Shown: positions 1-64,000 of the stretch, one piece after another
Position numbering within the stretch: position 1 is the first letter of the stretch
How the letters are laid out: the number at the start of each line of letters is the position of its first letter
Source of the DNA: Salipiger sp. H15
GTDB taxonomy: Bacteria; Pseudomonadota; Alphaproteobacteria; Rhodobacterales; Rhodobacteraceae
DNA length: 64,000 bases
Direction: 5' to 3'
Assembly (NCBI RefSeq): GCF_040409955.1
Contig: NZ_CP123385.1
Location: 62,001 to 126,000, forward strand
The notes under the pieces: model-generated
The model's database searches: none
What the model was told of the DNA's origin: nothing
The model's input: the letters and a program-made list of their open reading frames with translations, nothing else
Translations under genes and position numbers: made by a program

Positions 1-1101
1 GCCGCCCGTTGCCGAGACCAGGCGGGAGAACCAGTAGACCGCCTCGCCCGCACCGACCACGATCGCGCCGATCCCGGTGCTGATCAGTGCCCCCTTGAGG
101 ACGCGGAGCCCGACCGACAGGCCCTTGATGCTGACGCTCGCCAACGCCGCGCCGCGCGACGTCGCCCCGAGGGCCATCTCGAGCGCAATGGTCTGGCGGA
201 TCGCAGTAATGGCCGCACCAACGTAGGTGCTGCCGATCGAGACGGCGAGCCGCGCACCAAAGAGCACCGCCGCCGTACCCGCCACCGTGATCACCTGGTC
301 GAGGTGCTGGACCATCGGCTGAAGGGCAGCGGCGACGTTCGCGCTCGCCCGCGCCGCGGCCTCGAAGGCCGGGGCCGCCTCGGCACCGAGGTTCCGCGTC
401 AGCCCGGACCAGGCGGCAGCCGCCTCTCCCGCAGCCGTGCGCGCATCGCTGAGCGCGTCCATCGCCGGGCCGCTCAGCACCGCGCCAAGTTCCTCCGCCC
501 GCTCGCCGAGCCGCACCATCTCGGAGCCGCCGTTGCGCAGCAGCGGCAACAGCGAGGTCGCCTCGGAAGAGAGGGCCTCGAGATAGAAGGTCATGTCCTG
601 CTGGTTCGCGCCGGCCTTCTCGAGGCTGCTGACATAGAGCTGCAGCGCCTCGGGACCCGAGAGGTTGCGGAATTGCTCGGCGGTCACGCCGACCTTCGGC
701 GCGATCTGCTCGAAGAAGTCGACCATCGGCCCGCCGCCGGTGGCGACAAAATCCCCGATCCGGTCGTTCACATCCTTGAGGATTCCGGCGAGCTGTTCCT
801 GCTCGACACCGACCGACCGGGCGCCGAAGGCCCACTTCTGGAACATCTCCGCCGAGGTGTTCGAGGATCTCGAGAAGTTCTCGATCTCGCGCGCGACGGC
901 GGCCGCCGAGCTGGTGATCGCGCCGATCCCAGCGACGGCGGCACCGAGCCCTGCGGCCATGGCCGTGATGTTCCGGGCCAGCCCGGCAAAGCGGGCCTGC
1001 ATGCCATCCGTCGTCGAGAGGGCCCGGCGGGCGCCCTGCTCAAACTGTGCGCTGTCGAGGCCGAGGTTAACCCTCAGCGACCCGATGACCGATTGCGGCA
1101 T
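1..1101 (-). CDS. Phage tail tape measure protein, N-terminal part (cut by window edge)
   Basis: The frame is open from an ATG at 1101 to the window edge, giving 367 codons with no stop. The start is preceded by TTGGAG, and the protein opens MPQSVIGSLRVNLGLDSAQF. The N-terminal 100 residues are polar and helical. Around residues 260-360 Ala/Gly/Val/Ile-rich hydrophobic stretches appear, typical of tape measure proteins that set tail length and later enter the host envelope. The gene follows the tail tube and the two tail-assembly chaperone frames, the standard siphophage order. The C-terminal part is missing only because the window ends. Confidence 0.85.
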   Translation of the reverse strand, partial: MPQSVIGSLRVNLGLDSAQFEQGARRALSTTDGMQARFAGLARNITAMAAGLGAAVAGIGAITSSAAAVAREIENFSRSSNTSAEMFQKWAFGARSVGVEQEQLAGILKDVNDRIGDFVATGGGPMVDFFEQIAPKVGVTAEQFRNLSGPEALQLYVSSLEKAGANQQDMTFYLEALSSEATSLLPLLRNGGSEMVRLGERAEELGAVLSGPAMDALSDARTAAGEAAAAWSGLTRNLGAEAAPAFEAAARASANVAAALQPMVQHLDQVITVAGTAAVLFGARLAVSIGSTYVGAAITAIRQTIALEMALGATSRGAALASVSIKGLSVGLRVLKGALISTGIGAIVVGAGEAVYWFSRLVSATGG

Positions 1102-1155
1102 CGACCGACTCCAATGTCTGTCAGGGGAAAGTCGGGCGCGCCCACACGGGCGCGC

Positions 1156-1539
1156 CTAGTTGCGGCTCATCGGACCGCGACGCTTCGCAAGACCGATGAA
1201 GTATCCACGGACCCGGGCCAGCTGCAGCTCCTGCAAAGCGGGTTTCTCTTCCGCGCGCTTGCGCTGCTCTCGCTCCTCGTAAGGCTCGTAGCGCGGCATC
1301 TTCTTCGGATCGTGGAATGCGAAGGACACGAGGTTGGCAAGCTCGTGGTTGAGCTGGCGCTGCTCCTCGTGCCGGAGCCTCCGGGCATGTCGCAGCCCCT
1401 TGAGGATCCGGTGTATCTCCGCCGGCGTCAGGCGCCAGAAGAGTCCATAGGCCTGCCCTGCGGCAAGCCAGTTGTCGAGCAGGAGCGTCAGTTCGTCTCG
1501 GCCGGCTCGCCGGGCTGCCGCGCCTTCTTCGCGTTTCCC
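1156..1539 (-). CDS. Tail assembly chaperone, frameshift extension (GT-type)
   Basis: This frame lies in -1 relative to the upstream chaperone and ends at a TAG at 1156-1158. From the slippery site it encodes 127 residues, including segments such as LTLLLDNWLAAGQAYGLFWR and NHELANLVSFAFHDPKKMPR, then a charged helical tail ending in RRGPMSRN. I found no ATG, GTG or TTG in the first half of the frame, so it cannot begin independently in the usual way. The expected product is a fusion with the 1488-1880 protein made by -1 frameshifting, as for lambda gpG-T. Such chaperones coat the tape measure protein and recruit tail tube subunits during tail assembly. The tape measure gene starts 55 bases downstream. 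Confidence 0.72.
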   Translation of the reverse strand, partial: GKREEGAAARRAGRDELTLLLDNWLAAGQAYGLFWRLTPAEIHRILKGLRHARRLRHEEQRQLNHELANLVSFAFHDPKKMPRYEPYEEREQRKRAEEKPALQELQLARVRGYFIGLAKRRGPMSRN

Positions 1540-1880
1540 GCCGGCTTCCCCACGGTCTCGGCGGCGTCGGTCGCCTCATCCATCGGGAAGGCCGCCTGCA
1601 CCGCCTTGCCGACCAGCTCGGAGGCTTTCTTCAGGCCGATGTCGTCGATCATGTCGCCGGCCTCCTCCATGGTCATCGAGCCGTCGCGATCGACACCGAC
1701 GTAGAAGATGCGCACCACGCGGCGCACGTCGCCTGCCGCGGTGTTGAGCTCCTGCACGCCCTGGATCAGGGTCTCGCCGAAAAGGTCCTGGTAGCGCACC
1801 AGCGCGTTGATGCTGAGGTGCAGGTGGTGCGTCGCGCCGAGGGCGGTGAAGGCGATCGCGCCGCGTTTCGAATTCGTCAT
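1488..1880 (-). CDS. Tail assembly chaperone (G-type, zero frame)
   Basis: This is a 130-residue protein beginning MTNSKRGAIAFTALGATHHL, with a mostly helical body and a C-terminal segment rich in Lys, Ala and Pro. It resembles the short chaperones found after the tail tube gene of siphophages and gene transfer agents. It sits between the tail tube (1962-2405) and the tape measure (from 1101). Near its end it carries a G GGA AAC heptamer in the correct phase for -1 slippage (1533-1539), and the -1 frame continues open to 1156. The short form ends at 1488. Confidence 0.75.
   Translation of the reverse strand: MTNSKRGAIAFTALGATHHLHLSINALVRYQDLFGETLIQGVQELNTAAGDVRRVVRIFYVGVDRDGSMTMEEAGDMIDDIGLKKASELVGKAVQAAFPMDEATDAAETVGKPAGNAKKARQPGEPAETN
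1533..1539 (-). other. Programmed -1 ribosomal frameshift slippery heptamer G GGA AAC
   Basis: Read on the minus strand the seven bases are GGGAAAC. Codon phase of the 1488-1880 frame is G GGA AAC, matching the X XXY YYZ rule. After a one-base slip both tRNAs re-pair with GGG AAA, and the new frame is open to 1156. Phage lambda uses GGGAAAG at the same place between its G and T genes. The heptamer lies about 45 bases before the zero-frame stop. Confidence 0.78.
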
Positions 1881-1961
1881 GCTCTTGTCTCCGCAAAGGG
1901 GCGTAGGACGAAAGGCGATGCCCTGTCAGGCGCCGCCTTTCGTGGTGAAGTGATTTCCAGC

Positions 1962-2405
1962 TCAGCTGCTGGCGTTGTCGCCGCGGGTCCAGTCGAGGCC
2001 GCCGGTGGTGCGGATCGAGATGGTCATGCCGACGATGGCGCCCACGTCGTTGCCTTCGACCTGCGGCGTCGGGAAGCCACGGAACTCGAAGATGTCGCCG
2101 GTCGACTGGCTCGGCGCCGGCGGCAGCGTGGTACGGTAATAGATCGGCCCGACCTCCGCCTGGTCGGAGAGCTGCTGCTCGTAGCCGTCGGGGGTGTAGC
2201 CGCAGGACACGGAGATCACGCCGGCGTCCTTCAGACCCTTGACGTATTCCTTGAAACCGTCCGCGCTGTCGAGCGAGGTGGCTTCCTGGTAGTCGGTCTC
2301 GACGGTCGGCACCGCGATCCCCTTGCAGGCGGGAATGGATTCCCAGGTCGTGCCATCGAGCGAGCGCTCGACCGTGGCACCGTAGACAATGAACTGGTCG
2401 TTCAT
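1962..2405 (-). CDS. Phage major tail tube protein
   Basis: This 147-residue protein starts MNDQFIVYGATVERSLDGTT. It is beta-rich with many Gly, Thr and Asp turns and a segment GMTISIRTTGGLDW near the end, the profile of siphophage tail tube subunits that stack as hexamers around the tape measure. Its position, after the DUF3168-like tail completion gene and before the chaperone pair, supports the call. The start follows AAGGAGACTCCG, a good ribosome binding site. Specific family membership was not confirmed by search. Confidence 0.75.
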   Translation of the reverse strand: MNDQFIVYGATVERSLDGTTWESIPACKGIAVPTVETDYQEATSLDSADGFKEYVKGLKDAGVISVSCGYTPDGYEQQLSDQAEVGPIYYRTTLPPAPSQSTGDIFEFRGFPTPQVEGNDVGAIVGMTISIRTTGGLDWTRGDNASS

Positions 2406-2416
2406 CGGAGTCTCCT

Positions 2417-2806
2417 TCAGGTGGTGATTGTGTAATGGACAAGGACGTCCAGGGATGTGCGGAAGGGCCGGTCCGCGTCATTCGTGCCGCCCTCTCGTCC
2501 ATCTCGCGCGCCGGCGAAAAAGACGGCCTTAAGGGGCCCGCCGCGATATCCGTCGAGGACGGACCGGATCGCGTGGGCAAGTCGCTTGGCATTTCCGTAG
2601 CCGGTGCCGAGGCAGTCGACCTGCACGCGCGCCACGCTCACACCGGAAGGGCCGTCGAGCGTGTGATCGCCCGTCTCGGAAATCAGGGTCAGCACGGCGG
2701 CCGGATAGCCTGCGCCCTGCGGGTGCGCCCCCCAGTTGACTCGGTCACCGGCCAGCGCAGAGACCGAGGCGTTTCCGAGTAGCAGGCTGCGAAGATATTC
2801 CTCCAT
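2417..2806 (-). CDS. Tail completion protein, DUF3168/gp17-like
   Basis: I chose the ATG at 2806 (protein MEEYLRSLLLGNASVSALAG) because it overlaps the stop of the upstream gp10-like gene in a TGATG arrangement. The product is 129 residues. The opening helix followed by V-WG-HPQGAGYPAAVLTLIS and a closing FRTSLDVLVHYTIT strand fits the DUF3168 fold that joins the head-to-tail interface of HK97-like siphophages. The gene precedes the tail tube gene by 11 bases. Confidence 0.75.
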   Translation of the reverse strand: MEEYLRSLLLGNASVSALAGDRVNWGAHPQGAGYPAAVLTLISETGDHTLDGPSGVSVARVQVDCLGTGYGNAKRLAHAIRSVLDGYRGGPLKAVFFAGARDGREGGTNDADRPFRTSLDVLVHYTITT

Positions 2807-3342
2807 CAGCGCGCCCCTTCCGCCCGGGCCATCGCGCTCGAGACCTCGAACCACAGTTCCCGCTTCAAGCGCGCCAGCAGCTGCTGATGGTCCTGATCCC
2901 AGGCCGGACGCATGTAGGGCGTCGCAGCGACATGGGCCGAGCCGAACTCCTGCACAAAGGCTTTGATTGCCTCATTCTTCGATCTGGCCTTCTCCGGGCC
3001 CATGAAGAGCTCGACGTGGGAATAGCCGCCGGCGATCTTCGCTGCCCGGCGCGCGCCGCGCATCGCCGTCAGCGCCTCGACGCGAGTCCCGCCGCCCTTC
3101 ATCACCTGGTGGAACTCGGCGCGCCCGATCTCGGCGCCAGCGCCCTTGGCCTTGGCCGAGACCTCGATGCTCTCTATGAGCTCGCCGGTTTCTTCCGGCG
3201 CGAGACTGCGCGCGATCCGCGCCATCGGCTCGAGCGCGCTGATCCCGGCCCGGCGCAGCGCGGCGCGCCCCGCCGACTTGCCCAGCTTCTCGAGCTGCTT
3301 CTCCAGATCGGAGAAGCACTTCAGGCTGACAAGTCCCGTCAT
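2806..3342 (-). CDS. HK97 gp10-family head-tail connector protein
   Basis: The gene encodes 178 residues starting MTGLVSLKCFSDLEKQLEKL, with an N-terminal amphipathic helix, a P-ETG-L segment (residues 48-54), a central FMGPEKARSKNEAIKAFVQE region and the HVAATPYMRPAWDQ motif near residue 140. That C-terminal PxMRPA pattern is a hallmark of the HK97 gp10 family, which closes the connector and links it to the tail. It overlaps the head-closure gene by four bases upstream and the DUF3168-like gene by one base downstream. Confidence 0.85.
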   Translation of the reverse strand: MTGLVSLKCFSDLEKQLEKLGKSAGRAALRRAGISALEPMARIARSLAPEETGELIESIEVSAKAKGAGAEIGRAEFHQVMKGGGTRVEALTAMRGARRAAKIAGGYSHVELFMGPEKARSKNEAIKAFVQEFGSAHVAATPYMRPAWDQDHQQLLARLKRELWFEVSSAMARAEGAR

Positions 3343-3686
3343 TGATCGGTCCTCGCGCTACCGGTGATCTCGATCCAGTGACGCCGCTTGACCTCCTTCA
3401 GCCCGACGATGTCGAACTCGAGCCCGTCGCAGGTCAGACGGTCTTTCGGCGTGATCCCCGCCGTGAAAGGTGACCAGCGCACCAGGAAGCGCGACATGAT
3501 GCTCGCCGCCACCTCGCCCGCCCTCCAGCGCTCGCCGTCCGAGACGTCCGTGCGTTTTGCCCGCACGGGCGCGCCGAGCGCAGCAAAGTCTCCGAGCTCC
3601 GAGGTGAAACCGTCGTCGCCAGTCACACGCCGAAGGACCTGCACTTCGCGATCGAGCACGTGCGCCCCGTTCAAAGGCGCACCCAC
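3339..3686 (-). CDS. Phage head closure protein (head-tail adaptor family)
   Basis: This is a 115-residue protein from a GTG at 3686. The middle part VRAKRTDVSDGERWRAGEVA followed by SRFLVRWS, and the ending LKEVKRRHWIEITGSA, match the SPP1 gp16/HK97 gp7-like adaptor family: small beta-barrels that stop DNA leaking after packaging. The start overlaps the end of the methyltransferase gene by 16 bases, so an inserted gene has been fitted tightly against it. The next gene overlaps by four bases. Confidence 0.8.
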   Translation of the reverse strand: MGAPLNGAHVLDREVQVLRRVTGDDGFTSELGDFAALGAPVRAKRTDVSDGERWRAGEVAASIMSRFLVRWSPFTAGITPKDRLTCDGLEFDIVGLKEVKRRHWIEITGSARTDQ

Positions 3687-4225
3687 CAGGTGAAATTCTG
3701 GTCAACCTCGAAGGTGCCGAAGCGCGCCTCGACCGCGCGGCGAACTCCCGAGAAATCATATCGCGGATCGTCGTTGTCGATGTCATGGCCGCCGATCCAG
3801 CCCCCGGCACGCACCTTCGGCAGCCAGGCCTCGATGTCGCTGAGCACACCGAGTTCCGAGTGGTCCCCGTCGAGAAAGACCAGGTCGAGAGAGGCGTCCT
3901 CGACCTGCGTGGCCGCCTCGATCGACGACATGGCGAAGATGGTGGTGCGCTTGCGGAACGGGCGCACGCGCCGCTCGGCCTCACTGCGATGCCGCTGGAC
4001 GCGGGCTGTGTCATGCCGGGCATGCTCGTCCCCCGTCGCAATGTACGCCGCCGGCTGCCGATCCATCGGGGCCCAGCTGTCCACCATCGTCAGGTTGAGA
4101 CCCGGCCGCGCGCGCAACACGGCTTCGGACAACCGACCGACAAGCACACCGATCTCGGCCATCCGGGCGACCTCGGGCAGGCGCCGCAGGATCGCCTGCG
4201 CCCGTTGCTCCACTGCACTTACCAT
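3671..4225 (-). CDS. Phage-borne class I SAM-dependent methyltransferase
   Basis: This protein of about 184 residues runs from the ATG at 4225; an alternative ATG is at 4237. It has a Rossmann-type methyltransferase pattern: EIGVLVGRLSEAVLRARPGL replaces the usual glycine-rich loop, followed by an LTMVDSW strand ending in Asp, a TTIFAMSSIEAA strand, then LDLVFLDGDHSELGVLSDIE and GGWIGGHDID. The LDGDH motif is characteristic of the Methyltransf_24/FkbM-related group that acts on sugars or small molecules. It lies between a glycosyltransferase and the head closure gene, which suggests modification of a virion glycan. Substrate is unknown. Confidence 0.75.
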   Translation of the reverse strand: MVSAVEQRAQAILRRLPEVARMAEIGVLVGRLSEAVLRARPGLNLTMVDSWAPMDRQPAAYIATGDEHARHDTARVQRHRSEAERRVRPFRKRTTIFAMSSIEAATQVEDASLDLVFLDGDHSELGVLSDIEAWLPKVRAGGWIGGHDIDNDDPRYDFSGVRRAVEARFGTFEVDQNFTWWVRL

Positions 4226-4812
4226 CCGACATCCCATGGTCTGGGGCGCCCGTGGAATGCCACGAAGCGCGCATCCTGCGGCAGCTGCTCAGCGCAGCGG
4301 TCCGCCTTGAAGCTGACCACCTGCCCCGGCAGAACGTCCTGCCAGCGCGCGGCCCGGTCGAGCCAGAGTGTTTCGAGAAATGCCTGGTCACCGCCGCGGC
4401 GGAACCTGCGCATCCAGGCGCCGGGGTTGGAGATCCACTTGCCCCAGACTTCGCCGCGTGCAGCCTTCGGCAGAAACATCACCGAGGACTGAAGCCCGGC
4501 AGGCCGGTAGACATCGCGCATGATGGCCAGTCGGCCGATGCCTGCCATGTCGCCGAGGTCGCCGACGATGGCGCTGTCGAGGTCCATCATCAGAAGATCG
4601 CCCGAGACGTCCGGCGAGAAGATTTCCATCTTCGACCACCAACCGGGCCAGCCGCAGCGAAGCGGCAAGACACCCGACCCGCTGACAGGCATGTCGGTCA
4701 GGCACCGGAACTCGGCGCCGGGCAAGTGCGCCGCGACCTGCATGCGCAGGCGGTCCACGTGCTCCGGCCGGAAATCGCCGCCCGATCGCAGCACGCATGC
4801 GACAATCGTCAT
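4219..4812 (-). CDS. Phage-borne glycosyltransferase-like protein (GT-A fold, DXD)
   Basis: The protein has 197 residues. It begins MTIVACVLRSGGDFRPEHVD, then has FRCLTDMP, a GWWSKMEIFSP segment and LLMMDLDSAIVGDL. The DLD triad after a hydrophobic strand is the metal-binding DXD of GT-A glycosyltransferases, and the WSK-E-F segment before it is common in the small glycosyltransferases of alphaproteobacterial phages. Later segments such as SSVMFLPKAARGEVW and RGGDQAFLE resemble their acceptor side. The start overlaps the preceding connector gene by four bases (ATGA), so it is translationally coupled to morphogenesis genes. Confidence 0.72.
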   Translation of the reverse strand: MTIVACVLRSGGDFRPEHVDRLRMQVAAHLPGAEFRCLTDMPVSGSGVLPLRCGWPGWWSKMEIFSPDVSGDLLMMDLDSAIVGDLGDMAGIGRLAIMRDVYRPAGLQSSVMFLPKAARGEVWGKWISNPGAWMRRFRRGGDQAFLETLWLDRAARWQDVLPGQVVSFKADRCAEQLPQDARFVAFHGRPRPWDVGW

Positions 4813-5378
4813 CCGATCACCCGGCGACTTCCGAAGACCTTGCGCATCGCGTCAAAGTCGAGCGGTGCACCCTGATCATAGGTGACACCGACCATATGGA
4901 TGATCGCGTCCTGGTCGTCGGCGCGCTGTGCGAGTGCCGGAACGTCACCGGCCCCGCTCGCTTCCGGATCGTCATGCCCCGCGTCGAAGTCGATCCGCAC
5001 CGGCCACGGGCGATCCGACAGCGCAGGAAGAGATGCCTGCGTGTCGAGGTCTACCGACCAGAGCGGAGCCGCCTCGACGGCGTACCATGCAGACGCCGAT
5101 AGCGTCTGCTCCGCGTGATCCGGATCGAGATAGGTGACCGAGCTCACCGTGCGCACTGGAAGGACAGGCAGGCAGGCCGGAAAGCTCCAACCTGCCAAGG
5201 ACAATCTGAACCCGGTCGGCAGCAGCACGCGCCCGGTGAAGGCCTCGTATCGCGCCGTTTCCGCCCGGATCAGCTGGGTCAGCCTGTCGTCGTCTGCATC
5301 GGCCCCAATTCGCAAGGCAAGCTTCAGGACATCCAGGTCAACCGCGAGACCGGTTGGATTGCTGCGGGTCATCAGCAT
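4809..5378 (-). CDS. Head-tail connector protein (phiE125 gp8/HK97 gp6-like)
   Basis: This 189-residue protein starts at the ATG at 5378 or the one at 5372. It opens with a helical segment (LDVLKLALRIGADADDDRLT and QLIRAETARYEAFTGR), followed by beta strands VRTVSSVTYLDPDHAEQTLS and PVRIDFDAGHDDP. This is the arrangement of the phiE125 gp8/gp6-like adaptor that forms the ring beneath the portal. It lies between the GT42/DUF115-like gene and the glycosyltransferase, so connector and glycan-type genes alternate here. Confidence 0.78.
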   Translation of the reverse strand: MLMTRSNPTGLAVDLDVLKLALRIGADADDDRLTQLIRAETARYEAFTGRVLLPTGFRLSLAGWSFPACLPVLPVRTVSSVTYLDPDHAEQTLSASAWYAVEAAPLWSVDLDTQASLPALSDRPWPVRIDFDAGHDDPEASGAGDVPALAQRADDQDAIIHMVGVTYDQGAPLDFDAMRKVFGSRRVIG

Positions 5379-6025
5379 TCGAGCGCCTCCTCGAGGTCAG
5401 CAAAGCGGTAGTTGCGCAGCGCCGAGATCGGACTGCAGTTGACGACCTCGACTCCCATCGCCGCGATCGGTTCAGCGACGGCATCGGTGCAGCGGCGCCA
5501 CCGATCGGTGTTCGCCGCCGTCGGATTGCTCAGCCCCTCGGGATGGCTTCCGTGCCAGTGCAGGCCGTGGTCGACGCGCATGTCGAAGCCGACCAGCGCG
5601 ACCCGGCGCGGCTGCATCTGCACCGCGAGGTTCAGCATGTGGAATCCGCTGTTGCCCGCCCAGCCCACCGAGCCCCGCTCGATCAGGCCGAGGCGATCAC
5701 CTTCGCGGTTGGTGCGCAGGTGCTGCACGCCCCAGCCTTGCCGCGCGGCCTTGCGGTCCGCGCAGAGCTTCAGTCCCCGGAAGTCGGAGACGCCGCCGTA
5801 TCGCTGCCACCAGGCGAGGTCGCAGCCGTAGAGGACTTCCGCCCAGGGCGCGAGTTGCCAGGCGTTGTTGATGGCGATGACTCGGGCGCGGCCGCGGGCT
5901 CGCTCGAGACAGACGCTTCCGGCGCTTGGCCCGCCTCCGACGACGACGATGCAGTCTCCTCGCCAGTCTGGCCACCAGTCTGGACGACCGGGTCGGAGGA
6001 AGGGTCCGACTTGCCCGCGGGGCCC
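5372..6025 (-). CDS. GT42/DUF115-like Rossmann protein lacking its own start codon
   Basis: The frame is open from 6085 to a TGA at 5372 and contains a convincing protein: DCIVVVGGGPSAGSVCLERA, VIAINNAWQLAPWAEVLYGC, AGNSGFHMLNLAVQMQP and RRVALVGFDM, then HWHGSHPEGLSNP. The GxGPS loop, an Asn-containing strand and the SGxxMxxxA...L.GxD pattern recall the GT42 sialyltransferase/DUF115 (MptE-like) fold seen in phage proteins. No ATG, GTG or TTG precedes GTG 5728, which lies well inside the conserved part. The frame is -1 relative to the 5770-6162 gene. A G GGC CCC heptamer at 6019-6025 could allow slippage, or an indel may have broken the start. Coordinates begin at that heptamer. Confidence 0.6.
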   Translation of the reverse strand, partial: GPRGQVGPFLRPGRPDWWPDWRGDCIVVVGGGPSAGSVCLERARGRARVIAINNAWQLAPWAEVLYGCDLAWWQRYGGVSDFRGLKLCADRKAARQGWGVQHLRTNREGDRLGLIERGSVGWAGNSGFHMLNLAVQMQPRRVALVGFDMRVDHGLHWHGSHPEGLSNPTAANTDRWRRCTDAVAEPIAAMGVEVVNCSPISALRNYRFADLEEALEC

Positions 6026-6162
6026 GCCTCCTTCTCCACGTGGGGCACGGCACGCCCGCGCTTGATCAGGTCCTTGGCGATGCGATCATCGACATCCTTG
6101 GGGACGTTTCGCTTCAGATTTCCGTAGCTGCCAATCATGCTGCGCAGCGGCTTGATCCACAT
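5770..6162 (-). CDS. Small phage head-region protein with acidic, Ser/Pro/Glu-rich tail
   Basis: From the ATG at 6162 the product is 130 residues. Residues 1-40 (MWIKPLRSMIGSYGNLKRNV, then DRIAKDLIKRGRAVP) match the short proteins often found right after the capsid gene in alphaproteobacterial phages. From about residue 45 the sequence becomes low-complexity (Glu, Ser, Ala, Pro, Gly). It then overlaps the GT42/DUF115-like frame by about 230 bases, which is unusual. The natural protein may end earlier or be fused to the next frame by -1 slippage. Function is unknown. Confidence 0.6.
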   Translation of the reverse strand: MWIKPLRSMIGSYGNLKRNVPKDVDDRIAKDLIKRGRAVPHVEKEAGPAGKSDPSSDPVVQTGGQTGEETASSSSEAGQAPEASVSSEPAAAPESSPSTTPGNSRPGRKSSTAATSPGGSDTAASPTSGD

Positions 6163-6240
6163 GGCACTCACCCATTCGTTTCAAGAGAAAGGCGGACGGC
6201 CCGAGGGCCGTCCGCGATCGGTCACCGTGACCGCTCAGCG

Positions 6241-7569
6241 TCAGCCCGAGACATTGCCGAAGTCGCCGGTGATCAGCGCGGCAGAGCGCTTGATCGCAAG
6301 CGCGAGCCGCTCCTCGGCGCGCACGGTGATCATGTTCTTGATGAAGTTGTCGCGATCCTCGGAGGAAGCGATGACCTCGGGGTCCATGCGGTCATAGATC
6401 GTGGCCGCCATCTTGAAGGCGCCGACGAGGAATTCGTCGGCATCCATCGAGGGCGTCGCAACCACCGGCTGTCCCCAGAGCTGGGGACCGGACATCTGCA
6501 TGACGTTGGCAAAGATGTAGCGCTGCTCGCCGTCCTTGGTCAGCTCGATGCGCGCCCAGTCGGTCGGGTGCAGCACGATGCCGTCTGCCGGATAGTCCGA
6601 CAGCGAAGCCTGCAGAAGCGCGAGGCGGAGCTGGTCGATCATCGTCTCGCCGGCCACCATGAAGGCAGCCGCGTAGTCGGTCGCTTCGGTCTTCAGGCCC
6701 GAGAGGTTCTGGCCGGTGCCATCGCCGCTCAGGAGCTGCAGCTCTTCCTTCAGCAGAAGGCCGTAGCGCAGCTCGCCGTCGATCTCGGTCTCGAGCTGGG
6801 CGGCGTCTTCCATCGCTTGACGCGAGACCGGAACCCAGTGGGCGATGGTCCGCACGTTGGCATCCGCCGACGCCCACTCGTAGACCGACTCGGGTTTCTG
6901 CGCGCCTTCGCTGACCATGCCGGCGTTGTTGGTGCGGGTGATCTGCTTGGCGTACTCGATCGAGTTCGACGTGGTGCGGCCCTGCGTCAGCAGTTGGCGC
7001 ACGGTCATCTGCCGGCGCGGCAGGCCGACGATCTCGGCTTCGCGGTCCGACCAGATCAGCGCGCCGGCCGAGCCGGTGATCGAAGTGATCGCCTGGCGCA
7101 CGTTCAGCGACATGCGCGCGGTGCCCTTGCAGCCCGCACTGGTGAAGGCCTTGACCTCGTCACTGGTCGCGAAGCGCTGGCCGACGCTCTGCTGCGCGTC
7201 TCCGCCACGACCGCCGCGTTCCGCGAGCTGCTGCTCGACCTCGGTGTTGCGGGTCTCGAGCTGCTCGAGGCGGCCGATCAGCTTCTGCTGCGCATCGTTC
7301 AGCGCCTTCTGCGACGTGAGCAACTCGTCGGCCTTGGCCTTGAGTTCGTCGGTGGTGCGGCCCTGGTCCCGGGTCTGCTTCAGCGCATCCTCGGCAGTTT
7401 GCTTCACGCCACCCTCGATCCGCTCCATCTGCTGCTGCACATCCTTCAGCAGACGTTCCAGATCGCCCGGGGCACCATCGGCGCGGGGGTTGCCCATCAC
7501 GCCAACAGGGCGCACGGCAGCGAGGGCCGACAGCGAAACCGCCGGCATCATCAATCGTTTCATGATCAT
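6241..7569 (-). CDS. HK97-family major capsid protein
   Basis: This protein has up to 442 residues. The ATG at 7563 has better ribosome-binding-site spacing than the ATG at 7569. Residues 35-120 form a charged coiled-coil scaffold (delta domain), for example LERLLKDVQQQMERIEGG and LIGRLEQLETRNTEVEQQL, normally removed by the phage protease. The mature part has the HK97 fold signature: ITSITGSAGALIW, WVPVSRQAMEDAAQLETEID, LLSGDGTGQNLSGL, DGIVLHPTDWARIELTKD and GQPVVATPSMD. It follows the protease gene by five bases. Confidence 0.95.
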   Translation of the reverse strand: MIMKRLMMPAVSLSALAAVRPVGVMGNPRADGAPGDLERLLKDVQQQMERIEGGVKQTAEDALKQTRDQGRTTDELKAKADELLTSQKALNDAQQKLIGRLEQLETRNTEVEQQLAERGGRGGDAQQSVGQRFATSDEVKAFTSAGCKGTARMSLNVRQAITSITGSAGALIWSDREAEIVGLPRRQMTVRQLLTQGRTTSNSIEYAKQITRTNNAGMVSEGAQKPESVYEWASADANVRTIAHWVPVSRQAMEDAAQLETEIDGELRYGLLLKEELQLLSGDGTGQNLSGLKTEATDYAAAFMVAGETMIDQLRLALLQASLSDYPADGIVLHPTDWARIELTKDGEQRYIFANVMQMSGPQLWGQPVVATPSMDADEFLVGAFKMAATIYDRMDPEVIASSEDRDNFIKNMITVRAEERLALAIKRSAALITGDFGNVSG

Positions 7570-7574
7570 ATCCT

Positions 7575-8414
7575 TCAGATGGATTTCAGCCTGTTGAGGA
7601 GGTTCTCGACCCCCTGGATGACGGCAGCGTCATGCATGCCGGTCGAGGCAGCGCCGGGCGTGCCCCCCTTCAGGTCCGCGCGCAATTGGCGGGCCTCCTT
7701 CCTGTGCATGCCGCTCTGGGCGGCGAGCAGATCGAGCTTTCGCTCGGCGCGCAGCGCCTTGCCCTCGGCGCTCTGCGAGACGCTGGCGAGCTCGTCCGAA
7801 GAAAGCAGCGTGTCCGCCCAGCCATCCTCGACCGCCTGCGCACCACCGATCCACGTTTCGCGGTCGAGCATCTGCCCGATCTCCGCGGCGGCGATCCCGG
7901 TGCGGGCAGCGTAGATGTCCACCGCCGCGGCATCGAATGGCTCGAGCCAGTTCGCAACATCGCGGAACGCGTGCCGGTCACCGGCGGCGAGCACCCAGGT
8001 GTTGTGGATCATCAGGAAGCCGGCACGGGCAATCTTCATCTCGTCGCCCGCCATGGCGATCACCGAGGCCGCCGAGGCGGCAATGCCCAGCACCTTCACC
8101 GTGACGCGGGCCGGATGCTCGCGCAGGGCGTTGTAGATCGCGAGGCCTTCGAAGTAGTCGCCGCCGGGACTGTTGATCACCACGGTCACGTCGCGCTGGC
8201 CAATGCGGCGGAGCTGCGTCGTGACCTGCTTGGCGGTCACTCCTTCACCCCAGAAGTCCTGCCCGATCACGTCGAGCATGGAAATCGTGGCATCCTCGTC
8301 CTCGAGCGCCGCGCGCACATCCGGGCTCCACCGATCGAGAACTTTCTGCGACAGCCCGCTGCGCAGGCCGGACCGGGACGAGATGTCCGCGCGCGGCAGA
8401 TTACGAATGGTCAT
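7575..8414 (-). CDS. ClpP-like prohead maturation protease
   Basis: This 279-residue protein has an N-terminal extension and then the ClpP/S14 fold: DVTVVINSPGGDYFEGLAIY, VLGIAASAASVIAMAG with the nucleophilic Ser, and ARAGFLMIHNTW with the catalytic His. It ends in a charged helix that may serve as an internal scaffold. In HK97-like phages this enzyme trims the capsid delta domain after assembly. The gene overlaps the end of the portal gene by 14 bases and is followed directly by the capsid gene. Confidence 0.93.
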   Translation of the reverse strand: MTIRNLPRADISSRSGLRSGLSQKVLDRWSPDVRAALEDEDATISMLDVIGQDFWGEGVTAKQVTTQLRRIGQRDVTVVINSPGGDYFEGLAIYNALREHPARVTVKVLGIAASAASVIAMAGDEMKIARAGFLMIHNTWVLAAGDRHAFRDVANWLEPFDAAAVDIYAARTGIAAAEIGQMLDRETWIGGAQAVEDGWADTLLSSDELASVSQSAEGKALRAERKLDLLAAQSGMHRKEARQLRADLKGGTPGAASTGMHDAAVIQGVENLLNRLKSI

Positions 8415-9723
8415 GATCGTGTTCCTCTTCTCCGAGAAGCCAGTGCCGCAGAGCGTTGCGCACCTCGGTGCCGGCCCCGGTCGCGCCGAGCCGATCGAGG
8501 GGCGCCAGATTGGTCTGCGCGGTCAGCTGGTCACCGCCGTCACGGCGCGGCAGGTTGAGTTTCGCGCGGCCCTCGTTCCGATCCATCAGGCCGTTCTGCA
8601 CCATCGACGACAGGAAGGAGGCCTTGGCCTGAGCGTCCATCTGCAGCAGCGCTTCGCGATTGAACTCAGCGTAGACTCGGCGCCGGCCGGTCGGGCGGAT
8701 GAGCTGCTTCTTGATCCTCGCCTCGATGCGGTCGCAGATCGGGTCGATCCCGAGTGTCAGCCAAGAGAGCAGGATCTGCTCCACCCCGCTGCCCCACATG
8801 GTCTGCCCATCCGCCGCATGGCCGATGATGATCGGAGGAACGCCGAACCACCGACAGATTTCCTCGATGTCGAAGCGCCTCGTCTCGAGCATCTGGGCGT
8901 CCTCGGGATTGAGCGAGATGCTCTGCCACGTGGTGCCCGCCTCGAGCAGACCGATCCCCCCGGCCTTGCCGCTTCCGCGCAGCGGCTCGATCAGGTTCTT
9001 TCGCGCCATCTCGCGCTGTTCCGGCGTCAGCTGCTGGTCGAACTGGAAGAAGCCGGAGCCCCGCATCCCATTCGAGAAGGTCACCGCGGCGGCCTCCTGC
9101 GCGGCCATCGCCGCACCGATCGAGTTGGTCCCCGCCGCGATCGGCGACAGGCCGAGGTCGATGTCCTGAAGACCCTGACCGAATCCCTTGATGTGGAAGA
9201 CCTTGTCGCGCGGAAGCTCTTCCGTCTTGCCGCGGTCTGTCACCAGGTAGACCAGTGTGCCGTCGGCTTTCCGCTTCGGCCGGCAGGACCCGCCCAGCGG
9301 AGCGAGGCTTGTCAGCCGGGTGCCGATCATCGTCTGCTCGGCATAGGCGTTGCCTCCCGCCAGCAGCCAAGCCACCTGCCCTTCCCAAAACTCGAGCGGC
9401 GTCTGATCCCGGTTGGGGCTGTCGGTGAGCACCTCGGCCAGCGTGTCGTCGATCTTCACCCGGCTGTCGTTGCCCTGCTTCTCGTACATCGCGAGAGGCA
9501 GGGACGAGACAGCCTGCGCGGTGATCTTGATGCAGGCCCAGACCGCCGCGACCTGCAGCGCGCTGTCCTGCGAAACCACCTTCCCGGCGGTGCTGCTCCG
9601 CCCGGCGAAACGAGCCCAGCCGGCGCCGTTCTGCGTGGTCAGGCGGCGCTCCTTCGCGACCTCGTCCCGCACGGCGTTCATGAGCTTGAAGGGGGCGGCG
9701 AGCGCCCGTGTCACGAGTCCCAT
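8401..9723 (-). CDS. HK97-family portal protein
   Basis: The gene encodes 440 residues. Family features visible are ALQVAAVWACIKITAQAVSS near residue 60, PNRDQTPLEFWEGQVAWLLA, GNAYAEQTMIG, IEEICRWFGVPPIIIGHAAD and CDRIEARIKKQLIRPTGRR. The product is a dodecameric ring at one capsid vertex through which DNA is pumped by the terminase. The gene starts one base after the terminase stop. The C-terminus ends in a His/Asp-rich tail (EEEHDHDHS). Confidence 0.95.
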   Translation of the reverse strand: MGLVTRALAAPFKLMNAVRDEVAKERRLTTQNGAGWARFAGRSSTAGKVVSQDSALQVAAVWACIKITAQAVSSLPLAMYEKQGNDSRVKIDDTLAEVLTDSPNRDQTPLEFWEGQVAWLLAGGNAYAEQTMIGTRLTSLAPLGGSCRPKRKADGTLVYLVTDRGKTEELPRDKVFHIKGFGQGLQDIDLGLSPIAAGTNSIGAAMAAQEAAAVTFSNGMRGSGFFQFDQQLTPEQREMARKNLIEPLRGSGKAGGIGLLEAGTTWQSISLNPEDAQMLETRRFDIEEICRWFGVPPIIIGHAADGQTMWGSGVEQILLSWLTLGIDPICDRIEARIKKQLIRPTGRRRVYAEFNREALLQMDAQAKASFLSSMVQNGLMDRNEGRAKLNLPRRDGGDQLTAQTNLAPLDRLGATGAGTEVRNALRHWLLGEEEHDHDHS

Positions 9724-9724
9724 A

Positions 9725-11422
9725 TCACTCCATCGCCATCACGGCCTGCGCCAGAAAATCATCGATCCGCGCGGGCGCGGCAGGGTTGAGGCTCATCAGC
9801 CAGACGGCATTGAAGAGCGCCATCAGCGGGTCGATCTTGCCCGAGCCGCTGACCGCCTTGGTCACCACCACCGCGTTGCCGCGCGTCTCGGTCTTCGCGT
9901 TGCCGACGCACCAGGTCATCAGCCCTTGCTCGGCGTGCTTCATCGAGCCGTCGTAGAGCTTCCGCTCGGTGCCCTTGATCGCGCCGTTGAGGCGGTAGCC
10001 CTGGCTCACCGGCACCAGCATCTCGGTCGGGATGCCGTCGAGCTCGAGCGCGTCGACGATCGCCGCCACACCCTCAGGGTCGAGGCCGACGCCGGCCTTT
10101 TGCGGCAGGACGCCGGCGCGGTAGAGATTGCCCACCTCGGCGACCAGTTCCTCGACGTCCTGCGTCGGGTGCTGGCAGATCACCAGTTCTCCAGCCTTCT
10201 CGAAGTCCTGCAGCACCGGCACCATCTTCTTTCGGCGCTTGAGCGCGATCGGGTGCACCCAGGCGCGCGACCAGGACAGCCAGCGCCGTGTGTGCCGTTC
10301 GCGACCGACCACGCTCAGCCCGAGCAGGTCATCCATGCCGCCGCCGTCGATCCCGGCGACGCAGACCTCGGAGCGCCGAATGAGCTCCTCGAGCGTCAGA
10401 CCGGGCTCGCTCGCGTCCTCCCAGTAGTCCGTCCCGATCCAGCGGTCATTGTGCAGGCCCATGCCCACCTGGATGTTGAGGTGCTGCGAGGCCCAGATGA
10501 TCTCGGCCTCGAGCCCCTCCTGCCGCCGGGCCGCGTACTGATCCTTGAGGATCTGCAGGTTGACCGAGAGCCCGAGGTTCGGCGTCACCATCGGCCAGAG
10601 CGTGGGATCGCGCCACGGCTTGTCCTTGGCGACCTGGACACGCTCGGGAAACTCGTAGAGCACCGGCAGCATCCGCACGCCCTCGGTGATCTTCCCGTCC
10701 CGCACCCCGCGCGCGAACTCGAGCTTGGTCTTGAACACGCCCATCGGCGGCACGTCCGACTGGGTGGTGATGTAGACCAGCAGCGCGTGCGGGTTCGTCA
10801 CCATGCCGCCGGTGATCTGCGCGATCACCCGCTCCGCGAAAGACCGGGACGCGATCACGTGCAGCTCGTCGATGATCGTCAGCGCCGGAATCTCGCCGGT
10901 CACCACGCCCATCTCGAAGGTCTTCACCGACAGGGTCGCGCCGGTCTTGATCCGCGTGATCGTCTTCAGATGCTCTTGCACGTGGAAGATCGCGGCGAGC
11001 TTGGGGTTCGCCTTGATCATGTCGTGCGCCTGGTCGAAGCAGCGCTGCGCGATGTTCTGCGTCGGGCCGAGGATAAGCATCTGCGCGTTCGGCCGGTCCC
11101 AGAGCAGCAGCGCGGTCAGCCCCAGAGCCGCGGAATAGGTGGTCTTCGAGTTCTTCTTCGGCACCAGCGCGAAGACCTCGTTGATCAGCGGCAGGCCGGT
11201 TTCCGGGTCCTCGGAGCCGAAGGCTGCCCGGACGATGTCGCGGAACCAGTCGCCGGCCGCCTCGGCCAGGCGCGGCTGCCCGGGCACGTCCGGCAGCTGC
11301 AACCCGTTGAAGAAGTTCACCGCCCGTGTGGCCCGGTCCTTGTTCACCGGCAGCGCTGGGATCGGCGTCTCACCGCGCCGGAGCTTTTCCTCCCAGTCCG
11401 GACACGCGAAGTCGAAGGCCAT
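9725..11422 (-). CDS. Phage terminase large subunit
   Basis: This 565-residue protein combines an N-terminal ATPase and a C-terminal nuclease. The ATPase has a deviant Walker A (LVPKKNSKTTYSAALGLTAL), as in the HK97/Terminase_1 family, a Walker B-like strand ending in Asp-Glu (ALTIIDELH) and a coupling motif YITTQSD. The RNase H-like nuclease shows acidic residues in CVAGIDGGGMDDLLGLSVVG and SGSGKIDPLMALFNAVWL. It cuts and pumps DNA into the prohead. It starts three bases after the small subunit gene ends. Confidence 0.95.
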   Translation of the reverse strand: MAFDFACPDWEEKLRRGETPIPALPVNKDRATRAVNFFNGLQLPDVPGQPRLAEAAGDWFRDIVRAAFGSEDPETGLPLINEVFALVPKKNSKTTYSAALGLTALLLWDRPNAQMLILGPTQNIAQRCFDQAHDMIKANPKLAAIFHVQEHLKTITRIKTGATLSVKTFEMGVVTGEIPALTIIDELHVIASRSFAERVIAQITGGMVTNPHALLVYITTQSDVPPMGVFKTKLEFARGVRDGKITEGVRMLPVLYEFPERVQVAKDKPWRDPTLWPMVTPNLGLSVNLQILKDQYAARRQEGLEAEIIWASQHLNIQVGMGLHNDRWIGTDYWEDASEPGLTLEELIRRSEVCVAGIDGGGMDDLLGLSVVGRERHTRRWLSWSRAWVHPIALKRRKKMVPVLQDFEKAGELVICQHPTQDVEELVAEVGNLYRAGVLPQKAGVGLDPEGVAAIVDALELDGIPTEMLVPVSQGYRLNGAIKGTERKLYDGSMKHAEQGLMTWCVGNAKTETRGNAVVVTKAVSGSGKIDPLMALFNAVWLMSLNPAAPARIDDFLAQAVMAME

Positions 11423-11424
11423 GG

Positions 11425-11907
11425 CTAGTGACGGGTCTCATTGTCGAAGAGCGCGTCGAGCTCTTCCTCGGCCTGCAGTGCCGCCGCCCGGGTGATCTCC
11501 TTCTTGCCCTTCGGCGCGGCGCGGCCCGCCGCCGCCGCCTCCCGGCGATAGCGCGCATCGAGTTCGGCCTGGTGCTCGCGATCGAGGATCTGCCGCATCT
11601 CCTTCATCGCAGAGACGTTGCCGCCGTCGGCCGCCTTCTGGAGCTGCAGCAGGTTCTTCGCCCGCGCCTCGGCCAGCGCCATCTCACGGGCGAGCGACCG
11701 GTTGATCTTGCCGTTTTGAAAATAATGCTTCCGCAGCGTCGGCGCCGAGATGCCCATCTCGTCCGCGATCCGCGCAAGGCTCAGACCAGACAGAAGCAAC
11801 GTCCTGACTTTGTTTGCATTTTCCGCCGTCGGCAGATGTTCGTTGCGTCCCGGCTCGCCCCGCTTGGGGTTGATCGGATCGCCGAGGAGGTCAAATTCCA
11901 GAGCCAC
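11425..11907 (-). CDS. Phage terminase small subunit-like protein
   Basis: This 160-residue protein precedes the large terminase. After a short N-terminal arm it has a helix-turn-helix (VRTLLLSGLSLARIADEMGI then SAPTLRKHYFQNG), followed by a long charged helical region (AREMALAEARAKNLLQLQKA through DREHQAELDARYRREAAA) suited to oligomerisation. This agrees with small terminases that bind the packaging site and hand DNA to the motor. The 102-base gap before it (11908-12009) has C- and G-tracts and could hold a cos or pac site, but I see no decisive signal. Confidence 0.8.
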   Translation of the reverse strand: MALEFDLLGDPINPKRGEPGRNEHLPTAENANKVRTLLLSGLSLARIADEMGISAPTLRKHYFQNGKINRSLAREMALAEARAKNLLQLQKAADGGNVSAMKEMRQILDREHQAELDARYRREAAAAGRAAPKGKKEITRAAALQAEEELDALFDNETRH

Positions 11908-12009
11908 GAGAAAAAATCTCCGAGTGAAGGGGGCGCGGGAGTTCAGCTGCGAAAGGCCGAAAGTTTCGACCCTCCCCCCTCCGAGGGCGGGATTTTTCGG
12001 TGCCGGAGG

Positions 12010-12390
12010 TCACCGGCCTGAGGCCAGCCACTCCGCCTTCTCCTGCCGCTGCTTCTCGCCGTCGTGCCACGCCTTGCTGACCGCCTGCAGGTTCTCCGGG
12101 TCGAAGAAGAGCGCGGGGTCACCGCGGTGCGGCGTCTTGTGGTCGACCACCGGGCTGTTCGGCGCCGGGCTCTTGCCGGTCAGGCGTACGCCCGTCTGCT
12201 GGCAGATGAAGCCATCGCGCTTGAGCACCTCGAGCCGAAGCCGCTTCCAACGCGCCGTGTTGTAGAGGGCGCGGCCCGGCATAATGTCGGCACGCTGCTT
12301 TGCCCGCTCGGCCTCATTGGCCGGCACCGCCAAGCGCGATGGCTGACGCCCGAGCCTCCCACCGACGCCCCGCCCGCTCAGTCGTCCCAT
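12010..12390 (-). CDS. Phage HNH endonuclease
   Basis: I use the ATG at 12390 (MGRLSGRGVGGRLGRQ), giving 126 residues. The HNH core is visible as YNTARWKRLRLEVLKRDGFI, CQQTGVRLTG, then VVDHKTPHRGDPALFFDPEN and LQAVSKAWHDGEKQ. It lacks the usual second Cys pair of zinc-bound HNH proteins. Small HNH nucleases next to terminase genes are required for packaging cleavage in HK97-like phages. It lies between the terminator at 12455-12486 and the terminase genes, at the head of the late operon. Confidence 0.85.
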   Translation of the reverse strand: MGRLSGRGVGGRLGRQPSRLAVPANEAERAKQRADIMPGRALYNTARWKRLRLEVLKRDGFICQQTGVRLTGKSPAPNSPVVDHKTPHRGDPALFFDPENLQAVSKAWHDGEKQRQEKAEWLASGR

Positions 12391-12454
12391 GATCGTCCCG
12401 ATGATTGGCTGTGACGCGCAACGCACTCATTGCGCCGCGCTTTCCCATAGCCTG

Positions 12455-12486
12455 AAAACGACAAAGCCCCGCACATTGGCGGGGCT
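12455..12486 (-). terminator. Intrinsic terminator ahead of the late operon
   Basis: On the minus strand an 8-base perfect stem AGCCCCGC/GCGGGGCT (12479-12486 and 12465-12472) with a 6-base loop is followed by TTTGTCGTTTT. It lies downstream of the NusG-like gene and upstream of the HNH-terminase genes, so early transcripts would stop here unless antiterminated. Confidence 0.75.
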
Positions 12487-12626
12487 CGGGACACAGTGCA
12501 GGCGTGTCAGATGTGGCGTTCAACCCATCCTCGCCGCCCACCCGCTCCGGTATCTGTCCCTCTTCGGGAGAGCACTCGGAGCATGAGGCCTGTGGCGGCG
12601 ACGTTAGGAAGCATCACGCCAAGCTG

Positions 12627-13292
12627 TCAACTTTCTTTCTCGGCCAAGCTCACCAGACTGTCCGGTGAAGTCACCACCGAGTTCTCGCGACCGAAAAGCT
12701 CGAAGCGCACCTTGAGCCCGCCCACAGCGTCGATCTCGACCACCTCGCAATGGAAGCCCTCGAAGGGTCCGGCCCGGAACATCGCCCTGTCGCCCACCAG
12801 CACGCGCCGCGCTGCCGCCGCCTTCCGCTTTGCCGCGCGCAGTTCATCCTCCTGCCGCAGGTCCCGCGCGCGCATCTCATGCAGCGCGGCCAGGCGCTTC
12901 GGCCCGAGCACGCCCCACCGGCCGTCAGACCGGCAGAGCGCGCCCGTGAGAAAGGGCGAGGTCAGCACGCGGTGCGGCAGTGGCACGCCGTTGAAGCGGG
13001 CGAAGATGTAGCCCGGCAGATACCGGCGCTCGTACTCGCGGACCCGGCCGCGCACCCGCGTCTGCCGCGACGTGACAGGATGGAAGGCGTAGACGTCCCG
13101 TGCCGCCAGCCAGCTCTCGGCCTGCCGCTCCTGCTGCGGGCGGCAGAGCAGCGCATACCAAGCGCTTTCGCCCGGCTCGAAGATCGGGGCCGAGCTGCTC
13201 TCGATCGGGACGGCGTCGCCCACTCGAAGGCTGAGATAGGGGCTGACCATCGCGTGTGCACTCCACTGCTGTTCCGACATAAAGATGCTCAT
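12627..13292 (-). CDS. Phage NusG-like (RfaH-type) transcription antitermination protein
   Basis: I chose the ATG at 13292 (MSIFMSEQQWSAHAM) because it overlaps the upstream stop in an ATGA. The 221-residue protein has an NGN domain (residues 42-145: AWYALLCRPQQERQAESWLA, the FHPV strand, RRYLPGYIFARFNG, LCRSDGRWGVLG) and a C-terminal KOW-type barrel (RVLVGDRAMFRAGPFEG then VVEIDAVGGLKVRFELFGRE). Such proteins travel with RNA polymerase and suppress termination. A strong terminator 140 bases downstream, just before the late genes, makes a lambda Q-like role likely, though this is inference. Confidence 0.8.
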   Translation of the reverse strand: MSIFMSEQQWSAHAMVSPYLSLRVGDAVPIESSSAPIFEPGESAWYALLCRPQQERQAESWLAARDVYAFHPVTSRQTRVRGRVREYERRYLPGYIFARFNGVPLPHRVLTSPFLTGALCRSDGRWGVLGPKRLAALHEMRARDLRQEDELRAAKRKAAAARRVLVGDRAMFRAGPFEGFHCEVVEIDAVGGLKVRFELFGRENSVVTSPDSLVSLAEKES

Positions 13293-13882
13293 GCGCCGCC
13301 CTCCTGCGCCGCCTCGACATAGCCGCGCACTTTCGCCTCGGTCTCGTCGTACCAGGCGAGCCATTCCCCATCGCCGTCGAAGGGCATGAGCCCACGCGCA
13401 ATGCGATCCCGCACTCGCTCAACCTTCGACGCATGCTCGGCAGCGCGCCGCGCCACCGCCTCCTTCTCACGGAAGCCGGTCGGCGGGCGCTTCTTGTCGG
13501 TCCAGAACTGGTACTCGGCCACGAGCCGGTTCCCCTCGAGCGCCTGCTGCCCGGCGACAGAGCGGAACCACCGCAGCACGGCCGGCAGCTCGCCGAGCGG
13601 GCGCGGCTCGCGCGCCTCGGCATAGCCCTCGAAACTGGCGAGCTCGGGCCAGAAGCACCGGGCCGACCCCTGCCCCTTTGCGCGCATGCACTGCTCGAGC
13701 ACGCGTAGGCTTTCGTCACTGAGGTAGCCCATGCTGTCCGCGATCGCGTCGAGGCGCTTCACCTGGTCCGCCTCCTCGGTGCCCTTGGGAAAGCGGAAGC
13801 CGCGCTGCCTGAGCGGCGCGATAAGCAATCTGCGCACCCGGTCACGGTTGGTCTCGATGGTGGTGGTCTGCTCTACGGTCAT
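13289..13882 (-). CDS. Phage early protein of unknown function
   Basis: From the ATG at 13882 (MTVEQTTTIETNRDRVRR) the product is 197 residues. It is rich in Arg, Glu and Ala and mostly helical, with RKEAVARRAAEHASKVERVR-like charged helices in the second half and a Trp-rich end (DGDGEWLAWYDETEAKVRGY). I recognise no catalytic motif. It is coupled (ATGA) to the NusG-like gene downstream and separated from the replication-initiator-like gene by the palindrome-rich region 13883-14134. A role in replication or gene control is possible but unproven. Confidence 0.6.
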   Translation of the reverse strand: MTVEQTTTIETNRDRVRRLLIAPLRQRGFRFPKGTEEADQVKRLDAIADSMGYLSDESLRVLEQCMRAKGQGSARCFWPELASFEGYAEAREPRPLGELPAVLRWFRSVAGQQALEGNRLVAEYQFWTDKKRPPTGFREKEAVARRAAEHASKVERVRDRIARGLMPFDGDGEWLAWYDETEAKVRGYVEAAQEGGA

Positions 13883-14134
13883 CGCCAGCCTCCTTTTCTC
13901 GGCAGGTCCGGGGTTATCCACAGCCGTCGCCGTTGGTTTGGCGCGCCGCAGTCTTTTCGTTTCTTTCTCGTTTCCTCTCCTTTCAGCGGGAACGGAAACG
14001 GTCCAAAAAAGGGGAGCGCTCGTCACCGAACGCGGAGAAACACGGAATATTCCGTGTTCTTTCCGTTCCGTTCTGTGATCTTTCCGGAATATTCTGTGAC
14101 GGTAACAGAATGTCACGGAACGGCAGCGCCCCTT
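13883..14134. other. Candidate phage replication origin: DnaA box plus palindrome cluster
   Basis: These 252 bases hold no gene. They contain a perfect DnaA box TTATCCACA at 13914-13922, a perfect 16-base palindrome CACGGAATATTCCGTG at 14041-14056, a second GGAATATTC core at 14087-14095, a TTCTGT/ACAGAA hairpin (14092-14110) and an inverted pair CCGTTCCG/CGGAACGG (14063-14070, 14116-14123). The region is richer in A and T than its neighbours and directly follows a Rep-like gene. An alternative is an operator region for the 13882 promoter. Confidence 0.5.
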
Positions 14135-14752
14135 TCATCGCGACATTTCCATCTGGAATTCATCCAGGGCCTGCCGCACCAGTGGCTCCCGGCGCTGCGC
14201 GTCGGGGTAGTGTTCCTCGAGCCAGTCGTTGAAGCGCTCGAGGAATCCCGGCGTGCGCGGCAGCTGCGGCGCGCTGATCCGCTTCTCGATCATCTCGCGC
14301 AGGTCTTTCAGACGCTTCGCCAGCCGCCGTTGATCGGCCTCGACCATGTTCTTCTTCCGGGACTTTAGCGCCTCGAGCGCGACTTCCTGGACGATCGGGT
14401 GCGCATACCTGATCTCGCCGTTGTCGCAGCGCACCAGGTGCCAATTGTGCAGCGGGTTGATCTCCCGCTCGCATAGCTGGCGCCACCGATCGAGGCTGAC
14501 GCCGACGGTGTCCGCAAGCAGACGCTCATCCGTCGGCAAGGTCCCTACCGGGGTTTCGTCATGCGCCTCGCAGATCAGCAGGAAGCCGAACCAGCCGACT
14601 TCCGGCTCGGCGAGGCGCCGGAAGTTGCTCTTGCGCCAGCGCTTGAGGTTCCACTGGATGAAGAAGTGAGAGTCGAGCCGATCCTCGGCCGAGATCGGAT
14701 ACAGCGGCAGGTCTTCCCCGCCGTGCACCAACGTAAGCGCGTGCCTGGTCAT
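14135..14752 (-). CDS. Putative phage replication initiator-like protein (DUF1376-like)
   Basis: This 205-residue protein has a segment HFFIQWNLKRWRKSNFRRLA, then VGWFGFLLICEAHDETPVG, TLPTDERLLADTVGVSLDRW and a wHTH-like continuation. It is followed by a charged coiled region (KSRKKNMVEADQRRLAKRLK). This resembles the DUF1376-type winged-helix proteins encoded next to replication genes in many phages and plasmids. The DnaA-box and palindrome region begins right after its stop. The start overlaps the upstream gene by four bases. The replication role is inferred. Confidence 0.5.
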   Translation of the reverse strand: MTRHALTLVHGGEDLPLYPISAEDRLDSHFFIQWNLKRWRKSNFRRLAEPEVGWFGFLLICEAHDETPVGTLPTDERLLADTVGVSLDRWRQLCEREINPLHNWHLVRCDNGEIRYAHPIVQEVALEALKSRKKNMVEADQRRLAKRLKDLREMIEKRISAPQLPRTPGFLERFNDWLEEHYPDAQRREPLVRQALDEFQMEMSR

Positions 14753-15048
14753 GCCTCACCACCTTTCGAAAACGCCCCGGCCCAACGCGCCCAATGCGCG
14801 GCCATCTCCAGACGGAGCGCGTAGTGCGCCTCGCTGTAGCCCACCTCATCGCCATATCGACGCGCCGACATCATGGCTCGCGCGTGCCCGTGCGCCGCGC
14901 CGATCTCGTCGTCGGGCTGGGCACGCGGGAAGGCGTCGAGCGCGGCACTCAGCGCCCTCAGGTCACCGATGCAGGCAGCGATACCGCCGCTGCGCAGGGC
15001 GAGCGCAGTGGCGGCAATGATGAAGGCAGAACGTACCCGACTGCTCAT
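14749..15048 (-). CDS. Small phage protein of unknown function
   Basis: From the ATG at 15048 (MSSRVRSAFIIAATALALRS) the product is 99 residues. It has an Ala/Leu-rich N-terminal helix, then helices containing Trp and Tyr (AHYALRLEMAAHWARWAGAF). I see no known motif. It overlaps the small HTH gene upstream (ATGA at 15045-15048) and the Rep-like gene downstream (ATGA at 14749-14752), so it is one link of a coupled early operon. Confidence 0.6.
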   Translation of the reverse strand: MSSRVRSAFIIAATALALRSGGIAACIGDLRALSAALDAFPRAQPDDEIGAAHGHARAMMSARRYGDEVGYSEAHYALRLEMAAHWARWAGAFSKGGEA

Positions 15049-15302
15049 GCCGCACCCGCCCACCAGCGCGCCGCCATGCCGGCGTCCTGGTTCTCCGGCT
15101 TGACGCATTGGCAGACGGGAACCCCGCGCTGCTCGCACGCCGCCTCATGCTGCCGCTCGCCCTCACGGACGCGGTGGAAGATACCGAGCACCGATGCCCT
15201 GGACCGGCCAAGCCGGTGCCCGATCTCGGCGGCGGACAAGCCGCACTCGTCGCGCAATCGCAGCATTTCGAGATCCCGCAGATCGGCCTCACGGTCCATC
15301 AT
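15045..15302 (-). CDS. Small GcrA/sigma-like helix-turn-helix protein
   Basis: The product is 85 residues, starting MMDREADLRDLEMLRLRD. A helix-turn-helix is clear in CGLSAAEIGHRLGRSRASVL followed by GIFHRVREGE, close in style to the DNA-binding domain of GcrA or to single units of the neighbouring four-HTH protein. The C-terminal third carries three Cys (AACEQRGVPVCQCVKPENQD) that might bind a metal. The start overlaps the stop of the four-HTH gene. Confidence 0.7.
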   Translation of the reverse strand: MMDREADLRDLEMLRLRDECGLSAAEIGHRLGRSRASVLGIFHRVREGERQHEAACEQRGVPVCQCVKPENQDAGMAARWWAGAA

Positions 15303-16111
15303 GCCGCGGCCCTCCGCATCTCTTCGGCCACCAGAGGCTCGAGCATGGGAAGCAAACGCGGGTCCTGTGGGGCCAGGGCGAAGGCGCAGCGCGCGGCCCG
15401 GCGCAGCATGGCGCGTTGCGCAGTCTCGGCCGCCACCTCGGCCACAACGGGCGCGTCTTCTACCTCGGCCACCTCGACGACCGGAGCGGCGCTGTTCAGA
15501 GGCAACCCGAACTCGCTCCGCCATCTCTTGGTGGTCGAGACGTCTACCTTGAACCGCGCTGCGAGTTCGTGGTCGGTGAGCCCCTCGGCGTGCGCCTCGC
15601 GGAGCTCCGCTTCGGTGAAGGCCTGCGGCCCGGGCCGGCGCTTGCCATCGGCGGGGCGGTTTCTTACAAGCCCCAGCGCCGCCCGCCGCGCCTTGAATGT
15701 CTTGGGCATCACGCCGAAGAGCGCGGCCATTTGAGCGTCGGTCTTACCCTCCGCGTGCAGCTTCCTCAGCTCCGCATCATCGACCTTGCTCTTGCGCCCT
15801 AGGATGCGCGCGAGGCCGAGCTTGTTGCGGACCCTGACGACCGTCGAAGTCGAACAGCCGAGCCGAGCCGCGATCTTCCCGTCAGCGAGCCCCTCTCCCC
15901 AAAATTCCGCCACGCGCCGTTCACGGAGCCGCTGGGCCTCGTCGTCGGCGCAAGTGCGGAACGTGTTCGCCGCCAGCTCGAGTCGACGACGTGCCACGCC
16001 GACAAACCCGCGCGTACATCCGACCTTGCCGGCGATCTCGGCGTCGGTCATGCCCTCGCGCCAGAAGGCGACGATCGCCTTCTCGCGCGCTGTCAGGTTC
16101 GCTTTACCCAT
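15299..16111 (-). CDS. Four-unit tandem helix-turn-helix DNA-binding protein
   Basis: The gene encodes 270 residues. Four related units of 39-41 residues follow one another at about residues 6-46, 62-100, 109-148 and 164-204. Each contains a (F/L)xxEGxTDxEIAxxxG core, a recognition helix and an (R/E)xxLGL end: FWREGMTDAEIAGKVGCTRG, FWGEGLADGKIAARLGCSTS, LHAEGKTDAQMAALFGVMPK, AHAEGLTDHELAARFKVDVS. A Val/Ala/Glu-rich linker and an Arg/Ala helix finish the protein. The units resemble GcrA or resolvase HTHs. It opens the replication block of the early operon. Four concatenated HTHs suggest recognition of a long or repeated site. Confidence 0.7.
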   Translation of the reverse strand: MGKANLTAREKAIVAFWREGMTDAEIAGKVGCTRGFVGVARRRLELAANTFRTCADDEAQRLRERRVAEFWGEGLADGKIAARLGCSTSTVVRVRNKLGLARILGRKSKVDDAELRKLHAEGKTDAQMAALFGVMPKTFKARRAALGLVRNRPADGKRRPGPQAFTEAELREAHAEGLTDHELAARFKVDVSTTKRWRSEFGLPLNSAAPVVEVAEVEDAPVVAEVAAETAQRAMLRRAARCAFALAPQDPRLLPMLEPLVAEEMRRAAA

Positions 16112-16124
16112 AGGTCACCTCGTG

Positions 16125-16156
16125 AAAAGCCCCGCGCAGCGATGTGCCGCGCGGGG
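16125..16156 (-). terminator. Terminator-like hairpin in the leader of the four-HTH gene
   Basis: On the minus strand CCCCGCGC (16149-16156) pairs with GCGCGGGG (16130-16137), and the stem is followed by CTTTT. It lies 14 bases before the ATG at 16111. It would end early minus-strand transcription arriving through the WYL-TerB region, or act as an attenuator. Confidence 0.5.
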
Positions 16157-16349
16157 GAGTTTGACAGGGAGGTGCGCCTGTGACCCCGGCGCTAGGGATG
16201 GAATTGAACATGCCTGAGGTCGCGCTAACCGTAGAACGGCGCGCGCTCGCTCCCGCATCAGCGATTTTCAGCAAACGAAGGGTTGCCCGAATCGGCGTAT
16301 GCCCCGCACCTTTCCCACGTTTGTAGCGAGTGGCACTGGGGGAATTCAC

Positions 16350-17192
16350 ATGGCGCTCTTGTCTTGGCTTAATCAACGCACGCCCGACATCTATACGCCC
16401 GCACCTCCGCCACCGCGCGTAACGCAGCGCCCGTCCATTCCCGAGCCGCAGGCTGCAGCTCCCGACGATCCGGAGATGGAGGCGATCGATGAGAGCGGCG
16501 AACTGGCCCTGGAACCAATCTATGGCATGATCGACTACTGCGACTCCCGCGGGCAGGAGACCCGCCGACGCATCACTCTGCAGAAGCTTAAGACTGGCAG
16601 GAATGGGCACCTCCTTCAGGCCATCTGCCACGAACGCAAGGCCCTGCGCAGCTTCCGCTGCGATCGGATCGAATGCTTCATCACCGACGATGGAGAGGTA
16701 ATTGAAACCGCGGAGTTCTTCCGTGAGCACCTGTTCATCGAACTCGGCGAGCTTGCCGCCCCGAACCGCAACGCGGTCCGTAAACCCGAAGTCATGGCGC
16801 CAAGGGCGATCCGGGACGAGTTGAACGCCGCACTCTTCGTTCTGGTCGCCGCAGCGAAGACCGACGGCGAGTTTCACCCGGAAGAAATCGACGCGATCTG
16901 CATCTACATCGAGGACGAGCTGAACTCCGAGCCAATGTTCAGCCGGTTCCGCGACGCAATCACCATCGAGCTCCTCGACGGCCTGACCGACATGGTTCGC
17001 CGAATTCGCCCCCAGCGGCGCACCCTTGCGGAACACATTGCGACAATTTCGCGCTTCGACGAAGTGCGGCTCGCCCGCTTTCGAAAGGCCCTGGAAAAGG
17101 TCGTGATGGCAGACGGAAAATTCGTCGCTCCCGAGCTCTCCTTTGTGTTCGACTTCGAAGAGCTCTGCGCCGGCTACCCGGCCGCCGAGTAA
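16350..17192 (+). CDS. WYL-like plus TerB-like domain protein, isolated on the plus strand
   Basis: I chose the ATG at 16350 (MALLSWLNQRTPDIYTP), which follows GGGGGAATTCAC; the product is 280 residues. After a Pro-rich linker (residues 17-45), residues 55-125 look like a WYL-type beta barrel (YGMIDYCDSRGQETRRRITL, KALRSFRCDRIECFITDDGE). Residues 150-275 resemble TerB, with two acidic repeats LFVLVAAAKTDGEFHPEEID and KVVMADGKFVAPELSFV. WYL domains sense ligands in many defence regulators. The gene opposes all its neighbours, so it probably has its own promoter in 16157-16349 and could be a lysogenic cargo gene. Confidence 0.65.
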   Translation: MALLSWLNQRTPDIYTPAPPPPRVTQRPSIPEPQAAAPDDPEMEAIDESGELALEPIYGMIDYCDSRGQETRRRITLQKLKTGRNGHLLQAICHERKALRSFRCDRIECFITDDGEVIETAEFFREHLFIELGELAAPNRNAVRKPEVMAPRAIRDELNAALFVLVAAAKTDGEFHPEEIDAICIYIEDELNSEPMFSRFRDAITIELLDGLTDMVRRIRPQRRTLAEHIATISRFDEVRLARFRKALEKVVMADGKFVAPELSFVFDFEELCAGYPAAE

Positions 17193-17230
17193 GCCGGAGA
17201 CGCGACCACCCTCGTGGGGCGAGCCCGCCA

Positions 17231-17692
17231 TCACGCCGCTCCCGCCCGGGCGGCGATGACCGCGCGCACGCGCAGCATGGCCTCAACGGCGTCGTCGATC
17301 TCCTTCAGCGCCTCCGCGTCGGTCTTCACCGAGGCCTTCACCTCGGCCAGCAGGATCGCCGCCTGCGCCTCGCCGCACTCGCGGGCGACATCGCCGCACT
17401 GGACGAAGAGCGAGGTCACGTTCGCGCCGAGGTCGACCGGGCGATACACGCCGCCGGCCAGCGCCGAGAAATGCTGCGCGACCGGAGCCGCCGCCGCCGG
17501 GCAGTCGAGGCCCAGCCGGTGCAGGTAGTTCACCCCGAGTCCGCCCGGGCGGTCTTCGTTGTCTTCCATGCCGTAGGACAGGGTCGAGCCGCGGATGCCG
17601 AGGAGGCCGGCCACGTCCTGATGCGATCTTCCGGTGGCATCCACCGCGTCGCGGACCACATTCTGGATCGTGCCGTAGCGCTGGGGTCTCAT
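17231..17692 (-). CDS. Phage CII-like regulatory protein
   Basis: From the ATG at 17692 (MRPQRYGTIQNVVRDAVD) the product is 153 residues. The N-terminal half contains a helix-turn-helix in GRSHQDVAGLLGIRGSTLSY followed by GMEDNEDRPGGLGVNYLHRL, which matches the phage regulatory CII family of proteobacterial prophages. The C-terminal half is helical and acidic (EALKEIDDAVEAMLRVRAVI), fit for oligomerisation. It lies in the early minus-strand transcript after the Cro-position gene, as CII does in lambdoid maps. Confidence 0.75.
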   Translation of the reverse strand: MRPQRYGTIQNVVRDAVDATGRSHQDVAGLLGIRGSTLSYGMEDNEDRPGGLGVNYLHRLGLDCPAAAAPVAQHFSALAGGVYRPVDLGANVTSLFVQCGDVARECGEAQAAILLAEVKASVKTDAEALKEIDDAVEAMLRVRAVIAARAGAA

Positions 17693-17770
17693 GTGAAGGT
17701 CCTCGTCAACGTTTCGCTGGATGCGGTAGGCTGACCGCCCCATGGTCGGCACCATGAGACAGGTCAGTGT

Positions 17771-18001
17771 TCAGTGAATGGTGGTGATCGGGTGCAGCGC
17801 GGGCGGGACCAGGGAGGAAGAGCCCCTGCCCGCGCTGTGGCCCGGCGTGAGGGGCGCCGGGATTCGAATTGTTGCGGCAAAGCCCTTGAAAGGGCAGCGA
17901 GCCGCGCCGACCTGTTTCGACAGGATAAAAATCTCCGGAACATTCCGCGGAGAAGATGCATGCATTTCAAACGCGCCGATTTCATAATCTCTGGGGGTCA
18001 T
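17771..18001 (-). CDS. Possible small coupled protein downstream of the Cro-position gene
   Basis: This is a 76-residue frame starting MTPRDYEIGAFEMHASSPRN. The ATG at 18001 overlaps the preceding stop (ATGA), a strong sign of coupled translation. There is no recognisable domain, and composition after residue 35 is not clearly protein-like, so the real product may be shorter or the frame may be spurious. Confidence 0.4.
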   Translation of the reverse strand: MTPRDYEIGAFEMHASSPRNVPEIFILSKQVGAARCPFKGFAATIRIPAPLTPGHSAGRGSSSLVPPALHPITTIH

Positions 18002-18207
18002 GCTTCGCCCCTTTCGCCGAGATTTCGCCGCTTCGTGAGTTCCGCACGGATCAACTCGACCTGCTCGCGTGTTTGCTCAAACCGCTCGCGCAGCCGCTTG
18101 TACAGCCGAGGGTTGCCGGTCGCCGACCGGCATACGGTCGCCGGGGAGACCCCGGTCTCCCGCTCGAACTCTTCCAACTCTCGAAGTATGTCGTGATGCT
18201 GTTCCAT
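17998..18207 (-). CDS. Cro-position small DNA-binding protein
   Basis: From the ATG at 18207 the product is 69 residues (MEQHHDILRELEEFERETGV). Segment ETGVSPATVCRSATGNPRLY then KRLRERFEQTREQVELIRAE reads as a short HTH plus a charged helix. It is the first gene of the early minus-strand transcript and lies back-to-back with the repressor across three operators, the place of cro in lambdoid phages. Its start is only 11 bases from the first operator. Cro activity is inferred from position. Confidence 0.6.
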   Translation of the reverse strand: MEQHHDILRELEEFERETGVSPATVCRSATGNPRLYKRLRERFEQTREQVELIRAELTKRRNLGERGEA

Positions 18208-18217
18208 GATCAGCAAT

Positions 18218-18281
18218 GTGCCAATTGGCACTCTGCTTTGCAAGTGCCAAATGACACGTTGCCGAATGTGCCACTTGGCTC
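18218..18281. promoter_or_regulatory. Three-site repressor operator (OR-like)
   Basis: Three 14-base dyads lie between the divergent starts: GTGCCAATTGGCAC (18218-18231, perfect palindrome), GTGCCAAATGACAC (18244-18257) and GTGCCACTTGGCTC (18268-18281). Spacing is 26 and 24 bases. The same motif recurs twice at 18778-18821. The layout is that of a lambda-type right operator controlling the Cro-position gene and the repressor itself. Confidence 0.85.
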
Positions 18282-18294
18282 TTTAAGCAGGCTT

Positions 18295-18609
18295 ATGGCT
18301 GATGATTTTCGCAGCGCCCTTATGTGGCACATGGAGAACCAGGGAACGACGATAGCGGAGCTGGTCTCGGCTACCGGCGTGTCTCGTGATGTCATAAACA
18401 AGCTGCGGGCGCGCGATGGCTCATCGACCACGGTCGAGAACGGGATGCTGTTAGCGGCCTATTACGGCAAAACTTTGAACGAATTCATTAAGCGCCAAGA
18501 AGCGACATCTACTAGCCGCCTCGCCGCGCTCTTCTCTCTGCTTGAGCCAGAAGAGCAGCGAGTTGTGGAAGCACAGATTCGTGGGATCCTTTCGTCGCAC
18601 GAAGACTGA
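18295..18609 (+). CDS. Short phage repressor (CI-like, HTH only)
   Basis: The product is 104 residues (MADDFRSALMWHMENQGTTI). The XRE-type helix-turn-helix is AELVSATGVSRDVINKLRAR then DGSSTTVENGMLLAAYYGKT. The C-terminal 40 residues are helical (FSLLEPEEQRVVEAQIRGIL). There is no LexA/S24 peptidase domain, so induction by RecA-stimulated self-cleavage is not expected; an antirepressor or another input would be needed. The start lies 14 bases after the third operator, and two more operators lie downstream. Confidence 0.8.
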   Translation: MADDFRSALMWHMENQGTTIAELVSATGVSRDVINKLRARDGSSTTVENGMLLAAYYGKTLNEFIKRQEATSTSRLAALFSLLEPEEQRVVEAQIRGILSSHED

Positions 18610-18723
18610 CTGCCGACACGACAGCATCCACGATCTCAGCGCGCTGATCATCATCCAAGCGCTGACACGCTTCTGCCATGTGCTCCGCAGACCCCATTCC
18701 CATCCCCTCAAACTCCTTCGCGA

Positions 18724-18737
18724 ATGCCTTAAGGCAT
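18724..18737. repeat. Perfect 14-base palindrome ATGCCTTAAGGCAT
   Basis: It lies between the repressor gene and the OL-like operators. It differs from the GTGCC...GGCAC motif but shares GCC/GGC arms, so it could be a variant site for the Cro-position protein or a different regulator. It is not followed by a T-run, so it is not an obvious terminator. Confidence 0.4.
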
Positions 18738-18777
18738 AAACGTTCGCGTTTCGTGCTTCAACGCAAGACTACATTAT

Positions 18778-18821
18778 GTGCCGAATGGCACATTGCTGAT
18801 TGACTAAGTGCCAATCGGCAC
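18778..18821. promoter_or_regulatory. Two-site repressor operator (OL-like)
   Basis: GTGCCGAATGGCAC (18778-18791) and GTGCCAATCGGCAC (18808-18821), 30 bases apart, match the OR-like sites. They stand 70-115 bases before the first gene of the plus-strand early operon (18892), so the repressor very probably shuts off this operon too. Confidence 0.82.
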
Positions 18822-18891
18822 ATTATTGTCCCCCTACCGCCCGCCGAAGAAGCAGCGCCGATCGCGGGTCATTCGCAGGGAGACATCATAG

Positions 18892-19080
18892 ATGGATCAC
18901 ATTCAGCACCACCTCCGCCTGCTGCGGCGCGCGATCCGCGAGGGCAACCGCCCCGCCTCCTCCGCGCTCGCAGGCGACCTTGCCGACATTTTCGCGGCCC
19001 TCTCCGACGACGAAGGCAATTCGCCATCCACCGCCATTCCGCGTTTCCATGCCAACCTCCTTGAAGAGGGCAGGCAATGA
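18892..19080 (+). CDS. Small early protein, first gene of the plus-strand operon
   Basis: The product is 62 residues (MDHIQHHLRLLRRAIREGNR), with a basic N-terminal helix and an acidic middle (LADIFAALSDDEGN). GGGAGA lies nine bases upstream of the ATG as ribosome binding site. It directly follows the OL-like operators. No known family is recognised. The stop overlaps the next ATG (ATGA), starting a chain of coupled small genes. Confidence 0.6.
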   Translation: MDHIQHHLRLLRRAIREGNRPASSALAGDLADIFAALSDDEGNSPSTAIPRFHANLLEEGRQ

Positions 19081-19229
19081 CACTCTTCGCCCCATATGAG
19101 CCGCCTCTCCTGAGAGTTGTGCCGAATCCCCGAAAGACAGTTACTCGCCACCACCGAAATCGGAAAGACCCGCAAGGGGTTACGGCGGGTAATTACAAGC
19201 ATTTTCATTCACAGGTTGCAAAGCCGTGA
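19077..19229 (+). CDS. 50-residue coupled early peptide
   Basis: The start ATG at 19077 overlaps the previous stop and the TGA at 19227-19229 overlaps the next GTG. The product begins MTLFAPYEPPLLRVVPNPRK and is basic (TRHHRNRKDP). No family is recognised. Tight overlap on both sides is the main evidence that it is translated. Confidence 0.5.
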   Translation: MTLFAPYEPPLLRVVPNPRKTVTRHHRNRKDPQGVTAGNYKHFHSQVAKP

Positions 19230-19408
19230 GGGTCGCCTTTCGCCCGATCCAAGCCCGGCAGTTCCGCGACTTCATCGTGCTGCGGGACCGCCTGAGGCGA
19301 ACTGCCCTGGTGCTCATGCCGAACCCCGCCGCGGCGCGGTTCTGTGCATTCGCTCTCGACCTCGAATTCCGCCGCGCAAGGCGGCGCCCCAACAGGAGGA
19401 TCAAATGA
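19226..19408 (+). CDS. 60-residue basic coupled early protein (GTG start)
   Basis: The GTG at 19226 overlaps the preceding stop (GTGA) and the TGA at 19406-19408 overlaps the following ATG. The product reads MRVAFRPIQARQFRDFIVLR and ends in an Arg-rich tail (RRARRRPNRRIK), suggesting nucleic acid contact. Function is unknown. Evidence is the coupled arrangement and consistent coding-like composition. Confidence 0.5.
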   Translation: MRVAFRPIQARQFRDFIVLRDRLRRTALVLMPNPAAARFCAFALDLEFRRARRRPNRRIK

Positions 19409-19752
19409 CCCAGCTTCACCACGGCATCCCGCCGCTCAGCATGCTCGCGCCCGTTCTGACGGACCCAGAGCTTGCCTTCCGGGCCCCCGCCACCTGCCAG
19501 CAGGGCTGGCTCGACGCGAAGGAGCTGCGCGGCGCGCCGATCACTGCCGGGCGCCTGGCACGGCTCGAGGCGATGACCTCGCACTATCCGGCCCCGCCGG
19601 CGGTGACCGCTTCCGAGGATGATCTCGCCGCCGCGCTCGAGCGGGCCCGCCCCGCCATCACCGCCGCATGCGAGCGGGTGAAGGGCGAGCGGGCCGCCAG
19701 GCGGGCGCGCCTCATCCAGCGGCTGCTCGGCCAGCCCGAGGGCGCGGCCTGA
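19405..19752 (+). CDS. 115-residue phage early protein of unknown function
   Basis: From ATG 19405, preceded by AACAGGAGGATCA, a strong ribosome binding site. The product begins MTQLHHGIPPLSMLAPVLTD and has a Pro/Ala-rich first half. Its second half is a charged helix (AAALERARPAITAACERVKG and ERAARRARLIQRLLGQPEGA). No known domain. It is the last of four coupled small genes before the inverted-repeat region and the sliding clamp gene. Confidence 0.6.
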   Translation: MTQLHHGIPPLSMLAPVLTDPELAFRAPATCQQGWLDAKELRGAPITAGRLARLEAMTSHYPAPPAVTASEDDLAAALERARPAITAACERVKGERAARRARLIQRLLGQPEGAA

Positions 19753-19766
19753 CCCACCCCGTCGGC

Positions 19767-19903
19767 CCCATGGCCGGCGGCATCCAGGTACGGGCGCTGC
19801 CAGCCGCCCGGCGCGGAGAGACGACGGCCAAGAAGAAGCCACCACTCACGGGGTCGCCGAATTCTCTACAGGACCGCGCCCACCGGATGCCGCCCGCCAT
19901 GGG
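19767..19903. repeat. Inverted repeat with 19-base arms in the leader of the clamp gene
   Basis: CCCATGGCCGGCGGCATCC at 19767-19785 and its reverse complement with one mismatch at 19885-19903 are separated by 99 bases, with partial matching continuing a few bases on each side. They occupy the 270-base gap between 19752 and the sliding clamp gene, in which I see no gene. They could fold the leader RNA or bind a protein in replication control. Confidence 0.6.
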
Positions 19904-20022
19904 ACCGATCACAGCGAATGCCGGGCACGAGGCCCGCATCCCCTCGCCGCGCTGCATATGGACTGCCCACTGCCCCACGGACGAACGCAGCGAGGGGCTC
20001 ATCATCGCAAAGGAGGAGCACC

Positions 20023-21225
20023 ATGCTTCACCAAGCCCCGAAAGACATGGCCGCCGTGAAGGCGTGCGCAACGATCCCCCGCGAGCCCCTCAAGCGCGCC
20101 AGCGCCCTTATGCGCAAGGTCATCGAGCGCCGGAACACCATTCCCGTGCTGTCTTATCTCAAGGTCGAGATCGCCCCCGGCCACGTGACCCTGTCTGGCA
20201 CCGATCTCGATATCGAGCTGACCGTCGAGATCGAAGCCGAAACCGAAGGCGCGGCGACGTTCATGGTGGCCGAGCGCGTCTTCGCGGGATTTGCGCCCGG
20301 CGCAGCGGGGCCTGTGGTGATGCAACTCATGCCGGGCAAGGTCGCCCGGGATCAGGAGTGCATGGACCGGATCAGCCTGAGTGATGGCGAGACCTCGCTT
20401 ACCCTCAACGCCCACATGCCTGCGGAAGAATTTCCGCACCTCAAGCCCAACGGTGGCGCCAAGGTGCAGCCCACCTTCACCCTCAGCCAGACCGAGGTCG
20501 TGCGGCTATTCAAGCTCGGGCGGCACTGCGTCAGCACTGAGCTGACCCGCTACTATCTAAACGGCACCTTCCTGACCACAAACCCGGACACCGGCACGCT
20601 GCGCGCCGTGACCACCAATGGTCACAAGCTGGCGCGCATCGACACGGAGGAGCCCGCTGACTTCGGCGCCTTGAAAGGGGATGATCGGAAAGGGCTGATC
20701 GTCGCAGCCAAGGCCGTCGACCTCCTGCTCAACATCGCCGGAAAGGGCGGGAACGAGCCGGTCGCGTTCAGCTGCGCCGAGTACTTCCTCTGCGCGGAGG
20801 TGGCCGGGACCACGTTGCGGGCAAAGACCATCGACGGCACCTATCCCGACTACACCCGCGTGATCCCGTCGCCGAGCGACAACCTGGTGGCACACTTGAG
20901 CGGGGCCGCGCTGTCCCGCATGGCCCGCGCCGCCAAGGTGATCGTGCCGCAGCTGGTCAATCCGGTGAAGCTGGACTTCGAGACGGGCCGTATCGGTTTC
21001 GACAACTCCCATTCCGACGATGGTGCGAGCTTCGTGATGCCGCTGCAGTGCCGCCTCGCGGAAGGCTGCAGCTCCAAATCGATCGGCTTCAACCTCGCTT
21101 ACCTGCGCCAGCAGGGAGACATCACCCCGACTTTCAAGCTCAGCACCGCCGGCGAGGGCGAGCCTGCGCTGATCCATTCCGACGACCCCAACGCCCTGTG
21201 GGTCGTCATGCCCATGCGCCTGTGA
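20023..21225 (+). CDS. Phage-encoded DnaN-type DNA polymerase sliding clamp
   Basis: I chose the ATG at 20023 because it follows AAAGGAGGAGCACC; 400 residues result. The three-domain beta-clamp pattern is visible: NTIPVLSYLKVEIAPGHVTL with SGTDLDIELTVEIEAE (domain 1), YYLNGTFLTTNPDTGTLRAV with TTNGHKLARID (domain 2), and TIDGTYPDYTRVIPSPSDN onwards (domain 3), ending LWVVMPMRL. This last segment is the canonical C-terminal tail (usually MPMRL) of bacterial DnaN. It would tether a polymerase, or compete with the host clamp. A full-length DnaN homologue in a temperate siphophage is uncommon. Confidence 0.9.
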   Translation: MLHQAPKDMAAVKACATIPREPLKRASALMRKVIERRNTIPVLSYLKVEIAPGHVTLSGTDLDIELTVEIEAETEGAATFMVAERVFAGFAPGAAGPVVMQLMPGKVARDQECMDRISLSDGETSLTLNAHMPAEEFPHLKPNGGAKVQPTFTLSQTEVVRLFKLGRHCVSTELTRYYLNGTFLTTNPDTGTLRAVTTNGHKLARIDTEEPADFGALKGDDRKGLIVAAKAVDLLLNIAGKGGNEPVAFSCAEYFLCAEVAGTTLRAKTIDGTYPDYTRVIPSPSDNLVAHLSGAALSRMARAAKVIVPQLVNPVKLDFETGRIGFDNSHSDDGASFVMPLQCRLAEGCSSKSIGFNLAYLRQQGDITPTFKLSTAGEGEPALIHSDDPNALWVVMPMRL

Positions 21226-21239
21226 CCGGAGGGACCGAT

Positions 21240-21539
21240 ATGTTCGACGACAGCAAGATTCCGATGAAAGAGACAGATGCCGACCGCGAGGTGCGCGATG
21301 CCGCCTTCAGTGCGACGGGCGCCGAACTGAAGCAATTCATCGAGCAATTCGAACAGCTAGCGCTCGAGAAGAAGGAGATCGCCGACCAGCAGAAGGAGGT
21401 CATGGCCATGGCCAAGGGTCGTGGCTACGACACCAAGGTGATGCGCAAGATCATCGCCCTGCGCAAGCGCGACAAGAACGACATCGCCGAGGAAGAGGCG
21501 GTGCTCGAAATGTACAAAGCCACGCTGGGGATGGACTGA
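21240..21539 (+). CDS. GapR/DUF2312 family DNA-binding protein
   Basis: The product is 99 residues (MFDDSKIPMKETDADREVRD). The core ELKQFIEQFEQLALEKKEIA, then ADQQKEVMAMAKGRGYDTKV and MRKIIALRKRDKNDIAEEEA matches DUF2312, the GapR family of alphaproteobacteria. Known GapR forms a clamp on overtwisted DNA ahead of replication forks and stimulates topoisomerases. Here it lies directly after a sliding clamp gene, supporting a replication role for the phage. The stop overlaps the next ATG by one base (TGATG). Confidence 0.9.
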   Translation: MFDDSKIPMKETDADREVRDAAFSATGAELKQFIEQFEQLALEKKEIADQQKEVMAMAKGRGYDTKVMRKIIALRKRDKNDIAEEEAVLEMYKATLGMD

Positions 21540-21784
21540 TGCAGGACGTCCTTTCCGCACCCATCGCACCGCCGCCCTCCATGGGCGAGCACGCTCACCG
21601 CAAGTCGGCCGAACTGCCCCCGCTCAAGCCGCAAGGCACCGAGCGCCGCGAGCCGTTGCTGCCCGAGGGATGGTGGGTCGGCGTCCTGGTCTTCGCGATC
21701 ATCGTCATCGGCGGCGTCTCTCTGCTCAGCTTTGTCCTTTCACTGCTCGCATCGGCGATCCGCTCCTTTTCGGAGGTCTACTGA
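21539..21784 (+). CDS. Small single-pass membrane protein
   Basis: The product is 81 residues (MQDVLSAPIAPPPSMGEHAH). A hydrophilic N-terminal half precedes one transmembrane helix at about residues 46-72 (GWWVGVLVFAIIVIGGVSLL then SFVLSLLASAI). The gene overlaps GapR upstream and the methyltransferase start downstream by one base each. Its role is unknown; membrane anchoring of replication or superinfection exclusion are possibilities only. Confidence 0.65.
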   Translation: MQDVLSAPIAPPPSMGEHAHRKSAELPPLKPQGTERREPLLPEGWWVGVLVFAIIVIGGVSLLSFVLSLLASAIRSFSEVY

Positions 21785-23766
21785 TGCGCGACACCTTCGA
21801 CTTCCCCGAGCTGCCCGACCGCGCCCTCAACGGCCTGCCGCTGATCGTCGACAGCTTCGCCGGCGGCGGCGGGGCGAGCACCGGCATCGAGCAGGCGCTC
21901 GGCCGCGGGCCCGACATCGCGATCAACCACAACCCGGCGGCGCTGGCGCTGCACGCGGCGAACCACCCCGAGACACTGCACCTGTCCGAGAACGTCTACC
22001 GCGTCGATCCGCTCGACCATCTCGCGGCCAAGCACATCGGCCTCATGTGGTTCAGCCCGGACTGCAAGCACTTCAGCAAGGCCAAGGGCGGCAAGCCCGT
22101 GGCGCGCAACATCCGCGACCTCGCGTGGATCATCCCCGGCTGGATCGAGCGCATCCAGAAGAGCGGCGGGCGCGTCGACGTCGTGCTGATGGAGAACGTC
22201 GAGGAGTTCGCCGGTTGGGGCCCGCTGATCGAGACCGAGCGCGGCCTGATGCCCTGCCCCGACCGCAAGGGCGAGACCTTCGCCACCTGGTGCAAGGCTA
22301 TCCGCAAGCTCAGCGGCAAGATCGAGCGCCGCGAGCTGCGCGCCTGCGACTACGGCGCGCCGACGATCCGCAAGCGGCTCTTCGTCGCCATCCGCTTCGA
22401 CGGCCAGCGCATCGTCTGGCCAGCGCCGACCCATGGCGCGCCGGACTCGCCAGAGGTGATGGCGGGCAAGTTGCTGCCGTGGCGCACCGCGGCGGAATGC
22501 ATCGACTGGTCGCTGCCCTGCCCGAGCATCTTCGCCACCAAGGCCGAGGTCATGGAAAAGCACGGCCTCCGCGCCGTTCGGCCGCTGGCCGACAACACCC
22601 TCGCCCGGGTGGCCAAAGGGCTTCGCCGCTACGTGCTCGACGCCGAGCGCCCCTTCCTGGTCAACCTGACCCACGGCGCACGCACCGAGGACCTCGACGA
22701 TCCGCTGCGCACCGTGACCGGCGCGAACCGCGGCGAGAAGGCGCTGGTCACGCCCTCGCTGGTGAGCATCGCCCACGGCGACAGCGGCGGGCGCCGGGAA
22801 TACCCGCTCACCGAGCCGCATGGCGTGATCACTGCGGGTGGCATCTCGCACGCCGTGGTCGCGCCCGTGCTGGCAAGCCTGAAGGGCACCACACGCCGCA
22901 TGGGCCCCGTGGCGCAGCCTCACCCCACCGTCTGCGCCGAAGGCAACCACAGCGCCGTCGTGTCGCCGGTGCTGACCTACGCGCAGCAGGGCGGCCGCTG
23001 CCGGTCGATCAAGGATCCGCACCACACCATCTGCGCGAGCAAGAAAGACCAGAACAGCATGATCGCCGCGACCATGGTGCATGTCGGGAACGGCGAGCGG
23101 AAAGGCCAGGCGCCCCGCGCGCTCGACATCACCGCGCCGCTCAACACCGTCGTGGCGGGCGGCGTGAAGCAGTACCCGGTCGCGGCTTTCCTCGCCCAAC
23201 AGAACAATGACGGGCGCGGCGTTCACCCGGGCCGCCCCGCTGGTGAGCCGATCTCGACCGTCACCAACTCGGGCAGCCACCAGACGCCCGTCGCGGCATG
23301 GCTGGCGAAATACTACGGCACCGGCGATGGCGCCCCCGCCACCGAACCCATGCACACGATTACCACCAAGGACCGGATCGTGCCCATGCAGGCCGAGCTC
23401 GCAGCTCCGCCCTTCGACGACACCCACGCGCCCCGCGCCCGCCAGGTGGCCGAGCTGCTGCGCCAGCACGGTCTCTGGGATGACCGCGAGTTCGTCACCC
23501 TCGAGATCGGCGGCACGTCCTTCATCATCGTCGATGTGGGTATGCGGATGCTCACCCCGCGCGAGCTCTTCAACGCGCAGGGCTTCCCGTCCGACTACGT
23601 GATCGAGGGCGTCTGGCACGAGCGTGGTGACGACTGGGACTTCGAGGCCTTCCCGAAGGACGTGCAGGTCTCCTGCGTCGGGAACAGCGTCTGCCCGCCG
23701 TTGGCCGAGGCGCTGGTGCGGTCGAACTGCGCGCACTTGGTCGAAGCTCAGGAGGTTGCGGCATGA
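21784..23766 (+). CDS. C5 cytosine DNA methyltransferase with seven-unit repeat insert
   Basis: The protein has 660 residues. Motif I is IVDSFAGGGGASTGIEQAL (21-39). The catalytic Cys is in FSPDCKHFSKAKGGKP (C94), motif VI is VVLMENVEEFAGWGP (ENV 137-139), motif VIII is TIRKRLFVAIRF, and motif X is VSCVGNSVCPPLAEAL (629-644). Between VIII and X, residues 305-530 hold seven related units spaced 33-40 residues apart, each with a P-(L/H/M)-x-T(V/I)xx turn, for example QPHPTVCA, DPHHTICA, APLNTVVA and EPMHTITT. The insert replaces an ordinary target recognition domain. There is no partner endonuclease nearby, so it is probably an orphan that protects or regulates phage DNA. Confidence 0.93.
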   Translation: MRDTFDFPELPDRALNGLPLIVDSFAGGGGASTGIEQALGRGPDIAINHNPAALALHAANHPETLHLSENVYRVDPLDHLAAKHIGLMWFSPDCKHFSKAKGGKPVARNIRDLAWIIPGWIERIQKSGGRVDVVLMENVEEFAGWGPLIETERGLMPCPDRKGETFATWCKAIRKLSGKIERRELRACDYGAPTIRKRLFVAIRFDGQRIVWPAPTHGAPDSPEVMAGKLLPWRTAAECIDWSLPCPSIFATKAEVMEKHGLRAVRPLADNTLARVAKGLRRYVLDAERPFLVNLTHGARTEDLDDPLRTVTGANRGEKALVTPSLVSIAHGDSGGRREYPLTEPHGVITAGGISHAVVAPVLASLKGTTRRMGPVAQPHPTVCAEGNHSAVVSPVLTYAQQGGRCRSIKDPHHTICASKKDQNSMIAATMVHVGNGERKGQAPRALDITAPLNTVVAGGVKQYPVAAFLAQQNNDGRGVHPGRPAGEPISTVTNSGSHQTPVAAWLAKYYGTGDGAPATEPMHTITTKDRIVPMQAELAAPPFDDTHAPRARQVAELLRQHGLWDDREFVTLEIGGTSFIIVDVGMRMLTPRELFNAQGFPSDYVIEGVWHERGDDWDFEAFPKDVQVSCVGNSVCPPLAEALVRSNCAHLVEAQEVAA

Positions 23767-24092
23767 GTATCTGTGGCAAACCAAAAACCCCGGAATGGGG
23801 CAAGATGTCCAAACCGGGGCGATTGGTGATGAAAAGGTACTGTCTTCAAGAAAGCGCCCTACCCCTTGGCTCCGGGAAAATTCCGGTATTTTGGCTCAGA
23901 GGGTCTTCGGACTCGTTAGTCCACTCACGGACTGACGTGACGCTGCATCGCGTCAGCCCGCATGTCGAGACCATTCAACCGAAAGTTGTTGAAAAAATTC
24001 GGCTCCTCAAGTGTAAAAAAACGGGGCCACAACATATTGAGGCGGCGGCTGTTTGGGCAACTAAAGGAATGCCCGCGATTGAAGCAGCATGA
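23763..24092 (+). CDS. AT-rich small gene of unknown function, coupled on both sides
   Basis: The product is 109 residues (MSICGKPKTPEWGKMSKPGR). The start ATG overlaps the methyltransferase stop and the stop overlaps the next gene's ATG, so it is very probably translated. Base composition is markedly more A/T-rich than its neighbours, with runs of A, suggesting recent acquisition. It contains several Lys and Cys residues but no domain I recognise. It could be an anti-host or anti-defence cargo gene. Confidence 0.55.
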   Translation: MSICGKPKTPEWGKMSKPGRLVMKRYCLQESALPLGSGKIPVFWLRGSSDSLVHSRTDVTLHRVSPHVETIQPKVVEKIRLLKCKKTGPQHIEAAAVWATKGMPAIEAA

Positions 24093-24304
24093 CCTTGCTC
24101 TTCCACAAGGCTGACCTAGCCCGCAGCCCGACCGTGAAGCGCATGCACGTCGCCGACGCGGGGCATCTGCCCGGCGGCGCGCCCGGAATCCGTTTCGAAT
24201 GCGGACAATGCGGCCATGACACCGGCTGGATCGTCGATCACTGGACGGTCGCCGAGAACCGACGCGGGCAACCGTGCCCGACCTGCAACCCCCACTCCAC
24301 CTAA
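24089..24304 (+). CDS. Small zinc-ribbon phage protein
   Basis: The product is 71 residues (MTLLFHKADLARSPTVKRMH). Two Cys pairs, FECGQCGHDTGW and QPCPTCNPH, form a four-Cys zinc ribbon. It overlaps the AT-rich gene upstream (ATGA). Such short ribbons are common in phage accessory arms and bind nucleic acid or host proteins. Function is not known. Confidence 0.65.
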   Translation: MTLLFHKADLARSPTVKRMHVADAGHLPGGAPGIRFECGQCGHDTGWIVDHWTVAENRRGQPCPTCNPHST

Positions 24305-24317
24305 CCTCGGAGGCACC

Positions 24318-24569
24318 ATGGGATACATCCCGAGAATAGGCGTCGCACCCTGCCCGGGATGCCACAGCATCTGCGGAGGCCCGAAACTCCGCCATCGGTT
24401 CCGCTGGCGTACTGGGTTCTGGGTCAGGCTCGAATGCGCTTGTGGCATCGCCGGTGCATGGCAGCGGGACGAGACCGGCAACGTGCCGTGGAACATCGCC
24501 GCCAGAGGCTGGAGCCTCATTGCCGGAGACTGGCCGATGACCCCGCCACCACCGAAACCTTCCAGATAA
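24318..24569 (+). CDS. Lar-like zinc-ribbon protein (possible restriction alleviation)
   Basis: The product is 83 residues from ATG 24318 with GGAGG seven bases upstream. It has CPGCHSICGGPKLRHRFRWR, then WVRLECACGIAG and ETGNVPWNIAARGW. The pattern CPxC, WVxxxCxCG..G and a final AIxxWN-like stretch is that of Lar-type restriction alleviation proteins, although several consensus positions differ. It lies between another zinc ribbon and small unknown genes near the integrase. Confidence 0.55.
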   Translation: MGYIPRIGVAPCPGCHSICGGPKLRHRFRWRTGFWVRLECACGIAGAWQRDETGNVPWNIAARGWSLIAGDWPMTPPPPKPSR

Positions 24570-24583
24570 CTCCGGAGGCCGAC

Positions 24584-24766
24584 ATGGCCAGAACTCTTCT
24601 AACAAAGCGCCGCCTTCGGGCTATCGTCGAGGCACTCGACGCGCGTCTAGCCGGTGAAATTGACATCATAGACGAGCCGGACAGCCCGGAAATTCACGAC
24701 TACGAAGCCGCCCGTGATTGGGCGGAAGACGAACTTTGCAGGCGCGAAAGCGCGCAGTCCAGCTAA
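24584..24766 (+). CDS. 60-residue acidic phage protein
   Basis: From ATG 24584 with CCGGAGG upstream. The product begins MARTLLTKRRLRAIVEALDA and turns acidic (GEIDIIDEPDSPEIHDYEAA). It is probably two helices. No family is recognised. It sits in a row of small genes each preceded by its own GGAGG, unlike the overlapped early genes. Confidence 0.5.
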   Translation: MARTLLTKRRLRAIVEALDARLAGEIDIIDEPDSPEIHDYEAARDWAEDELCRRESAQSS

Positions 24767-24779
24767 CCCCGGAGGCACT

Positions 24780-25127
24780 ATGAAAGATCAACCGCACAAG
24801 CTGCCCCCGGCCGAGCTCGAAGTGATGGACTTCGCGCATCAGCTCACACCAGCCGAGTTCGACATCCTCGCCGAGCGCCGCCGGCAAATCATGCAAGAGG
24901 GCTGGACCGAGGAGCACGACAATCAGCACGATGGCGGCGAACTCGCCGAGGCGGCCGGCTGCTACGTCTGCTGCGCGCATCACGATTGGAGCTCCGCCGA
25001 GGTGCCGGCGGAATGGCCGTGGGCGCCGGAATGGTGGAAGCCCACTACGGCGCGGCGCGATCTGGTCAAGGCAGCCGCGCTGCTCATCGCCGAGATCGAG
25101 CGCCTCGACCGCGCGGAGGGATGCTGA
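24780..25127 (+). CDS. Conserved phage protein with RRRQIMQEGWTEEHD motif
   Basis: The product is 115 residues (MKDQPHKLPPAELEVMDFAH). FDILAERRRQIMQEGWTEEH, then DNQHDGGELAEAAGCYVC and WKPTTARRDLVKAAALLIAE form the pattern of a family widespread in proteobacterial phages and prophages. The conserved GWT-EHD-H-GEL-AA segment resembles a MazG-like metal site, but function is unestablished. GGAGG precedes the ATG. Confidence 0.65.
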   Translation: MKDQPHKLPPAELEVMDFAHQLTPAEFDILAERRRQIMQEGWTEEHDNQHDGGELAEAAGCYVCCAHHDWSSAEVPAEWPWAPEWWKPTTARRDLVKAAALLIAEIERLDRAEGC

Positions 25128-25128
25128 C

Positions 25129-25323
25129 ATGGCACGCGCGCGCCCCTCCAGCGCCGCTGTCAAAAACGTCCTCGAGGCGCTGATGGCCTGCGGCATGGCA
25201 CCTGGTACCGTCCGAGTTGGCTCTGACGGCAGCTTCACAGTGGAAGCCAAGGACAAGGGCGTAGAAGAATCTCGCACTTCGGGCCAAGCTGAACCCAAGC
25301 GCTGGGGGCACACGAAGGGATGA
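25129..25323 (+). CDS. 64-residue protein just before the integrase
   Basis: The product begins MARARPSSAAVKNVLEALMA, then has CGMAPGTVRVGSDGSFTVEA. It overlaps the integrase start by four bases (ATGA at 25320). It is in the usual place for an excisionase, but I see no clear winged-helix motif, so I only call it a small coupled gene. Confidence 0.5.
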   Translation: MARARPSSAAVKNVLEALMACGMAPGTVRVGSDGSFTVEAKDKGVEESRTSGQAEPKRWGHTKG

Positions 25324-26414
25324 GCGACGTGCAGGTCAGGTTCAAGGGCTACGTGCCTGAGCGGTTGCCGAGTGGAGCAATCCGCCATCGGGTGCGCGTC
25401 GAGGGTAACCCGAAGCGCCGCATCGTGATCCCCGTTGGGCCCGAAGATCCCACCTTCAGCGAGCACTATTGGGCTGCGCGAGCGGGCCACACGATCGAGG
25501 TCGTGGAGAAGAAATCCTGTGCGCCGGCGACGTCTCTGGATGCGCTGATCGACGATTACCTGATTGCGCTCGAGGCGAAGGTCGAGGGCGGGGCCGCGTC
25601 AATTGCCACGCTGCGCCAGCGAAAGAGCCTCATGCTTCGCGCCCGGGAGGTCATCACCCCAGAGGGGGACCGTATCGGATCGCTGCACTGTGACCTGCCC
25701 CGCGAGGCCATGGTACACGTGCGCGATCACTGGGGCGCCCGCACCGCGCAGGCCGACAACTGCATCAAGGCCCTGCGCTCGGCCTATGAATGGGCACTGG
25801 AGAAGGGCCGCGTGCAGTCGAACCCGACGGCCGGCATCCGGCGTGTGCACCGAGGCAGGGGCGGGGCGGTACCGTGGACGACTCAAGACGTGAAGAAGTT
25901 CCTGGCGCACCACCCAGAGGGCTCGATGCCCCGGCTCTGGCTTATCCTCGCCCTCTTTACCGGGGCGCGCCGCGGCGACCTGACCATTCTCGGCCGCGGG
26001 CATGAGGTTCAGCGCGAAGGTATGACCTGGCTGGACTGGCAACCTGGCAAGAAGGGCAGCGCGCCGGCCAGCTTGCCCATGGCGCCGCAGCTGCTCGCCG
26101 CCACGCGCGGAATGACCGTGCAGGGCAAGACCTACCTTCTCGGCAAGCAAGGACGTCCCCTAGGCAGCCCGGATGTCTTGGGGAACAGCGTGTCTTGCTG
26201 GACCGCCGAGGCAGGCCTGTCCGATCGATCTTCGCATGGCCTGCGCAAGGCGCTGGGAGGACTTCTAGGGGAGTTGGGCTGCTCGGAGCTGCAGATCATG
26301 TCGATCCTCACGCACACGGAACCGACAACGTCCTCGATCTACACGAAGAGCGCCGAGCGGCGCCGGATGGCGCATGAGGCGATGAAGATGGTGGGCGGCC
26401 TAAAGCTCTGGTGA
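25320..26414 (+). CDS. Phage tyrosine-recombinase integrase
   Basis: The protein has 364 residues. There is an N-terminal DNA-binding region, a core-binding SAM-like domain (SLDALIDDYLIALEAKVEGG to WALEKGRVQSNPTAGIRR) and a catalytic domain. Active-site elements visible: Arg in LFTGARRGDLTIL, His-x-x-Arg in SSHGLRKALGGLLG, the second His region in MSILTHTEPTTSS and nucleophilic Tyr in SIYTKSAERR. It lies at the prophage end next to attR, its usual place, and probably drove insertion into the arylsulfatase gene. Confidence 0.93.
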   Translation: MSDVQVRFKGYVPERLPSGAIRHRVRVEGNPKRRIVIPVGPEDPTFSEHYWAARAGHTIEVVEKKSCAPATSLDALIDDYLIALEAKVEGGAASIATLRQRKSLMLRAREVITPEGDRIGSLHCDLPREAMVHVRDHWGARTAQADNCIKALRSAYEWALEKGRVQSNPTAGIRRVHRGRGGAVPWTTQDVKKFLAHHPEGSMPRLWLILALFTGARRGDLTILGRGHEVQREGMTWLDWQPGKKGSAPASLPMAPQLLAATRGMTVQGKTYLLGKQGRPLGSPDVLGNSVSCWTAEAGLSDRSSHGLRKALGGLLGELGCSELQIMSILTHTEPTTSSIYTKSAERRRMAHEAMKMVGGLKLW

Positions 26415-26425
26415 TGCCCCAAAGT

Positions 26426-26450
26426 GTCCCACGCCAAATCAACGTGGGAC
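26426..26450. repeat. Inverted repeat GTCCCACG/CGTGGGAC at the prophage end
   Basis: Two perfect 8-base arms (26426-26433 and 26443-26450) with a 9-base spacer lie between the integrase stop and the prophage-host junction near 26496. They could be integrase arm-binding sites. No T-run follows on the plus strand, so a terminator is less likely. Confidence 0.5.
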
Positions 26451-26495
26451 AAAACGGAAAAAATTCGCAATAAAATCAATACTGATGCCCTGACT

Positions 26496-28349
26496 TGGTG
26501 GTTCGGCAAGAACCACAACACCCCCGACTGGGAGCAGACCGTCACCGGACCGTTCGACCGCTGGCCGACCGGCATGGGGTTCGACTATTTCTACGGCTTC
26601 AACTCGGGCGAGACGCACCAGTACTACCCGGTGCTCTTCGAGAACACCGTCCCGGTCGAGCCCGACAAGACGCCCGAAGAGGGCTATCACCTGATGACCG
26701 ACATGACCGACCGCGCCATCGCGCGGATGAAGTTCGCCAAGTCGGTCGCGCCGGGCAAGCCCTTCTTCATGTATTTCGCCCCCGGCGCCATGCACGCGCC
26801 GCACCACGTCACCGCCGAGTGGCGGCAGCAGTTCGACGGTGCCTTCGACATGGGCTGGGAGGAGTACCGCAACCAGGTCTTCGCCAAACAGCTCGAGATG
26901 GGCATCCTTCCCGAGGGCACCGAGCTGACCCCGCGCCCCGACTGGGTGCCGGCCTGGGACACGCTCAGCGACGTGCAGAAGGAGGTCTATGACGACCTCA
27001 TGGAGAACTTCGCCGGCTACTTCGCCTTCACCGACCACGAGGTCGGACGGCTGCTCTCGGCGGTGAAGGAACTGCCCGACGCCGACAACACCATGGTGAT
27101 CTACATCGTCGGCGACAACGGCGCCTCGTCCGAGGGCGGGCCCGACGGCACGCTCAACGAGATCATGAACCTCAACGGCATTCCCTCGAACCTCGAGGAT
27201 ATCAAGGCCAACATCGACAAGCTGGGCGGGCCGGAATCCGAGCCGCATTACCCGGTCGGCTGGGCCTGGGCGGGCAACACGCCCTTCCAGTGGGTCAAGC
27301 AGGTGGCCTCGCACCTCGGCGGCACGCGCAACCCGATGGTGATCAGCTGGCCGGCGAAGATCCAGCACGACGACGCGCCGCGCACCGCCTTCCTGCACCT
27401 CGTCGACGTGGTGCCGACCATCCTCGAGGCGGCGCATATCCCGATGCCGCAAAGCGTCAACGGCGTCGAGCAGAAGCCGCTCGAGGGCGAGAGCTTCCTG
27501 TCGAGCTTCACCGACCCCGAGTTCAAGGGCCGCACCCAGCAGTATTTCGAGGTCTTCTCGAACCGCTCGATGTATGCCGACGGCTGGAAGGCCAATGCCC
27601 AGCACACCTTCCCCTGGCGGCAGGACTACGCGCCGGGCAATTGGGACAAGGACAAGTGGGAGCTCTACAACCTCGACGAGGATTTCTCCGAGGCCAACGA
27701 CCTTGCCGCCGAGAACCCCGAGAAGCTGGAAGAGCTGAAGGCGATGCTTGACGAGGCCTTCGAGAAATACGGCGTGCTGCCGCTCGATGACCGCGGCTCG
27801 GCCCGGCTTGCCATCGCCAAGCCGCCGGTGCCGGGCGCGGTCGAGGGCAACAAGACCTTCACCTACTACGCGGGCGCGATCCGCATCGCCGAGCCCGCCG
27901 CGCCGCCGATGAAGAACCGATCCTGGACGCTGACCGCCAAGGTCGACACCGAGGGCGCCGGGACCGAGGGCGTGATCATGGGCTTCGGCGGCGTCGCCGC
28001 GGGCATGTCGCTCTATCTCGATGCCGGGGTGCCGATCTTCGACTACAACCTCTTCGAGAAGCACACCGAGGTGAAGGGCAGCGAGCCGCTGCCCGAGGGC
28101 GAGGCCGAGATCACCCTCGACTTCGCCTACCAGGGCGCCGAGGGCGAGGCCGGCAAGGGCGCCGAGATCACCCTGTCGGTCAATGGCACCGAGGTGGCGA
28201 CGGGCTCGATGGAGTCGACAGTCGCGGGCCGCTTCGGCATCGACACCTTCGGCATCGGCGAGGACAGCGGCCAGCCCGTCACCTCGGCCTACCAGCCGCC
28301 GTTCAAGTTCACCGGCGGGATCGAGAGCGTGGTTGTCGAGGTGCAGTGA
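26496..28349 (+). pseudogene. Arylsulfatase, C-terminal part left after prophage insertion
   Basis: The host-like sequence resumes with [17 protein letters not shown] and continues as a sulfatase of the alkaline phosphatase superfamily: [70 protein letters not shown], and a beta-rich C-terminal domain to residue QV at 28349. The first part, with the CxPSR formylglycine site and the initial metal ligands, is absent. An open frame with a GTG at 26424 enters prophage DNA but has no ribosome binding site. About 618 codons remain. The missing 5' part should lie beyond the other prophage end. Confidence 0.9.
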
Positions 28350-28382
28350 CGGCGCCCGTCCCGGAACCTTGCCCGTAAAATT

Positions 28383-28417
28383 GCCGCCCGCCGTACACCA
28401 CGGCGGGCGGCATTCAT
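28383..28417. terminator. Bidirectional terminator between arylsulfatase remnant and tannase-like gene
   Basis: A 12-base perfect stem GCCGCCCGCCGT/ACGGCGGGCGGC (28383-28394, 28400-28411) with a 5-base loop is flanked by T-rich sequence on both strands (ATTCATTTT on plus; CAATTTTAC on minus). It separates two convergent genes. Confidence 0.85.
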
Positions 28418-28419
28418 TT

Positions 28420-29814
28420 TCACTGCGCCAGGATCGAGCTCGGCGCCGTGCCCTCGTTCAGCCAGGCCTCGAGCGGGGTCATCGGGTCGAGCGAGGACCA
28501 GTTCACCCCGCCGGCGCCCGGCAGGATGCCGCAATGGTCGAGCCCGGGCACCATGAAGAGCTTCACGTTCTCCGCCAGCGCCTCCTCACCCCCGGCCAGC
28601 TCGGAAGCCTGCTCGTACCACTCGATGGTCTTGTAGGGCGTGACGATGGAATCTGCCCAGCCGTGGTAGACGATCATCTTGCCGCCCGCCGCGCGGAAGG
28701 CCGCAAGATCCGGGCTGTCGCCGTTGTAGACCGAAGCCGCCGTCGCCATGCGCGCCGGGTCCGTCTCGAAGTCGAAGGAAAGCGGCGAGTAGTCCGTGCC
28801 GGGATCCTCGGCAAAGGCCATGTGGCGGGTGAAACCGGCGTTGAAGGCGGCAACAAGGTTGCCCGCGCCCTGCCCGTTCCCGGTCAGCCAGAGCCACCAG
28901 AAGGGCTCGGACCCCTCGGGGATGCCGCCCGGATAAAGCTGCTTGCCCGACGCATCGCGCGGGCCCTGCCGCCACTTGGCCAGCGTGCCGAGCTGCGCCT
29001 CGCTGAGGCCGATGCCGGAGTAATCCACCTCGCAGGCGCGCGGGTCGGCGATCAGCCCGTCCTCGGTGCCGTCGGCCGCGTCGCATTGCTCGATCACCGC
29101 CGCGCCGATCTTCGCCGCCTCGTCGGGCCCGAGGATCTGGCTGCCGTCCGCCGCGGTATTGGCCTGGATCACCCAGGACATCGCGGTGCCGACGAGCCCG
29201 GTGTAATCCATCGCCGGCGCGCCCGAGATGATGCCGTCGAACATCTCGGGGTAGCGCTGCGCCGCGACATGCGCCATGCGCCCGCCGGTGGAGCAGCCCT
29301 GGAAGATCGCCTGGCTCGCGGAGGCGCCGTAGAAGGCGTCGATCATCACCTGCGCGACGCGGTTGGTCTCGCCGATCGAGCGCCAGCCCCAGTCGCGCTC
29401 GGCGTCGGGGTTGCCCTGCGCCCAGCTCGCCTCGGTGACCGCGAGCGCGTGGTGGCCGCTGTCCGAGGTTGCCGTGGCATAGCCGCGCTGGAGCCCGGGA
29501 CGCATGGCATTGACCCAGGACTCGCCGGTGTCGGCCCGGCCGAGGATGCCGCAGAACCCGCCGCAGCCCGACTGGTAGAACTTGCCGTTCCAGCCCGACA
29601 TCGGCAGCCGCACCTCGATCGAGATCGCCGGCAGCGCCGTGGCGCGCACCTCGCAATATTGCGGCAGCCCCTCGGGGCTCATCACCCGCGCCGAGGTGAC
29701 GAAGCCGCCGGAAAACACCGTGTCGCGCAGCGCGCTGCAGGCCTCGGGCGTCGGGTCGGCGTAGCAATAGGACGCGCTGGCCAATAGCGCCAGCGTCGCG
29801 GCTCTGATCTTCAT
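28420..29814 (-). CDS. Tannase/feruloyl esterase family secreted hydrolase
   Basis: The protein has 464 residues with a signal peptide (MKIRAATLALLASASYCYAD). The family's catalytic elements are visible: nucleophile Ser in IFQGCSTGGRMAHVAAQRYP, Asp in VYHGWADSIVTPYKT and His in VPGLDHCGILPGAGG, with the Cys of GCS and HC able to form the disulfide of the CS-D-HC motif. It would cleave ester-linked phenolic acids in the periplasm. It is a single gene; its start lies 106 bases from the adenine deaminase stop. Substrate (feruloyl or galloyl) cannot be told. Confidence 0.85.
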   Translation of the reverse strand: MKIRAATLALLASASYCYADPTPEACSALRDTVFSGGFVTSARVMSPEGLPQYCEVRATALPAISIEVRLPMSGWNGKFYQSGCGGFCGILGRADTGESWVNAMRPGLQRGYATATSDSGHHALAVTEASWAQGNPDAERDWGWRSIGETNRVAQVMIDAFYGASASQAIFQGCSTGGRMAHVAAQRYPEMFDGIISGAPAMDYTGLVGTAMSWVIQANTAADGSQILGPDEAAKIGAAVIEQCDAADGTEDGLIADPRACEVDYSGIGLSEAQLGTLAKWRQGPRDASGKQLYPGGIPEGSEPFWWLWLTGNGQGAGNLVAAFNAGFTRHMAFAEDPGTDYSPLSFDFETDPARMATAASVYNGDSPDLAAFRAAGGKMIVYHGWADSIVTPYKTIEWYEQASELAGGEEALAENVKLFMVPGLDHCGILPGAGGVNWSSLDPMTPLEAWLNEGTAPSSILAQ

Positions 29815-29920
29815 GGAAGTCCTCCCTCTTCTCTCCCATAAGGAGATTTGCGGGTAAGGACTTCCATCTCAAGTATTTACTGCCCGCGCCGCCCGGAGAT
29901 GCCGCAAGGTCACGCGTCGC

Positions 29921-31699
29921 TCAGGCCAGCCCGTCCTCCAGCACGCAGCTTTCCAGCACCCTGCCCTCGAAGGGATCGACCAGCCCGACGTCGCTGAGCC
30001 GCGGGCCCGGGTTGCAGACCAGCGAGGCGCCGAAGAGCGCCTTGAACACGAGGTAGGGCGGTTGCCAGCCGACCAGCCCGTCGAGCGTGGCGCGCAGCGC
30101 GGCAAAGCTCTCGGCGACCTCGGCCAGCGGCGCGTCGCTGATCAGCCCCGCGATCGGCAGCGGCAGGCAGTGCAGCGCCTTGCCGCAGGCGGCGACGGCG
30201 ACACCGCCCCCCGCCTTGCGCACCGCGTTGGCGGCGGCGGCCATGTCCTCGGGGCGGCGGCCAAAGACCGTGAGGTTGTGGCTGTCATGCGAGACCGTGG
30301 TGGCAAAGGCACCGCGCCAGTCGCCCCAGCTCTCGAGGAAGGCGACGCGCATCGGCGTGTCCGCGCCGTGGCGGTTGACGATGCCCATGCGGATCATGTC
30401 CTCCGGCAGCACCAGCCCGCCATCCTCGACCGCCACGCGCCGCTCGCCCCAGACCGGGAAGCGCGGCTTGCTGAGCGTCGCGATCCGCGCGAAGGGCCCC
30501 CGCGCCGGGACCTCGAAATCCTCGGGGCGCACCGCATCCAGCCGCATCGTCGCGCGCAGCGCGGCGGGGACATGGGCGGGCTTGGGCTCCTCGGTGAGCC
30601 TGCCGTCCCGCGCGACCAACGCGCCATCGGCGATCACCGCCGCGGCGCGCACCTCCGCGACGTCCGCGAGCAGCACGAGGTCGGCGCGGCGCCCCGGCGC
30701 GACGAGGCCGAGGTCGGGCCGCCCGATCCGGCTCGCGGCATTAAGCGTCGCGGCGCGGTAGGCCCAGAGCGGCGGCAGGCCGCAGGCGATCAGCATGCGG
30801 ATCACCCCGTCGAGCCCGCCCTTGCGGAGAAGGTCATCGGGGAAGATGTCGTCGGTGCAGAGCGTCACCGTCTGCGGCATCTCTCCAAGGCCCAGTAGCG
30901 CCTCGGCGAACCCGGGCAGCAGGTGCTCGTGCGAGCCGCGCAGCTCGATGGTGAACCCGGCCTCGAGCTTGGCGAGCAGGTCGTCCGCGCCAGTCAGTTC
31001 GTGGTCCGTCTCGACCCCGGCGGCGGCAAATCCCGCGAGGTCGCCATCCGTCAGCCCGCGCGCATGGCCGCAGACCCGCTTGCCCGCGTCGAGCCCCGCC
31101 TGCACGATCCCGGCGACGCGCGCGTCCCCCTCGAGCAGCGGGCGCATGGTCATCAGTTCGGCCGCGCCATGGGTGTCTTCGCGCGCCAGCCAGCGCGCCA
31201 CGGTCTCGGGGGTGAAGTCGCCGCCGCTGGTCTCGTAGCCGGGGGCCGAGGGCACGCAGGTCGGCACCAGCGGCAGCAGGCGCAGCGGCAGGCCCCGGGT
31301 CGCGTCGCAGGCATAGCCGAGCCCGTCCTCGCCCGAAACGTTGGCCAGCTCGTGCGGATCCCAGAGCGCGGTGGTCACCCCGCGCGGCACCACGGCGGTC
31401 GCGTATTCGGCGGCGGTGATCATCGAGCTTTCCACGTGCATGTGGCTGTCGATGAAGCCCGGCACGACGGTCATGCCGCGCGCGCTGATCCGCTGCGTGG
31501 CGGGGCGCGCGGGATCCGGCGCGTGGACGCTGGCGATGAGCGGGCCGGTGACGCCGATGTCGGCCTTGCGGCTGCGGCCGGTCACCATGTCGAGCACGGT
31601 GCCACCCTCGATCAGCAGATCGAACGGCGCCTCGCCGCGCGCGGCCTTCACCGCCCGCGCGCGCAGCGCGGGGTCGTTGAGATCACTCGGAAAGGCCAT
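29921..31699 (-). CDS. ade: Adenine deaminase
   Basis: The protein has 592 residues. It is an amidohydrolase with the metal-binding HxH in VVPGFIDSHMHVESSMITAA, GVTTALWDPHELANVSGEDG, and SHDSHNLTVFGRRPEDMAAA, a segment specific to bacterial adenine deaminase. The length matches the family. It converts adenine to hypoxanthine and ammonia. The start overlaps the nucleoside hydrolase gene by 17 bases, placing it last in a LacI-transporter-hydrolase operon. Together they form a route adenosine to adenine to hypoxanthine. Confidence 0.9.
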   Translation of the reverse strand: MAFPSDLNDPALRARAVKAARGEAPFDLLIEGGTVLDMVTGRSRKADIGVTGPLIASVHAPDPARPATQRISARGMTVVPGFIDSHMHVESSMITAAEYATAVVPRGVTTALWDPHELANVSGEDGLGYACDATRGLPLRLLPLVPTCVPSAPGYETSGGDFTPETVARWLAREDTHGAAELMTMRPLLEGDARVAGIVQAGLDAGKRVCGHARGLTDGDLAGFAAAGVETDHELTGADDLLAKLEAGFTIELRGSHEHLLPGFAEALLGLGEMPQTVTLCTDDIFPDDLLRKGGLDGVIRMLIACGLPPLWAYRAATLNAASRIGRPDLGLVAPGRRADLVLLADVAEVRAAAVIADGALVARDGRLTEEPKPAHVPAALRATMRLDAVRPEDFEVPARGPFARIATLSKPRFPVWGERRVAVEDGGLVLPEDMIRMGIVNRHGADTPMRVAFLESWGDWRGAFATTVSHDSHNLTVFGRRPEDMAAAANAVRKAGGGVAVAACGKALHCLPLPIAGLISDAPLAEVAESFAALRATLDGLVGWQPPYLVFKALFGASLVCNPGPRLSDVGLVDPFEGRVLESCVLEDGLA

Positions 31700-32585
31700 G
31701 CGGCGCCTCCTGTCGCAGCGCGTCGAGGCAGAGACGCGCGATGTCTTCCAGCGGGGTGAGCGGCAGGCGGGTGAGCCCCTGCGGATCCGCGGCGAAGCGC
31801 GTCGCCCCGTAGCTCTCGTCCCGCGCGGTGGAGACGGTCAAATTCTGGCGCTCGAAGGCGAATGCTTCGGGGCGCACCATGGCGAGCGCGGCGACCGGAT
31901 CGTAGATCGCCATGCCCGGGCGGCCGCGCTTCAGACCGATGTCGAGATAGCCGCCCAGCAGGTCGGCGGTGAGAGGATCGGTGTCCGGCATGTCCTCGGG
32001 GCCGAAGGTCGCCTGCCGGCAGATCATCAGGTCGATCACCTCGAGCGGCAGCCCCGCGTCGGCGACGATGGCCGCGGCCTCGGGATCGCAGAGCGCGTTG
32101 AACTCGGCCAGCGGCGAATGGTTGCCCGGCCCGTTGCTGCCGCCCATCCAGACCAGCCGGGTGATGCGCGCGGCGGCCTCGGGGAAGCGCTGCACCAGCA
32201 GCGCGATATTGGTCAGGGGTCCCAGCGCGAGCACCGGGCGCGGGCCGTCCTGCATCAGCCACTCGGCCAGCGCCTCGACCCCATCGGCGGGCGGCTGCGG
32301 GCCGTCCACGTCGGGAAGGAAGCGGCCACGGCTGTCCATGCCCTTCTCGCCGAGGATCGCCTGCGCGGTCTCGACCTCGCGCACCAGTGCCCGCTCGGCC
32401 CCGGCGTGCAGCGGGGCATCGAGCCCGTAGGCCTTCGCCGCGCCGAGCGCATTGGCGATGACCTGCGGCAGCGGCGCATTGCCGGCGACCAGCGAGATGC
32501 CCTCGACCACCGCGCCGTGGCGGCGCAGCAGCAGCAGCGCCCAGAGGTCGTCGAAGCCGTAGTCGGTGTCGACCCAGAGCCTCAT
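31683..32585 (-). CDS. Inosine-uridine preferring type nucleoside hydrolase
   Basis: The protein has 300 residues from ATG 32585, which overlaps the ABC ATPase stop (ATGA). The family signature DTDxGxDD appears as LWVDTDYGFDDLWALLLLRR; a Tyr replaces the usual Pro or Ile. LVWMGGSNGPGNHSPLAEFN and NALCDPEAAAIV supply the further Asn/Glu/Asp ligands of the Ca-bound active site. It cleaves ribonucleosides to base and ribose. Its place between an importer and adenine deaminase suggests purine nucleoside use. Confidence 0.88.
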   Translation of the reverse strand: MRLWVDTDYGFDDLWALLLLRRHGAVVEGISLVAGNAPLPQVIANALGAAKAYGLDAPLHAGAERALVREVETAQAILGEKGMDSRGRFLPDVDGPQPPADGVEALAEWLMQDGPRPVLALGPLTNIALLVQRFPEAAARITRLVWMGGSNGPGNHSPLAEFNALCDPEAAAIVADAGLPLEVIDLMICRQATFGPEDMPDTDPLTADLLGGYLDIGLKRGRPGMAIYDPVAALAMVRPEAFAFERQNLTVSTARDESYGATRFAADPQGLTRLPLTPLEDIARLCLDALRQEAPHGLSE

Positions 32586-33595
32586 GCCGCAAGGCCCCGC
32601 GCGGTCGAAAGCGGCAGGTCGAAGCGGATGGTCTGGCCCAGCGGCACCTCGGGCAGCGCGATGGCGGCGTCGGCCTTGATCGGGCCGAGCGCGGAGTCGA
32701 TGACATATTCGCGGTGTGCCCCGGCGAAGCTGCAGGCGGCGACGCGGCCCTCGTGCGGGCCGCTGCCCACGGTCACCGCGTCCGGGCGCCATGCAAGGAT
32801 CGGGCTTTCCGGGCGGGCCTCCAGCGGCAGGCGGCCCTTCGGCGTGACCACCTCGCTGCCCTCCACCTTGAAGATGTTCTCGAAGCCCATGAATTCGGCG
32901 GCAAAAGCCGTCTCGGGCCGGGCGTAGAGATCGGCGGGCGTGCCGAGCTGCTCGATCCTGCCATCCTTCATCAGCACGATGCGGTCGGCGAGCGCCAGCG
33001 CCTCGGCCTGGTCATGGGTGACGAAGACCATGGTGATCCCGGTCTCCTTCTGCACCCGCTGCAACTCGGTGCGCATCTCGAGCCGCAGCCGCGCGTCGAG
33101 GTTCGAGAGCGGCTCGTCGAGCAGCAGCACCTTGGGCCGCATCACCAGAGAGCGCGCCAGCGCCACGCGCTGTTGCTGGCCACCCGACATCTCGGCGGGC
33201 TTGCGCTTCTCGAAACCGGTCAGGCCGACGGTCGCCAGCCCTTCCTCGGTGCGCGACCTGATCTCGGCCTCGGGCAGTTTCTGCAGGCGCAGGCCGAAGG
33301 CGACGTTCTCGAAGGCGGTGAGATGCGGGAAGAGCGCGTAGCTCTGGAACACCAGCCCGATGCCGCGCTTGTTGGCGGGCACGCGGGTCACGTCGCGCCC
33401 GTCGATGGTGATGGTGCCGCCGGTGGGCGCAAGCAGCCCGGCGATCGAGCGCATGGTGGTGGTCTTGCCGCAGCCGGACGGGCCAAGGAGCGCGATCAGC
33501 TCGCCCTCGCGGATCGACAGGTTCAGGGTCGGGACGGCGACCGACTTGCCGTAGCTGAGGGTGAGGTCGGTGAGTTGGACGAAGGCGTCAGACAT
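32582..33595 (-). CDS. ABC transporter ATP-binding protein, spermidine/putrescine (PotA) class
   Basis: The protein has 337 residues. Walker A LLGPSGCGKTTTMRSIAGLL, Q-loop VFQSYALFPHLTAFENVAFG, signature MSGGQQQRVALARSLV, Walker B LLLDEPLSNLDARLR and the H-loop VFVTHDQAEALAL are intact. A C-terminal TOBE-like beta domain follows residue 240. PotA-class ATPases energise uptake of polyamines and also of other small cations or nucleosides. It overlaps the permease upstream and the nucleoside hydrolase downstream, so the substrate is more probably a nucleoside here. Confidence 0.9.
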   Translation of the reverse strand: MSDAFVQLTDLTLSYGKSVAVPTLNLSIREGELIALLGPSGCGKTTTMRSIAGLLAPTGGTITIDGRDVTRVPANKRGIGLVFQSYALFPHLTAFENVAFGLRLQKLPEAEIRSRTEEGLATVGLTGFEKRKPAEMSGGQQQRVALARSLVMRPKVLLLDEPLSNLDARLRLEMRTELQRVQKETGITMVFVTHDQAEALALADRIVLMKDGRIEQLGTPADLYARPETAFAAEFMGFENIFKVEGSEVVTPKGRLPLEARPESPILAWRPDAVTVGSGPHEGRVAACSFAGAHREYVIDSALGPIKADAAIALPEVPLGQTIRFDLPLSTARGLAA

Positions 33596-34364
33596 AGCGA
33601 GAGAATCCCAGCAGGCGTTCGGCGGTGAAGACGATGGCGAGCGACATGAAGGCGAGGAGCGCAGAAAGCGCGGCGACGGAGGGATCGAAGGTGATCTCCA
33701 TGTAGGCGAGCATGTCGATGGGCAGGGTGCGGACGCCGGGACCGGAGAGGAACAGCGAGACCGGCACCTGGTTGAAGGAGGTGACGAAGCCGAGGATGAA
33801 GGCGGCGAGCACCCCGCCCCGGATGTTCGGCAGCACCACCTTGGTGAAGGCCTGAAGCCGCGAGCAGCCGAGCAGCACGGCGGCCTCTTCCATGTCGGCG
33901 CGCAGGTTGGTCATCGACGAGGAGACGACGCGCACGGCATAGGGCAGCACCAGTGCGGTGTGGGCCATGAAGAGCGCCACGGTCACGGTGATCCCCGTCG
34001 GCACCACGATGTAGCGCAAGAGCGCAAGGCCGACGATGATGCCGGGGACGATGATCGGGGCTGCGACGATGGTGCGCAGCGTCTCGGCCCCCGGCAGGTC
34101 GTAGCGGTTGAGCGCATAGGCCGCGGGCACCCCGAGCAGCAGCGCCGCGAAGGTGCCGAAGACCGCCAGCGCCATGGAAAGCGCAAACGAGGCACGGAAG
34201 CTCTCGACGGTGAAGACCTTGAGGTACCACTTGAGGGTCAGCCCCTCGGGCGGGAAGGCGAGGTAGTCGGTGGCCGAGGCCCCGGCCAGAATGATGATCA
34301 GGAATGGCCCGATCAGGAAGGTGAGCGTCAGGCCCAGGATGGACCAGTTGGCGAGATGGCGCAT
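33588..34364 (-). CDS. ABC transporter permease (PotC-like)
   Basis: The protein has 258 residues with six predicted membrane segments (for example WSILGLTLTFLIGPFLIIIL and LRTIVAAPIIVPGIIVGLAL). The coupling EAA-type loop is MEEAAVLLGCSRLQAFTKVV. It pairs with the PotB-like permease four bases upstream and overlaps the ATPase by eight bases. It forms half of the inner-membrane channel. Confidence 0.9.
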   Translation of the reverse strand: MRHLANWSILGLTLTFLIGPFLIIILAGASATDYLAFPPEGLTLKWYLKVFTVESFRASFALSMALAVFGTFAALLLGVPAAYALNRYDLPGAETLRTIVAAPIIVPGIIVGLALLRYIVVPTGITVTVALFMAHTALVLPYAVRVVSSSMTNLRADMEEAAVLLGCSRLQAFTKVVLPNIRGGVLAAFILGFVTSFNQVPVSLFLSGPGVRTLPIDMLAYMEITFDPSVAALSALLAFMSLAIVFTAERLLGFSRYV

Positions 34365-34368
34365 GTGG

Positions 34369-35190
34369 TCAGCTCCGGGCGGTGGCGATGCGCTTCAGCA
34401 GCAGGTTCGCCGAGAAGGACATGACGATGAGGATCATGGCGATGACGCTGGCCGAGACGAAATCGTTGGACACGTTGACCCGCTGGTAGAGCAGCGTCTC
34501 GAGCATCAGCACCTTCGAGCCGCCGAGGATCGCCGGGGTGATGTAGGCGGTGAGCGCGCCGGTGAAGACCAGCGTGCCGCCGATGACGAGACCTTCCTTG
34601 GTGAGCGGCAGGATCACCTTGAAGAAGACCGCGAACCAGCTTGCCCCCAGCACCCGGGCGGCGGGGATCACGTCGCGCGGGATGTTCTCCATCGCCGAGA
34701 CGAGGGAGATGATCATCAGCGGCAGGAAGAGCTGCAGCAGGCCAAGGAAGACGGCGGTCTCGGTGAAGAGCAGCCGCAGAGGCGTGTCCGAGAGGCCGAG
34801 CCCGGTGATCGCCTCGTTGACGATGCCGGTACGGCCGAGGATGACGATCCAGGCGTAGGTCCGGGCGACGGGCGAGATCATCAGCGGCAGCACCACCATG
34901 CCGAACACCTTGCCGCGCGACTTCGGGCCGAGGTTCACGATGCAGAAGGCCGCGGCATAGCCGATCACCGCCGCCGTGCCCGCGACCAGCACGCCGAGCT
35001 TCAGCGTGCGCAGGAAGACCGTGCGGTTGAGCGGCGTGGAGAAGAAGTCGATGTAGCCCTGAAGCGACCAGCTGCCGCCCGCCCGGAACGCTTCGGAGAG
35101 CAGGATGCACACCGGCACGAGGAAGAGCAGCGTCGAGAAGATGGCGGCCGGAAGGGCCAGTGCCAGCCCTTCGCGCGTGTTGCGAAACAT
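34369..35190 (-). CDS. ABC transporter permease (PotB-like)
   Basis: The protein has 273 residues with membrane helices beginning ALALPAAIFSTLLFLVPVCI. The coupling loop IPAARVLGASWFAVFFKVIL is in the expected place about 90 residues from the end. It is preceded by a 116-base gap with a stable hairpin after the binding-protein gene, so expression is probably lower than that of the binding protein. Confidence 0.9.
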   Translation of the reverse strand: MFRNTREGLALALPAAIFSTLLFLVPVCILLSEAFRAGGSWSLQGYIDFFSTPLNRTVFLRTLKLGVLVAGTAAVIGYAAAFCIVNLGPKSRGKVFGMVVLPLMISPVARTYAWIVILGRTGIVNEAITGLGLSDTPLRLLFTETAVFLGLLQLFLPLMIISLVSAMENIPRDVIPAARVLGASWFAVFFKVILPLTKEGLVIGGTLVFTGALTAYITPAILGGSKVLMLETLLYQRVNVSNDFVSASVIAMILIVMSFSANLLLKRIATARS

Positions 35191-35278
35191 GGTGAGAGAT
35201 CCCGTCTGTCTGGAGCCGCGTCAGAGGCCGTGAGGGGAGCCATGGGCACCGAGGAGGATTCGGCGCCCATGGCAGGAG

Positions 35279-35304
35279 GCGCTGGGGCGAGACCGCCCCG
35301 GCGC
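35279..35304 (-). terminator. Hairpin after the binding-protein gene (partial terminator or mRNA stabiliser)
   Basis: An 11-base stem with one internal mismatch (35294-35304 pairing with 35279-35289, loop of four) follows the binding-protein stop by two bases on the minus strand. No T-run follows. Such hairpins commonly raise the amount of binding protein relative to the permeases. Confidence 0.55.
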
Positions 35305-35306
35305 GA

Positions 35307-36323
35307 TTACTGGATCACCTCGGTGTTCCACTGCTCGACCCAGCCCTCGCGCTTGTCGAGAACTTCGGCGGCCGGAAGGATGTTCAGGTTTTCAATGACA
35401 TCCGCGCCGTAGGTGAGGTTGTCGGCGGCCTCGGGGCTCAGCTCGACTTCCTTGTTGGCAGGGCTGTCCACCAACATCTCGCCGATCTTGGTCTGCACCT
35501 CGGTCGAGAGCCAGTAGTCCATGAACTGGTAGGCCAGATCCTCGTTGCCGTTGCCCTTGGTCATGACCATCACGTTCATGCCGCCGGCCTGGCCTTCCTG
35601 GGGCTCGGCCCAGGCGAAGGGCAGGCCCGCGTCCTTGAAGCTGGCCCAGGCAAAGCGGCCCACCGGCGCGGCGATGACTTCCTGCTGGTTCATCAGCTGC
35701 ACGAGCTCGGACGAGCGCGAGTAGAAGGTCACGATGTCCGACGCGTGCGCGCCGATCTCCGAGATGACCGGGCCGAAATCATCCTCGTGCCCCAGCGCCT
35801 TGCCGAGCATCATCAGGGTGAGCGGGCCCTGCGTCGTGGTCACGTTGGGCAGCGCCACCTGGCCGGCCAGTTCCTCGCCCAGCAGGTCGCTCCAGCTGGA
35901 GATGTCGACGAGGTCCGAGCGGTAGACGATCGAGGTCGCGTAATAGGTGTAGCCGACCGCCATGTTGTCGCCGACCGGGTCCTTGGCGCTGGCGTAGAGC
36001 TTGTCGAAGTTGCTCAGCCTGGCGCTGTCGAGCGGCTGGATCAGGTCCTTGCGGGCCAGCGCCAGCGCGTCCTGGGTCGAGATCACCGCCATGTCGATCA
36101 CCGGGTCGGCGGCATTGGCCTCGATCTTCGCCATGCGCTCGACGCTGTTGCCGGTCTCGACGACCAGCTTGCAGCCGCAGATCGCCTCGAAGGGATCGTA
36201 GAGCGCTTCCTTGTACTCGTCCTGCGCGAAGGAATAGACCGAGATGGTCAGGGTCTTGTCTTCCGCATGGGCGGCGGTGCCGAGCGCGCTGGCAAGCGCG
36301 AGGATCGAAAGTTGGGTCTTCAT
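35307..36323 (-). CDS. ABC transporter periplasmic substrate-binding protein (PotD class)
   Basis: The protein has 338 residues with a signal peptide (MKTQLSILALASALGTAAHA) and the two-lobe fold of the PotD/PotF class: TISVYSFAQDEYKEALYDPF at the start, TTTQGPLTLMMLGKALGHED in the middle and FMDYWLSTEVQTKIGEMLVD near the end. The typical Asp/Glu polyamine ligands cannot be placed with confidence. Its ATG overlaps the LacI-type regulator stop (ATGA), so regulator and importer share a transcript. Confidence 0.88.
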   Translation of the reverse strand: MKTQLSILALASALGTAAHAEDKTLTISVYSFAQDEYKEALYDPFEAICGCKLVVETGNSVERMAKIEANAADPVIDMAVISTQDALALARKDLIQPLDSARLSNFDKLYASAKDPVGDNMAVGYTYYATSIVYRSDLVDISSWSDLLGEELAGQVALPNVTTTQGPLTLMMLGKALGHEDDFGPVISEIGAHASDIVTFYSRSSELVQLMNQQEVIAAPVGRFAWASFKDAGLPFAWAEPQEGQAGGMNVMVMTKGNGNEDLAYQFMDYWLSTEVQTKIGEMLVDSPANKEVELSPEAADNLTYGADVIENLNILPAAEVLDKREGWVEQWNTEVIQ

Positions 36324-37315
36324 GGCAGTCTCTCCGTGTTGGTCGGGATCTTGGGTCTCGTGTCGGTGCGCGGCGCGGCGGTGGAGGCGCGCGGCACCAG
36401 CCGCATCGGCACCGCGTGGCCGGTTTCGGGACGCTCGGCCCCGGCGATGAGGCCGGTCAGCACCTCGAGCGCGTAGTCGGCGATGGCGCTCACGTCCTGC
36501 GCCGTGGTGGTCAGCGCCGGGTGCATGGCGGTGGCGAAGGGCAGGTCGTCGAAGCCGGTGAGGCTGACGTCACGTGGCACGCCGAGTCCGGCCCGCGCGA
36601 GGTGCGAGAGCGCGGCCAGCGCCAGCAGGTCCGAGGTGGCAAGGATCGCCGTGGCGCCCTGCCCGACCCGCTCCGGCAGCGCGGCAAGGCCCGCGTCACC
36701 CCATTCAGTCTCGACGCCCGCATCCGCGCCCAGCCCCTCGCGCATGCCGCGCATGCGGTCCTGCTGCACGTCCGACACGCGGTCGCCGCCCAGCAGCACG
36801 ACGTTGCGGTGGCCGAGCGCGCGGACATGCGCGCCGATGAGGGCGCCGCCGCCGACGTGGTCGGCCGAGACGGTGTTGCGCGGATCGCGGGCGGTGTTGA
36901 TCGTCACCATGGGCAGGCCCGGCGCCTCGGGCGAGGTGCCCTTCTGCGGCACGATCACCACCCCGTCGACGCCGCGCCCGACAAGCTGGTGCAGCGCCTC
37001 GTTCTGGCGTGCCTCGCTGCCGCGCGAGTCGGCGATGAGGATGCCCAGCCCGCGCGCCTCGGCGGCGATCGAGAGGTTCTGCGCGATGCGCGGGAACAGC
37101 GGGTTGGTGAGGTCGGGCATGACAAGGCCGAGGATGCCGCTCTGCCCGGTCTTCAGCGCGCGGGCGGCGTTGCTCGGCCGGTAGCCCAGTTCCTCGGCGC
37201 GGGTGCGGATGCGTTCGGCCAGCTCCTTCGAGACCCGCCCCTTGCCGGTGAGCGCGTTCGAGACCGTGGCGGCCGAAACCCCGATGTCCTGTGCGATCTG
37301 CTTGATGCTGGCCAT
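36320..37315 (-). CDS. LacI-family transcriptional regulator of the purine operon
   Basis: The protein has 331 residues. The N-terminal LacI HTH is ASIKQIAQDIGVSAATVSNA with the hinge helix YRPSNAARALKTGQSGILGL, then a periplasmic-binding-protein-like ligand domain (GLVMPDLTNPLFPRIAQNLS, TGFDDLPFATAMHPALTTTA). It heads the operon regulator, binding protein, permeases, ATPase, nucleoside hydrolase, adenine deaminase. Two operator-like dyads lie right upstream (37332-37387), so it is probably autoregulated. The ligand may be a purine or nucleoside. Confidence 0.9.
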   Translation of the reverse strand: MASIKQIAQDIGVSAATVSNALTGKGRVSKELAERIRTRAEELGYRPSNAARALKTGQSGILGLVMPDLTNPLFPRIAQNLSIAAEARGLGILIADSRGSEARQNEALHQLVGRGVDGVVIVPQKGTSPEAPGLPMVTINTARDPRNTVSADHVGGGALIGAHVRALGHRNVVLLGGDRVSDVQQDRMRGMREGLGADAGVETEWGDAGLAALPERVGQGATAILATSDLLALAALSHLARAGLGVPRDVSLTGFDDLPFATAMHPALTTTAQDVSAIADYALEVLTGLIAGAERPETGHAVPMRLVPRASTAAPRTDTRPKIPTNTERLP

Positions 37316-37331
37316 GCCGTTCCCTCTTTGA

Positions 37332-37387
37332 TGAAACGATTAATCAGCGCGATTTCCCGCGGTCAACTTTTAATTAATCGTTTAATC
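37332..37387. promoter_or_regulatory. Paired LacI-type operators before the purine operon
   Basis: ATGAAACGATTAAT (37332-37345) and the reverse complement of ATTAATCGTTTAAT (37374-37387) differ in one base. Both have a central CG as in LacI-family sites. Their centres are 42 bases apart, four helical turns, so a dimer of dimers could loop or bridge across the promoter. Confidence 0.75.
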
Positions 37388-37609
37388 ACCGTCAAAGCGC
37401 TTCGGCCGGGCAGTTGCACAAAAATCAAGCATCGGCGCACCGGCGGCGGCGCGAGCGCTGGACCCTTGCTGCACGGAGCGGTTGAGGGACGCAAAGCGCT
37501 CCTGACGCGGGCCCGCGTCAAACCGCCCTGCCCCGAGACGCGGATTGCGCTGGCGAAACTGGCCAAAAGCTTTCAAAATGAGACGGATAGGCGCGGAGTG
37601 CGGCGGCAC

Positions 37610-38731
37610 ATGACGACAGGGCAAATGCAGGTCGGGCACGGAGAATCATCGGCGGAGGGCGTGATCACGCTGTCCGGCCCGCTGACCGTGCACGAGGTCG
37701 CGGATCTGCACGCCGAGCTGTCCCGGGCGCAACGCGCCTCCACCGTCGACCTCTCGGGGGTCTCGCGCATCGACACCGCCGGGGCCTGGGCGCTGGCCGA
37801 ATTCGAGCAGCGCGTCGGCGCCTCGGGCGGCGCGCTGAGCTTCCGCGGCGCCAGCGACGGGGCGATGCTGCTCCTCGACACCGTGCGCCGCGCCATGCCC
37901 GTCCCGGAGACGCCTGCGCCTGCGCCGCGCGGCATCCGGGCTCTGCTCGAGGCCACCGGGCGGCGCGTCATGGGCGGCGCGCTCTTCCTGCGCGGCCTGC
38001 TGGAATATCTCGGCATGTTCATCGCGGGGCTCGCCCGCGTGCTGATCCACCCGCGCGAGTTCCGCTTCACCGCGCTCGTCGCGCATTGCGACGACGTCGG
38101 GCTGCGCGCCGTGCCGATCGTGTCGCTCATGGCTTTCCTGATCGGCGTGGTGCTGGCCTTCCAGGGCGCGACGCAGCTGCGACAGTTCGGGGCCGAGGTC
38201 TTCGTCGTCGATCTCATCGCCATTTCGGTGCTGCGCGAGCTCGGCATCCTGCTCACCGCGATCATCGTGGCGGGCCGCACCGCCTCGGCCTTCACCGCCG
38301 CCATCGGCTCGATGAAGATGCGGCAGGAGATCGACGCGATGCGCACCCTCGGGCTCGACCCGGTGACCGTGCTCTTCGTGCCGCGCATCCTCGCGCTGCT
38401 CTTGATGCTGCCGATCCTCGGGCTGATCGCCGACATCATGGGGCTTTTCGGCGGCGCGCTCATGTCGTGGATCGAGCTCGGCATCTCGCCCTCGATGTTC
38501 CGCACCCGGCTGATCGCCGACACCGACATCAGCAACGTCATCGTCGGTCTGGTGAAGGCGCCGGTCTTCGCGGTGATCATCGGCGTCGTCGGCTGCCATG
38601 CAGGGATGCAGGTGAAGGGCGACGCGGAATCGCTCGGGCGGATGACCTCGAGCGCCGTGGTCACCGCGATCTTTGCGGTGATCGTGGCCGACGCGCTCTT
38701 CTCGATCTTCTTCGCCGAGGTGGGGCTGTGA
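37610..38731 (+). CDS. mlaE: MlaE-family lipid ABC permease with N-terminal STAS domain
   Basis: The protein has 373 residues from ATG 37610. Residues 14-95 form a STAS domain (VHEVADLHAELSRAQRASTV, VDLSGVSRIDTAGAWALAEF), which is the MlaB function in many bacteria. Residues 130-373 are the MlaE permease, with RELGILLTAIIVAGRTASAF and GSMKMRQEIDAMRTLGLDPV as family signatures. It moves phospholipids across the inner membrane with MlaF and the MCE protein. The next gene overlaps by four bases (GTGA). Alphaproteobacteria often carry this fusion. Confidence 0.9.
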   Translation: MTTGQMQVGHGESSAEGVITLSGPLTVHEVADLHAELSRAQRASTVDLSGVSRIDTAGAWALAEFEQRVGASGGALSFRGASDGAMLLLDTVRRAMPVPETPAPAPRGIRALLEATGRRVMGGALFLRGLLEYLGMFIAGLARVLIHPREFRFTALVAHCDDVGLRAVPIVSLMAFLIGVVLAFQGATQLRQFGAEVFVVDLIAISVLRELGILLTAIIVAGRTASAFTAAIGSMKMRQEIDAMRTLGLDPVTVLFVPRILALLLMLPILGLIADIMGLFGGALMSWIELGISPSMFRTRLIADTDISNVIVGLVKAPVFAVIIGVVGCHAGMQVKGDAESLGRMTSSAVVTAIFAVIVADALFSIFFAEVGL

Positions 38732-39528
38732 GCGCCCCCGCCCCGCGCGAGGTGCTGATCCGCGTGCGCGGGCTGCGCACCCAGTTCGGCAGCCACGTGG
38801 TGCATGACGGGCTCGACCTCGACGTCTACCGCGGCGAGGTGCTGGGCGTCGTCGGCGGCTCGGGCACCGGCAAGTCGGTGCTGCTGCGCGCCATCACCGG
38901 GCTCGAGCGGCCGGCAGCGGGGCAGATCGAGGCCTTCGGCACCGAGGTGCTGACCGCCTCGCCCGAGGAGCGCAGGCGCCTCGACGAGCGCTGGGGGGTG
39001 ATGTTCCAGGACGGCGCGCTCTTCTCGTCGCTCACCGTGCGCGAGAATGTCGAGGTGCCGCTCGGCAAGGTGCCGGGCCTGCCCCCCGCGCTGCGCCGGG
39101 CGCTGGCTGATCTGAAGATCTCGCTCGTCGGGCTGCCCTACCGCGCCGGTGATGCCGCGCCCTCGGACCTCTCGGGCGGGATGCGCAAGCGGGCCGGGCT
39201 GGCGCGGGCTCTGGCGCTCGATCCCGAGATCGTCTTTCTCGACGAGCCCACCGCCGGGCTCGACCCGATCGGCGCCTCGGCCTTCGATGACCTGATCAAC
39301 ACGCTCAGCACCTCGCTGGGCCTGACCGTCTTTCTTGTGACCCACGACCTCGATACGCTTTACGCAACCTGCGATCGGATCGCGGTCCTGGCCGAGAAGC
39401 GGGTTCTGGTCACCGGCACGCTTGCCGACATGCTGACGGTCGATCACCCCTGGGTGCAGGACTATTTCACCGGACCGCGGGCGCGCGTGGCGCGCGATGC
39501 GGTCGAGACCCGCGAAAAGGCTGACTGA
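38728..39528 (+). CDS. mlaF: MlaF-family lipid ABC transporter ATPase
   Basis: The GTG at 38728 overlaps the MlaE stop; 266 residues. Walker A VVGGSGTGKSVLLRAITG, Q-loop GVMFQDGALFSSLTVRENVE, signature DLSGGMRKRAGLARALA and Walker B EIVFLDEPTAGLDPIGASAF are present. The GGSGTGKS and SGGMRKR variants are typical of Mla/Mkl ATPases. It powers phospholipid transport between the inner membrane and the MCE ring. Confidence 0.92.
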   Translation: MSAPAPREVLIRVRGLRTQFGSHVVHDGLDLDVYRGEVLGVVGGSGTGKSVLLRAITGLERPAAGQIEAFGTEVLTASPEERRRLDERWGVMFQDGALFSSLTVRENVEVPLGKVPGLPPALRRALADLKISLVGLPYRAGDAAPSDLSGGMRKRAGLARALALDPEIVFLDEPTAGLDPIGASAFDDLINTLSTSLGLTVFLVTHDLDTLYATCDRIAVLAEKRVLVTGTLADMLTVDHPWVQDYFTGPRARVARDAVETREKAD

Positions 39529-39530
39529 CC

Positions 39531-41246
39531 ATGGAAACCCGCGCAAACTACGTGCTTGTCGGAGCCTTCGCCATCGCGGGCTTCCTCGGGCTGCTCGGCT
39601 TCCTGCTGTGGTTCGCCAATGTCGAGCTCGACCGGCAGTTCGACTATTACGACATCGACTTCCCGTCGGTGTCGGGCCTGTCGGTCTCGTCCGAGGTGCG
39701 CTTTGCCGGCCTACCCGTCGGGCAGGTGGTGGGGCTCGGCCTCTCGCCCGCGCATGACGGCACCGTGCGCGTGCGCGTCGAGGTCGCCGCCGGCACGCCG
39801 GTGCGCAGCAACTCCGTCGCGACGATCGAGGCGCAGGGCGTGACCGGCGTCGGCTATGTCGGGATCAGCGCGGGCAGCCCCGGCGCGCGGCCGCTGTCGC
39901 AGCAGGACGGCGGCGGCGTGCCGATGATCGAGGCCGGGCAGTCGGCGCTGCAGTCGCTCACCGAGTCCGCCCCCGAGATCCTCGACGAGACCCTCGCCAT
40001 GGTCCGCGAGCTGCGCCAGATGCTCGGCGGCGACAACAGCCAGCGGGTGCAGAACATCCTGCAGAACGTCGAGCAGGCCTCGGCCGACTTCTCGCTCGCG
40101 CTCGAAGATTTCGCCAACGTGACCGGCGCCGTGTCCGGCTTCGCCTCCGAGATCGACCGGTTCAACACCAGCATCGACGGGCTCAGCAAGGACGTGAGCG
40201 GCGTGCTGACCGAGGCGCAGGACACGCTGCGCTCGATCACCGCGCTGTCCGAGGAGGCGCGCGGCTTCGTCGCGCAGGGCACCGGCACGGCCAAGGTAGC
40301 CGAGGCCTACATCACCGAAAGGCTCGGCCCCGCCACCGAGCAGCTGCAGGGATCCGTGGCCGAGATCGAGACCCGTTTCGCCGCGCTGAGCGACCAGGCC
40401 GGGACGCTGGCGAGCACCTTCACCGAGACCGGCAGCGCCGCCACGGCGCGGCTGACCGAGGCGCAGCAGACGCTCGCCCGGGTCGATGCGCTCATCGAGG
40501 AGTTGTCCCAGACCTCGCGCAGCGTCGATGGCGCGGCGCAGCGGCTCGACGGGCTGCTCGCCGGGGACACCGCCGCGCTGGTGGCCGAGCTGCGCAGCGC
40601 GACGACCGAGGCGACGGCGCTGATCCGCGGCTTCGGCGACAGCCCCGCCCAGCTTTCCGCCATCTTCGAGGACATCCGCACCGCCACGCGCTCCGCCGCG
40701 CAGACCATCGAGACCGTCGGCACCGATCTCAGCTCGGCCTCGGGGCAGCTGGACGGGCTCGCCGGTCAGGCCTCCGACACGCTCGAGGCCGCCCGCACGA
40801 CCTTTGCCGCCGCCAACGAGACGCTCGCGGCGATCAACGGCACGCTTGCGACCGGCGACCGCGCGCTCTCGGCCGCCGAGCGCGCCTTCGACGGGGCCGA
40901 CAAGGTGATCAACGAGGACGCGCGGCAGATCACCGAGCAGCTGCGCCAGACGCTGGCCGGGCTCGAGACCGCGATCGGCGAGGTCTCTGACGAAATCCCT
41001 GGCATCACCCGCGAACTGCGCGACGCCAGCCGTTCCGCCGCGGCCGCCTTCGCGGGGCTCGAGGGCGCGGTCGGCGACGCACGCCCGGCGCTGCGCGACT
41101 TCACCGCCTCGGCCCTGCCCCAGTTCGCCCGGCTCGCCGCCGAGGCGCGGGCGCTGATCGACAACCTCGACGCGCTGACCACGCAGCTGCGCCGCGATCC
41201 CGGCCGCTTCTTCCTCGACGACCGTGCCCCCGAATACCGAAGGTAA
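39531..41246 (+). CDS. mlaD: MCE-domain lipid transport protein with long coiled-coil tail
   Basis: The protein has 571 residues. One N-terminal membrane anchor (NYVLVGAFAIAGFLGLLGFL) precedes a single MCE domain (residues 38-117: GLSVSSEVRFAGLPVGQVVG, SVATIEAQGVTGVGYVGISA). Residues 140-571 are a long helical region rich in Ala, Glu, Thr, with heptad-like repeats. E. coli MlaD is about 180 residues, so the tail makes this resemble the long MCE proteins (PqiB or LetB style needles) that may span the periplasm. It lies in one operon with mlaE and mlaF. Confidence 0.88.
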   Translation: METRANYVLVGAFAIAGFLGLLGFLLWFANVELDRQFDYYDIDFPSVSGLSVSSEVRFAGLPVGQVVGLGLSPAHDGTVRVRVEVAAGTPVRSNSVATIEAQGVTGVGYVGISAGSPGARPLSQQDGGGVPMIEAGQSALQSLTESAPEILDETLAMVRELRQMLGGDNSQRVQNILQNVEQASADFSLALEDFANVTGAVSGFASEIDRFNTSIDGLSKDVSGVLTEAQDTLRSITALSEEARGFVAQGTGTAKVAEAYITERLGPATEQLQGSVAEIETRFAALSDQAGTLASTFTETGSAATARLTEAQQTLARVDALIEELSQTSRSVDGAAQRLDGLLAGDTAALVAELRSATTEATALIRGFGDSPAQLSAIFEDIRTATRSAAQTIETVGTDLSSASGQLDGLAGQASDTLEAARTTFAAANETLAAINGTLATGDRALSAAERAFDGADKVINEDARQITEQLRQTLAGLETAIGEVSDEIPGITRELRDASRSAAAAFAGLEGAVGDARPALRDFTASALPQFARLAAEARALIDNLDALTTQLRRDPGRFFLDDRAPEYRR

Positions 41247-41250
41247 CGCC

Positions 41251-41865
41251 ATGCTCCCGCGATCCCTCCTGCCCGCCCTCCTGCTTGCCCTCGGCACCTC
41301 CGGCTGCGCCGCGATCTCGGCGCTCGACAGCGCCTCGCAGCCGCTCGACATCTACGAGCTGCGCACCCCGGCGATCGCGGGCGCGGCGGGGCGCGGGCGC
41401 GCCGAGCTGGTGGTCGAGACGCCGATCGCCAGCGGCGCACTGACCACCGACCGGATCATGGTACGCCCCTCGCCGCTGCAGGCGCAGTACCTGCCCGGCG
41501 CGCGCTGGTCGGACGAGGCCCCCGCGATGGTCCAGACCCTGCTGGTGCGCAGCCTTGCCGAGACCGGCGCCTTCGCCTCGGTCGGGCGCGCGCCGCTCGG
41601 CGGACAGGGCGACTACGCGCTGCTGGGCGAGCTGACGGATTTCCAGGCCGAGAGCTACGGCGCGGGGGCGCCGGTCTCGGTCCACCTGCGGCTGATGCTA
41701 CGCCTGGTGCGCGAGCGCGACGCGACGGTCGTGGCGAGCCGCACCTTCGAACTGCGCGAGCCCGCCGCGGATGACGAGACCGCGACCATCGTCGCCGCCT
41801 TCGACCGCGCCGCCGGGCGCATGGTCGCCGAGATCCTGCCCTGGGTCGCGGGCACCGGCGGCTGA
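41251..41865 (+). CDS. MCE-associated ABC-type transport auxiliary lipoprotein (PqiC-like)
   Basis: The product is 204 residues from ATG 41251. The signal peptide ends in a lipobox LGTSGCAA (Cys 19). The mature part YELRTPAIAGAAGRGRAELV, MVRPSPLQAQYLPGARWSDE and ALLGELTDFQAES matches the PqiC/ABC-type transport auxiliary family of outer-membrane lipoproteins that partner MCE needles. It ends the operon, four bases after the MCE gene. Confidence 0.85.
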   Translation: MLPRSLLPALLLALGTSGCAAISALDSASQPLDIYELRTPAIAGAAGRGRAELVVETPIASGALTTDRIMVRPSPLQAQYLPGARWSDEAPAMVQTLLVRSLAETGAFASVGRAPLGGQGDYALLGELTDFQAESYGAGAPVSVHLRLMLRLVRERDATVVASRTFELREPAADDETATIVAAFDRAAGRMVAEILPWVAGTGG

Positions 41866-41979
41866 GCGCCCCGGGACTTCACATCCTCGCCTGCGACATC
41901 GGGCGATACTGACAGGCGCGGCGCGAACGCCTATACTCGGGATCTGTCGAGAGAGAGGCTCATCCTGGGGAGGAGACGC

Positions 41980-42264
41980 ATGGCTTCCGCATCACGACGA
42001 CTCTTGCTGAAAACCTATCGGGCCTGGCTCGACGCGGACGAGGCCTTCCGCCTCGCGCAGCGCAACGTGGCCGGGTTCTTCCCCGGCACCGGGACGCACC
42101 TGTCGGTGCAGATCGGCAACCGCGGCTCGCGCGTCCGCGAGCTCTACAACGCCCGACAAAGGGCGCTGGAGAAGCTTCAGCTTGCCCGCAGGCAGGCGCT
42201 GCTCGAGCGCGAGGCGCGTCGCAGCCAGGCGCGGATCAACCTGCTGCTGGTCTACGCGGGCTGA
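41980..42264 (+). CDS. Small basic helical protein of unknown function
   Basis: The product is 94 residues (MASASRRLLLKTYRAWLDAD) with GGGGAGGAG upstream as a strong ribosome binding site. The second half is a charged helix (ARQRALEKLQLARRQALLER then EARRSQARINLLLVY). There is no domain I recognise and no transmembrane helix. It stands alone between the Mla operon and the convergent choline transporter. Confidence 0.6.
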   Translation: MASASRRLLLKTYRAWLDADEAFRLAQRNVAGFFPGTGTHLSVQIGNRGSRVRELYNARQRALEKLQLARRQALLEREARRSQARINLLLVYAG

Positions 42265-42307
42265 GGCCGGACGGCCCGCCCGGCGGGGAACCCACCGGGC
42301 AGCCGGA

Positions 42308-43327
42308 TCACTTCGCCACCAGCCGCTGCAAGAGCGTGGCCGGGGTCACCGCGCCGACCCGCACGCCGTTCCGCGTCACCGCGACGGGCAGGTTGCTGCC
42401 GGTCATCGCGGCGGCGAAATCGAGCACCGGGGTCTCCTCGTCCACCTCGACCTCGGCCGGGGCGTCGGAGGGCTGCATCACATCCTTGGCGCGCAGGAAG
42501 CTGAGCGGGTTTGAATGCGCCACGAACTCCGCCACGTAGTCATTCGCCGGGTCGCTGGCGATCTGGTTCGGCGTGCCGCATTGCACGATCCGCCCGCCCT
42601 CCATGATGGCGATCCGGTTGCCGATCTTGAACGCCTCGTCGAGGTCGTGGCTGACGAAGATGATGGTGCGCTTCAGCTTCGCCTGCAGCTCCAGCAGCTC
42701 GTCCTGCAGCTTGGTGCGGATCAGCGGGTCGAGCGCCGAGAAGGGCTCGTCCATCAGCAGGATCGGCGCCTCGGTGGCAAAGGCGCGGGCAAGGCCGACC
42801 CGCTGCTGCATGCCGCCCGACAGCTCGCCCACCTTGTTGTCGGCCCAGTTCGACAGGCCGACCAACTCGAGCTGCTTCATCACCCGCTCGCGCCGTGCCG
42901 CCTTGGCCATGCCGCCAAGCTCCAGCCCCAGCCCGACGTTCTCGGCCACCGAGCGCCAGGGCAGCAGGCCGAACTGCTGGAACACCATGGCCACGCGCTC
43001 GCGCCGGATCCGGCGCAGGTCTGCGGGGGCCGCGCTGGTGACGTTGACCATGCGCTCGCCCTCGCGGATGTGCACGCCGCCGCGCACCACCGGGTTGAGC
43101 CCGTTGATCCCGCGCAGCAGCGTCGACTTGCCCGAGCCCGAGAGGCCCATGAGCACGAGGATCTCGCCCTCCTCGACCTCGAGGTTGCAGTCGTGCACGC
43201 CCAGCACCTGGTCGGTGCGCTTCTGGATCGTCGCGCGGTCCAGCCCCTCGTCCATCAGCGGCAGCGCCGCGTCCGGCTCGGCGCCGAAGACGATGGAGAC
43301 GTTGTCGATCTTCACGGCTACGGTCAT
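42308..43327 (-). CDS. choV: Choline ABC transporter ATP-binding protein
   Basis: The protein has 339 residues from ATG 43327, which overlaps the permease stop (ATGA). Walker A LMGLSGSGKSTLLRGINGLN, signature LSGGMQQRVGLARAFATE and Walker B APILLMDEPFSALDPLIRT are intact. The N-terminal extension and the C-terminal CBS-like piece (DVMQPSDAPAEVEVDEETPV) fit the glycine betaine/choline (ProV/OpuAA/ChoV) ATPases. The three-gene set next to betIBA supports choline rather than proline betaine. Confidence 0.9.
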   Translation of the reverse strand: MTVAVKIDNVSIVFGAEPDAALPLMDEGLDRATIQKRTDQVLGVHDCNLEVEEGEILVLMGLSGSGKSTLLRGINGLNPVVRGGVHIREGERMVNVTSAAPADLRRIRRERVAMVFQQFGLLPWRSVAENVGLGLELGGMAKAARRERVMKQLELVGLSNWADNKVGELSGGMQQRVGLARAFATEAPILLMDEPFSALDPLIRTKLQDELLELQAKLKRTIIFVSHDLDEAFKIGNRIAIMEGGRIVQCGTPNQIASDPANDYVAEFVAHSNPLSFLRAKDVMQPSDAPAEVEVDEETPVLDFAAAMTGSNLPVAVTRNGVRVGAVTPATLLQRLVAK

Positions 43328-44187
43328 TTGCGGTTGCCTCCCCAGTTCAGCAGCCGGTCGAGAAGGATGGCGACCACCACGATCACCAGCCCGCTCTCGA
43401 AGCCGAGCGAGGTGTTCACCTGGTTGAGCGCGCGCACCACCGGCACGCCGAGCCCGTCGGCGCCGACCAGCGCCGCGATCACCACCATCGAGAGCGCCAG
43501 CATGATGGTCTGGTTGAGCCCGGCCATGATCTGCGGCAGCGCGTAGGGCAGCTCGGCCTTGAAGAGCACGTCGCGGTCGGTACCGCCGAAGGCCCTCACC
43601 GCCTCGGTCAGCTGCTGCGGCGTCGAGGAGATGCCGAGCTGGGTCAGCCGGATCGGCGCGGGCAGCACGAAGATCACCGTCGCGATGAGCCCCGGCACCA
43701 TGCCGATGCCGAAGAAGACGATCGCCGGGATCAGGTAGACGAAGGTGGGCAGCGTCTGCATCAGGTCGAGCACCGGGCGCAGCACCGCGTAGAGCCGCGG
43801 GTGATGCGCCGCCGCGATCCCCACCGGCACGCCGATCGCCATGCACACCACGCAGGCCGACAGCACCAGCGTCAGGCTTTCCGTCGTCTCCTCCCAGTAG
43901 CCCTGGTTGAGGATGAACAGGAACCCGAGCGCGATCAGCGCGCAGATCTTCCAGCTGCGCTGCAGCAGCCATGCGATCAGCATGAAGACGGCGATGATGA
44001 TGAACGGGTGCGGTTCCTGCAGGATCCAGAGGATCCCTTCGATCATCGTCTCCAGCACGACCGAGAGCAGGTCGAGAAGCCCCTCGGCGTGATCGCGGAT
44101 GCCCTCGAAGATGGCGGCCGCGAAATCGCCGACGGGGATCTTGTATGAAGTGAGCCAATCCAAGGCTTCGCTCCTTTCGGTGAGCAT
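43324..44187 (-). CDS. choW: Choline ABC transporter permease
   Basis: The protein has 287 residues with a hydrophilic N-terminus and six or more membrane spans (FIIIAVFMLIAWLLQRSWKI, VVCMAIGVPVGIAAAHHPRL). The coupling loop LTEAVRAFGGTDRDVLFKAE and the ending LNWGGNRK are typical of the ProW/ChoW family. It is the middle gene of the minus-strand choX-choW-choV operon. Confidence 0.9.
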   Translation of the reverse strand: MLTERSEALDWLTSYKIPVGDFAAAIFEGIRDHAEGLLDLLSVVLETMIEGILWILQEPHPFIIIAVFMLIAWLLQRSWKICALIALGFLFILNQGYWEETTESLTLVLSACVVCMAIGVPVGIAAAHHPRLYAVLRPVLDLMQTLPTFVYLIPAIVFFGIGMVPGLIATVIFVLPAPIRLTQLGISSTPQQLTEAVRAFGGTDRDVLFKAELPYALPQIMAGLNQTIMLALSMVVIAALVGADGLGVPVVRALNQVNTSLGFESGLVIVVVAILLDRLLNWGGNRK

Positions 44188-44249
44188 TCAATAGCAGGAT
44201 GCCGACCGGCCCCGCGCCGCGGCGCGAAGCCGGAATGCACCGGGCCTGG

Positions 44250-45170
44250 TCAGAGGCCGAGCGCCGCTTTCACCGCGGGAAGCGCCGGCGCGCCGTCGAG
44301 CGTGGTCACGCCGTCGAGCCAGCCGTCGAGCACCTCGGGGTTGGCGGTGAGCCAGGCCTTGGCCGCGGCATCCGCCTTTTCGCCGTCATTGAGGATGGAC
44401 CCCATGATCTCGTTCTCCATTTGCAACGAGAAGACGAGGTTTTCCAGCAACTTTCCGACATTCGGGCATTCCTCGACGTAGCCCGCGCGGGTGTTGGTGT
44501 AGACCGTCGCGCCGCCGAAGTCCGGGCCGAACCACTCGTCGCCCCCCGAAAGGTAGGTCAGGTCGAAATTGGCGTTCATCGGATGCGGCTCCCAGCCGAG
44601 AAAGACGATGGGATCGTCCTTCTTGCTGAGCCGAGAGACCTGGCTCAGCATCCCCTGCTCGGAGCTTTCCTTGACGTCGAAGTCCTTGAGGCCGAAGGCA
44701 TCCGCCTCGATCATGTCCATGATCAGCCGGTTGCCGTCATTGCCGGGCTCGATGCCGTAGATGGTCTCGTCGAGCTCATCGGCATGGGCGGCGATGTCGG
44801 CGAAGTCCTTGATCCCCAGCGCGGCCCCGGCGGCATTGGTCGCCAGCGTGTACTTCGCCCCCTCGAGGTTGGCGCGCAGGGTCTCGACGGTGCCCGCGTC
44901 GCGGTAGGGCGCGATGTCCGCCTCCATCGTGGGCATCCAGTTGCCGAGGAACACGTCCATGTCGCCTTCCTTCAGCGACACGTAGGTCACCGGCACCGAC
45001 AGCACGCTGATCTCGGTCTCGTAGCCCATCGCCTGCAGCACGGTCGTGGTCGCGGCCGTGGTGGCGGTGATGTCCGTCCATCCCACGTCCGAGAACCTGA
45101 CTTTCGAGCAATCCGCAGCGGCGGCGCTTGCGCAAATGGCGAGGGCGGAGGTGGTCAGTACGAATTTCAT
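44250..45170 (-). CDS. choX: Choline-binding periplasmic protein
   Basis: The protein has 306 residues from ATG 45170; the signal peptide is MKFVLTTSALAICASAAAAD. The mature protein starts CSKVRFSDVGWTDITATTAA, then VFLGNWMPTMEADIAPY and VFLGWEPHPMN, the aromatic-lined pocket pattern of ChoX. Cys pairs that stabilise ChoX are present (the N-terminal Cys and ECPN). The gene is divergent from betI with a BetI-type site between them. Confidence 0.9.
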   Translation of the reverse strand: MKFVLTTSALAICASAAAADCSKVRFSDVGWTDITATTAATTTVLQAMGYETEISVLSVPVTYVSLKEGDMDVFLGNWMPTMEADIAPYRDAGTVETLRANLEGAKYTLATNAAGAALGIKDFADIAAHADELDETIYGIEPGNDGNRLIMDMIEADAFGLKDFDVKESSEQGMLSQVSRLSKKDDPIVFLGWEPHPMNANFDLTYLSGGDEWFGPDFGGATVYTNTRAGYVEECPNVGKLLENLVFSLQMENEIMGSILNDGEKADAAAKAWLTANPEVLDGWLDGVTTLDGAPALPAVKAALGL

Positions 45171-45210
45171 GGGGTCCCCTTTTGAGGTTAGCGTGATGCC
45201 GTTCTGAGTT

Positions 45211-45232
45211 ATTGATTGACGAGTCAATTAAT
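45211..45232. promoter_or_regulatory. BetI-type operator between choX and betI
   Basis: ATTGATTGAC and GTCAATTAAT are nearly perfect inverted arms separated by GA. The TTGATTGAC...GTCAAT core resembles known BetI sites. It lies 41-62 bases from the choX start and 47-68 bases from the betI start, so BetI could control both directions. Confidence 0.75.
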
Positions 45233-45278
45233 GGCGGGCTATTCCAGAAAAGCAACCAAAAATCCGTGGACCCCCCGC

Positions 45279-45956
45279 ATGGCACGCAAATCCGAGGAAG
45301 AAAGACGCAGGGATCTGATCGCTGCGACGATCCGCGAGATCGGCGAGTCCGGCACGCTCAACGTGACCACCAGCCAGATCGCCCGCCGCGCCGGGGTGTC
45401 TCCGGGGCTGGCGTTCCACTACTTCACCGACAAGGATACGCTTTTCCTTGCGGCAATGCGCTCGATCCTGTCCGAGTACCGGGCCGATGTGACCGAGGCG
45501 CTGGCCGGTACGACCACGCCCGAAGAGCGCCTGCACGCCATCGCGCGGGCCAGTTTCGGCATGACCAGCTTCCGCCGCGAGGCGATCTCGGCATGGGTGA
45601 ATTTTTACGCACTCGCCCTCCGCTCCGAGGAGGCGCGGCGCCTCCTGTCGCTCTATCACCGCCGTCTGCACAGCAACCTGGTGCACGCGCTGCGCCCGAA
45701 GATTCGCGAACGCGCCCCCGACGTGGCGCGGCGGGTCGGCGGCCTCATCGACGGGCTCTACCTGCGCTACGCGCTCGACACCCGCACCCTGCTCGCCCCC
45801 GCGGACCGGCTGGGCGAGGTCGACGGCTCGGAGGGGGCGCAGCACGTGCTGCGCGCCATCGCCGCCGAGTGCACCGAAATCCGCGAAAACGACGATATCT
45901 GCATGGCCGCGGCCGACCCTTCCCCCATGGCGCCGCTCGCCGGACCCCAGGAGTGA
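45279..45956 (+). CDS. betI: Choline-responsive repressor BetI (TetR family)
   Basis: The protein has 225 residues from ATG 45279; an upstream ATG at 45231 lies inside the operator, so I prefer this one. The TetR HTH is [20 protein letters not shown] then [20 protein letters not shown]. The ligand domain includes [20 protein letters not shown], which is conserved in BetI. It represses bet genes until choline is present. The last residues after 200 are less conserved. betB begins three bases after the stop. Confidence 0.92.
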
Positions 45957-45958
45957 TC

Positions 45959-47419
45959 ATGACCACTGTCTACCAACCCGCCGGCAGCCACTTCATCAAC
46001 GGCGCCTATGCCGAGGACACCGCGGGCGCGCCGATCGAGGTGATCTACCCCCACACCGGCGAGGTGATCGCCACCCTGCACGCCGCCACCCCGGCCATCC
46101 TCGAGGCCGCGCTCGCCTCGGCGAAGGCGGCGCAGAAGCATTGGGCGCAGCTGTCCGGGACCGAGCGCGGCCGTGTCCTGCGCCGCGCCGCTGACATCAT
46201 GCGCGCTCGCAACCGCGAGCTTTCCGAGATCGAGACCCATGACACCGGCAAGCCGCTCTCCGAGACGCTGATCGCCGACGCTGCCTCGGGCGCCGACGCG
46301 CTGGAGTATTTCGGCGGCCTCGCCGGTACGCTGACCGGCGAGCACATCCCCGTCGCGGGCGGCGATTTCGTCTACACCCGGCGCGAGCCGCTCGGCGTCT
46401 GCGTCGGAATCGGCGCCTGGAACTACCCGATCCAGATCGCCAGCTGGAAGGCCGCCCCGGCGCTCGCCTGCGGCAATGCCATGGTCTTCAAGCCCTCCGA
46501 GATGACGCCGCTCACCGCACTCAAGCTCGCCGAGATCCTGATCGAGGCCGGGGCGCCCGCCGGGCTCTTCAACGTCGTGCAGGGCTTTAGTGCCGTCGGC
46601 GGCGCGCTGGTGAGCGATCCGCGCGTCGACAAGGTCTCGCTTACCGGCTCGGTGCCGACCGGACGCAAGGTCTATGCCGCCGCCGCCGAGGGGATGCGCC
46701 ATGTCACCATGGAGCTCGGCGGCAAGTCCCCGATCGTGATCTTCGACGACGCCGACCTCGAAAGCGCCGTCTCGGCGGCGATCAACGGCAACTTCTACTC
46801 CACCGGCCAGATCTGCTCGAACGGCACCCGCGTCTTCGTGCAGGAAGGCATCTACGACCGCTTCGTCGCCCGCGTCGCCGAGCGCATGGGCAATGCCGTG
46901 ATCGGCGATCCGATGGACGAGGCGACCACCATCGGACCGATGGTCTCGGCCCGCCAGCGCGGCATCGTCGAGGGCTTCATCGCCAAGGGCATCGCGGAAG
47001 GCGCGCGCCTCGTGAAGGGCGGCAAGCTGCTGGACGGCCAGGGCTTCTACATCGAGCCCACGCTCTTTGCCGATGTCACCGACGAGATGACCATCGCCCG
47101 CGAGGAGATCTTCGGCCCGGTCATGTCGGTGCTGAAATTCGCCACCGAGGACGAGGCGCTCGCCCGCGCCAATGCCACCGAATTCGGCCTTGCCGCCGGG
47201 GTCTTCACCGCCGACCTCACCCGCGCGCACCGCATGGCGGCGGGTTTCGAGGCGGGCACCTGCTACATCAACGCCTACAACCTGACCCCGGTCGAGGCCC
47301 CCTTCGGCGGCTCCAAGATGTCGGGCGTCGGCCGCGAAAACTCCAAGGCCGCCATCGCCCATTACAGCCAGGTGAAATCTGTCTACGTCGGCATGAACCC
47401 GACCGAAGCGCCGTTCTGA
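45959..47419 (+). CDS. betB: Betaine aldehyde dehydrogenase
   Basis: The protein has 486 residues, the usual length. It is an NAD(P)-dependent aldehyde dehydrogenase: [40 protein letters not shown], catalytic Glu in [16 protein letters not shown] and catalytic Cys in [18 protein letters not shown]. The CSNGTRVFV context is typical of BetB. It oxidises betaine aldehyde to glycine betaine in the cytoplasm. It is second in betI-betB-betA. Confidence 0.95.
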
Positions 47420-47430
47420 GGGAGGGCGCG

Positions 47431-49089
47431 ATGCAGGCAGACTACGTCATCGTCGGCGCGGGCTCCGCAGGCTGCGCCATCGCCTACCGGCTGGCCGAGG
47501 CCGGGCGGAAGGTGATCGTCGTGGAATACGGCGGCAGCGACGCCGGGCCGTTCATCCAGATGCCCGGCGCGCTCTCCTACCCGATGAACATGAAGCGCTA
47601 CGACTGGGGCTTCGAGTCCGAGCCCGAGCCGCACCTGGGCGGGCGCCGCCTCGCCACGCCGCGCGGCAAGGTGCTGGGCGGGTCCTCGTCGATCAACGGC
47701 ATGGTCTACGTGCGCGGCCACGCGCGCGACTTCGACACCTGGGACGAGATGGGCGCGCGGGGCTGGGCCTATGCCGACGTGCTGCCCTACTACAAGCGCA
47801 TGGAAAGCTGGAAGGACGGCGGCCATGGCGGCGATCCGGACTGGCGCGGCAGGTCTGGCCCGCTGCACGTCTCGCGCGGCAAGCGCGACAACCCGCTGAC
47901 CCGCGCCTTCGTCGAGGCGGGGGTGCAGGCGGGCTACGAGGCCACCCACGACTACAACGGTGAGAAGCAGGAAGGCTTCGGCCCGTTCGATGCCACCATC
48001 CACAAGGGCGAGCGCTGGTCGGCCTACAAGGCCTACCTCAAGCCCGCCCTCGCCACCGGCCACGTCACGCTGGTGCGCGGGCTGGCCCGGAGGGTGGTCA
48101 TCGAGAACGGCCGCGCCACCGGGCTCGAGATCGAACGCAAGGGCAAGGTCGAGGTGATCGGCGCCACGCGCGAGGTGATCCTCGCCGCCTCCTCGATCAA
48201 CTCGCCGAAACTGCTGCTGCACTCGGGCATCGGCCCCGCCGCGCAGCTCCGCGAGCACGGGATAGAGGTCGTCGCCGACCGGCCGGGCGTCGGGCAGAAC
48301 CTGCAGGACCACCTCGAGCTCTACATCCAGCAGGCGGCAACGCAGCCGGTCTCGCTCTTCAAGTACTGGAACCTTGTCGGCAAGGCCTATGTCGGCGCGC
48401 AATGGCTGCTCAGCCGCAGCGGGCCGGGCGCCTCGAACCAGTTCGAGAGCTGCGCCTTCATCCGCTCGAAACCCGGCGTCGAGTATCCCGACATCCAGTA
48501 TCACTTCCTGCCCATCGCCGTGCGCTACGACGGCAAGGCGGCTGCGGAAGGCCACGGCTTCCAGGCCCATGTCGGCCCGATGCGCTCGAAGTCGCGCGGC
48601 GCGGTGACGCTGAAATCGCCCGACCCCCGGGACGCACCCCGCATCTTCTTCAACTACATGTCGCACGAGGACGACTGGACCGACTTCCGCACCTGCATCC
48701 GCCTCACCCGCGAGATCTTCGGGCAGGAGGCCTTCGCCCCCTACCGCGGCCACGAGATCCAGCCCGGCGCCTCGGTGCAGAGCGACGCCGAGCTCGACGC
48801 CTTCATCCGCGCCCATGCCGAGAGCGCCTACCATCCCTGCGGCTCGTGCCGGATGGGCGCGGCCTCCGATCCGATGGCGGTGGTCGATCCCGAGTGCCGG
48901 GTGATCGGCGTCGAGGGGCTGCGCGTCGCCGACAGCTCGATCTTCCCGCAGATCACCAACGGCAACCTCAATGCGCCCTCGATCATGACCGGGGAAAAGG
49001 CCGCCGACCACATCCTCGGCAAGCAGCCCCTGCCCCGCGACAACGCCGAGCCCTGGATCCACCCCGACTGGCGCACGGCGCAGCGCTGA
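47431..49089 (+). CDS. betA: Choline dehydrogenase
   Basis: The protein has 552 residues. It is a GMC oxidoreductase with FAD motif [20 protein letters not shown], the [20 protein letters not shown] signature, a second signature [20 protein letters not shown] and the catalytic His in [13 protein letters not shown]. It oxidises choline to betaine aldehyde, and can continue to betaine, at the inner membrane face. It follows betB by 11 bases. Confidence 0.95.
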
Positions 49090-49219
49090 GCCCTTCCGCG
49101 TGCCACCGCGCCCCGGCGGCTCGCGCCCTGCGTGCGGACCAGGCGGCGTTGCACAACTACATCATGCGTGGAATCGCGTTTCGCGTTAGGCTCGTGGCAG
49201 GCAACGAGCAGGACAGACC

Positions 49220-50071
49220 ATGAGCACGAAACGCCCCGGATCAACCGTGAGGGCGGGTGCGCTGATCGCCGCGCTGGCCGCAACGCTGAGCGGTTGCGGC
49301 AGCCCGGCACCGCGGACCTCCGCCGCTTCCGGCACCGACACGCAGGCCCTCTACATCCGCGAGAACCGCGCGGCGGGCATCCCGCACCGCTTCGGCGACA
49401 GCAAGCCGCACGACTGGACCGGGTTCGGCCCGGCGCATTACCCGGTGCACGGGATCGACGCGGCGCGCTACCAGGGCCAGATCGACTGGCACACGGCGCG
49501 GAACGCCGGCATCCGCTTCGGCTACCTCAAGGCGACCGAGGGCGGCGACGTGCTCGACCCGGCCTTCGCCGGCAACTTCGCCGGCGCGCGCGCCGCGGGC
49601 GTGCCGGTGGGGGCGTACCACTTCTACTATTTCTGCCGTCCGGCCCGCGAGCAGGCGGCGTGGTTCATCGCCAACGTGCCGCGGCGCAGCGGCGATCTGC
49701 CCCCGATCCTCGACATGGAATGGAACCACCTGTCGCCCACCTGCCGGATCCGCCCGCCAGCCGACGAGGTGCGCGCCAGCATCCGCGAGTTCACCGCGAT
49801 CGTCACCCGCCACTACGGCACCGCTCCGGTGATCTACACCACCCCCGACTTCTACGCCCGCAATGACCTCGGATCGCTCGGCGGGCACGAGTTCTGGCTG
49901 CGCTCGGTCACCGCGCACCCCTCCGAGCGCTACCCCGACGAGCGCTGGAGCTTCTGGCAATACACCGGCACCGGGCTGGTGCCCGGGGTGCGCGGCCATG
50001 TCGACCTCAACGCCTTCGCCGGCAGCGAAGAAAGCTGGCGCGACTGGCTGGCGGTGCGCAGCCAGGGCTAG
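49220..50071 (+). CDS. GH25-family lysozyme lipoprotein
   Basis: The protein has 283 residues. Signal and lipobox are ALIAALAATLSGCG (Cys 26). The catalytic domain matches GH25: VHGIDAARYQGQIDWHTARN, FGYLKATEGGDVLDPAFAGN, PPILDMEWNHLSP with the DxE pair, and WSFWQYTGTGLVPGVRGHVD. It would hydrolyse muramic acid-N-acetylglucosamine bonds while bound to a membrane. It is a lone chromosomal gene with no phage genes nearby, so a cell-wall role is more probable than phage lysis. Confidence 0.88.
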   Translation: MSTKRPGSTVRAGALIAALAATLSGCGSPAPRTSAASGTDTQALYIRENRAAGIPHRFGDSKPHDWTGFGPAHYPVHGIDAARYQGQIDWHTARNAGIRFGYLKATEGGDVLDPAFAGNFAGARAAGVPVGAYHFYYFCRPAREQAAWFIANVPRRSGDLPPILDMEWNHLSPTCRIRPPADEVRASIREFTAIVTRHYGTAPVIYTTPDFYARNDLGSLGGHEFWLRSVTAHPSERYPDERWSFWQYTGTGLVPGVRGHVDLNAFAGSEESWRDWLAVRSQG

Positions 50072-50345
50072 CCCGGCGCGGCCCCGGGGCCCGCAGCCCC
50101 GGGGTGCAAGCGGGCCAACCCACCTTTTCCGCGACAAAAGAACATCCTCCGGCCCTCCGCGCGCCCCGGCGAACAGGCCGCGCGCCTTCCGGCACAAGCC
50201 GGAACGCCCTCCTGCGCATCCGGCGTGATACACTCCGCCGCAGGGAATTGCCGCGCTTTCGCCGCCCCGGCAGGGCTTGCGTCCCCGGCCCATATCCGGT
50301 CTATCGCGCCGCAAGGGGGAGGCCGGACGAAAACGAGAGACTCGT

Positions 50346-51407
50346 ATGGCCGAAATGCAGACATCAGGTGCCGCGATCACCTTCGACAAGCTGGGAAAGT
50401 CCTTCGCCAAGAAGGGCTCCGGCATGGTCATGGCGCTCGAGGACATCAGCCTCGAGGTCGCCCCCGGCACGATCACCGGGATCATCGGCCGTTCCGGCGC
50501 GGGCAAGTCCACGCTCTTGCGCATGGTCAACGGGCTGGAGCAGCCCACAACCGGCACGGTCACCGTCGCCGGGCATGACGTCGGCCGCGCCGGCGGCGCC
50601 GCGCTGCGCCGCATCCGGCGCGAGGTCGGGATGATCTTCCAGCACTTCAACCTGCTGAGCTCGCGCACGGTCTACGGCAACGTCGCCCTGCCGCTCGAGA
50701 TCGCGGGCGTGCCCGGTGCCGAGATCAAGTGCCGCGTCGACGACCTGATCGCCCGCGTCGGGCTCGAACAACTGAGCACCCGCTACCCGGCCGAGCTTTC
50801 CGGCGGGCAGAAGCAGCGCGTCGGCATCGCCCGGGCGCTCGCCACCCAGCCCAAGGTGCTGCTCTCGGACGAAGCCACCTCGGCGCTCGACCCCGAGACC
50901 ACGCAGACCGTGCTGAAGCTGCTCGGCGACATCAACCGCGACCTCGGCCTCACCATCCTGCTGATCACCCACGAGATGGCCGTCGTCCGCGACATCGCCA
51001 GCCATGTCGCGGTGATCGACGGCGGGCGCATCGTCGAGGCGGGCGCGACCTACGACGTCTTCGCCGCCCCGCAGCACCCGACCACGCGCTCGTTCCTGTC
51101 GGGCATCACCGGCATCACCCTGCCGAGCTTCATCGCCGGGCGGCTGGTCGCCGAACGCCCGCAGGGCCCGAGCCAGGAGGTGATCCGCATCACCTTCGCC
51201 GGGAAACACGCCACCGACCCGATGCTGGCCATGCTCACCTCGGAACTCGGCATCCCGGTCAACATCCTTGCCGGTGCCATCGAGGAGATCGGCCCGCATC
51301 CCTTCGGCAACCTGCTGGTCTCGGTCGAGGCCGAGCGCGGTGCCGAGGCCCGCGCCTATCTTGAACGTCACGAGCTGCTCACGGAGGTGCTGGGCTATGT
51401 CGGCTAA
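50346..51407 (+). CDS. metN: Methionine ABC transporter ATP-binding protein
   Basis: The protein has 353 residues from ATG 50346. Walker A IIGRSGAGKSTLLRMVNGLE, signature ELSGGQKQRVGIARALATQP, Walker B VLLSDEATSALDPETTQTVL and H-loop LLITHEMAVVRD are complete. A C-terminal NIL regulatory domain (residues 270-350: VIRITFAGKHATDPMLAMLT, NLLVSVEAERGAEARAYLER) binds methionine in the family. The 274 bases upstream (50072-50345) hold no gene, and I saw no known methionine riboswitch in them. Confidence 0.95.
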   Translation: MAEMQTSGAAITFDKLGKSFAKKGSGMVMALEDISLEVAPGTITGIIGRSGAGKSTLLRMVNGLEQPTTGTVTVAGHDVGRAGGAALRRIRREVGMIFQHFNLLSSRTVYGNVALPLEIAGVPGAEIKCRVDDLIARVGLEQLSTRYPAELSGGQKQRVGIARALATQPKVLLSDEATSALDPETTQTVLKLLGDINRDLGLTILLITHEMAVVRDIASHVAVIDGGRIVEAGATYDVFAAPQHPTTRSFLSGITGITLPSFIAGRLVAERPQGPSQEVIRITFAGKHATDPMLAMLTSELGIPVNILAGAIEEIGPHPFGNLLVSVEAERGAEARAYLERHELLTEVLGYVG

Positions 51408-52071
51408 CCTCATCAACCTGCTGATCGAAGCCACGCTTCAGACCCTCTACATGGTCGCCATCTCGGGCGCGCTCGGCACGCTCTTCGGCCTGCCCATCGG
51501 CGTCTACCTCGCCGTCTCGCAACGCGGCGAGCTGCTGTCGAGCCCTTGGGTCAACAAGGTGCTGGGCCTCGTCGTCAACGCGGCGCGCTCGGTGCCCTTC
51601 ATCATCCTCGTGGTGGCGATCATCCCCTTCACGCGCATGATCGCGGGCACCTCGATCGGCACCACCGCCGCCATCGTGCCGCTGACCATCGCCGCCGTGC
51701 CCTTCATCGCGCGACTGGTGGAAAATGCCATCCGCGAGGTCGACAGCGGCCTCATCGAGGCGGCCCGGGCGATGGGCGCGACGCCGCTGCAGATCATCCG
51801 CAAGGTGCTGATCCCCGAGGCCCTGCCCGGCATCACGCTCGGTCTCACGCTCGCCGTGGTCAGCCTCATCGGCTACTCGGCCATGGTCGGCGCGGTCGGC
51901 GGCGAGGGCCTCGGCGATCTCGGCATCCGCTACGGCTACCAGCGCTTCATGCCCGAGGTGATGCTGGCGGTGGTCGTCATCCTCATCGTGCTGGTCCAGC
52001 TCGTGCAGTCCCTCGGCGAGGGTCTGGCCCGGCTGGTCGACAAGCGCGCGCCGCGCAACCGCGGCCGCTGA
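51397..52071 (+). CDS. metI: Methionine ABC transporter permease
   Basis: The protein has 224 residues from ATG 51397, overlapping metN by 11 bases. It has five membrane helices, the coupling loop GLIEAARAMGATPLQIIRKV and the segment YSAMVGAVGGEGLGDLGIRY, which are characteristic of MetI. It forms the D-/L-methionine channel with MetN. Confidence 0.95.
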   Translation: MSANLINLLIEATLQTLYMVAISGALGTLFGLPIGVYLAVSQRGELLSSPWVNKVLGLVVNAARSVPFIILVVAIIPFTRMIAGTSIGTTAAIVPLTIAAVPFIARLVENAIREVDSGLIEAARAMGATPLQIIRKVLIPEALPGITLGLTLAVVSLIGYSAMVGAVGGEGLGDLGIRYGYQRFMPEVMLAVVVILIVLVQLVQSLGEGLARLVDKRAPRNRGR

Positions 52072-52107
52072 ACCAAGAACAAGAACGCAATTGGAAGGAG
52101 AATTCCC

Positions 52108-52884
52108 ATGAAGCGTATGATCCCCCTCGTCTCCGCCCTGGCCCTGATGGCCGGCACCGCGATGGCCGACGACATCAAGGTCGGCGTCTCGCCGGGCGAG
52201 CACGCCGAGATCATGGAAGAAGTGGCCAAGATCGCCGCGCCCATGGGTCTCAACATCGACGTGGTCGAGTTCTCCGACTACGTGGTGCCGAACCAGGCGC
52301 TGGCCGACGGCGACATCGAGGCCAACTCGTTCCAGCACGAGCCCTACCTCGACAACCAGATGAAGGACCGCGGCTTCGAGCTCAGCCCGATCGCGACCAC
52401 CATCACCACCCCGATGGGCGTCTACTCGGACAAGATCACCTCGATGGACGACTTCCCCGAGGGCGGCTCCATGGGCATCCCGAACGATCCGACCAACGGC
52501 GGCCGCGCCCTGCTGGTGCTGCAGCAGCTCGGCCTGATCAAGCTCGCCGAGGGCACCGGCCTCGTGCCGACCGTGCTCGACGTGGTCGAGAACCCCAAGG
52601 ACATGCGCTTCCAGGAGCTCGACGCGGCGCAGCTGCCGCGCTCGCTGGCCGACCTCGACGCCGCGCTGATCAACACCAACTACGCGATCGCCTCGGGCCT
52701 GAACCCGAAGGAAGACTCGATCGCCATGGAAAGCGCCGACAACCCCTACGTGAACATCATCGTCGTGCGTAAGGGCGACGAGGAGCAGCCCTGGGTGAAG
52801 CCGCTGATCGACGCCTACCACAGCCCCGAGGTGAAGGCCTTCATCGAAGAGAAGTACCACGGCACCGTGCTGACCTCCTGGTAA
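52108..52884 (+). CDS. metQ: Methionine-binding protein
   Basis: The protein has 258 residues with signal peptide MKRMIPLVSALALMAGTAMA, without a lipobox Cys, so it is a soluble periplasmic form. The NLPA fold is clear: ANSFQHEPYLDNQMKDRGFE, GSMGIPNDPTNGGRALLVLQ and ALINTNYAIASGLNPKEDSI. It delivers methionine to MetNI. A ribosome binding site AAGGAGAA precedes the ATG. Confidence 0.95.
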   Translation: MKRMIPLVSALALMAGTAMADDIKVGVSPGEHAEIMEEVAKIAAPMGLNIDVVEFSDYVVPNQALADGDIEANSFQHEPYLDNQMKDRGFELSPIATTITTPMGVYSDKITSMDDFPEGGSMGIPNDPTNGGRALLVLQQLGLIKLAEGTGLVPTVLDVVENPKDMRFQELDAAQLPRSLADLDAALINTNYAIASGLNPKEDSIAMESADNPYVNIIVVRKGDEEQPWVKPLIDAYHSPEVKAFIEEKYHGTVLTSW

Positions 52885-52925
52885 GCGACGGCGGCGGGCC
52901 CCGTGCCCGCCTTGCCCGAAACGCG

Positions 52926-52960
52926 AAGGCCTGCCGCGATCCCCGCGGCAGGCCTTTCCC
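52926..52960. terminator. Bidirectional terminator between metQ and purU
   Basis: A 13-base perfect stem (52926-52938 and 52944-52956) with a five-base loop ends in TTTCCC on the plus strand, and the minus strand side gives CCTTCGCG. It separates the convergent metQ and purU genes. Confidence 0.85.
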
Positions 52961-52981
52961 GTTCCGGCAGGGGCTGCGCTC

Positions 52982-53926
52982 TCAGCCCATCCGCTCGGAC
53001 GCATGTTCCCCGGGGCTCGCCGGGAAGACCACGGTCTTGTTGCCATTGAGAAAGACCCGGCGGTGGATATGCGCATGGATCGCCCGCGCCAGCACCTGGC
53101 TTTCCACGTCGCGGCCCAGCGAGACGTAATCCGCCGCGCTCTGCGCATGGGTCACGCGGATCACGTCCTGCTCGATGATCGGCCCCTCGTCGAGGTCGGC
53201 GGTCACGTAATGCGCCGTCGCGCCGATCAGCATCACGCCGCGCTCATAGGCCTGCTTGTAGGGGTTCGCCCCCTTGAAGCTGGGCAGGAAGGAATGGTGG
53301 ATGTTGATGATCCGCCCCGACATCTCGGTGCACATCTCGTCGCTCAGCACCTGCATGTAGCGCGCCAGCACCACCAGTTCCGCGCCGCTCTCGCGCAGGA
53401 TGCGCATCTGCTCGGCCTCGGCCCCCGCCTTGGTCTCTTTCGTGACCTTGACGCAGTAATAGGGGATGTCGTGGTTCACCACGACCTTCTGGTAGTCGAG
53501 GTGGTTGGAGATCACCGCGACGATCTCGATCGGCAGCGCGCCGATGCGCGAGCGGTAGAGCAGGTCGTTGAGGCAATGCCCGAACCGGCCCACCATGATC
53601 GCGACCTTCATCTTGCGGCCCGGATCGTGGAAGGCGAAGTCCATGCCGAGATCCCGCGCGAGCCCGGCAAAGCCCTCGGCCAGCGCCTCACGGTCGCGGC
53701 CCTGCTCGGAGCTGAAGCTCAGCCGCATGAAGAAACGGTCATTCGCGAGGTCCGAGAACTGCGCGCTGTCGTGGATGTTGCAGCCCTGCTCGGCAAGATA
53801 GGTCGAGATCGCCGCCACGATGCCCGAGCGCACCGGGCAGGACACGGTCAGGACGATGTTCCGCTCACGGGTCCCCTTGGTCTGAACCCGGTCGGCGGCA
53901 GCTTGGACTTCCTGGATGATACCCAT
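52982..53926 (-). CDS. purU: Formyltetrahydrofolate deformylase
   Basis: The protein has 314 residues. An N-terminal ACT domain (NIVLTVSCPVRSGIVAAIST to FRMRLSF-like FFMRLSFSSEQGRDREALAE) precedes a formyltransferase-like domain with KMKVAIMVGRFGHCLNDLLY, ISNHLDYQKVVVNHDIPYYC, GRIINIHHSFLPSFKGANPY and DLDEGPIIEQDVIRVTH. It releases formate from 10-formyl-tetrahydrofolate. It lies three bases after soxG, matching the folate-bound one-carbon output of sarcosine oxidase. Confidence 0.95.
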   Translation of the reverse strand: MGIIQEVQAAADRVQTKGTRERNIVLTVSCPVRSGIVAAISTYLAEQGCNIHDSAQFSDLANDRFFMRLSFSSEQGRDREALAEGFAGLARDLGMDFAFHDPGRKMKVAIMVGRFGHCLNDLLYRSRIGALPIEIVAVISNHLDYQKVVVNHDIPYYCVKVTKETKAGAEAEQMRILRESGAELVVLARYMQVLSDEMCTEMSGRIINIHHSFLPSFKGANPYKQAYERGVMLIGATAHYVTADLDEGPIIEQDVIRVTHAQSAADYVSLGRDVESQVLARAIHAHIHRRVFLNGNKTVVFPASPGEHASERMG

Positions 53927-53929
53927 CTT

Positions 53930-54478
53930 TCAATGACTTTCAGCGGCAAGTTCACGTGCCCCGATCTGCAGGAGATGCAGCAGGTGGGGGGCGAAGCTGT
54001 TCCAGGCGTCGAGGCGGAAGCGGTCTTCGGCGTCGCGCCAGAGGGTCACCGTGGCGCCGTCGAAGAGCGTGCGGCGGGCGGTGCCGGGGGCGATGGTATC
54101 GATGTCACGGGCGCAGCCGATGGTGATCAGCTCGGCGGCGCGCGGGCCCTCGATGACGAAGGTCACCTCGCGGGCCGAGATGTCGACGAGGCTGTGCGGC
54201 AGCGTGCCGTAGACCCCGGCGCAGGCCTCCGCGATGGGCGCGGCCTCCGAGGCCAGCAGGACCCATTCGTCGGGGCCGAGGCAGGCGGCCTCGATGGGGC
54301 CCTTGACGGTCTGCCCGATGCGGCGCGGCAGGGTCACCCCCAGCGCCTGCTCGAGCGGCGCGAGATCCCCCCGCGCGCGCAGCGAGAAGCGGGTCCTGGG
54401 CAGGGCCGAGCTCACCTTGGCGGCCGGGGTCTCGGCCAGGGTGGCGGGCGGGAAGGCGGAAAGCGGGGCGTTCATCAT
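53930..54478 (-). CDS. soxG: Sarcosine oxidase gamma subunit
   Basis: The protein has 182 residues. Pattern GVTLPRRIGQTVKGPIEAAC, CLGPDEWVLLASEAAP, SLVDISAREVTFVIEGPRAA and LFDGATVTLWRDAEDRFRLD is that of the gamma subunit, which is itself related to the GcvT fold. It is part of the heterotetramer SoxBDAG. The gene starts seven bases after soxA ends. Confidence 0.92.
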   Translation of the reverse strand: MMNAPLSAFPPATLAETPAAKVSSALPRTRFSLRARGDLAPLEQALGVTLPRRIGQTVKGPIEAACLGPDEWVLLASEAAPIAEACAGVYGTLPHSLVDISAREVTFVIEGPRAAELITIGCARDIDTIAPGTARRTLFDGATVTLWRDAEDRFRLDAWNSFAPHLLHLLQIGARELAAESH

Positions 54479-54485
54479 GGCCTCC

Positions 54486-57476
54486 TCAGATCTTCAGCCG
54501 GGTGTTCTCGGGATCGACGAAGACCGTTCCGGTGATCTTCGCCGCGATGGTGCGGTCGGGCATCGGGATGTGGACGGTCTCGCCCATCCGCCCGTGCCCG
54601 CCCGCGACCAGCGCCAGCGCGATGGGACGGCCCGCGGCATCCGAGTGGTAGGACGAGGTCACGTGGCCGACCATGGTCATCGGGATCGCTTGGCTGGGGT
54701 CGAAGACGATCTGCGCCCCCTCCTCGAGCTTGCTGCCATCCTCGGTCAGCAGCCCGACCAGCTGCTTGCGGCCCTCGGCCACGAGGTCGGGCCGCGCCAT
54801 GCCGCGCTTGCCGACGAAGTCGGGCTTCGACTTGCCGACGGCCCAGCCCATGCCCGCGTCGATCGGCGTGACCGTGCCGTCGGTGTCCTGGCCGACGATG
54901 ATGTAGCCCTTCTCGGCGCGCAGGACGTGCATGGTTTCCGTGCCATAGGCGCAGATGTTGAACCTCTGCCCGGCCTCCCAGAGCAGCTCCCAGAGCCTGC
55001 GGCCCATCGGCGCGGGCACGTTGACCTCGAAGCCGATCTCGCCGGTGAAGCTGACGCGGAAGAGCCGCGCGGGGATGCCCGCGACGCTGCACTCGGTGCA
55101 GGACATGTGCGGGAAGGCCTCCTCGGTCAGCTCGACGCCCTCGACGAAGGGCGCCAGCAGCTTCGCGGCATCGGGGCCGTTGAGCGCGATGGTGGACCAT
55201 TGCTCGGTGGTCGAGGTGAGCCAGACGTTCAGGTCCGGCCACTCGGTCTGCAGGTAGTCCTCCATCATGTTCAGCACCCGCGCGGCGCCCCCGGTGGTGG
55301 TGGTGACGTGGAACTTGTCCTGCGCCATGCGGCCGATGACGCCGTCGTCGCGGATGAAGCCGTCGTCGCCGCAAAGCAGGCCATAGCGGCAGCGGCCCGG
55401 CGCCAGCTTGCTCCAGGGATTGGTGTACATGCGGTTCATGAACTCGACGGCGTCGGGGCCGACGACCTCGATCTTGCCCAGCGTCGAGGCGTCGAAGATG
55501 CCGACGCCGGCGCGGGTGGCGCGGCACTCGCGGCTGACCGCCGCCTCCATGTCCTCGCCCGGCCGCGGGAAGTACCAGGCCCGGCGCCACTGGCCGACCG
55601 GCTCGAAGACCGCGCCCTGTTCCTCGGCCCAGAGATCGATCTGGGTCTTGCGCGTCACCTCGAAGTGCCCGCCGCGGTGATAGCCCGCGAAGGCGCCGAA
55701 GCTGGTCGGGGTATAGGGCGGGCGGAAGGTGGTCAGGCCGACCGAAGGCTGTTTCTTTCCAAGCGCATCCGCGGCGATGTTGAGACCGTTGATATTGGAC
55801 ATCTTGCCCTGGTCGGTGGCCATGCCGTTGGTGGTGTAGCGCTTGACGTGCTCGATCGAGCGCATGCCCTCGCGCACCGCGAGGCGCAGGTCCTTGGCGG
55901 TCACGTCGTTCTGGTAGTCGACGAAGGCCTTGGCCTTGCCGGGGCTGAGGTCGGTCGGCAGTTCCCTGTGCGACACGCCCGAGCCGGCGCGGTCGTCCGA
56001 GACGGTGTAGGCCCGCGCGTCCCCGGTCTTGCCGAGCGCCTCGACCACCGCGCGGCCCTTCTCGGCGCCGTCGTTCAGCACCGCCTCGAGGCCCCAGAGG
56101 CCGCGGCTGGCGCCGGCGATGACGCAATCCTCCGGCGTGCGCTCGGGCAGGAAGGTGGTGCGGTCGTCGTCCCAGGCGAGCGTGCCCCTGGTGTGCGAGA
56201 AGAGGTGCAGCGAGGGGGTCCAGCCGCCCGACATCAGCACCGCATCGCAGGCGATCTCCTCGCCCGCGCCGACCCTGCCGCCGGAGACCGGGTTGATCCG
56301 GATCGAACTCACCCGCAGCCGGCCCTTGGTCGCCGTGGCGGTGCGGCCGAGCTTGACGGGGATGCCGCGCAGCCGCGCCTCGGCCATCAGCTCCTCGCTG
56401 ACGCTCTGGCGCGTGTCGGCGATGGCCTGCACCCTGGCGCCCGCGTCCGAGAGATCAAACGCCGCGTGCCAGGCGCTGTCATGCGAGGTCAGCACCACGG
56501 GGCGCTGCCCGACCAGCACGCCGTAGCGGTTGAGGTAGGTCTGCGCCGCGCCCGCCAGCATGACGCCGGGACGGTCGTTGCCGTGGAAGACCAGCGGCTT
56601 TTCCAGCGCGCCCTGCGCCAGCACCACCTGCTTCGCCCGCACCCGCCAGAGCCGCTCGCGCGGGGTGTCGGCGGGCAGCTGCGCGAGGTGGTCGGTCAGC
56701 CGCTCGCAGAGGCCGATGAGGTTCTGGTGGTAGTAACCGATGGCGGTGGTGCGGGTCATCACCTTGACGCCCGCCGCCTTCAGCGCGGCCAGCTCGGAGG
56801 CCAGCCAGTCCCAGGCCGGGATGCCGTCGATCTGCGCCTGCGGCTCCGAGAGCAGCGTGCCCCCCGCCTCGGCGTTCTCGTCCACCAGCACGACCTTGAG
56901 GCCCGCCTCGGCAGCGACCTTCGCCGCGGCGAGGCCCGAGGGCCCGGCGCCGACGATCAGCACGTCGCAATGCAGGTTGCGCGAGGCGTAGCTGTCGGGG
57001 TCTTCCTCGGTGGGGCTCACCCCGAGCCCGGCGGCGGCGCGGATGAAGGGCTCGTAGACCTTGTCCCAGAAGCTGCGCGGCCACATGAAGGTCTTGTAGT
57101 AGAAACCGGCCGAGAAGAGCATGTAGGCGGCGTCGTTGACCGCGCCGACGTCGAAGCTGAGGCTCGGGTACTTGTTCTGCGAGGTCGTCTCGAGCCCGCC
57201 CCAGATCTCCTGCACCGTGGCGCGGGTGTTGGGCTCGAACCGGCCCGGGCCGCGGCGGGTGCCGATCAGCGCGTTGGGCTCCTCGGAGCCCGCCGCCACC
57301 GGCCCGCGCGGGCGGTGGTACTTGAACGAGCGGCCCATCAGGTGCACGCCATTCGCGAGCAGCGCCGAGGCGACCGTATCGCCCTCGTAGCCCTGGAAGG
57401 TCCTGCCGTCGAAGGTGAAGTTCACCGGGCGGCTGCGGTTGACGCGGCCCTTGCCGGATACGCGATGGCTGCTCAT
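54486..57476 (-). CDS. soxA: Sarcosine oxidase alpha subunit
   Basis: The protein has 996 residues. An N-terminal ferredoxin-like segment (VNFTFDGRTFQGYEGDTVAS) precedes the NAD-binding domain (CDVLIVGAGPSGLAAAKVAA) and a second nucleotide-binding part. From about residue 610 a GcvT/aminomethyltransferase-type folate domain follows (EFMNRMYTNPWSKLAPGRCR, WSTIALNGPDAAKLLAPFVE, GMGWAVGKSKPDFVGKRGMA). The subunit receives the methyl carbon on tetrahydrofolate as 5,10-methylene-folate. The start overlaps soxD by four bases. Confidence 0.95.
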   Translation of the reverse strand: MSSHRVSGKGRVNRSRPVNFTFDGRTFQGYEGDTVASALLANGVHLMGRSFKYHRPRGPVAAGSEEPNALIGTRRGPGRFEPNTRATVQEIWGGLETTSQNKYPSLSFDVGAVNDAAYMLFSAGFYYKTFMWPRSFWDKVYEPFIRAAAGLGVSPTEEDPDSYASRNLHCDVLIVGAGPSGLAAAKVAAEAGLKVVLVDENAEAGGTLLSEPQAQIDGIPAWDWLASELAALKAAGVKVMTRTTAIGYYHQNLIGLCERLTDHLAQLPADTPRERLWRVRAKQVVLAQGALEKPLVFHGNDRPGVMLAGAAQTYLNRYGVLVGQRPVVLTSHDSAWHAAFDLSDAGARVQAIADTRQSVSEELMAEARLRGIPVKLGRTATATKGRLRVSSIRINPVSGGRVGAGEEIACDAVLMSGGWTPSLHLFSHTRGTLAWDDDRTTFLPERTPEDCVIAGASRGLWGLEAVLNDGAEKGRAVVEALGKTGDARAYTVSDDRAGSGVSHRELPTDLSPGKAKAFVDYQNDVTAKDLRLAVREGMRSIEHVKRYTTNGMATDQGKMSNINGLNIAADALGKKQPSVGLTTFRPPYTPTSFGAFAGYHRGGHFEVTRKTQIDLWAEEQGAVFEPVGQWRRAWYFPRPGEDMEAAVSRECRATRAGVGIFDASTLGKIEVVGPDAVEFMNRMYTNPWSKLAPGRCRYGLLCGDDGFIRDDGVIGRMAQDKFHVTTTTGGAARVLNMMEDYLQTEWPDLNVWLTSTTEQWSTIALNGPDAAKLLAPFVEGVELTEEAFPHMSCTECSVAGIPARLFRVSFTGEIGFEVNVPAPMGRRLWELLWEAGQRFNICAYGTETMHVLRAEKGYIIVGQDTDGTVTPIDAGMGWAVGKSKPDFVGKRGMARPDLVAEGRKQLVGLLTEDGSKLEEGAQIVFDPSQAIPMTMVGHVTSSYHSDAAGRPIALALVAGGHGRMGETVHIPMPDRTIAAKITGTVFVDPENTRLKI

Positions 57477-57775
57477 TTCTGGCCCTCCTTCAGCGCGGCG
57501 AGGTCGGGGCGCGGCGCGCCCGCCTTGTAGGTGGTCAGGAACTTGTCGGTGACGGTGTTGCGCACGGCGTTGAAGAAGCGCCCGCAGCCGTGCAGGTGGC
57601 GCCAGCGCTCGAAGTGGTCACCCTTCACGTTGTCACGCATGAAGAGGAACTGCTGCCAGGCATCGTCGCTCATCTCCGAGGGGTTCTCCGGCCGGGCGAT
57701 ATGCGCCTCGCCGGCATAGGTGAACTCGACCTCGGGCAGCGTCTCGTCGCAATAGGGGCAATTTATCAGGAGCAT
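57473..57775 (-). CDS. soxD: Sarcosine oxidase delta subunit
   Basis: The product is 100 residues (MLLINCPYCDETLPEVEFTY). The zinc site uses CPYC near the start and His/Cys in WRHLHGCGRFFNAVRNT. The sequence ARPENPSEMSDDAWQQFLFM and RDNVKGDHFERW is almost canonical for SoxD. It lies between soxB and soxA. Confidence 0.95.
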   Translation of the reverse strand: MLLINCPYCDETLPEVEFTYAGEAHIARPENPSEMSDDAWQQFLFMRDNVKGDHFERWRHLHGCGRFFNAVRNTVTDKFLTTYKAGAPRPDLAALKEGQK

Positions 57776-57814
57776 GGGCGTCGTCCTTAATGCACAGTCA
57801 TCATCGCGCGCAGG

Positions 57815-59068
57815 TCAGTGCGCGACGGCGGCGGCCGCCGCTTCGTCGATCAGCCGGCCGGTGCGGAAGCGGTCGAGCGTGAAGGGGGCGTTGATCGGGT
57901 GCGGCTCGTCCTTGGCGATGGTCCAGGCGAAGACATGCGCCGAGCCCGGCGTGGCCTTGAAGCCGCCCGTCCCCCAGCCGCAGTTGACGTAGAGGTTCTT
58001 GACCGGCGTCTTGCCGATGATCGGCGAACGGTCCGGCGTGTTGTCGGTGATCCCCGCCCATTTGCGCAGCATCCGCATGCGGTTGAAGATCGGGAAGACC
58101 TCGGAGATCGCGGCAATGGTATGCTCGATCAGCGGCAGCCCGCCGCGCTGGCTGTAGCTGACGTACTGGTCGGTGCCGCTGCCGATCACCAGCTCACCCT
58201 TGTCGGACTGGCTGCAATAGGCGTGCACGGCGTTCGACATGACCACGCAGGGGAAGACCGGCTTCACCGGCTCGCTCACAAGCGCCTGCAGCGGCATGCT
58301 CTCGAGCGGCAGGCGGACATCGGCGGTCGCCATCACCTGCGTGTTGTGACCCGAGGCCGAGACCGCGACCTTTTTCGCCTTGATGAAGCCCTTCTCGGTG
58401 TCGACCCCGGCGACCGAGCCGTCGGGGTTGCGGCGGATCGCGGTCACCGCGCAGTTCTGGATGATGTCGACGCCGCGTGCCGCCGCGCCCCGGGCATAGC
58501 CCCAGGCCACCGCGTCATGCCGCGCCGTGCCCGCCCGCTCCTGCAGCGCGCCGCCCATCACCGGGTAGCGCGAGGTCTTGGAGATGTTGATCGGCGGGCA
58601 GTACTCCTTGCACTCCTCCGGCGTCAGCCAGCGGTTGTCGACGCCGTTGAGCCGGTTGGCATGCACGTGGCGCTTGAAGCTCTGCACGTCATGCACGGTA
58701 TGCGCGAGCATGAGGCAGCCGCGGTTCGAGTACATGACGTTGTAGTTCAGCTCCTGGCTGAGGGTCTGCCAGAGGTCGACCGAGTGGTCGAAGAGCCGCG
58801 CGCTCTCGTCGTAGAGGTAGTTCGAGCGGATGATCGTGGTGTTGCGCCCGGTGTTGCCGCCGCCGAGCCAGCCCTTGTCGATCACCGCCACGTTGGTGAT
58901 GCCGTGCTGCGTCGCGAGGTAGTAGGCCGCCCCGAGCCCGTGCCCGCCGGCGCCGACGATGACCACGTCATACTCGGCCTTCGGCTGGCTGTCCGGCCAC
59001 TGCTCGGTCCAGTTCCTGTGACCGGTGACGGCGTTCTTGAGAAGGGAAAAGGCGTTGAACCGCGTCAT
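57815..59068 (-). CDS. soxB: Sarcosine oxidase beta subunit
   Basis: The protein has 417 residues from ATG 59068. FAD motif EYDVVIVGAGGHGLGAAYYL and the flavin-linked region GNTGRNTTIIRSNYLYDESA are present; RAGTARHDAVAWGYARGAAA contains the His expected to hold covalent FMN. The end NLYVNCGWGTGGFKATPGSA matches the family. It oxidises sarcosine to glycine with release of peroxide. It is first in soxBDAG-purU. Confidence 0.95.
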   Translation of the reverse strand: MTRFNAFSLLKNAVTGHRNWTEQWPDSQPKAEYDVVIVGAGGHGLGAAYYLATQHGITNVAVIDKGWLGGGNTGRNTTIIRSNYLYDESARLFDHSVDLWQTLSQELNYNVMYSNRGCLMLAHTVHDVQSFKRHVHANRLNGVDNRWLTPEECKEYCPPINISKTSRYPVMGGALQERAGTARHDAVAWGYARGAAARGVDIIQNCAVTAIRRNPDGSVAGVDTEKGFIKAKKVAVSASGHNTQVMATADVRLPLESMPLQALVSEPVKPVFPCVVMSNAVHAYCSQSDKGELVIGSGTDQYVSYSQRGGLPLIEHTIAAISEVFPIFNRMRMLRKWAGITDNTPDRSPIIGKTPVKNLYVNCGWGTGGFKATPGSAHVFAWTIAKDEPHPINAPFTLDRFRTGRLIDEAAAAAVAH

Positions 59069-59242
59069 GGGCAGGCCCCCGGCTGTGGTGAGTTCTGGGG
59101 ATCCTTGGTAGGTCATCCGGTGCGCAGGTATATGAAGATTTGCGCCACCCCGGCTGAACCGAAGCGTCACGGGACGGATTTCCGACGCCGCGCGGCAGCC
59201 TCTTTTCAGCCGCGCGCAGTTCTTGTAGAATTCCGCCAGATC

Positions 59243-60283
59243 ATGAAGAATTCCGCCATGCCGCCCAGCCCGTCCCAGAAACGCCTGCGTGTCGCCTTCC
59301 TGCTTGCGGGGCGCTTCACCCTGTCGGCCTTTGCCAATTTCGTCGACGTGCTGCGCCTTGCCGCCGACGAGGCCGACAAGTCGCGCCCGATCCTCTGCGA
59401 CTGGACCGTGCTGTCGGACACACTGGGCCCGGTGCGCTCGAGCTGCGGCGTGCGGGTGCAGCCCGACACACGGCTGCGCAACGCCGGGAGCTACGACTAC
59501 CTCGTGGTGGTGGGCGGGCTGATCAGCGACGAGGTGGCGCTGAGCCCGGCCGAGCTTGCCTTCCTCAAGCGGCAGGCGGCGGCGGGGGTGCCGGTGGTGG
59601 GGCTCTGCACCGGGGTGTTCATCCTGCAGGAACTGGGGCTGCTCAAGGGCTACCGCTGCTGCGTGAGCTGGTTCCACCACCAGGATTTCATCGACCGGTT
59701 CGAGGCGGAAACCCCGGTCTCGGACCAGATCTTCGTCGTCGACCGCGACCGGCTGACCTGCTCGGGCGGGCATGGCGCGGCGCATCTCGCGGCCTTCCTC
59801 GTGCAGCGCCACATCGGCCAGTCGGCGGCGATCAAGAGCCTCAACATCATGATGATCGACGAGGCGATGAGCGGCGAGAAGGCGCAGCCCGGGCAGGCGC
59901 TCACCCGGCGCGCCAGCGACGAGCTGGTAAAGCGCGCGGTGCTGCGGATGCAGCAGCACATCGAGGTGCCGAAACCGATCGACGAGCTGGCGCGCGAGCT
60001 GGGCGTGGGGCGGCGCACGCTGGAACGGCGCTTCCTTGCGGACCTGCGGCAGACCCCGCTCAAGGCCTACATGGAGCTGCGGCTCGAGCGCGCGCTGATC
60101 CGGCTGCGCAGCACCGAGGCCTCGGTCACCGAGGTGGCGCTGGCCTGCGGCTTCTGCGACGGGCCGCACCTGTCGCGCACGCTGAAGGCCGAGCGCGGCG
60201 TGACCCCGGTCGAGTACCGCAAGGCGCAGGCCGGGGCCGATCCGGAGCTGGCCGTGGGCGTGCTGCTGCCGCGGGCGGACTGA
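59243..60283 (+). CDS. GATase1-like AraC-family regulator (GbdR/GlxA type)
   Basis: The protein has 346 residues from ATG 59243; a second ATG at 59258 is also possible. The N-terminal DJ-1/PfpI-like domain (KRLRVAFLLAGRFTLSAFAN, YLVVVGGLISDEVALSPAEL, VVGLCTGVFILQELGLL) is followed by an AraC HTH (ELARELGVGRRTLERRFLAD, VTEVALACGFCDGPHLSRTL). This architecture is shared by GbdR, which activates betaine and dimethylglycine catabolism in Pseudomonas. It is divergent from soxB, so it is a good candidate activator of the sarcosine operon. Confidence 0.85.
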   Translation: MKNSAMPPSPSQKRLRVAFLLAGRFTLSAFANFVDVLRLAADEADKSRPILCDWTVLSDTLGPVRSSCGVRVQPDTRLRNAGSYDYLVVVGGLISDEVALSPAELAFLKRQAAAGVPVVGLCTGVFILQELGLLKGYRCCVSWFHHQDFIDRFEAETPVSDQIFVVDRDRLTCSGGHGAAHLAAFLVQRHIGQSAAIKSLNIMMIDEAMSGEKAQPGQALTRRASDELVKRAVLRMQQHIEVPKPIDELARELGVGRRTLERRFLADLRQTPLKAYMELRLERALIRLRSTEASVTEVALACGFCDGPHLSRTLKAERGVTPVEYRKAQAGADPELAVGVLLPRAD

Positions 60284-60294
60284 GGCGCGGATGG

Positions 60295-60366
60295 CCTGTC
60301 CCCGCGGGGACAGGTGCGCGGCCCGAGGTGAAAGGCGCGCCCTGCCCCTCCCAAGACAGGGCGCGC
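60295..60366. terminator. Two hairpins between the GbdR-like gene and prpE
   Basis: A 20-base perfect palindrome at 60295-60314 (CCTGTCCCC/GGGGACAGG arms) and a 10-base stem GCGCGCCCTG/CAGGGCGCGC (60335-60344, 60357-60366) with a 12-base loop lie in the 105-base gap of two convergent genes. T-runs are weak. They are probably termination or mRNA-end structures. Confidence 0.6.
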
Positions 60367-60388
60367 GACGCCGGAAGGGCCTGCCGTG

Positions 60389-62287
60389 TCAGGCGGGCTC
60401 CTTGGCGTATCCCAGCGGCATCACCGCCTCGCGGATCTCGCCGAGCACGGCGGGATCGTCGATCGTCGCGGGGGTCTTGAACTCGGCGCCGTCGGCGATC
60501 TTGACCATGGTGGCGCGCAGGATCTTGCCCGAGCGGGTCTTTGGCAGGCGGTCCACCACGGTGCAGAGCTTGAACGCCGCGACCGGGCCGATCTGGTCGC
60601 GCACGAGGTTCACCGCCTCGCGGACCACCTCGTCATGCGGGCGGTCGCAGCCGGCGTTGAGGCAGAGGAACCCCATGGGCAGCTGGCCCTTGAGCGCGTC
60701 GCTGACCCCGATCACCGCGCATTCGGCGACGTCGGGATGGTTCGACAGAACCTCCTCCATCGCGCCGGTCGAGAGGCGGTGGCCCGCGACGTTGATCACG
60801 TCATCGGTGCGCGACATGATGTAGAGATAGCCGTCCGCATCCTTCATCCCCGCGTCGCCGGTCTCGTAATAGCCGGGGAAATGCGTGAGGTAGGCCTTGC
60901 GGAAACGGTCCTCGGCGTTCCACAGCGTCGGCAGCGTGCCCGGCGGCAGCGGCAGCTTGATCGCGATGGCGCCAAGCTCGCCGTCCTTCACCTCGTGCCC
61001 TCCCTCGTCGAGGATGCGCACGTCGTAGCCCGGCATCGGCACCGAGGGCGAGCCGAGCTTGACCGGCAGTTCCTCGATCCCCAGCGGGTTGGCGGCGATG
61101 GCAAAGCCGGTCTCGGTCTGCCACCAGTGGTCGATCACCGGCACGCCCAGCTGTTTCTGCGCCCACTGGATGGTGTCGGGGTCGGCGCGCTCGCCGGCGA
61201 GGTAGACGGCGTTGAGGCAGGAAAGGTCGTATTTCGTGACGAACTCGCCCTTCGGATCCTCGCGCTTCACCGCGCGGAAGGCGGTGGGCGCGGTGAAGAA
61301 GCTCTTCACCTTGTGCTCGGAGATCACCCGCCAGAAGGTGCCCGCGTCGGGCGTGCCGATCGGCTTGCCCTCGAAGACGATCGTGGTGTTGCCGTGGATC
61401 AGCGGCGCGTAGCAGATGTAGCTGTGACCGACGACCCAGCCCACGTCCGAGGCGGCCCAGAAGCGGTCGCCGGGCTCGACGTTGTAGATGTTCTTCATCG
61501 TCCAGTCGAGCGCCACGAGGTGCCCGCCGGTGTGGCGGACGACGCCCTTGGGCTGGCCGGTGGTGCCCGAGGTGTAGAGGATGTAGGCCGGGTGGTTGCC
61601 CTCGACCGGCACGCAATCCGCCGGGGCGACGCCGTACTGGAAGCCGTGCCAGTTCACGTCGCGCCCGGGGGTCAGCTCGGCCACCTCCTGCTCGCGCTGG
61701 AAGATGACGCAGAAGTCGGGCTTGTGGGTCGCGAGGTCGATCGCCCCGTCGAGCAGCGGCTTGTAATGCACCACCCGGTTCGGCTCGAGCCCGCAGGAGG
61801 CGGCGATGATGCACTTGGGCTTGGCGTCGTCGATGCGCACGGCGAGCTCGTTCGCGGCAAAGCCGCCGAAGACCACCGAGTGGATCGCGCCGAGCCGGGC
61901 GCAGGCGAGCATCGCCTCCAGCGCCTCGGGGATCATCGGCATGTAGATGATGACGCGGTCCCCCTTCTCCACCCCCTTCGCCCGCAGCGCGCCCGCCAGC
62001 GTGGCGACGCGGTTGCGCAGCTCGACATAGGTGATCTCGCGCTTGGTGTGGGTGATCGGGCTGTCCCAGATGATCGCCACCTGCTCGCCCCGGCCATTCT
62101 CGACATGGCGGTCGACGGCGTTCCAGCAGGTGTTGGTCATCCCGTCGGAGAACCACTCGAACATGCCATCGCCCTTGTCGAAGAGCGCCCTGGAGGGGGC
62201 CTTGTCCCAGTCGATCGCCTCGGCGGCCTGCATCCAGAACCCCTCGGGGTCGGTTGCCCAGCTGTCGTAGATGTCCTTGTAGCCCAT
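60389..62287 (-). CDS. prpE: Propionyl-CoA synthetase (acyl-CoA synthetase)
   Basis: The protein has 632 residues from ATG 62287 with GGAGGAGG upstream. It is an AMP-forming ligase: YILYTSGTTGQPKGVVRHTG, VYLAGERADPDTIQWAQ, HFPGYYETGDAGMKDADGYL and the catalytic Lys in LPKTRSGKILRATMVKI. The WWQTETGFAIAANPLG segment and the length match PrpE. It activates propionate to propionyl-CoA. Four TTTGCAAA-type boxes lie upstream and support regulation by a short-chain-fatty-acid regulator. Acetate could be an alternative substrate. Confidence 0.9.
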   Translation of the reverse strand: MGYKDIYDSWATDPEGFWMQAAEAIDWDKAPSRALFDKGDGMFEWFSDGMTNTCWNAVDRHVENGRGEQVAIIWDSPITHTKREITYVELRNRVATLAGALRAKGVEKGDRVIIYMPMIPEALEAMLACARLGAIHSVVFGGFAANELAVRIDDAKPKCIIAASCGLEPNRVVHYKPLLDGAIDLATHKPDFCVIFQREQEVAELTPGRDVNWHGFQYGVAPADCVPVEGNHPAYILYTSGTTGQPKGVVRHTGGHLVALDWTMKNIYNVEPGDRFWAASDVGWVVGHSYICYAPLIHGNTTIVFEGKPIGTPDAGTFWRVISEHKVKSFFTAPTAFRAVKREDPKGEFVTKYDLSCLNAVYLAGERADPDTIQWAQKQLGVPVIDHWWQTETGFAIAANPLGIEELPVKLGSPSVPMPGYDVRILDEGGHEVKDGELGAIAIKLPLPPGTLPTLWNAEDRFRKAYLTHFPGYYETGDAGMKDADGYLYIMSRTDDVINVAGHRLSTGAMEEVLSNHPDVAECAVIGVSDALKGQLPMGFLCLNAGCDRPHDEVVREAVNLVRDQIGPVAAFKLCTVVDRLPKTRSGKILRATMVKIADGAEFKTPATIDDPAVLGEIREAVMPLGYAKEPA

Positions 62288-62406
62288 GGTGCCTCCTCCT
62301 TGCGCCGTCTCTCCACAGCGGTGCGCAATTTGATACGGCTCCGGACCCGCCCCGGGCAAGTCCGTTACCGCGCACAGGGACAGAAGGACGCAGGAGTTTG
62401 CTGTTT

Positions 62407-62486
62407 TTTGCGAAACCTCGGCGAAGAAATTTTGCAAAGCCCGCGGAACTGCAAATTCTTCTGCAAATCTGAAGATTTTTTGCAAA
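62407..62486. promoter_or_regulatory. TTTGCAAA box cluster upstream of prpE (ScfR/PccR type)
   Basis: TTTGCAAA occurs exactly at 62431-62438 and 62479-62486. A variant TTTGCGAAA lies at 62407-62415, and half sites CTGCAAAT at 62449-62456 and 62461-62468. This box is the known target of RamB/PccR-type short-chain fatty acyl regulators controlling propionyl-CoA metabolism. The cluster is 120-200 bases before the prpE start. Regulator not encoded in the window. Confidence 0.7.
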
Positions 62487-62772
62487 ATTCCCGAGAATCG
62501 GCGGCGCATTTCGGGACGAGAAACCCGTCATGATTCCTGACCAATTCCGACCCATTCCATCTCTATTGATTTCAAATCTGTAACAAACTGTCCGTTATCT
62601 AAAATGGTTATTTCAGAATCACGATTGCGGGTGCACGATTTTTAAAAAAGGAGGAAATCCGTTTTAAGTCTCGGCATTTGCCACCTCGGTGAATATTTGC
62701 TCCGTCGAGCAATTTCCCCAACTAAGAGCATTTGCTCAAAATAAAAAATAATATGAGGGTCGGGCAACACAC
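62487..62772. other. AT-rich intergenic stretch before the Hint gene
   Basis: This segment has no gene that I can support. It is much more A/T-rich than the surrounding DNA, with runs of A and T (for example around 62640-62650 and 62735-62752). It probably holds the promoter of the Hint-domain gene and may be a silenced or recently acquired segment. An AAAGGAGGAAAT string near 62646 is not followed by a start codon. Confidence 0.6.
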
Positions 62773-63741
62773 ATGGCACAGGAAGATATTCAGGTCACCC
62801 CCTACAACGGCTCGGTCGCGGCAGCCGACCTCTTGGGGTCAGAACGGAATCTGCTGATTTCGAACTTCGGCAGCCCGACGACAGGAACATTGGAGGACGG
62901 CGATGGCATCCTCGGCTCCGGCGATGACGGAGCGACGACTTTCAACGGCTCGCCAGTTACTTACATCGGGAGCGGCACGGTAACCCCGGGCATCGACCTT
63001 GGCATTCTCGGCGTCTCTCTCGGCACACCGGTGGATGTCGTCGTCTTCAAGGCCGGTGGCGACACCTATTTCCACTACCCCGCGGGCGAGCCGAACCTTC
63101 TTGGAAACGTATTTCTTGTCGTAGATATCGACGCGACCCCCTATACGATCTTCACCCCGCTGTGCTTCACGCATGGCACGGAAATACGTACGCCGACAGG
63201 CCACCGGCCGATCGAGTCGTTGAGCGCCGGGGATTGGGTCATGGATATCCACGGCGACCGGCAGGTGATCGAGTGGATCGGGAAGACAACGCTGCGCATT
63301 CCCGACCGTCCCGAGTATCGCAAGTGGCATCCGGTGAGGGTTGCGGCGAATGTCTTTGGCCGCGGTGTCCCCTATCGTCCGACCTGGCTGTCGCAGCAGC
63401 ACCGCGTGCTGGTGCGCTCGGCGCTGAATGAGCTCTACTTCGATGAAGCGGACTGCCTTGCGCCCATTGTCCGGCTGGCGGACGGCAAGAACATCCGCAT
63501 CGACCGCACGGTCACCGAGGTGACATATTTCCACATCCTCTGCGCAGAGCACAAAGTGCTGAGCGCCAACGGCATGCCCGCAGAGAGCCTGCACCTCGGA
63601 CAAGTTGCGCGCTGCGGCGTGGAGCGGGCGGCCTTCGGGGAATTCGAGATCGAGGAGGAGATCGCCAGCGTACCAGCCGCTGCGCCGATCCTGCGCGGCT
63701 TCGAGGCGCGTCTCCTCGCCGGGCAGTACGAGCAGGTCTGA
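62773..63741 (+). CDS. Hint-domain protein (Hedgehog/intein-type) of unknown function
   Basis: The protein has 322 residues. Residues 1-128 have a Gly/Asp/Thr-rich beta character without a signal peptide. From residue 131 the Hint domain begins: PLCFTHGTEIRTPTGHRPIE with Cys 131, SLSAGDWVMDIHGDRQVIEW, then SQQHRVLVRSALN with His 210 and AEHKVLSANGMPAESLHL near the end. The motif Asn-Cys of inteins at the C-terminus is missing, so it could only self-cleave rather than splice. This protein class is frequent in Rhodobacterales. The 5' region is AT-rich. Confidence 0.8.
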   Translation: MAQEDIQVTPYNGSVAAADLLGSERNLLISNFGSPTTGTLEDGDGILGSGDDGATTFNGSPVTYIGSGTVTPGIDLGILGVSLGTPVDVVVFKAGGDTYFHYPAGEPNLLGNVFLVVDIDATPYTIFTPLCFTHGTEIRTPTGHRPIESLSAGDWVMDIHGDRQVIEWIGKTTLRIPDRPEYRKWHPVRVAANVFGRGVPYRPTWLSQQHRVLVRSALNELYFDEADCLAPIVRLADGKNIRIDRTVTEVTYFHILCAEHKVLSANGMPAESLHLGQVARCGVERAAFGEFEIEEEIASVPAAAPILRGFEARLLAGQYEQV

Positions 63742-63748
63742 AAGAAAG

Positions 63749-63775
63749 GTCGCGGCAGGCAGGGCCCGCCGCGAC
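63749..63775. terminator. Hairpin between the Hint gene and malic enzyme gene
   Basis: GTCGCGGC (63749-63756) pairs with GCCGCGAC (63768-63775), loop 11 bases. On the minus strand it is followed by CTTTCTTTC, so it fits a terminator for the malic enzyme gene; convergent genes meet here. Confidence 0.6.
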
Positions 63776-63785
63776 TCGGCAGATG

Positions 63786-64000
63786 TCAGCCGTAATGCGC
63801 GACCGGGGTGCCCGCGACGGCGGCCATGTTGAGCAGCCCGCGCGCGGTGATCGAGGGGGTCACGATATGGGCCCGGTTGCCCATTCCCATGAGGATCGGC
63901 CCGACCTCGAGCCCGCCCGCCTTGACCTTGAGGATGTTGCGCACGCCCGAGGCGGCGTCGGCCTCGGCGAAGACCAGCACGTTCGCCGCACCCTGCATCC
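63786..64000 (-). CDS. maeB: NADP-dependent malic enzyme, C-terminal end (cut by window edge)
   Basis: The last 71 codons are visible. The segments MQGAANVLVFAEADAASGVR, NILKVKAGGLEVGPILMGMG and NRAHIVTPSITARGLLNMAA match the phosphotransacetylase-like C-terminal domain of the large alphaproteobacterial malic enzymes (MaeB). The protein decarboxylates malate to pyruvate with NADP. The N-terminal part is outside the window. A stand-alone phosphotransacetylase is a weaker alternative. Confidence 0.82.
   Translation of the reverse strand, partial: MQGAANVLVFAEADAASGVRNILKVKAGGLEVGPILMGMGNRAHIVTPSITARGLLNMAAVAGTPVAHYG

Follow-up and report, generated by a model that had tools for sequence, protein, structure and literature searches.

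A probable, conserved programmed -1 ribosomal frameshift in the first gene of a putative head/neck-associated glycan module

Results

Organisation of the locus

The window, a stretch of 64,000 nucleotides from Salipiger sp. H15 (contig NZ_CP123385.1, positions 62,001 to 126,000), contains a block of phage head-tail genes in which enzyme-type genes are interleaved with connector genes. The features considered here, all on the minus strand, are the following:

6241..7569 (-), major capsid protein of the HK97 type, preceding the module (TIGR01554, 187.7 bits; phrog_10, 8e-75)
5770..6162 (-), ORF A, small head-region protein of 130 amino acids with its ATG at 6162 (phrog_2616, 1e-6)
5372..6162 (-), proposed frameshift product of 263 amino acids (54 from ORF A plus 209 from the -1 frame)
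6019..6025 (-), heptamer G GGC CCC, also in phase, as an alternative site
6001..6004 (-), C CCT, where the -1 slip is proposed (0-frame ...GAC CCT TCC...; -1 frame ...CCC TTC...)
5372..5983 (-), GT42/MAF-like glycosyltransferase-fold domain in the -1 frame, with its onset near PDWWPDWRG
4809..5378 (-), gp6-like head-tail connector (TIGR02215, 44.9 bits, cut-off 39)
4219..4812 (-), GT8-fold (glycogenin/LgtC-like) DXD glycosyltransferase
3671..4237 (-), SAM-dependent methyltransferase (PF13578, Methyltransf_24, 53.2 bits, cut-off 26.3)
3339..3686 (-), head completion/closure protein (PF05521, 45.5 bits)

The initial annotation had recognised three sugar-type enzymes in the interval from the capsid gene to the head-closure gene. 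In outline this stands: the three folds or families are co-directional with the connectors and keep their position among relatives. The GT42-like gene that it had drawn at 5372-6025 does not, as no ATG, GTG or TTG is found in the window ahead of the Rossmann motif of the domain. ORF A (6162-5770) overlaps the GT42-like frame, which is -1 relative to it. The main feature of the locus, which the initial annotation does not mention, is this absence of a start codon together with the arrangement for a frameshift.

ORF A is built of about 45 conserved residues followed by a linker and by a 0-frame tail that runs past the slip site. The family phrog_2616 was matched by 32 of 34 ORF A relatives and the Pfam domain DUF7302 by 15 of the 34 (best E 5.6e-5), while the ORF A profile found PDB sequences at a best E of only 0.13 and tblastn of ORF A against phage records gave zero matches. 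Matches to phrog_2616 occur in 17 of 289 alphaproteobacterial genomes. Within the roughly 3 kb covered around each of the 18 loci fetched from these (window excluded) there is no GT42-like ORF. ORF A-like proteins thus appear to occur also without the enzyme, in loci that would be putative prophages at most; our own ORF A HMM recognised 4 of the 18 (E < 0.01), and our connector or head-closure HMMs were matched in 3.

Frame relation among relatives

Relatives were gathered from IMG/VR scans, one genome per species, the window and phage records, giving 189 domain placements, 110 of them non-redundant (profile start up to 6, end at least 160, E up to 1e-40, which excludes weaker relatives). From the viral scans only the best 80 of 454 and the best 80 of at least 574 confirmed loci were taken, so that the sample leans to close relatives. 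ORF A lies directly upstream of the domain in 51 of the 110 loci, window included, and is absent or distant in the remaining 59. The enzyme frame is -1 relative to ORF A in 49 of the 51 and in-frame in two (L108 and L135, natural uninterrupted ORF A::enzyme fusions), and the third frame is never used; the class counts are not wholly independent, since the first class split was made on the absence of a nearby start codon and the ORF A HMM for the later count was built from that same class. In 41 of the 49 loci the stretch of the -1 frame that runs from its last stop to the Rossmann motif is free of ATG, GTG and TTG. Outside this group 58 of 61 loci carry a start codon at -60 to +12 of the domain (e.g. 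MRPPDWWPDWRG), often an ATG directly ahead of the PDWWPDW-like onset. A downstream -1 frame devoid of its own start, as in programmed -1 frameshifting, is found across divergent loci. Sequencing error and pseudogene formation were ruled out by the 49 non-redundant loci behaving alike and by the selection acting on the downstream frame.

The slip site

Just ahead of the enzyme domain the tetramer C CCT (spaces separate 0-frame codons) occurs in phase in 44 of the 49 loci, against 5.4 expected, and none of 2000 synonymous resamplings reached 44. For the first 35 loci the in-phase count was 32, with a mean of 3.8 and a maximum of 12 in 5000 resamplings, codon usage being pooled from the GT42-like frames. 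The other two phases contained the motif in 2 and 1 of these 35 loci. In the other class (class S) the counts for the three phases were 5, 4 and 5 among 40 loci. The distance between motif and domain varies among loci, and protein alignment therefore offers no explanation for C CCT. It ranked first in an in-phase tetramer scan, T TTA and T TTG coming next, that is, TTN tends to follow; C CCT is followed by T at 30, by A at 10 and by C at 4 of the 44 sites. The full heptamer CCCTTTN is present at only 19 of the 44, and the site is thus looser than the classic X XXY YYZ slippery sequences; that heptamer as a general rule was refuted by the many sites with C CCT only. The in-phase slippery sequence is conserved, in classic heptamer form in part only. 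At 9 of the 44 sites the -1 frame has a stop no more than ten codons further upstream.

The five loci in which C CCT is missing have C CCG (L011), C CCA AAG (L050), T TTT in phase (L169 and L170) or no evident slip site (L048). The heptamer G GGC CCC of the window was not seen in 21 other listed loci and is kept as a mere alternative, because the relatives agree on C CCT. Transcriptional slippage was discarded, the sites inspected having no long homopolymer run. D3-like Pseudomonas phages carry C CCA AAG in 48 of 48 distinct sequences (from 68), and C CCT was found in 5 of 5 scored D3-clade relatives (L276, L277, L278, L281 and L282, out of the 11 loci L276-L286; L279, L280, L283, L284, L285 and L286 were left out, as was L024).

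Structure of the RNA downstream of the site is weak, with mean z values of -1.04, -0.80 and -0.61 in three windows and 12, 9 and 7 of 44 loci below -1.5. Upstream, GGAGG is enriched about 28 nt from CCT (mean longest Shine-Dalgarno match 5.07 against 4.40 +/- 0.15). The generally known Shine-Dalgarno stimulators of frameshifting sit nearer to their site than this. Of the 48 D3-like sequences, 44 have a TTG or GTG at a distance of 24 nt before the heptamer, and 4 have no -1-frame start codon.

Switch of the frame under selection

The frame under selection changes at the site in two data sets. In the main set (29 pairs, mainly of alphaproteobacterial type, from the 23 of 93 site-bearing loci that fell within the identity limits), mismatches per 0-frame codon position were.032/.016/.124 upstream and.021/.104/.052 downstream, so that changes fall at 0-frame third positions before the site and at -1-frame third positions after it. 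In the 48 distinct D3-like sequences the fraction of variable sites by codon position passes from.50/.44/.92 upstream to.19/.65/.15 downstream, and the heptamer CCCAAAG is invariant although its flanks vary.

The enzymes

The -1-frame domain has a GT42 fold, and the conserved PDWWPDW falls inside its confident structure model. PHROG 4603 matches it; among curated Pfam families no relevant match was found, only a weak and unrelated zf-RING_6 below cut-off, and its profile gave zero matches to PDB sequences. Identity to the MAF flagellin glycosyltransferase and to the CAZy GT42 enzymes Cst-I and Cst-II is 10-14%. Residues G18, D55, W58, W59, G132, D134 and H142 are invariant in two alignments of 46 and 44 sequences, which suggests an active site. 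In 148 related genomes the family was matched three times, by the window itself (9.8e-50) and twice weakly (5.4e-4 and 8.8e-4).

The gene at 4219-4812 encodes, as first described, a DXD glycosyltransferase, with a GT8 fold and the DXD motif; no Pfam family was found for it (4812-4219) up to E 10, and PDB sequences yielded zero matches. The SAM methyltransferase first placed at 3671-4225 is borne out by its PF13578 score, the gene being taken here as 4237-3671; it likewise had zero matches among PDB sequences. A role in defence was rejected, PADLOC giving one weak match, to the methyltransferase only (E 0.027). A sialic-type (CMP-nonulosonate) donor for the GT42-like enzyme appears doubtful in this host, because its genome has no match to NeuB or CTP_transf_3.

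Genomic context and comparison with known phages

Context could be scored where enough flank was available, in 79 of the 110 loci (38 of the 49 ORF A loci and 41 of the 61 others). With neighbour HMMs made from the window's own proteins and one strand scanned, structural genes were found within 5 kb in 36 of 38 ORF A loci and 40 of 41 others (76 of 79), and a GT or methyltransferase was also present in 26 of 38 and 26 of 41 (52 of 79). The initial annotation would have been refuted by broad occurrence of these genes outside structural operons, which is not what these counts show. Comparable arrangements of enzyme and connector genes are found repeatedly in alpha- and gammaproteobacterial phages. 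Among the minority of the 76 phage records whose context was inspected, Klebsiella phage Eowyn has the enzyme trio without an annotated connector nearby, and in Citrobacter phage phiNP the GT42-like gene precedes the terminase. The GT42-like proteins of PAJU2 and Eowyn bear the depositors' label 'structural protein'.

In the D3-like Detrevirus phages PAJU2 and PMG1 the connector block likewise includes a GT42-like gene and a methyltransferase, together with one more gene, and in Pseudomonas phage vB_PaeS-D14Q it includes a GT42-like gene, a GT9-like enzyme and a methyltransferase; no role is stated for either set. The initial annotation is therefore supported as to the enzyme types, their co-direction and their conserved place, but not in calling the three-enzyme set undescribed. 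In PMG1, gp7 and gp8 overlap in the same -1 relation, at C CCA AAG; in PAJU2, unlike in the window, the GT42-like protein has a gene of its own, located after Hc1. Tetraselmis viridis virus S20 has the same order of capsid, ORF A, GT42-like frame, connector, glycosyl transferase and methyltransferase, and its CCC TTT comes directly after -1-frame stops, which run up to the very CCC. S20 differs in that the GT42-like CDS of its record begins only within the domain, D14Q likewise having a late start, and in that a second GT42-like copy lies next; its GT and methyltransferase were unmatched by the window-based HMMs. No frameshift is annotated in the D3-like and S20 records examined, where the enzyme set is annotated piecemeal, PAJU2, PMG1 and D14Q being given separate or late-starting genes.

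Discussion

The comparative sequence data make it quite probable that a glycan module associated with the head or neck is encoded here, and that its first enzyme arises through a conserved programmed -1 ribosomal frameshift. Ribosomes would start ORF A at 6162, and a fraction of them would slip back one base at C CCU (6004-6001). The simplest slip would be that of a P-site tRNA-Pro(GGG) leaving the wobble codon CCU for its cognate CCC; the host carries this tRNA, plus the TGG and CGG ones. Slipped ribosomes would continue in the -1 frame and join ORF A to the GT42/MAF-fold domain (54 + 209 amino acids), and unslipped ones would end ORF A alone at 5770. One start would in this way yield an anchor protein together with some anchor-enzyme fusion, in a ratio set by slippage, placing the enzyme at the head or connector, where the GT8-fold transferase and the methyltransferase from the next genes may extend and cap the glycan. 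The enzymes would thus act in virion glycosylation, the target being presumably a virion protein. Tethering of the GT42-like enzyme to ORF A is not essential, because many relatives make the enzyme from a separate gene.

It is very improbable that the GT42-like domain is made alone, from a non-standard start or by re-initiation within ORF A, with no fusion. The Shine-Dalgarno-like enrichment about 28 nt upstream of CCT and the TTG or GTG ahead of the heptamer in 44 of 48 D3-like sequences would agree with a separate start, but 41 of 49 loci have no ATG, GTG or TTG, 9 of 44 sites have a -1-frame stop no further than ten codons away, and four D3-like sequences have no such start; moreover, the conservation of C CCT and CCCAAAG and the in-frame fusions would be left unexplained.

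Two further alternatives concern the function of the enzymes. The frameshift might be real and the enzymes modify the host surface or other host glycans, for instance in receptor masking, their late-operon place being incidental. GT and methyltransferase folds suit polysaccharide modification and Eowyn has its trio away from any annotated connector; we nevertheless regard this as unlikely, given the fusion of the enzyme to a small protein encoded directly after the capsid, the structural genes nearby in 76 of 79 scorable loci and the 'structural protein' label in PAJU2. That same label would also suit a GT42-like domain that lacks catalysis and has been kept for its fold as a structural part of the neck, and a host without NeuB or CTP_transf_3 is not expected to supply such a CMP-sugar. 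This explanation seems slightly less likely still, as the seven invariant residues point to a preserved active site, a GT8-fold or methyltransferase gene co-occurs in 52 of 79 scorable loci, and the donor could be a different sugar nucleotide.

Programmed -1 frameshifting in phage operons is of a known kind. The lambda G/GT tail-assembly chaperone arises in a morphogenesis operon by a -1 slip at GGGAAAG that gives a C-terminally extended form; here the extension is an enzyme fold, the pair is capsid-adjacent and the motif is mostly C CCT. On sequence grounds, the ORF A/GT42-like gene pair with its C CCT motif is a variant of this phage frameshifting. In mycobacteriophages, structural-operon glycosyltransferases glycosylate virion proteins, and what is shared with the present case is only the idea of late-operon glycosylation of virion proteins. 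It is conceivable, if somewhat short of probable, that a widespread unannotated recoding is involved, by which a non-classic C CCU -1 slip would display a glycosyltransferase on a capsid-adjacent anchor in a set ratio in tailed phages of Alpha- and Gammaproteobacteria, whose virions would carry, or be decorated on the spot by, the tethered enzyme and its GT8-fold and methyltransferase partners.

If the frameshift is true, it would add to the head-tail operons a conserved frameshift adjoining the capsid gene, with a C CCU slip motif often missed by searches for classic heptamers, and would account for the late-starting GT42-like genes annotated at the same place in several records. Moreover, by linking a protein of the head region to a glycosyltransferase it would open the way to the question of whether virion glycans are built by temperate phages of Proteobacteria.

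Among the ORF A loci, that is, those in which this small head-region gene lies directly upstream of the GT42-like frame, a Shine-Dalgarno-like sequence (GGAGG/AGGAG) is found above synonymous expectation upstream of the proposed -1 ribosomal frameshift slip site, at about -28 from its CCT. The window also contains a G GGC CCC heptamer (6019-6025), which is in phase and located about 20 nt 5' of the C CCT site, and it possibly constitutes a second slip site.

Neither CTP_transf_3, a family with CMP-sugar synthetases among its members, nor NeuB had any match in the host genome (G000; 6.1 Mb, rated 100% complete).

In the relatives L017, L018 and L020 the GT42-like reading frame shares its upstream part, 5' of the domain, with an overlapping ORF of collagen-like (Gly-X-Y) type, and in L309 (vB_PaeS-D14C) a gene annotated as anti-CRISPR (5110-5469) lies within the block of head-tail connector genes, adjoining those of the sugar enzymes. 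Two further loci, L001 (6913-7590) and L038 (approximately 3075-3677), carry a second GT42-like copy in the same operon, placed in both cases after a connector gene.
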